From: a virus
Length of the DNA: 21,639 nucleotides
Direction: 5' to 3' (one strand)
IMG/VR virus record: IMGVR_UViG_3300009370_000196
Coordinates: 1 to 21,639 of that record
A program made the translations under genes and the position numbers. This document shows positions 1 to 21,639 of this stretch, in pieces. The notes below the pieces were generated by a model that worked only from the letters and a program-made list of their open reading frames with translations, ran no database searches and had not been told where the DNA came from. Each line of letters begins with the position of its first letter. The stretch's first letter is position 1.

Positions 1-59
1 TAGCCGATTCTTGCACGACACTTAGGTTTCTCGGATGGTTTAAAAGGGGTGGCGTTCAA

Positions 60-1583
60 ATGGTTTTCAGAGATCGCGTCAAGTCGCTCAGAAGGGTCCG
101 CTCCGGCGACCTTATGACAAATCCGAAGAACTACCGCACCCACCCTCCAGAGCAGTCAGCAGCGTTACGCGGTGTTCTGAGCGAAGTCGGCTATGCTGGC
201 GCCGTCGTTGCTCGAGAAACTCCCGACGGTCTCGAACTGATCGACGGCCATCTCCGCGCGGAGTTGGATCCAGAGCAAAAGATACCGGTCCTGGTCGTCG
301 ACGTGAGTGGCAAGGAGGCGGACAAGCTCCTCGCGACGTTCGACCCGCTCTCGATGATGGCCGGAACGGACGCCGAAGCACTCGCGAAGCTCCTGGACGG
401 GATGGAGTTCGACGAAGCGTCGACGCAGTCGATGGTCGACGCTCTCGGCGACGGTCTTCCGGACCAGGCCGACGACCTGGAGGCGCCAGAACCGGAGCCG
501 CCGCCGGCCGAACCAATAACGAAGGAAGGCGACCTGATAAAACTAGGCCGCCACCGGTTGTTGTGCGGAGACACGACCGACGCCGCCGCCGTTGTGAAAC
601 TGACGAACAACCAGGAACTCGTCCTGATCCACGCGGACCCACCGTACGGAATGGGGAAAGAGGCCGACGGCATCAAAAACGACAATCTTTACCGCGACAA
701 GCTCGACGCGTTCCAGTTGTCCTGGTGGACCGCCTGGCGTCCGACACTCTCGGACAACGCGAGCGCTTACATATGGGGAAACGCGGCGGACCTGTGGCGC
801 TTTTGGTACGGCGCCGGACTTGGCAACTCCGAGCCGCTGACATTCAGGAATGAGGTTGTATGGGACAAGGGAAACCAGGGAGATGGCCGTAACGGAAACG
901 GGCTCAGAACCGAAGCCGGCCGAATGTACCAACGCTCTGAACGATGTCTGTTTTTTATGCTCGGCGTTCAGGGTTTTAACACTAACGCCGAGCATTACTG
1001 GGAAGGATGGGAACCAATCCGCGAGTACCTGGACATCGAACGGCGACGCCTAAAATGGAGCCACGAACACGTCGCGAAGTTCTTCGGGTTCTCGTCGCGT
1101 ATGCCGTACCACTGGTTCACGAAAAGCCAGTTCGTGTTCATCCGTCAGGAACATTACGAACGACTCCAGGAGGAAGCCGGCGGCGCCGGTTTTAAGAAGG
1201 GTTATCAAGCGTTGTCTCTCGAGTACGAACTGTTGAAGGTCGAATTCGAGAAGGTCAAGGCGGAGTTCTACAAGTCGCGGCCATACTTCGACAACCAACA
1301 CGACACGATGACGGACGTCTGGACGTTTCCGCGAGTCACGGGCGACGACCGCCACGGCCACGCGACACCGAAGCCGGTCGCAATGGCCGCGCGTGCGATC
1401 AAGTCGAGCACGCTGGAAGGGGCGGCCGTCGGTGTTCCGTTCGCAGGCACGTGTCCGGAAATAATCGCGGCGGAACAACTAGGCCGGACGGTGTTCGCAA
1501 TGGAGACGGATCCGAGCTACTGCGATGTGATCGTCCAGCGATGGGAAAAATTGACTAATGGCAAAGCCCACCGGCAAAAATGA
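60..1583 (+). CDS. ParB-like domain / beta-class DNA methyltransferase fusion
   Basis: This 507-aa protein probably methylates DNA (N6-adenine or N4-cytosine). Residues 10-90 resemble the ParB/sulfiredoxin nuclease-like domain, with IDGHLRAEL at 61-69. A Pro/Glu-rich linker (140-152) leads to the methyltransferase. Catalytic motif IV DPPYGMG is at 193-199, HATPKPV at 434-440, and the AdoMet-binding motif I region at 458-476. Motif order IV then I makes it beta class. Residues 320-410 form a long insert, probably the target-recognition region. Motif I is odd: the usual D/E-PF-x-G-[ST]-G reads VPFAGTC, losing the acidic residue and a glycine. The ATG is preceded by AAGGGG. The frame is open to the left edge of the window but has no other start codon. 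The gene overlaps the small terminase by 26 bp. ParB-methyltransferase fusions beside terminase genes are common in phages, where they may protect DNA from host restriction. Confidence 0.9.
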   Translation: MVFRDRVKSLRRVRSGDLMTNPKNYRTHPPEQSAALRGVLSEVGYAGAVVARETPDGLELIDGHLRAELDPEQKIPVLVVDVSGKEADKLLATFDPLSMMAGTDAEALAKLLDGMEFDEASTQSMVDALGDGLPDQADDLEAPEPEPPPAEPITKEGDLIKLGRHRLLCGDTTDAAAVVKLTNNQELVLIHADPPYGMGKEADGIKNDNLYRDKLDAFQLSWWTAWRPTLSDNASAYIWGNAADLWRFWYGAGLGNSEPLTFRNEVVWDKGNQGDGRNGNGLRTEAGRMYQRSERCLFFMLGVQGFNTNAEHYWEGWEPIREYLDIERRRLKWSHEHVAKFFGFSSRMPYHWFTKSQFVFIRQEHYERLQEEAGGAGFKKGYQALSLEYELLKVEFEKVKAEFYKSRPYFDNQHDTMTDVWTFPRVTGDDRHGHATPKPVAMAARAIKSSTLEGAAVGVPFAGTCPEIIAAEQLGRTVFAMETDPSYCDVIVQRWEKLTNGKAHRQK

Positions 1584-1989
1584 CGAGAACCGGTTCGAGT
1601 GTCCGGAACATCTCGACCAGGTCGCGCGCGACGAGTGGAATTCGATCTGCGAAGCACTCGAGAGCGTCGCGTTGTTTAACGCTGCTGACCGTTCCGCACT
1701 CGAACTGTATTGTGTGACGTTCAGCGGATGGCGCCAGGCCGTCGACATGGTCGCACGTCACGGCGCTGTTATTCAGATGACAACGTCCAGCGGTGTTTTT
1801 CCGAAGCGGAACCCGTTCGACATCATTCGAGAGCGGAACGCTGCCTTGTGCTCTCGGTTGCTCCGCGAGTTCGGACTGACACCGACAGCAAAAAACAGGA
1901 CCGACAACAACGACGGAGAACTGGAAACACTTGACGAAAAACGCCAAAGAATCCTTCGCGTCTACAATAGCGAAAGCAAACAAGCGTGA
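1558..1989 (+). CDS. Phage terminase small subunit, P27 family
   Basis: This 143-aa protein is the likely DNA-recognition subunit of the packaging motor. It has the P27-family layout: an N-terminal segment with CPEHLDQVARDEW (residues 15-27), a helix with ADRSALELYCVTF (43-55), a Gly-Val-Phe-Pro-Lys-Arg-NPF segment near 80-88, and a C-terminal REFGLTP element near 102-108. Length is typical for the family. It starts inside the methyltransferase gene, and its end overlaps the large terminase start by about 59 bp, so the two subunits are probably translationally coupled. Position directly before the large terminase supports the call. Confidence 0.85.
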   Translation: MAKPTGKNDENRFECPEHLDQVARDEWNSICEALESVALFNAADRSALELYCVTFSGWRQAVDMVARHGAVIQMTTSSGVFPKRNPFDIIRERNAALCSRLLREFGLTPTAKNRTDNNDGELETLDEKRQRILRVYNSESKQA

Positions 1990-4117
1990 AGCGAAACGAC
2001 TGATCCTGGAAGCGACGCCGGAACAACTGGCGGCGCTCGACGCTCGTCCGGCCAGGAGACCGACCGGTTGGGCTCGAGTTCGCGAGGAGCAGCGAAAGAT
2101 CGCGAAACAGCGATCGCTCGAGGGTCGCGACATCGGCGCAATTCCGGACGTCTTGAAACCGCGGAGGAGAAACCGCGCCGCGAAGTCGTTCGAGTATTTT
2201 TGCCGCGCCTACTTCGCCGGAGTGTTTACCCTCAAGTGGTCAGAAGATCACCTGCGGGTTCTTGCGAAGACCGAACGCGCCATCCTGGACGGCGGTCTGT
2301 TCTCCGTTGCCATGCCGCGCGGAAGCGGAAAGACCTCGATCGCGGAGACGGCGGCATTGTGGGCGATCCTGTACGGCCACCGGCAGTTCATCGCGCTGAT
2401 CGGACCGAGCGAAGAAGCGGCGGCCGAGATGATGCAATCGTTAAAGGCGGAGCTCGAACAGAATGACGATCTCCTGGCGGACTTTCCAGAGGTTTGTTTC
2501 CCTGTCCGCGCTCTCGAGGGAATATCGAACCGGACGAGCGGCCAGTTGTGCCAGGGACGGCGGACGCGGATCTTGTGGACGGCCAACCAAATCGTCATGC
2601 CGACTATCGAAGGCAGCGCGGCGAGCGGTACGACTTGCAAAACGTGCGGAATAACGGGACGGATCCGCGGCCTTAAATTCAAGACGACGAGCGGCGAGAG
2701 TGTCCGGCCGGATCTGGTCATTGTCGACGACCCGTCCACGGACGCTTCGGCCAGGTCCGCAAGCGACAACGCGAAACGCGAGAACATCCTGGCCGGCGCC
2801 GTTCTCGGCCTGGCCGGACCAGGAAAGAAAATCTCCGGTCTCGTGGCCTGTACGGTTATCCAGCGCGGCGACCTGGCGGACCGTATCCTGGACCCGAAGA
2901 TTCACCCGGAGTTCAACGGCGAGCGCTGCGCGCTGGTTTACAAGTGGCCGAAGAACACGGCCTTGTGGGACAAATACGCAGAGCTCCGCGCGGAGAGTTT
3001 CCGCACTGGTGGACACGGTAAAGCCGCGACCAGTTTCTACAGGAAAAACCGGAAAGCGATGGACGCCGGGTCGCGTGTCGCCTGGCCACAACGGAAACAC
3101 CGCGACGAACTCTCCGCGATCCAGCACGCTTACAACCTCCGGATCCGCGACGAGCGCGCATTTTTCGCGGAGTACCAAAACGACCCGCTCGCCAGCGAAA
3201 CGGACCAGGCCGACCTGCCGACGGCGTCGGAGCTCGCCGCGAAGGTGAACGGATACGACCGGCGCGTCGCTCCGCTCGACGCTGAGAAGCTGGTCGCGTT
3301 TATTGACATTCAGCAGAACCTTTTGTACTGGTCGACGGTCGCCTGGTCTCCGTCGTTCACCGGTTACGTGGTCGATTATGGGACCTGGCCGGACCAGACC
3401 GCGCGGTACTTCACGCTCGGCCAGGCGAAGCGGACACTCGGCCGCGCCGCTCCAGGCCGCGGTCTGGAAGCGTCAATTTTTAACGGCCTGGAGAAGTGTG
3501 TCGCGAAGCTCGCGGCGCGAACTGTGAAACGTGACGACGGCGCGGAGCTCCGCCTGTCGCGTGTCCTGATTGACGCGAACTGGGGTCTCTCGACTGAAAC
3601 CGTTTATTCATTTTGCAGGCAGTCGCCGCACGCCGGCCTGGTTCTTCCGAGTCACGGGCGCGGCGTTGGCGCCTCGAGTATTCCGTTCTCGGAATATAAA
3701 AAGAAGGCAGGCGACCTGGTCGGACTCAACTGGCGGGTGCCGGCGATCCGCGGAAAGAGAACGGTACGCCACGCCATTTACGACACCAACTTCTGGAAGT
3801 CCTTCCTATTCAGTCGGTTCGCGACTGGACTCGGAGATCCTGGAGCGTTGACACTCTACAAGTCCGGCGGCGATCATCACCGACTGCTCGCTGACCACCT
3901 GTCCGCGGAATATCGCGTGACGGTTTCCGGCCGCGGCCGCGCCGTCGATGAATGGAAGCTGAAGCCGTCCAAATTCGACAACCACTGGTTCGACTGTCTC
4001 GTCGGCTGCGCCGTCGCCGGCAGCATTGAAGGCGCGACACTTGCCACGATCGGAGCAGACCGAACACCACCACCGAAACGCCGACCTCGCGGCCGGCGTG
4101 TTTCCTACTTGCAATAA
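1931..4117 (+). CDS. Phage terminase large subunit (ATPase + RNase H-like nuclease)
   Basis: This 728-aa packaging motor carries Walker A MPRGSGKTS (residues 128-136) and Walker B DLVIVDDP (261-268). The C-terminal nuclease has candidate metal-binding acids at D459 (VAFIDIQQ), D548 (LIDANWG) and near 690-700 (FDNHWFDCLVG). It hydrolyses ATP to pump DNA into the prohead and cuts the concatemer. A C-x2-C pair (TCKTCG, 236-239) lies between the Walker motifs, which is unusual. The start is a TTG inside the small-terminase gene, and no ATG or GTG follows in frame before the conserved region. GGAA lies about 6 bases upstream. The C-terminus is basic and Pro-rich (PPPKRRPRGRR). Confidence 0.93.
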   Translation: MTKNAKESFASTIAKANKREAKRLILEATPEQLAALDARPARRPTGWARVREEQRKIAKQRSLEGRDIGAIPDVLKPRRRNRAAKSFEYFCRAYFAGVFTLKWSEDHLRVLAKTERAILDGGLFSVAMPRGSGKTSIAETAALWAILYGHRQFIALIGPSEEAAAEMMQSLKAELEQNDDLLADFPEVCFPVRALEGISNRTSGQLCQGRRTRILWTANQIVMPTIEGSAASGTTCKTCGITGRIRGLKFKTTSGESVRPDLVIVDDPSTDASARSASDNAKRENILAGAVLGLAGPGKKISGLVACTVIQRGDLADRILDPKIHPEFNGERCALVYKWPKNTALWDKYAELRAESFRTGGHGKAATSFYRKNRKAMDAGSRVAWPQRKHRDELSAIQHAYNLRIRDERAFFAEYQNDPLASETDQADLPTASELAAKVNGYDRRVAPLDAEKLVAFIDIQQNLLYWSTVAWSPSFTGYVVDYGTWPDQTARYFTLGQAKRTLGRAAPGRGLEASIFNGLEKCVAKLAARTVKRDDGAELRLSRVLIDANWGLSTETVYSFCRQSPHAGLVLPSHGRGVGASSIPFSEYKKKAGDLVGLNWRVPAIRGKRTVRHAIYDTNFWKSFLFSRFATGLGDPGALTLYKSGGDHHRLLADHLSAEYRVTVSGRGRAVDEWKLKPSKFDNHWFDCLVGCAVAGSIEGATLATIGADRTPPPKRRPRGRRVSYLQ

Positions 4118-4133
4118 TGAAGGAGAGCAAACA

Positions 4134-4418
4134 ATGGCGAAAAAGCGGAAAGCCGGCCGGCCTCGCGGATCGAAAAACGAGAAGGTCGCCGTCGTCGATA
4201 CGGAGGCGACGAGTTGTCCGACGTGCGGATCAACCAACCGGAAACCATACTGGGGCAGGAACCGCCGACAGTTGTCCGGACGTGACGCCACCGGCCGGAT
4301 CTTCGACGCGATCACCTACCGCCGGACGTCGTGTCTCGATTGTGGCCAGCACCGTGTCGACCGCGAGTTCTCTTTCTTGAACACTAACGGCCGAAAAAAC
4401 AAACCGCAAACCGAATAA
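4134..4418 (+). CDS. Small AT-hook-like / zinc-ribbon protein
   Basis: This 94-aa basic protein has no named function. Residues 8-14 (GRPRGSK) match the AT-hook core. Two CxxC knuckles, CPTCGS (C28, C31) and CLDCG (C67, C70), could form one zinc ribbon. Together they suggest a nucleic-acid-binding protein. The ATG was chosen because AAGGAGAG sits 7 bases upstream. The same frame extends upstream into the terminase gene but has no better start. It lies between the large terminase and the gpW-like gene, suggesting a role in packaging, as an HNH-type partner would have in other phages, but no HNH motif is present. Phage transcription factor is an alternative. Confidence 0.75.
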   Translation: MAKKRKAGRPRGSKNEKVAVVDTEATSCPTCGSTNRKPYWGRNRRQLSGRDATGRIFDAITYRRTSCLDCGQHRVDREFSFLNTNGRKNKPQTE

Positions 4419-4470
4419 AATCAGGGAACCGGACCACCAGGCCGCGCCGACCTTCTCGTAAGATTTCACA

Positions 4471-4710
4471 ATGGCAACGAATTACACGACAACGGACGCC
4501 GTCGCGAGCACAACGACAACGGCCGACCAGATGGTGGCCGCGATCGAAGCGGCTCTCACGACCGGCGCCGCCGTCGTCAGTGTGAACTTTGCCGGCGTTT
4601 CGACAAGCTACAACCGCGACCAAGCAATCAAAGAACTGAACTATTGGCGGCGAAGACAAGCAGTCGAAAACGGAACGCGGCCGCGCGCCGCACGTATCAG
4701 ACTGACGTAA
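4471..4710 (+). CDS. gpW-like head-tail joining protein
   Basis: This 79-aa protein resembles the gpW family. A helix (residues 18-30) leads into a beta hairpin, TGAAVVSVNFAGVSTSY (31-47), then a helix containing AIKELNYWRRRQ (52-63), like lambda gpW's GKRVVSVQRDGRRVEF followed by a helical end. In lambda, gpW binds the portal ring after packaging and lets the tail attach. The position between the large terminase and the portal is the lambda order A-W-B, which strengthens the call. The Thr-rich N-terminus is not conserved in the family. No strong ribosome-binding site is visible, only GTAAGA about 7 bases upstream. Confidence 0.72.
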   Translation: MATNYTTTDAVASTTTTADQMVAAIEAALTTGAAVVSVNFAGVSTSYNRDQAIKELNYWRRRQAVENGTRPRAARIRLT

Positions 4711-4722
4711 CACGAGGGACGA

Positions 4723-6174
4723 ATGGCAAAAACGACCAGGCGGAAAAAGACCGCTAAAAAGAAGCCGGCGCGCCGGAAGGCGAAAGCGTCGGCCGCGAAG
4801 CGTTCGAGCCGGCCGACAGAATTTGCCTATGATGCCGCGGAGAGCAATACGCAGCGACGGCAACCGTCAACGGTTTTAAAAAGTACCGACAGCATACTAA
4901 CGCCGCTGAAACGGAAACGTCTCCAGAGTAAAGCGAGACACCTCCAGGAAAACTTCGTAATCGCATCGTGGGCGATCCGCCGCCATCTGGACTACGTTGC
5001 CCAGTTTAGTTTCCAAGCGTCAACCGGTGTTCCGGAGTTCGACGCCGAACTCGAAAACATTGTGGCCTGGTATTCACGCGCCGAGAATTGCGACGCCACT
5101 GGTCGCCACACTCTACAACGTCTGATCAGGATGGCCGAAGAACGCCGGACCGTCGACGGTGACGTGTTCTTCTTGAAACTGAACAACGGCCGCCTCCAGG
5201 CAATCGAGGGTGATCGAGTTCGAGACCCTGACAGCGCGAGCAACACGCGCGGCCGGTGGGTCCACGGCGTCCGAATCGGAAACGCCGGCCGGCCGAACTC
5301 GATCTGCGTCCACAAACGAACGGACCGCGGCACCTACGAATTCGAACGGCGGGTGGCGTTCAGGAACGTCTACCACCTGGCCTACTTCGACAGGTTCGAC
5401 CAGGTCCGCGGAGTTTCCCCACTGGCGCCAGCGATCAAGACCTACACGGATCTCGGCGAGGCCATCGACTACAGTCTCGCAAAGATGAAGGTCTCTCAAA
5501 TGCTGGGTCTCGTCTTCTATCGCGAAGCGGCGGAGCCGGTCACACTTCCGAGCGCGACAACTGACGAAGGGGCGCCGGCGGATCCGGCTGGCAACGGCTA
5601 CGACGTTTCATTTTCTCGCGGACCTGTACAACTGGATCTGGATCCAGGAGACAAGGCCGAGTTCCTGGAACCGAAGACTCCGCCGACCGAGTTCCAGAAC
5701 TTCGCGACGACGATGATCGGCGCGGCGCTTAAGTCGCTGGACATCCCGATTTCCATGTACGACGAAGCCCACACAAACTACAGCGGCGCACGGTCCGCGC
5801 TGATCCACTATCAGCGAAGCGTCAAAACAAAAGCGGAATCACTCCGAGAACTCCTGGACCGAATCGTAGGCTGGCGGCTCCGGATGTTTATCGCATCCGG
5901 CGACCTGGTTGTGCCAGCGGGCGCTCGGTTGAACTGGGACTGGATCCCGTCCGGAGTTCCCTGGTTCGATCCGACGAAGGAGATCGCCGGAGACGTGGCC
6001 GCGATCAACGCCGGACTCACGACGCGCTCGCGTGTCATTCAGGAGAGACACGGCCGCGACTTCCGCGATGTCATCGACCAGTTAAAAACAGAGCAGGACT
6101 ACATCGACGCGGCCGGCCTGGTATTGAACGAGACACAATTTGCAACCGACGAAACAGAAACGGACGAGGAATAA
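4723..6174 (+). CDS. Phage portal protein, lambda gpB family
   Basis: This 483-aa protein should form the dodecameric portal through which DNA enters and leaves. The family's N-terminal block RLQSKARHLQENFVIASWAI is at about 66-85. AEERRTVDGDVFF follows near 140-152. The late block TNYSGARSALIHYQRSVKTK (residues 352-371) and the C-terminal WDWIPSGVPWFDPTKE region are highly characteristic. The first 30 residues are Lys/Arg/Ala rich and probably disordered. The ATG follows GAGGGA with good spacing. The next gene begins 3 bases after the stop codon. Confidence 0.93.
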   Translation: MAKTTRRKKTAKKKPARRKAKASAAKRSSRPTEFAYDAAESNTQRRQPSTVLKSTDSILTPLKRKRLQSKARHLQENFVIASWAIRRHLDYVAQFSFQASTGVPEFDAELENIVAWYSRAENCDATGRHTLQRLIRMAEERRTVDGDVFFLKLNNGRLQAIEGDRVRDPDSASNTRGRWVHGVRIGNAGRPNSICVHKRTDRGTYEFERRVAFRNVYHLAYFDRFDQVRGVSPLAPAIKTYTDLGEAIDYSLAKMKVSQMLGLVFYREAAEPVTLPSATTDEGAPADPAGNGYDVSFSRGPVQLDLDPGDKAEFLEPKTPPTEFQNFATTMIGAALKSLDIPISMYDEAHTNYSGARSALIHYQRSVKTKAESLRELLDRIVGWRLRMFIASGDLVVPAGARLNWDWIPSGVPWFDPTKEIAGDVAAINAGLTTRSRVIQERHGRDFRDVIDQLKTEQDYIDAAGLVLNETQFATDETETDEE

Positions 6175-6177
6175 AAC

Positions 6178-7341
6178 ATGCACACAGAACAAGTACCAGC
6201 GAACGCTTGCTATTTCTCCGCCGGCGAGGTCGTGATGGAACTGGACGGCGATCCGCTCTCGACGCGCGTCTCACTTCTCGCACGATCGGCAACTCCAATT
6301 GATCATTGGCACTGGGGCCGAGTCGTCCACGATCTCGCCGGCGTGAAGGCCAAGGACAAAATCCCAATTGATTACGCGCACAATTCGAACGAGGTGATCG
6401 GGTTCCTGGACACGATCGAAGTCGAGGAGCGCGGACTGCGAACGGATGGCCGCCTGGTCGTTTTCTCCGACGACGATCGCGCCGCGGAGGTTGCCTATAA
6501 AAGCGCACAAGGGGTTCCGTACGAAGCGTCAATCAACTTTGGCGGTGACGGGATCCAACTGGAGGAAGTGAAACGCGGCGAGTCAACGGACGTAAACGGC
6601 TATCAGTTCGAAGGACCTGGTGTCGTTGTCCGCTCCTGGCCGCTCCGCGGCGTTGCGGTGGTTCCCTATGGAGCAGACTCGCAGACGGAGACTAATATTT
6701 TGCATGAAGGCGGCGGCGAGATCGCCGTCGAGTTTTTAACACGAAAGGAAACAGACATGCCAGCAAGAAAAAAGAAGGCAAGCAAGAAGCCGGAAATCGG
6801 CGACAAGCTCGAAGCCGCCGTTGTTGAGGAAACGGTGGAACAAGTCGACCAGGTCGAAGCAATCGAGGAACCGGCAACCGACGACCAGGCCGCGGTTGAG
6901 GAAATCATTGCCGAAACAGTCGACCAGGCGAAAGACAAGCCGGCCGACGACGCGAAGGACGAAAAACCAGCCGACGAGAAGGACGACGTCAAACTCGAGC
7001 CGAAGTTCTCACAGTCGGAGGGGCAGAAGTTTGTCCGCGAGTTCGGCGACATCGGCGCCGTCTGGTTTGTTGAGGGGATCACGTTCGAGGAAGGCCAGCA
7101 GCGACAGCTATCGCAGTTGCAGACCGAGCTCGCCGCACTTCGCGACGAAAACGAACAACTTCGACAACGTGTCTCCGCCGTCGAGTTCGGCGAAGCCGAC
7201 GGTGTCGAGTTCTCGGCCGCGCCTCAAAACGAAGAAACGGCCAACTCGCAATTATTCAACGACTACCAGTCCAAACTGCCAACCGCCGCGGCCGCGTTTG
7301 CGACGCGTTTCGAGGTCGCTCGAAACAACAACGGAAGGTAA
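6178..7341 (+). CDS. Prohead protease with C-terminal scaffold domain
   Basis: This 387-aa protein has two parts. Residues 10-180 resemble an HK97-type prohead protease fold, with likely catalytic His68 (IDYAHNSNEVIGFLD) and Ser118 (PYEASINF) about 50 residues apart, and the strand RSWPLRGVAVVPYG at 152-165. Residues 194-387 are highly charged (Lys/Glu/Asp/Ala) with a coiled-coil segment around 305-335 (LSQLQTELAALRDENEQLRQ), typical of a capsid scaffold. Fusion of protease and scaffold occurs in lambda gpC/Nu3. An internal ATG with a good ribosome-binding site lies exactly at the domain boundary (see the nested entry). It sits between the portal and major capsid genes. Confidence 0.85.
   Translation: MHTEQVPANACYFSAGEVVMELDGDPLSTRVSLLARSATPIDHWHWGRVVHDLAGVKAKDKIPIDYAHNSNEVIGFLDTIEVEERGLRTDGRLVVFSDDDRAAEVAYKSAQGVPYEASINFGGDGIQLEEVKRGESTDVNGYQFEGPGVVVRSWPLRGVAVVPYGADSQTETNILHEGGGEIAVEFLTRKETDMPARKKKASKKPEIGDKLEAAVVEETVEQVDQVEAIEEPATDDQAAVEEIIAETVDQAKDKPADDAKDEKPADEKDDVKLEPKFSQSEGQKFVREFGDIGAVWFVEGITFEEGQQRQLSQLQTELAALRDENEQLRQRVSAVEFGEADGVEFSAAPQNEETANSQLFNDYQSKLPTAAAAFATRFEVARNNNGR
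6757..7341 (+). CDS. Nested in-frame start: putative free scaffold protein
   Basis: An in-frame ATG at codon 194 of the protease gene is preceded by AAAGGAA (6744-6750), six bases upstream. Initiation here would give a 194-aa protein starting MPARKKKASKKPE and containing only the charged, coiled-coil scaffold half. In lambda, Nu3 is made the same way inside gene C, giving an excess of scaffold over protease. The sequence shows the start site and the domain boundary. Actual use of the start is inferred. Confidence 0.55.
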   Translation: MPARKKKASKKPEIGDKLEAAVVEETVEQVDQVEAIEEPATDDQAAVEEIIAETVDQAKDKPADDAKDEKPADEKDDVKLEPKFSQSEGQKFVREFGDIGAVWFVEGITFEEGQQRQLSQLQTELAALRDENEQLRQRVSAVEFGEADGVEFSAAPQNEETANSQLFNDYQSKLPTAAAAFATRFEVARNNNGR

Positions 7342-7395
7342 CAACACGAACAACGTCACAACTTCAAACCTGAAACACTGGAAGGAATTTTTAAA

Positions 7396-8319
7396 ATGGC
7401 TGACGCTTATATGACTTCAACGGATGTAGCAAAGTTCAACGACGCGGACCTGGACATCGGAATCGTCTCGGACGTTTTAAACGACGCGCCGCTACTGGCA
7501 GCAATGGCCGCGCGTTCGATCCCTGGGTACACGTACAAATACCTAAAAAAGACAGCGAACCCGAGCACCGGATTTAGATCTGAGAACGACGGCCGCGAAA
7601 ATACGAAAGGCACATTCTCAAACGTAACCGTGACACTAGCGATTCTGGACGCATCGTTCCAGATGGATGTCGCGGTCGCCGAAGCCGACGAGCGTGGCGC
7701 GTCGGCCGCTCTCGCGCAACAAGCACTGGATCACCTCCAGAGCGCAATGTTCCACGCCGAAAGTGAGATCATAACCGGCGCCGGCTCCGGTGGATTTGCC
7801 GGCCTGGCCGACCAGACGGTCGGACACATCGGCGGAGCGATGAATGTCAACGCGGGCGGCACGACCGCGGACACTGGCTCGTCCGTTTACCTGGTCCGGT
7901 CTGGTCTTTCCGACTGCCACGTCGTGTGGGGCTCTGAGGGTTCGATCGATGTCGGCGACACTTCGATTATCAAAGCCGCCGGAAGTTCCACCGGATCCTT
8001 CCCTGCCTACTACACGCCGATCTCCGCCTGGGTCGGTTTGCAGATTGGCTCGAATTATTCGATGGGCCGGATTTGCAACCTGACCGAAGACAGCGGCAAG
8101 GGACTGACCGACGACCTGATCAGCCAGGCCCTCGAGAAATTTCCAGCCGGCCGCGGTCCGTCGCACCTGGTGATGAATCGAAGAAGCCACGGCCAACTTC
8201 AAAGATCCAGAACCGCCACGTCGCCGACAGGGGCGCCGGCAAATTTCCCCGAAAACGTTCACGGCGTGCCGATTGTTGTGTCGGATGCGATCAGTTCGAC
8301 TGAGGCGTTGCTATCCTAA
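7396..8319 (+). CDS. Major capsid protein (HK97-fold, putative)
   Basis: This 307-aa protein is placed directly after the protease/scaffold gene and has one of the strongest ribosome-binding sites in the window (GGAAGGAA, then ATG). The N-terminal segment (TSTDVAKFNDADLDIGIVSD) and the repeated Ala/Gly-rich helices (AEADERGASAALAQQALDHL, about 96-115) resemble capsid subunits in which a long spine helix follows an E-loop. The C-terminal NFPENVHGVPIVVSDAISST resembles the usual ending where a strand carries G-x-PI-x-x-SD. The call rests mainly on gene order and expression signals, because the exact capsid family is not recognised from sequence alone. Confidence 0.8.
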   Translation: MADAYMTSTDVAKFNDADLDIGIVSDVLNDAPLLAAMAARSIPGYTYKYLKKTANPSTGFRSENDGRENTKGTFSNVTVTLAILDASFQMDVAVAEADERGASAALAQQALDHLQSAMFHAESEIITGAGSGGFAGLADQTVGHIGGAMNVNAGGTTADTGSSVYLVRSGLSDCHVVWGSEGSIDVGDTSIIKAAGSSTGSFPAYYTPISAWVGLQIGSNYSMGRICNLTEDSGKGLTDDLISQALEKFPAGRGPSHLVMNRRSHGQLQRSRTATSPTGAPANFPENVHGVPIVVSDAISSTEALLS

Positions 8320-8690
8320 TGGCGACAGTTGCGGACACAATCGCGAATTCGTTCGCGACGCTGAAAAGTCAGGTCGGTGTCAGTGTCACCTACACGCGAG
8401 GCGATCGCGCGGTGACACTGACGGCCGTACCTGGCACAACGGAATTCGAGGTCGAGACCGGCGAGATCATCGAGTACGCGCAAAGTCGCGACTTTACGGT
8501 TTTGGCGTCCGACCTGGTTCTGGGTGGATCCGCGACCAGGCCGCAACGCGGCGACACAATCCGCGAGTCAATGGAAGGGATCGAGCAGACACACGAAGTC
8601 AGCGCGCCAGGTGGCGCGACGCACTTCCGTTTCCTGGATCCGTACGAGAAGGTCGTCCGAATCCACACGACACAAACAACCGACAACTAA
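8319..8690 (+). CDS. Head closure / head-tail attachment protein (gpFII-like)
   Basis: This 123-aa beta-rich protein shares one base with the capsid stop (TAATG). Features typical of small neck proteins of this class are SVTYTRGDRAVTLTAVPGT near residues 22-40, a Ser/Arg-Asp-Phe strand (SRDFTVLASDLVLGG, about 56-70), PQRGDTIRE (75-83), and a C-terminal strand ending VVRIHT. Such proteins close the portal channel and dock the tail. Position after the capsid gene and before the tail terminator agrees. Confidence 0.68.
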   Translation: MATVADTIANSFATLKSQVGVSVTYTRGDRAVTLTAVPGTTEFEVETGEIIEYAQSRDFTVLASDLVLGGSATRPQRGDTIRESMEGIEQTHEVSAPGGATHFRFLDPYEKVVRIHTTQTTDN

Positions 8691-8699
8691 GAGGAAACA

Positions 8700-9134
8700 A
8701 TGGCGGCGAGTATTGTCACAATCGCGTCGGCCGTTGTCGACCACCTAAACAGCGCGACGAGCCAGGCGAGTTTCCGCGAGACGTTCACCGCGTCGCGTGT
8801 TTTCTCTCCACAGTTCGAGCGCGAGAAATTGTCCGGACTGGCGGTCGACGTGTTCACGGCCGGCGACGACCAGGAAGCGCTCGCCAGGTCCGGCGATCTC
8901 CACACGTTCCGCGTCGGTGTTGTTGTGAGGAAACCAGCTAATCCAGATTCGACGACCGACGGCGACGACCTTCTCGAACTCCTGGACCAGATCAAGGACT
9001 CGCTGAAACTGACAAACCAAGCCGGCGCCGGTTATGCCGGAATGACGAATGACCCTCTATACTCACTTGACCACCTGGAACAACGACGCGAGTTTCTGAG
9101 CGTGGTCTTTTTAACTTATAAGAAAGGAAGGTAG
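8700..9134 (+). CDS. Tail terminator / tail completion protein (putative)
   Basis: This 144-aa alpha/beta protein has an N-terminal helix (ASAVVDHLNSA), a strand LSGLAVDVFTAG, then HTFRVGVVVRK and a helix DDLLELLDQIKDSL. This order of elements is common to tail terminators (gpU-like and TrP1 families), which cap the tail tube. It lies between the head closure gene and the tail tube gene, exactly where a terminator is expected. GAGGAAAC precedes the ATG. Residue-level matches are weak, so the assignment rests on order and fold pattern. Confidence 0.6.
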   Translation: MAASIVTIASAVVDHLNSATSQASFRETFTASRVFSPQFEREKLSGLAVDVFTAGDDQEALARSGDLHTFRVGVVVRKPANPDSTTDGDDLLELLDQIKDSLKLTNQAGAGYAGMTNDPLYSLDHLEQRREFLSVVFLTYKKGR

Positions 9135-9138
9135 AACA

Positions 9139-9615
9139 ATGGCGTTCGATGCTGCACTGAAATTTGGACACGATTGCAAACTCTATAACAACTCGGGAAC
9201 CCATGCGATCCCGACCTGGAATGAGCTCGACGTGGTGAAAGATGTGACGCTGAACCTGTCGCAAAATGAAAGCGACATTACCAGCCGCGCCGGGAAGGGA
9301 TACGTTCAGACGGCCGGCACCCTGATCGACGCGTCGATCGAGTTCGGTGTGACGTGGGATCCGGCTGGCGCCGACTTCACGGAATTGCAGGACGCGTTCT
9401 TCAATCGGAAGCCGGTCGAAATTTTGTGTCTCGACGGAAAACGCGAAGACGCTGGCAACGAAGGACTCCAGGCCTTTTACGTTGTCACCGGTTTCAGTAG
9501 AAACGAAACGATCGCGGAAGTTGTTAGTGCGGACGTTACGCTGAAGCTAACGAAGAACCCGCGCGAGAGTGGGTCCGAAATTACTGACGTCCCGGCATGG
9601 GTGACAACTAGCTAA
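9139..9615 (+). CDS. Major tail tube protein
   Basis: This 158-aa protein is probably the subunit of the tail tube. The pattern of beta strands is typical of the tube fold: LKFGHDCKLYNN, VVKDVTLNLSQNESDITSRA, GTLIDASIEFGVTWDP, then a helix TELQDAFFNRKPVEILCLDG, and a final VVSADVTLKLTKNPRE. The D(I/V)T-x-RA segment followed by an E-x-G strand is frequent in TP901-1/lambda-V-like tube proteins. A strong AAGGAAGG ribosome-binding site fits high expression. It lies directly upstream of the chaperone and tape measure. Confidence 0.78.
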   Translation: MAFDAALKFGHDCKLYNNSGTHAIPTWNELDVVKDVTLNLSQNESDITSRAGKGYVQTAGTLIDASIEFGVTWDPAGADFTELQDAFFNRKPVEILCLDGKREDAGNEGLQAFYVVTGFSRNETIAEVVSADVTLKLTKNPRESGSEITDVPAWVTTS

Positions 9616-9636
9616 CATTTTTACGGAGTGGGAAAC

Positions 9637-10101
9637 GTGAAAACATTTACCGACGCGGCCGGCCGCGACTGGTCGTTCGCAATAACTATAAACACCGTTA
9701 AACGTGTCCGGACAAAATGCGACATCGATCTCGTCGCGGACGATCTCGGCGAGACACTCCAGCGACTCGGATCGGATCCGGTCGTGTTGTGTGATGTGAT
9801 CTATACGTTATGTGAAGACCAGATCGAAAAGGCCGGAGTCAGTCCGGAGCAGTTCGGCGAAGGACTAGCGGGCGACGCGATCGACTCGGCGACGGAAGCG
9901 TTTCTCGAGGCGCTCGTGGAGTTTTCACCGAAAAAAAAACGGGCGATTCTCCGCGGAGTTCTCCAGAAGGTGGCGGTCCAGGAGGAGAAGGCGATCTCGG
10001 CGGCTCTGGAATATCTCGAGAGCGACAAGTTCAACTCCGAGATGCAGAGCGCGCTCGAGTTTGGCGCGTCATCTGGCAGTACGCCGGCGTCGTCGGAATA
10101 G
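9637..10101 (+). CDS. Tail assembly chaperone, first frame (gpG-like)
   Basis: This 154-aa protein begins MKTFTDAAGRDWSFAITINT and likely binds the tape measure during tail assembly, like lambda gpG. A GTG at 9628 is in frame, but the ribosome-binding site GGAG (9625-9628) would overlap it. GTG 9637 has proper 8-base spacing and gives the more natural N-terminus. The C-terminal half is helical and acidic and ends in a Ser/Pro-rich tail (GASSGSTPASSE). A run of nine A residues codes for KKK at residues 99-101. The -1 frame stays open from there into the next reading frame, as in the G/GT system. Confidence 0.75.
   Translation: MKTFTDAAGRDWSFAITINTVKRVRTKCDIDLVADDLGETLQRLGSDPVVLCDVIYTLCEDQIEKAGVSPEQFGEGLAGDAIDSATEAFLEALVEFSPKKKRAILRGVLQKVAVQEEKAISAALEYLESDKFNSEMQSALEFGASSGSTPASSE
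9931..9940 (+). other. A9 slippery run, candidate -1 frameshift or transcript-slippage site
   Basis: Nine A residues are read as AAA AAA AAA then CGG in the gpG frame, so the canonical A-AAA-AAA heptamer is in phase. After a -1 slip, the frame is open from 9939 to the stop at 10361, giving a fusion of about 241 aa (101 + 140). Downstream, TTCTCC at 9947-9952 or 9959-9964 could pair with GGAGAA at 9984-9989. Runs of nine A can also cause RNA-polymerase slippage. Gene-order logic (lambda G/GT) supports some shift here. The exact site is inferred. Confidence 0.5.
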
Positions 10102-10112
10102 ATCCGCGTCCG

Positions 10113-10361
10113 TTGACACTCCGCGAACTGGTGGATGCTTACGAAGGGAAACAGTATGACACCTGGAACCATACCGCTAGTCAGATGGCGTTGTTGGCGA
10201 ACGTCAACAGGGGAAAGAAGGGGAAAGTCTGGACCGTCGGCGATTTTCATCCGCTGATGGATCGGAAAACTGGAACCGTAATCAACAAGAAAACGATCGG
10301 CGTTTTGAAGATGTTCGTTCCGAAACATAACCAACCGCGAAAGGGTTCCGTCAGTGTCTAA
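10113..10361 (+). CDS. Tail assembly chaperone, second frame (gpT-like part)
   Basis: The minimal reading begins at a TTG (82 aa), but the protein-like sequence starts earlier in the same frame. From about 10059 the codons spell VWRVIWQYAGVVGIDP before the TLRELVDAYEGK of the minimal product. No ATG, GTG or TTG exists in that upstream stretch, so expression by -1 frameshift from the preceding gene is more likely than independent initiation. WNHTASQMALLANVNR and TVGDFHPL are typical of the T-like part that recruits tail tube subunits. The frame overlaps the first-frame stop and reaches the next gene with an 8-bp overlap. Confidence 0.65.
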   Translation: MTLRELVDAYEGKQYDTWNHTASQMALLANVNRGKKGKVWTVGDFHPLMDRKTGTVINKKTIGVLKMFVPKHNQPRKGSVSV

Positions 10362-10869
10362 CGCGTTTCTGTCGATGCGATTGAAGGGTCTGGTGGTGAC
10401 GCCGAAGGCGGTGACGTCACGGACGGATCGCGAACTTAGAAACCGGTTGCACAACTTCGGCCGCTACGTTCGCCAGACGGCGAAGCGTTCGATGCGAAAG
10501 CGGAAGAAGTCCAGCGAACCAGGAAAGCCACCGTCCGCGCACGAGGGAACGATCAAGAAGAAGATGGTCTACGCGGTCGACATGGCCGCGAAGAATGTCG
10601 TGATCGGGCCAATGCTTTATTCTCGCCGGATGGCTCACGTCGTCGAATATGGCGGCGATCCTATCGTTTTGCTCAGACCCTGGTGGCCGGTCTCCGATCC
10701 TGTCGAACGGTTTCGCATCGAACGACGGATCCGCGCGCGCGGAGATAATCCGCACGCCAGGCGGCACCGCGTCCGGCGTCGGATCAAGTACGAGGCGCGG
10801 CCGTTTATGCGGCCAGCGTTCAAAAAAGAAATTGAAGCAAACAGCAAGCTCTGGAAGGATCTCATCTAA
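10354..10869 (+). CDS. HK97 gp10-like / minor tail protein
   Basis: This 171-aa, very basic protein has a block RLHNFGRYVRQTAKRSMRKR near residues 31-50, then EPGKPPSAHEG, KKKMVYAV, and NVVIGPMLYSRR. The order Arg-rich helix, PG-x-PP-x-x-H-x-G, hydrophobic strand, V-x-IGP is a known signature of gp10/virion-morphogenesis-like proteins. An added arginine-rich region (about 115-145) precedes a C-terminal ARPFMRPAF typical of the same group. GTG 10354 is favoured because AAAGGG lies 8 bases upstream. An ATG at 10375 is an alternative. Location beside the tape measure fits a minor tail role. Confidence 0.68.
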   Translation: MSNAFLSMRLKGLVVTPKAVTSRTDRELRNRLHNFGRYVRQTAKRSMRKRKKSSEPGKPPSAHEGTIKKKMVYAVDMAAKNVVIGPMLYSRRMAHVVEYGGDPIVLLRPWWPVSDPVERFRIERRIRARGDNPHARRHRVRRRIKYEARPFMRPAFKKEIEANSKLWKDLI

Positions 10870-12617
10870 TGCCAAGCGCTGCAGGAGTCCGCGCCGGTAA
10901 GGCCTACGTCGAACTCGGCGTGAACTCGCACAAACTGGTGGCAGGTTTAAAAGCCGCTAGTCGCAAGATGAAAGCCTTTGGAGCCGGTGTTCGTAACGTC
11001 GGGATGCAGGTCGCCGGAGTCGGCGTCGCGCTCGCGGCTCCGTTTGCAATTGCGACGAAGGTCTTCATGTCGATGGGTGACACCATTGCAAAGATGAGTC
11101 AAACGACCGGGATGGCGGTCGAGGCGTTGTCCGCTCTCGAGTACGTCGCAAGCCAAACCGGGACAAGTGTCGAAACATTGCAAAAGGGATTGATGCGGAT
11201 GTCGCGCGTAATCAACGACGCGCGGATGGGTTTGAAAAGCGCCGCGGACGCTCTATCGCTGGTCGGTTTAACCTCCGCCGAAATCGAGGGAATGAGTCCG
11301 GAGGAAGTCTTCAAACTGATGGCGGAGCGCCTCAGCAAAATACAGGATCCCATGAAGAAGGCCGCCGCCGCGCAAATGCTATTCGGTCGCGCCGGCGCCG
11401 AGATGATCCCGATGCTTAACATGGGCGCGGACGGCATCGACGCGATGATGGAAAAAGCGGAGGAGCTCGGGCTGGTGATGAGCGCCGAAGATGCGAAAGC
11501 GGCCGAGCAACTGACCGACGCGTTCGACACGTTATGGCGAACAATGAAGTCCGGATTGTTTCGCGTTGGCGCGGCAGTCGCTCCGACCCTCGAGAAGATC
11601 GCTAACAAATTTATCGAGGTCTCCGTCGCCGTCAGTGAGTTTATTAACCGCAACCGGCCGATGGTTCTTTTAGTGTTCCAGGTCGCGGTCGGTTTGATCG
11701 CATTTGGAACGGTCTTGATGGGACTTGGTATCGGGATCCAGGTCGCCGGGTTCGCCGTCGGCGGCCTGGCGACATTGCTCGGCGGATTGATATCCGTTCT
11801 CGGGATGACGTTCGGACCGATTGGACTGATCGCCGCGGCAATCGCGGCGGCGGCCTACAAGTTCCTCCAGTGGACGGCCGTCGGTCAACAGATGAAGGAC
11901 CGCGCGATGGCGATCTTCAAGGGAATCGCGGATCACGCGCGGTTGATGTTCGGCGGCATCCAGGACGCACTGGCCGCGGGAGAATGGAAGCTGGCGGCGA
12001 AAATCGGGTGGGCTGGAATCAAACAACCGTTTGTCTCCGGCTGGAACTTCATCCGCGAGGGGTTTGTGTCAATTAAGCTCCTCGTCTCGCAAACATGGGC
12101 GGACATGTGGAACGGAATCGCATCCACGGCGACTAAGGTCTGGGGCTGGCTTAAAAAGCGATGGATCGAGGTCAAGAACTTCTTCGGCGCCGGAATCGAC
12201 ACGGAGGTAGCCTTTAAACAGATCGACGAACTGACCGAAGGCCGCCTGGACGCGCGGGGCCAGTCGGCCGCCGACGCGTCCAGCCGTCGAGCCAATGCAG
12301 CGCGCGACCAGTTCCTCGACATTCAGAAGGAAGAGCGCGAGAACCGCGCGGAGTTGCAAAAGCTCAGACAGGAAGCCGCTACAAAACGCGCCGAGCGCGA
12401 AGCGGAAATAGAGGACGAGCCGCCACCGGCGGCCGACCTGGAACCGCCACCGGCGCCGGAATTACCGCCGGCTCCGAAGGGGTTCGGCAGTTTCAGTTCC
12501 GCGGCAATCGGGCGCATGGGTCAACAAGTTGAGAAACGGATGGAGGCGGAGAAACTGGCCGCACTCCGAGAGATCGCCGAGAACACGGCCGGCGTCGCCG
12601 GCGCGGCCTGGATTTAG
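10869..12617 (+). CDS. Tape measure protein
   Basis: This 582-aa protein sets tail length. An N-terminal amphipathic region is followed by the common tape-measure motif QMLFGRAGAEMIPMLNMG (about 169-186). Three hydrophobic segments lie at about 265-285, 288-312 and 314-331. A Trp-containing helical part (NGIASTATKVWGWLKKRW) and a charged coiled region (435-510) follow. Near the C-terminus is a Pro-rich stretch (PPPAADLEPPPAPELPPAPK). The start shares one base with the previous stop (TAATG). If the usual 1.5 angstrom per residue applies, the tail would be short, near 85-90 nm. Confidence 0.9.
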   Translation: MPSAAGVRAGKAYVELGVNSHKLVAGLKAASRKMKAFGAGVRNVGMQVAGVGVALAAPFAIATKVFMSMGDTIAKMSQTTGMAVEALSALEYVASQTGTSVETLQKGLMRMSRVINDARMGLKSAADALSLVGLTSAEIEGMSPEEVFKLMAERLSKIQDPMKKAAAAQMLFGRAGAEMIPMLNMGADGIDAMMEKAEELGLVMSAEDAKAAEQLTDAFDTLWRTMKSGLFRVGAAVAPTLEKIANKFIEVSVAVSEFINRNRPMVLLVFQVAVGLIAFGTVLMGLGIGIQVAGFAVGGLATLLGGLISVLGMTFGPIGLIAAAIAAAAYKFLQWTAVGQQMKDRAMAIFKGIADHARLMFGGIQDALAAGEWKLAAKIGWAGIKQPFVSGWNFIREGFVSIKLLVSQTWADMWNGIASTATKVWGWLKKRWIEVKNFFGAGIDTEVAFKQIDELTEGRLDARGQSAADASSRRANAARDQFLDIQKEERENRAELQKLRQEAATKRAEREAEIEDEPPPAADLEPPPAPELPPAPKGFGSFSSAAIGRMGQQVEKRMEAEKLAALREIAENTAGVAGAAWI

Positions 12618-12628
12618 GAGAACGGACA

Positions 12629-13540
12629 ATGGCATTCGATCGCGGCGGTTTGGAATTATGGGAGCGCGTGGACTCGCGATCCAGTGAGGAAAACGTGGAC
12701 TCCGCGTCGATTACATTTAATTACATTATCCGCGGATCAACTTCGGACATCCTGGTCAAGAACTTCCTGATCGCGAAAAGCCCGATTCTCCACGATGGCA
12801 TGAAACGCGAAAGCGCCTCAATCAAACCGCTCGGTCAGGACTGGTGGGAAGGCGAGGTCAAATACACGTGGAAAGAAAGCGAAGACAAGGACGAAGACGG
12901 CTGGCCGAAGCCGGTTTATTCATTCGACACAAAAGGCGGTACGTTCCACGTGTCGCACTCTATCAAGACGGTCGCGCAACACTCGACCACCGGAGAACCA
13001 CCGCCCAGTTTCGACGGTGGAATCGGTGTTACGAAGGATAAGATCAACGGCGTCGACATCGTGATACCGAAGCTGTCATTCCAGGAGACCCACCATTTCC
13101 CGATCGAGGAAGTTGACGGCGACTTCATCAAGACTCTATCGCGGTCGACCGGCAAAACAAACTCGGACACGTTCCGCACGTTTGAACCTGGAGAGCTCCT
13201 GTTTCTCGGCGCCAGCGGGTCGAAGGGTGAGACGGACGTCTCGGTCACGTATGGGTTCGAGGCCAGTCAGAACGTGGAAGCGATGAAGATCGGAAGCGTC
13301 GCCGATGTTTCAAAGAAGGGGCACGACTACGTCTGGACGTATTACACGGACCAGGCCGATAGTTCCAGCGGCGCAACGGTCAACAAACTGCGCGCCGTGT
13401 ATGTGGAGCAAATCTATGACTCGGTCAGTTTTCACGACGCTCTCGGACTTCCGGATCACTTGACACCGAAGCAGCGCAAGTCGGCGATGCGGAAAGACCG
13501 CGCGCGACAACGTAACGCGGCGAAGGCCGCGGAGAGATAA
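12629..13540 (+). CDS. Tail protein of unknown function
   Basis: This 303-aa soluble protein has no recognised family. It is rich in beta-strand pattern: SITFNYIIRGSTS near 27-39, and the distinct block FEPGELLFLGASGSKGE at about 187-203 followed by VSVTYGFEASQN. Its last 40 residues (LTPKQRKSAMRKDRARQRN) are basic and probably disordered. GGAG precedes the ATG. Lying between the tape measure and the tail-tip genes suggests a distal tail or baseplate component, comparable in position to lambda M/L. That is inference from order only. Confidence 0.65.
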   Translation: MAFDRGGLELWERVDSRSSEENVDSASITFNYIIRGSTSDILVKNFLIAKSPILHDGMKRESASIKPLGQDWWEGEVKYTWKESEDKDEDGWPKPVYSFDTKGGTFHVSHSIKTVAQHSTTGEPPPSFDGGIGVTKDKINGVDIVIPKLSFQETHHFPIEEVDGDFIKTLSRSTGKTNSDTFRTFEPGELLFLGASGSKGETDVSVTYGFEASQNVEAMKIGSVADVSKKGHDYVWTYYTDQADSSSGATVNKLRAVYVEQIYDSVSFHDALGLPDHLTPKQRKSAMRKDRARQRNAAKAAER

Positions 13541-13542
13541 TA

Positions 13543-14313
13543 ATGGAGAAGGTAAAACCAGGCCACGCCATAAAATTCAAGGCGCAAGAGTGGAACCAGG
13601 TCGTCGACGCGACGAACCACGTCAACACGACGCGAGCCCGCGGCGGAGATGTCGTCGAGCGCTCCAGGAACTACCTGGTGAACGGGTCCGACATCGTTCT
13701 TGGAATAAACGGAACCGGCGCGACGATCAACCAGTTCGACGCGGTCGTGATTGGTTCCGTACAACCAGCGACCTCGAACGCTGAATGGCACCAGAAGATC
13801 GCCGTCAACGTGACCACTCCGACCGGTTCGGATTGTGAAAAGATCGCGATCGCCCAGGAGGGTTTCGCCGCCGGAGAGTTCGGCCGGATCCTGGTCTCCG
13901 GGATCTCGCCGGCACGTGTCGACATCGAGGACGCGTCGGACGATATCGCAGTCGGCCAGGCCGGCGAGGCGACTCTGAAAAGCCGCGGATCCACACAGAG
14001 CGGAAAGGTAGGCGGCCAGGGTTCCAGGATCACGTACACCGACGGGTCCACCTGGTCGTTGGTTATGGTCGGCAACTTTACAAGCTGCCACGCAACGCGG
14101 TATCTCGGAACACTCGACGGCGCCATTGCATCGGACGACGACCCGCTGACAGCGACCGTTGACGGCCTGGTCGCTCTGAACGGCCAGGCGACGACGGAGG
14201 CCAGTCTAACGGCGGTAAATCATTTTTCGTGGGATGCGGACGACGGCGCGAAGTGTCTCGTGGAGTGGGACGCGGCCGGCTCGCGGTGGGTACTGGTCCA
14301 GGTGGCCTGCTAA
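13543..14313 (+). CDS. Tail tip/hub-associated protein of unknown function
   Basis: This 256-aa protein is separated from the previous gene by 2 bases. The N-terminus (HAIKFKAQEWNQVVDATN) resembles a helix that anchors phage tail proteins. The middle contains beta-rich repeats, with EFGRILVSGISPARVDI near 110-126 of the type found in small beta-barrel tail domains. There is no signal peptide or membrane segment. It may be an adaptor between the tail tip and the Cys-rich and spike proteins downstream. Function is not recognised. Confidence 0.6.
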   Translation: MEKVKPGHAIKFKAQEWNQVVDATNHVNTTRARGGDVVERSRNYLVNGSDIVLGINGTGATINQFDAVVIGSVQPATSNAEWHQKIAVNVTTPTGSDCEKIAIAQEGFAAGEFGRILVSGISPARVDIEDASDDIAVGQAGEATLKSRGSTQSGKVGGQGSRITYTDGSTWSLVMVGNFTSCHATRYLGTLDGAIASDDDPLTATVDGLVALNGQATTEASLTAVNHFSWDADDGAKCLVEWDAAGSRWVLVQVAC

Positions 14314-14325
14314 AAGGAACAAGTG

Positions 14326-15066
14326 ATGCCGGGATTTCCTTGTTGTTGTGATTGTCCTTGCCGGTGTGGCTACTGCACCGGCCGAGCGCCGGCGCGCTAC
14401 AAGCTGGTGATCTCCGGCCTGGCCGCCGCCACCGCCTCCGATGTCAACACGACCGTCTCGACAACCTGCACAACCGATATTCTCGGAAACTACCAGGCGG
14501 ACCCGACGTACGAGACCGTCGCGGATAACCTCGACGCGTGCTCCACGTGCGGCAACCTGGACGGAACCTACATCCTCTACCACGGCGGAACCTCGTCGCC
14601 GCGTTGCGGCGGATCGACTTCGGGAGAGTCTCTTTGTTATTGGGAACCGTTGACACTTCCGAGCGATTGCAATGTCGACTTTCTCCGGCTCACGGTTTCT
14701 AATTTTTACAACACCGCGACGGAGGAAACAGAGTCCGACTACCTGACGCTGGAGATAGGTTTCGAGGACTACTGCGCGGACGACGGGTCAACGGATCCGG
14801 ACGACTGCACCGCGGCCGGTGAACTGACGGAGGTCTTCTACTCGGCGCATTTATACTGGAAGGGGTGGCTCGGCGACTATAGCGGCACGACGTGTTGTAA
14901 CGCTGCTGATTTTGAGCTCGGAGACTTCTCGCAGAGTATGCCGGGCAACACGCTATACGACGCCGGCGGAGATTGTCTTTCCGTCGACGGTCCGGATCTC
15001 GGATATCATAGGCGCTGCACTAGCGGCGGAGCCGGTACGATTAAAATCACGGCTCTCGAGGGGTAA
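14326..15066 (+). CDS. Cysteine-rich putative virion protein
   Basis: This 246-aa acidic protein has about 19 cysteines. Seven lie in the first 17 residues (FPCCCDCPCRCGYC), followed by YKLVISGLAAAT, a strand typical of a beta-sandwich. Further pairs include CSTC, TTCC and single Cys residues spread to the C-terminus. The codon before the ATG is a GTG, but AAAAGGAAC spacing favours ATG 14326. The start cluster could bind metal or be cross-linked by disulfides outside the cell. I do not recognise the family. The stop shares a base with the glycosyltransferase start (TAATG), suggesting joint expression and possibly a substrate relationship. Confidence 0.7.
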   Translation: MPGFPCCCDCPCRCGYCTGRAPARYKLVISGLAAATASDVNTTVSTTCTTDILGNYQADPTYETVADNLDACSTCGNLDGTYILYHGGTSSPRCGGSTSGESLCYWEPLTLPSDCNVDFLRLTVSNFYNTATEETESDYLTLEIGFEDYCADDGSTDPDDCTAAGELTEVFYSAHLYWKGWLGDYSGTTCCNAADFELGDFSQSMPGNTLYDAGGDCLSVDGPDLGYHRRCTSGGAGTIKITALEG

Positions 15067-16271
15067 TGATGCTTTGGATTTGTAAGCAATGCGGCGACAG
15101 TTTACCGATCACCAGCGACGAGTTTCCGGTTCGTTGTGGATGTGGCGCCGTCGACGATGGCGAGGAGTTCAAGTCGGCCGGCATCGGTGACACGATCGCC
15201 AAACTGACGCGGCGGTTCGGGATCCGTCCCTGTAACGGTTGCAAACAACGCCAGGCGGCGCTGAACAAGTGGTTCCCATATCGCCGCCAATTGAGCGCGA
15301 CACGTGTCGACGTCTTGAACTGTTACCCACCTATCGACAATCCGGAGTGGATTACACTCCGCGGAGACCTGTACGCGTCAGAACTCCGGAAGCTCGGCCT
15401 GTCGTCCGACAGTGTCCAGGTCGCGGACGCTTCGACGAAGTCGGCCGGCCAGGCGATCAGCAACTCGAACCCGCGCGTGTTCGTCAATCACGCGTTTTTC
15501 TTCTCGTGGCGCGTGATCGCGGAACTGGCGGCGGCGTTTCCGAAAACGAACTTCCTGACCGTCAACCATTCAAGTCAGGCGGACCTGGCACGCCATCCGC
15601 GGTGGCTCGGCGACCACTCGCACTTCGCAGAACTCGCACAACAACGAAAGAACGTCTTTCTGGGTACGGTCGACTCTCGGAACTTCCTCGCGTCGTGTGG
15701 CCTGGATCGCTGTCTGTGGGTTCCTAACCTGGTGAACTGGCCGCGGTTTCCTTCCTCGCATCACATCAAGACAGATCGGCCGGTGGCGTCTATTGTTGGC
15801 CGCTTCGATCCGAACAAGGCTATGCCGCACGCGATCCTGGCGGCGGCGATCAGTGGCCGCGTTGACCTGTTGTTCATCGTGAAGAATGGCCGCCGCGATC
15901 AACTCGCGGACTACTGCCAGGCCCTCCGGGTTTCTCACGAGTTCGCGAACTGGTCGACCTGGAACGAATACTGCCGGACGTTGTTCGAGAAGGTGACGGT
16001 CGGATTTCAACCGAGTTTCTCGGAGTCGTTCAACTACGTATCAATCGAACACCTGGCGATGGGTATACCGGTGATTGGCTCGCCGACAATAAAATTTTTG
16101 CCGCCGGCATGGCAAGCGGATCCAGACGACCCTCGCGACATTGCGAAGAAACTCGACGCGATTCTCGACGACTACGAACACGCGAGCAAGAAAGCGGTCC
16201 GCGTGGCCGCCGATGTTCAACGCCGAAACAGGGAACAAGCGAAAGCAATCTATCAACAACTCGCAAAATAG
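15066..16271 (+). CDS. GT-B glycosyltransferase with N-terminal zinc-ribbon cysteines
   Basis: This 401-aa protein probably transfers a sugar from a nucleotide donor. Residues 1-60 carry CKQCG (C6, C9) with CGC (C24, C26) and then CNGC (C56, C59) in GIRPCNGCKQRQAALNKWFP. The remainder is GT4-like: a VASIVGRFDPNKAM donor-domain strand (240-253) and the EX7E pair E320/E328 inside FSESFNYVSIEHLAMGIPVI. Glycosyltransferases in this position may modify virion proteins or act on host surface sugars. ATG at 15066 shares a base with the preceding stop, and ATG 15069 is also possible. The zinc ribbon before the enzyme is the unusual part. Confidence 0.83.
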   Translation: MMLWICKQCGDSLPITSDEFPVRCGCGAVDDGEEFKSAGIGDTIAKLTRRFGIRPCNGCKQRQAALNKWFPYRRQLSATRVDVLNCYPPIDNPEWITLRGDLYASELRKLGLSSDSVQVADASTKSAGQAISNSNPRVFVNHAFFFSWRVIAELAAAFPKTNFLTVNHSSQADLARHPRWLGDHSHFAELAQQRKNVFLGTVDSRNFLASCGLDRCLWVPNLVNWPRFPSSHHIKTDRPVASIVGRFDPNKAMPHAILAAAISGRVDLLFIVKNGRRDQLADYCQALRVSHEFANWSTWNEYCRTLFEKVTVGFQPSFSESFNYVSIEHLAMGIPVIGSPTIKFLPPAWQADPDDPRDIAKKLDAILDDYEHASKKAVRVAADVQRRNREQAKAIYQQLAK

Positions 16272-16280
16272 GAGAAAAGT

Positions 16281-17126
16281 ATGGCGTCTAAATTATGGGT
16301 AGGCGGCGACGGAACTGGAAGTCAACAAACCGATTGGAGCCGCGCGGCAAACTGGAGTCCGTCCGGAGTTCCATCCGCGTCGGACCTGGTATTTTTTCAA
16401 CAGTCGTCTTCCTATTCCGTGACAACCGGACTCGACCAGTCGTCCGTTGCACTCGGAGCGATGCGCGTCGAGCGCGGATACGTCGGATCAATCGGAACGG
16501 CGTCGAGTTCGCTCCAATGCGATCCTGCCAGCCTGGTAGTCGACACGGGTGACGTCGGCGCGAACTTGTTCTTCGACTTCGGCGCGCAAACGCTGGACGT
16601 GACCGTCAAGAGTTGCTCCGGCGGAGCTCTCGGCAGCTACGGTGTCGAACTGTCCGGCGCCGGTTGCGCGATCAGTTCGCTAATCGTCGACGCCGGGAAG
16701 GTCGGCATTTGCACCGGTGTCGGAGAAACGGCGACAGTCACGACGGCGCGAGTGTCCGGACCTGGCGGCGAACTTCACATCGGCAGCGGTGTCACGCTGA
16801 CGAATATCGACCAGTCGGCCGGCTCGATCATCGTCAGTTGTTCCGTTGCCGACATCGACCTGGCCGGCGGAATCCTGACGACGGACCAGGCGTCGGCGGT
16901 GTCGAGCTCCGCCACTGTCCACGGTGGCGTTCTGAACCTGGAAGGATCCGGCACTTGTGCGGCGTTGACGGTCCACGGTGGATCTGTCCGTTTCGGTGGC
17001 GGCGTTTCGCGGACCTGTACCGCGTTGACACTGAACCGCGGGAGCGTGTCATACGATCCACAATCGTTGACGGTGACAACCTGGAACACGGCGGACCGTC
17101 CGGTGACGGTCACGGCGTCGACTTGA
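16281..17126 (+). CDS. Repeat-containing putative tail spike / receptor-binding protein
   Basis: This 281-aa, Gly/Ser/Thr/Val-rich protein has a composition and periodicity suited to a right-handed beta-helix. The N-terminus has WSRAANWSPSGVPSASDLVF (about 19-38), a motif seen in secreted repeat proteins. C-terminal imperfect repeats of about 18-22 residues read ATVHGGVLNLEGSGTCAAL, TVHGGSVRFGGGVSRTCTAL and TLNRGSVSYD, each with a Cys-x-x-Leu-T turn. There is no signal peptide. A strong AGGAG ribosome-binding site precedes the ATG. As the last structural gene before a putative lysis cassette, it is the best candidate for the host-contact protein. Confidence 0.65.
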   Translation: MASKLWVGGDGTGSQQTDWSRAANWSPSGVPSASDLVFFQQSSSYSVTTGLDQSSVALGAMRVERGYVGSIGTASSSLQCDPASLVVDTGDVGANLFFDFGAQTLDVTVKSCSGGALGSYGVELSGAGCAISSLIVDAGKVGICTGVGETATVTTARVSGPGGELHIGSGVTLTNIDQSAGSIIVSCSVADIDLAGGILTTDQASAVSSSATVHGGVLNLEGSGTCAALTVHGGSVRFGGGVSRTCTALTLNRGSVSYDPQSLTVTTWNTADRPVTVTAST

Positions 17127-17203
17127 TTGTCCGCGGGGGTAGGGTAACGGCTGTAAATGTTCAATAAAGTGACTTGGGAAACATAACAAAAGGGGGTTTT
17201 ATG

Positions 17204-17512
17204 ATGGAACTTGATCTTGCGAAGTTGCTCGACGGCGGTCCGACGGTGTGGATTGTCTTCGGTGTTGTTTTGTTTCTATTGGCTCGGAACAACAAGGACG
17301 GCGGAATCTCGAACTTGCTCGTCGAGTTGTTGCAGTCCATTCTCAACGCGCCAGCGCCGGACGAATTATCAAAGGCGGACGAGCGCGTCCGCGCGGTCGT
17401 CAAGTTGTCGAACCACCTCCGCGACCAGGACGACGAGAAAAACGCGGACGGCCTTCTGTCATTCTTGCCGGCACTGACACGGAAGGGAAAGAAAAATGAT
17501 CCGAAGGGCTAG
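17204..17512 (+). CDS. Small membrane protein (possible holin-like)
   Basis: This 102-aa protein has one hydrophobic segment (PTVWIVFGVVLFLLA, about 13-27) near the N-terminus and a charged C-terminal domain with a helix ELSKADERVRAVVKLSNHLR. AGGGGG at 17191-17196 gives best spacing to ATG 17204. ATG 17201 immediately before is possible, while an upstream TTG at 17174 lacks a site. It is the first of six overlapping genes and shares 17 bp with the next. A role in lysis is inferred from context. Confidence 0.65.
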   Translation: MELDLAKLLDGGPTVWIVFGVVLFLLARNNKDGGISNLLVELLQSILNAPAPDELSKADERVRAVVKLSNHLRDQDDEKNADGLLSFLPALTRKGKKNDPKG

Positions 17513-17729
17513 CCGTCGACGCGATCGACCAGACCGCGACGAGCGTCGAGACGATCGCCGCGACTGGAAGCGCGAGAAGTGGGAGCACAAACCGCGGAAG
17601 CTCCACGACCTGGTCACGGCGTCCAGTGGTCTCCTGAAGTGGGTGGCGATCCTGGCCGCTCTGTTTTATGGTCTCCAGTATCTCGGCGGCGGTGGCGTTC
17701 TTGAGTTTCTCGGAGGGTCGGGAAAGTGA
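17496..17729 (+). CDS. Small Arg-rich membrane protein
   Basis: This 77-aa protein has a remarkable N-terminal half of alternating Arg and Asp/Glu (DRPDRDERRDDRRDWKREKW). It is followed by one transmembrane segment around 48-64 (KWVAILAALFYGLQYLGG) and a Gly-rich end. GGAAGGGAAAG is a strong ribosome-binding site. The charged N-terminus, single membrane pass and position resemble small phage membrane proteins such as pinholin or antiholin partners, but no family is recognised. Confidence 0.6.
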   Translation: MIRRASRRRDRPDRDERRDDRRDWKREKWEHKPRKLHDLVTASSGLLKWVAILAALFYGLQYLGGGGVLEFLGGSGK

Positions 17730-18127
17730 ACAAACAACGCAGCAACTCCGGCCTGGTGCTCCTCCTTCTCGCCGTTCTCCTGGCCGCCAGTCTGAAACAG
17801 AAGGAAACGGAACCAGCGGCCGCTGATCCGTCGCCGGCCGGATTGTCGGTGATTCTGGAGGCGTTCGCCTGGAACCTGGAGCACGACGGCCAGGCCGATC
17901 GGCCGGTCCTGGAATACTCGAACCAGGTCGGCCAGGCCATCAACGAATTCGGCCGACGGTCCACGCTCGGCCGCGCCTACCGCGAAGCGTTCGCCGCGGA
18001 GTTCGACGAGCTCGGTCGCGACCTGGCCGCCGCTCTCGGATCAAGTGACGGACCGCAACGACTGACACCGGAGACGCGGGCGGCCGCCGTTTCAGTTCTC
18101 CGCCGGCACTCGAGGACCATCCAATGA
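17726..18127 (+). CDS. Membrane-anchored or secreted small protein
   Basis: This 133-aa protein starts at GTG with a GTGA overlap on the previous stop. Residues 9-22 (GLVLLLLAVLLAAS) form a signal anchor or signal peptide with no lipobox. The remainder is soluble and helical, including REAFAAEFDELGRDLAAAL. It overlaps the next gene by ATGA. Possible roles are regulator or partner of the downstream peptidase, for example an inhibitor held at the membrane. There is no sequence evidence for a particular function. Confidence 0.62.
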   Translation: MNKQRSNSGLVLLLLAVLLAASLKQKETEPAAADPSPAGLSVILEAFAWNLEHDGQADRPVLEYSNQVGQAINEFGRRSTLGRAYREAFAAEFDELGRDLAAALGSSDGPQRLTPETRAAAVSVLRRHSRTIQ

Positions 18128-19074
18128 AACTAAACACGACAGGGTGGGCTGCCGACGCGATCGCGACGGAAGGGTTCGCCGAAAGTCTTCCTGCCTTATA
18201 CGGTGAACAACTCGACGAGCTGCCATTCTATCGGGACCGCTCCGCGTTTCCGTTTCGCTTCCTGGCGAAGTGTCTCCGCGGATCCAAGAACGTCCAGGCC
18301 GGACGCCTGGTCGCTCTGAACCAGGGAAACGTCGGGAGTTGCGTCGGTTGTATGGGATCGCGTGTTGCGGATGTGACGGCGGCGGCGGACATCCACCAGC
18401 GTCGGGAGCCGGAACGGTGGCCGGTCAACTCGAACCGGCGGCCAATTATCAGCAGTCCCGAGTATTGCTACGCCGTCTCTCGCCAGGTCGTCGACGGTCT
18501 CGGCCGGTGGGATGGCTCGACGGGTTCGGCAATGGCGAGAGCGTTCCAGGAGATCGGAACGACCCACCAGCGACCGCACGGTCTCGAGCACGATCTAAGC
18601 CGGTACAGTTCACAACGCGCGCGAGAGTGGGCGAGACGCGGCGTTCCGGACGCGGTCCTGGACGCCGCTCGAGAGCATCCGTTTCGATCCGCGGTCCGCG
18701 TCCAGAGTTGCGAACACGCCGCCGCACTGATCCAGAACGGATACGCGTTCGGGATCTGCTCGGGCCTGGCCTGGAGCACGCGGCGAGACAAAGACGGATT
18801 CTCCAGGCGGGTCCGTCCAGGATGGTCCCATGCGATGGCCGTCGTCGGCTATCTGGTAACGCGGCGCGGTCGCCGCGGCTTCATCGTCCAGAACTCCTGG
18901 TCGTCGTCGTGGGGATCCGGTCCGGTTCCGTTCTCCGACTTTCCGACTGGTTCGTTTGTTTGCGAGTGGTCCGACATGGCTGACGTTCTGCGCTCTGGGG
19001 ATTGTTGGAGCTATGGCGGGTACAAAGGTTTCCAGATCAGTCCGTTCGACTGGGAGGGGGGCCTGGGGTGGTGA
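18124..19074 (+). CDS. Papain-like (C1 family) cysteine peptidase
   Basis: This 316-aa predicted peptidase keeps the papain active-site arrangement. Gln67 and Cys73 sit in NQGNVGSCVGC with the papain Gln-to-Cys spacing of six. The catalytic His236 is in GWSHAMAVVGY and Asn257 in IVQNSWSSSWG. Residues 1-60 precede the domain and may act as a propeptide or adaptor. There is no signal peptide or membrane segment, so export would need a holin or virion incorporation. It lies in the middle of a membrane-protein operon with 1-4 bp overlaps. No muralytic enzyme is recognisable in this window. I infer a protease-type endolysin or virion-associated lysin, with processing of tail proteins as an alternative. 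Confidence 0.85.
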   Translation: MKLNTTGWAADAIATEGFAESLPALYGEQLDELPFYRDRSAFPFRFLAKCLRGSKNVQAGRLVALNQGNVGSCVGCMGSRVADVTAAADIHQRREPERWPVNSNRRPIISSPEYCYAVSRQVVDGLGRWDGSTGSAMARAFQEIGTTHQRPHGLEHDLSRYSSQRAREWARRGVPDAVLDAAREHPFRSAVRVQSCEHAAALIQNGYAFGICSGLAWSTRRDKDGFSRRVRPGWSHAMAVVGYLVTRRGRRGFIVQNSWSSSWGSGPVPFSDFPTGSFVCEWSDMADVLRSGDCWSYGGYKGFQISPFDWEGGLGW

Positions 19075-19361
19075 TGCGCTTGATCGCTTTGTTGTTCATT
19101 TGTTGTATGGCAGGTTGTGTCCGCTCGGGCTCGGAGAGTGGGTTCGAGGCCGCCGCGCTGGACTTGCGTCTCGCGGTCGGCGAGGTGTTCGTTTTTTGGC
19201 GACCGGATCCAGGGATGGAACCGACCGCCGGCGACACGACGAGCGTCGGACCTGGCAGTGGATGTTCGGAGGCGCGTCCAAAAAGGCGCAGCCTACCCGC
19301 TCCGGCTATGCGCCGGACGCGCCTCCGGCTGTTTCCGATTTTCAAGAGGAACCGACGATGA
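19074..19361 (+). CDS. Small lipoprotein (possible outer-membrane spanin)
   Basis: This 95-aa protein has a short basic start, a hydrophobic stretch LIALLFICC and a lipobox-like MAGC with Cys15 as the probable lipidation site. Overlap with the peptidase stop is TGATG. The segment FEAAALDLRLAVGEVFVFWRP looks folded, but the last 30 residues are Arg-rich and less protein-like. Over that stretch another frame reads MFGGASKKAQPTRSGYAPDA and continues into the next gene, so a frameshift is possible. It overlaps the following coiled-coil membrane protein by ATGA. A spanin pair is suggested by architecture only. Confidence 0.6.
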   Translation: MRLIALLFICCMAGCVRSGSESGFEAAALDLRLAVGEVFVFWRPDPGMEPTAGDTTSVGPGSGCSEARPKRRSLPAPAMRRTRLRLFPIFKRNRR

Positions 19362-19687
19362 CATTCGACCAGGTCCAGCAGTTCGTTTCTTTGATCGGCG
19401 TTCCGGCGGCGATTCTCGCGTTGTTGTTTTTCTTCCTCTGGAGGTTCGGCCGGTGGCTCGGACCGCGAGCCGATCGAATCATTCAGAACCACGTGGACTT
19501 CCTGAACCATTCCGAAGATAATCAGACGAAGCAGACGGAGACGTTGTCGCGGCAAAGTGAACTGATAGGAAAGACAGTCAGAGCGCTCGCAGAATTCACC
19601 GATGCCGCGGAGAGCGTGATCGACCAGGAAACGGACGAGGCGAAGGTGTTCCTGGAAAAAGCTCGCGACGAATTGAAACCACACTGA
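19358..19687 (+). CDS. N-terminally anchored coiled-coil protein (possible inner spanin)
   Basis: This 109-aa protein has one transmembrane segment at 11-28 (SLIGVPAAILALLFFFLW), a basic flank FGRWLGPRAD, then a long polar helical region (40-105) rich in Glu, Gln and Thr. The ATG is preceded by AGAGGA with seven-base spacing. An in-frame ATG at 19262 has no site. N-terminal anchor plus periplasmic coiled coil is the plan of inner-membrane spanins, but in lambda the order is Rz then Rz1, whereas here the lipoprotein is upstream. Holin accessory protein is an alternative. Confidence 0.62.
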   Translation: MTFDQVQQFVSLIGVPAAILALLFFFLWRFGRWLGPRADRIIQNHVDFLNHSEDNQTKQTETLSRQSELIGKTVRALAEFTDAAESVIDQETDEAKVFLEKARDELKPH

Positions 19688-19718
19688 CCAAACGACCAGG
19701 AGCGGCGGGGAATGGAAC

Positions 19719-20102
19719 GTGCCGTTGTTATTGTGCCTTCTGTGGTCGCACGTGTCGCCGATCGACTTCCGCGAGTACAGCGTCGACGTGATCGAAGTAA
19801 ACCAAGTTGTGAAGGTGGACGAGTTCGGCCGGATCCGCGAGGCCACGCTTTTGCAAGTCATCTTCTGGGACTGGAACGGTCGCCGCGGTGAGTTCCTGGT
19901 CCGCGACTGGAAAAAGTGGACACCGAAACACCGGCCGCCGGAGTACGATCACAAGCGGAAACGGTGGCGCCTTATTTTTGAGGAGAACGAAAAGTGGATA
20001 ACGGTCTACGCGACGAGCTACATCCAGACCGTCACGGACTTCGATCCGGAGATATTAAACCGCAAGCTCCTGACACCTGACGGTCGCCGGCGGATCCATT
20101 AG
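19719..20102 (+). CDS. Conserved-looking small phage protein of unknown function
   Basis: This 127-aa protein starts at GTG with GGGG upstream. Its N-terminus (PLLLCLLWSHVSP) may be a signal peptide. The mature part has VDVIEVNQVVKVDEFGRI, LQVIFWDWNGRRGEFLVRDW and TVTDFDPEILNRKLL. I recall similar small proteins with a QVIFWDW-type strand in Planctomycetes phage regions, but their function is unknown. The gap to the previous gene is 31 bp. The -1 frame just before its stop opens into the start-less zinc-ribbon frame that follows. Confidence 0.62.
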   Translation: MPLLLCLLWSHVSPIDFREYSVDVIEVNQVVKVDEFGRIREATLLQVIFWDWNGRRGEFLVRDWKKWTPKHRPPEYDHKRKRWRLIFEENEKWITVYATSYIQTVTDFDPEILNRKLLTPDGRRRIH

Positions 20103-20266
20103 CCGCGGTCGGCGGCTGTCCGTTCTGTGGATCTTCGCGCTGGACACTTCTCTTGTCGTTCTCGATCCACCTGGCGAACGCGCGGTTGAGTGTGCCGGCG
20201 TTTTGTTCGCACTGTCGGAAACACTTCCGCGCTAATCTTCGGCCGTACCATTCAGAACCACTTTAA
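20081..20266 (+). pseudogene. Start-less zinc-ribbon reading frame
   Basis: From the TGA at 20078 to the TAA at 20264 there is an open frame with CPFCGS and, 26 residues after it, CSHCRKHF, a good C-x2-C / C-x2-C zinc-ribbon spacing, and coding-like third-position GC. No ATG, GTG or TTG occurs upstream in the frame. It could be a remnant, a product of -1 shift near the end of the preceding gene, or the tail of a gene whose start was lost. No canonical slippery heptamer is visible. Confidence 0.35.
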
Positions 20267-20368
20267 AAGCTTCCAGGTGATCAGGCCGTGAAAGACAATC
20301 GATAGAAGCCAGTGGAACGCGGCGAGCGTTCCGAGAAACAACAAGGCGAGGCGGGTCTGCTTGTTCAT
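20252..20368 (-). CDS. 38-residue membrane peptide frame (minus strand, tentative)
   Basis: On the minus strand an ATG at 20368 opens a 38-codon frame ending at a TGA (20252-20254). It starts with a basic MNKQTR, then an uninterrupted hydrophobic segment LALLFLGTLAAFHWLLSIVF and a C-terminal WKLLKWF, like a small membrane peptide. About three quarters of codons end in G or C, while the competing longer minus-strand frame over the same bases is near 40 percent. The ribosome-binding site is weak (AGGA about 13 bases upstream). It ends tail-to-tail with the zinc-ribbon frame. Confidence 0.35.
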   Translation of the reverse strand: MNKQTRLALLFLGTLAAFHWLLSIVFHGLITWKLLKWF

Positions 20369-20477
20369 CGGTTGCGGAGTCCTGGTCGCTGGTGGGTCCG
20401 CTCCACGTTTTCATTCTAGCGGCGGCGCTCCTGGCCGTCTCCGGCAATCAGTCCGGCCACACGATCCGCCACCAGAA

Positions 20478-20505
20478 GACACTCGTGGCACTCTGTTGGC
20501 ACTTC
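20478..20505 (+). repeat. Iteron-like cluster 1 (three GRCACTCG-type units)
   Basis: Units begin at 20478 (GACACTCG), 20487 (GGCACTCT) and 20498 (GGCACTTC). They are spaced 9 and 11 bp, about one helical turn. The 13-mer CACTCGTGGCACT (20480-20492) recurs exactly at 20582-20594. Confidence 0.5.
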
Positions 20506-20574
20506 GACCAGTCGGCCGACTCTCCAAGCTCTCGCCGCTCCGGAGTATTCTGGAGTCCACCAGGAGCCCACAAA

Positions 20575-20596
20575 ACGGTGGCACTCGTGGCACTAT
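20575..20596 (+). repeat. Iteron-like cluster 2 (two GRCACTCG-type units)
   Basis: Units begin at 20580 (GGCACTCG) and 20589 (GGCACTAT). Cluster 2 shares the 13-mer CACTCGTGGCACT with cluster 1, and the 13-mer ACGGTGGCACTCG (20575-20587) with cluster 3 (20853-20865). Confidence 0.5.
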
Positions 20597-20683
20597 TGGC
20601 GCCGGTATCTGAAGATTTTAGAAAAACTTTCCGCGGATTTTACGGACTATAAAAACGGGTTCCTGGCGGCGTGTTCGTCCTTG

Positions 20684-20696
20684 TTTTATCGTAAAA
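20684..20696. promoter_or_regulatory. Palindrome TTTTA-TCG-TAAAA in AT-rich stretch
   Basis: This is a perfect 5-bp inverted repeat around a 3-base centre. Two copies of TTTAGAAAA flank the area at 20617-20625 and 20766-20774. It could be an operator or part of a melted origin region. The role is inferred, and such short palindromes also occur by chance in AT-rich DNA. Confidence 0.25.
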
Positions 20697-20807
20697 GCGC
20701 TAGACGTCTCTCCTGTTTATCGCTGCCGCGCCGCGAGGGGCGTCCAGTATTTAGCAAACCCGCGCTTTAGAAAACCGGACAATCAGCAAAATACTGCTTT
20801 ACTAGGC

Positions 20808-20836
20808 TGGACCCGCAGTCCGAAATAACCTTTAAT
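20808..20836 (+). promoter_or_regulatory. Putative sigma70-type promoter for the last gene
   Basis: TGGACC (-35, 4/6 to consensus) and TTTAAT (-10, 5/6) are separated by exactly 17 bases. Transcription would start near 20843, giving an untranslated leader of about 70 bases that carries repeat cluster 3. It is the best promoter-like pair I found in the non-coding interval and fits the start of a new transcription unit. Confidence 0.45.
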
Positions 20837-20852
20837 AAATGGCGTGCTACTG

Positions 20853-20875
20853 ACGGTGGCACTCGATGACACTCG
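20853..20875 (+). repeat. Iteron-like cluster 3 (two GRCACTCG units)
   Basis: Units begin at 20858 (GGCACTCG) and 20868 (GACACTCG), exactly 10 bp apart. They lie just downstream of the putative promoter -10 element and upstream of the start of the last gene, where an operator for a repressor would sit. Confidence 0.5.
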
Positions 20876-20913
20876 AGGCCGTCAGAAGCCAAAACAAAAA
20901 AGGACCCGAGACC

Positions 20914-21615
20914 ATGACCAAGCAAACGAAAAACACTCAGCACTCCACACGATTCGAAGCCACGATGACGGAAGCTCCCGAACTCGCCGCCGACAGTTTC
21001 GCACAACGGACGGCGGTCGGCGCCGACGAGAAGCACCAGGCAGAACTGGTAACGAACTTGATGATCAATCTGATTGGCGAAGGCTATCAACGAATCGGTA
21101 AGATTATCGAAGCGGAGGAGACTGGAACAATGTCGGACGGAACCGACGCCGACCGCGTCGCACTCGCCGCCGTCAAGACGCAACTGGTCGCGCTGATCAA
21201 TCAACTGATCGATTGGACGGTCAACGGAACGACGGACATCTACGGCCATCACCAGAAGACGTCGCTGCTGTTTCACGAGTTCAACGAGTACACTGGCCGA
21301 CTGCGACCGTCGGCGTTCGGTATCGGAACTGACGCTCTCGAGTTGTTCTTCTCGCGACTCTACCGCGTCGCCGGCGAAGCTCGCCGACGGAACGCCGCGA
21401 AGATCGAGCGGAAGGCGCTCGACCTTCTGTACTCCGAGAAGTTCGGCGAGAAGATGAAACCACGCGATCTACTTTCGAGAACCGCCGACCGGAGTCTCGT
21501 CGACATGATCCGCGACGACAAGTCCGACCTGGACGACGCCATCCTGGACGCCGCTCGCTTCACCGTTTACAACTCCGCCGGCAAGCCGGTCAAAGTTTCC
21601 ATTCCGAAGGACTAA
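20914..21615 (+). CDS. Hypothetical helical protein, first gene of a new unit
   Basis: This 233-aa protein is predicted mostly helical, and no known family is recognised. Visible features are a polar N-terminus, a helix NLMINLIGEGYQRIGKII, an acidic linker (EAEETGTMSDGTDADR), a second long helix TQLVALINQLIDWTV, and a charged segment EARRRNAAKIERKALDLLYS before an acidic C-terminal part. ATG 20914 has AAGGA nine bases upstream. The in-frame ATG 20866 has none and lies inside repeat cluster 3. Its separate promoter and the change of context suggest it belongs to a different module, perhaps early or replication genes beyond the window. Confidence 0.7.
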   Translation: MTKQTKNTQHSTRFEATMTEAPELAADSFAQRTAVGADEKHQAELVTNLMINLIGEGYQRIGKIIEAEETGTMSDGTDADRVALAAVKTQLVALINQLIDWTVNGTTDIYGHHQKTSLLFHEFNEYTGRLRPSAFGIGTDALELFFSRLYRVAGEARRRNAAKIERKALDLLYSEKFGEKMKPRDLLSRTADRSLVDMIRDDKSDLDDAILDAARFTVYNSAGKPVKVSIPKD

Positions 21616-21639
21616 CGCAAACCGCCGGCGGCTCGATCG

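Follow-up and report, generated by a model that had tools for sequence, protein, structure and literature searches.

A putative host-exit cassette built around a papain-fold cysteine peptidase in a tailed phage of Planctomycetota

The window analysed here, meaning the whole stretch of DNA, is a linear virus record of 21,639 bases (IMGVR_UViG_3300009370_000196) and represents a fragment. Six overlapping genes occupy positions 17204-19687, as a preliminary description had proposed; their open reading frames were confirmed, and successive genes overlap by 17, 4, 4, 1 and 4 bp. These six genes, together with g8, are as follows.

17204..17512, + strand: g1, holin-like candidate of 102 aa with a single hydrophobic segment at the N-terminus
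17496..17729, + strand: g2, 77 aa, strongly basic N-terminus followed by one hydrophobic segment, holin-like candidate
17726..18127, + strand: g3, the partner gene, 133 aa, GTG start, with an N-terminal signal or anchor and a helical domain
18124..19074, + strand: C1 (papain-fold) cysteine peptidase, 316 aa, with Q67, C73, H236 and N257, signal peptide absent
19074..19361, + strand: g5, 95 aa lipoprotein with lipobox MAGC, o-spanin-like candidate
19358..19687, + strand: g6, 109 aa, N-terminal membrane segment and probable coiled coil, i-spanin-like candidate
19719..20102, + strand: g8, 127 aa, short hydrophobic N-terminus

The sister phage (L003, IMGVR_UViG_3300009104_000106) has an identical gene set and order, and its differences from the window are concentrated at third codon positions, with counts by codon position of 11/7/60 in g6 and 66/52/156 in the peptidase gene. 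Hence the six cassette genes are considered to be coding, the signal being weakest in g5 (30/33/44). Identity to the sister is 82% for g1 and 92% for g6.

Hydrophobic segments, called by Kyte-Doolittle hydropathy alone without a trained predictor, are N-terminal in g1, g3 and g6 and internal in g2, which confirmed the three small single-pass or signal-bearing proteins described earlier. No such segment was found in the window peptidase, in agreement with its described lack of a signal peptide, and the lipobox of g5 bore out the lipoprotein. As for the N-anchored coiled-coil protein, the N-terminal segment of g6 stood, and its coiled coil, judged by eye only, is probable. The small membrane genes g1, g2 and g3 adjoin the enzyme gene, and their hydrophobic segments make them putatively holin-like. 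The lipobox of g5, the N-anchored g6 and the 4 bp overlap of the two genes would be compatible with two-component spanins (Rz/Rz1). The small cassette proteins gave no match to any known family of holins or spanins: g5 gave no match in Pfam or PHROG, and g6 gave weak matches to families of unknown function. When the neighbours of peptidase genes were searched, relatives of g1 and g2 were found in the sister phage alone.

PHROG matches revealed a late gene block of the tailed-phage type in the window, in the order ParB/DNA methyltransferase, terminase subunits, portal, head protease, major head protein, major tail protein and tape measure. A glycosyltransferase, matched in both PHROG and Pfam, lies between this block and the cassette. 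The gene content supports a tailed phage as the source of the window. Both the window (1-60) and the related contig L009 (1-58) start about 58-60 bases before the ParB/methyltransferase gene; their first bases differ, and the end of a genome or a break in the assembly is possibly close by. Immediately 5' of the cassette, positions 16281-17126 encode a 281-aa protein of repetitive, beta-rich appearance (starting AANWSPSGVP), which is strongly conserved in the sister phage and resembles a protein of the surface or of a tail appendage. The sister phage also carries integrase and RecT genes 3' of the cassette (L019 6161-7405), suggesting a temperate lifestyle.

Seven of the nine genome matches of the peptidase are titled planctomycetes, e.g. 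Gemmataceae, Gemmatales and Blastopirellula marina DSM 3645. The remaining two are one 'bacterium' assembly and one short contig of an alphaproteobacterial MAG, which may be misbinned. The terminase found matches in 57 of 392 Planctomycetota genomes, many of them near-full-length, window-like relatives (50-60% identity at best); to cultured phages it shows about 30% identity across half its length. Because the terminase relatives and most genome matches of the peptidase are planctomycete, Planctomycetota is well supported by sequence as the host phylum, and the planctomycete host named beforehand was upheld.

The fourth gene encodes a C1 (papain-fold) peptidase with an intact catalytic set, and proteolysis is its predicted activity. 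An HMM search gave a match to PF00112 at 21.2 bits, just over the 20.7 cut-off. An AF2 model built with 24 homologues reached a pLDDT of 83 and a pTM of 0.88 (a first run from two sequences, with a pLDDT of 34, was discarded). Its best PDB matches in Foldseek were xylellain (E value 5e-9) and cathepsins B/K, at about 14% identity. Across 117 unique homologues (29 clusters at 70%), Q67, C73 and H236 are invariant; at the fourth catalytic position, N257, 112 homologues have Asn, 4 have Gln and 1 has a gap. The complete papain-type catalytic set read from the sequence was thus confirmed by alignment, Pfam, model and homologues. The window family shares the fold and the order and spacing of Q-C-H-N with family C1 references such as xylellain of Xylella fastidiosa; it differs from them in being phage-borne, in having a fixed partner gene, in the N-terminal anchor of many relatives and in the lack of a PHROG family.

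This family is hardly visible to standard searches. Among 24 family members, Pfam recognised C1 in 5 and PHROG matched none; tblastn with three members against the 50,697 phage records of INPHARED gave no match; a first profile search of genome contigs with a two-row peptidase alignment was likewise negative; and a close-relative search with the window peptidase returned the sister and two distant C1 proteins, nothing else. By means of one degenerate DNA pattern, however, 44 of 46 IMG/VR matches proved to contain the peptidase family, and the relatives in IMG/VR amount to 44 peptidase loci (from that one pattern), 179 relatives of the partner and 366 of the coiled-coil protein. The module is therefore common in uncultured phages, and annotation pipelines miss it because it is absent from PHROGs and from the tblastn search of reference phage genomes.

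The arrangement around the peptidase was then compared. In viral contigs of the closest relatives, i.e. the best 80 matches per query, the partner gene directly precedes the peptidase in 78/78 partner loci, the coiled-coil gene comes after the peptidase in all 64 loci where this could be evaluated, and no partner or coiled-coil locus without the peptidase was seen. A signal-bearing gene, usually a lipoprotein, follows the peptidase (starting -25 to +40 bp from its stop codon) in 103 of 114 unique loci, 78 of them with a lipobox, against a background of 2 in 133 genes. An iterative jackhmmer search with g3, restricted to peptidase neighbours, reached, in distant loci such as the prophage of B. 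marina, the gene that immediately precedes the peptidase. In hhalign, the B. marina partner group scored 88% with window g3 over 88 columns, 96% with the lipoprotein group and 89% with the soil-phage group, while unrelated neighbours stayed below 2%. Compared directly, window g3 and the partner of the soil clade showed no significant homology (0.4%), the two being linked only via the B. marina group. For g6, homology to the soil-clade coiled-coil protein was rejected as unproven (hhalign 1.8%); position and layout alone agree. The protein g8 belongs to one family with a protein encoded 3' of the peptidase gene in three planctomycete genomes, that of B. marina among them. Sequence comparison thus supports a peptidase-centred envelope cassette as a conserved unit across distant relatives.

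In the loci listed, the partner protein looks anchored, secreted or lipidated. Many divergent relatives of the peptidase have an N-terminal membrane segment of their own, which the window peptidase lacks. The position of g5 is taken by lipoproteins with two CxxC pairs in soil phages, and in L105, L106 and L110 by a lipoprotein whose CxPC motif, read by eye, suggests a thioredoxin domain; Pfam did not confirm the domain in the L105 lipoprotein. In B. marina, L102 and L104, a secreted thioredoxin is encoded slightly further 3' of the peptidase gene. Window g5 itself carries neither a thioredoxin domain nor a CxxC motif. A very similar cassette, composed of partner, anchored peptidase, 97-aa membrane protein, thioredoxin and g8-like protein, was observed in three planctomycete genomes (L068, L102 and L104) and is possibly a widely kept phage-like element.

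The site of the cassette is also informative. In the sister it lies 3' of the tail genes and 5' of the integrase, and in the B. marina prophage just upstream of the terminase. Both are usual places for lysis genes. The cassette might instead modify the envelope or exclude superinfecting phages, the secreted protease and its partner changing surface proteins of the host in infection or in lysogeny, with the lysis genes elsewhere or unrecognised. All its products do appear envelope-directed, the sister record has an integrase, and the cassette is retained in prophages. Such a role is nevertheless distinctly unlikely in our judgement, as the same-strand position inside or beside the block of late structural genes, together with conservation in many lineages, points to a core late function instead of a variable moron, and the searches for four muralytic families found no other lysis enzyme in 24 records. 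We regard it as highly improbable that the peptidase works in the virion or in tail assembly, as a protease for entry or maturation. The window cassette does come after tail-region genes, and the C1 peptidase of another phage (L005) sits among tail-like genes; however, the N-terminal anchors of relatives and the constant linkage to lipoprotein and membrane genes are not expected of tail proteins.

A conventional endolysin was sought in the related phages. Six-frame searches for Amidase_2 (PF01510), Phage_lysozyme (PF00959), Peptidase_M15_3 (PF08291) and SLT (PF01464) gave 0/24 for each family in phage records of 21-39 kb, which are linear and not certified complete; the positive controls of these four families were positive, and PF05838, whose control was silent, was kept outside the count. 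The Pfam scan of called genes from ten phage records or prophage regions contained no muralytic family among the matches listed, two of the gene-level lists being the best 25 of 47 and the best 25 of 30. CHAP, NlpC, M23, Amidase_3, GH19 and GH25 were covered by these gene-level scans only, and gene calls can miss genes. The earlier statement that no muralytic enzyme is recognisable thus holds within the 21.6 kb window fragment, and a muralytic endolysin elsewhere in the genome was not found as far as the records reach.

The peptidase could in turn be a true peptidoglycan endolysin that cuts peptide stems or cross-links, so that only the catalytic family would set the cassette apart from ordinary lysis cassettes. 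A mycobacteriophage Lysin A matches the peptidase structure weakly, and the papain-fold relatives CHAP and NlpC/P60 serve as hydrolases of peptidoglycan and as endolysins of phages (PMC10318531); hence the protein-cutting part of our proposal may be wrong. Planctomycete sacculi exist and are reported to be lysozyme-sensitive (PMC4432640), which also favours an endolysin and means that a peptidoglycan hydrolase could still be needed. On the other hand, the active-site sequence and the fold are those of C1 proteases (xylellain, cathepsins) and not of NlpC or CHAP, no wall-binding domain was seen in the peptidase, and most Planctomycetales lack peptidoglycan genes (PMC8567305). We therefore consider a peptidoglycan endolysin rather unlikely. 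Cysteine-rich YTV proteins are described as abundant in the planctomycete envelope and are contained in wall preparations (PMC8567305), and such an envelope together with the missing peptidoglycan genes makes a protease-based exit module plausible.

Based on elimination (no recognised muralytic enzyme), position and layout, the cassette is probably, in our moderately confident reading, an envelope-lysis module for host exit, in which the C1 papain-fold peptidase occupies the slot of the muralytic endolysin. It had been suggested that the peptidase replaces or assists a muralytic endolysin by cutting envelope protein. This suggestion gained partial support from the conserved envelope cassette and from the 24 records without a match to the four muralytic families; the lytic role, the substrate and the role of each small protein are inferred. 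Action on the envelope appears to be the simplest reading, because the peptidases of relatives are N-anchored and the partner is anchored, secreted or lipidated. Several points count against the exit module, namely ten prophages with window-like terminases that have no C1 peptidase, the C1 peptidase among tail-like genes in another phage, the lack of relatives of g1 and g2 beyond the sister, the unproven soil-clade homology of g6 and the missing thioredoxin or CxxC of g5.

In the mechanism we propose for the exit module, g1, g2 and/or g3 would open or depolarise the inner membrane late in infection. The cytoplasmic peptidase would then reach the periplasm, which in relatives may be achieved by its own N-terminal anchor, and together with the anchored partner g3 it would cut a load-bearing envelope polymer. 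The g5 lipoprotein and the g6 membrane coiled coil could act on the outer membrane like an o-/i-spanin pair. The secreted thioredoxin found in the g5 position of several relatives might open the disulfide bonds of cysteine-rich wall proteins or maintain the catalytic cysteine in its reduced state. The thioredoxin association and the N-anchored peptidase variants, both new relative to the preliminary description, are the strongest hints about mechanism.

Cassettes of the lambda S-R-Rz/Rz1 type likewise consist of small membrane proteins, one hydrolase, a lipoprotein and a membrane coiled coil encoded by overlapping late genes, whereas the hydrolase of the window is a C1 protease and no muralytic family was detected. 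The occurrence of peptidase relatives with an N-terminal segment beside members without it parallels SAR versus holin-released endolysins. Unlike SAR endolysins, the window peptidase has no N-terminal signal-anchor, and its family is not muralytic. Cysteine peptidases serve as lysis enzymes against an unusual wall in the viruses of methanogens, whose pseudomurein endoisopeptidases PeiW and PeiP differ from the window enzyme in peptidase family and in the wall chemistry attacked.

No description of phage exit from Planctomycetota was found in the literature searched, and it is disputed whether protein, peptidoglycan or both make up the mechanical wall of this phylum (PMC4432640 versus PMC8567305). 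A phage enzyme selected to break this wall would be a direct probe, as its substrate would show the polymer that holds the cell together.

Ten planctomycete prophages chosen by a window-like terminase carry no C1 peptidase, and no muralytic family was found in their scanned genes. The G056 prophage encodes, in one protein (L288:6162-7607:-), a signal peptide, a trypsin-like peptidase (PF13365, 1.8e-11), a thioredoxin (PF13098, 3.8e-7) and a membrane segment. Near-full-length relatives of this fusion are present in G323 and, three times, in G397, and these relatives lie some 7-8 kb from a window-like terminase where both share a contig. If the C1 cassette were accidental, it would be surprising to meet a second, unrelated secreted protease tied to thioredoxin in phages that infect the same hosts. 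We tentatively suggest, as a possible but doubtful generalisation, that phages of Planctomycetota dismantle a disulfide-stabilised protein wall by means of a protease, either secreted or released, and a reductant in the form of a thioredoxin or lipoprotein, with no peptidoglycan hydrolase. This strategy would have arisen at least twice, as the C1 cysteine peptidase cassette and as the trypsin-like peptidase fused to thioredoxin.

Directly upstream of the G056 fusion lie a gene for a 210-aa protein without a Pfam match and a membrane coiled-coil gene. Two peptidase genes (L040 5066-5986 and L053 2836-3756) have near-identical N-terminal halves and different C-terminal parts, a pattern that suggests recombination inside the gene. 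Finally, ten prophages in Planctomycetota genomes (L274-L293) carry the head-tail block on about 17 kb and a window-like terminase; genes for lipoproteins and membrane proteins adjoin the tape measure, and clear genes for lysis or replication are absent. These elements could be defective prophages, satellites or gene-transfer-agent-like elements.
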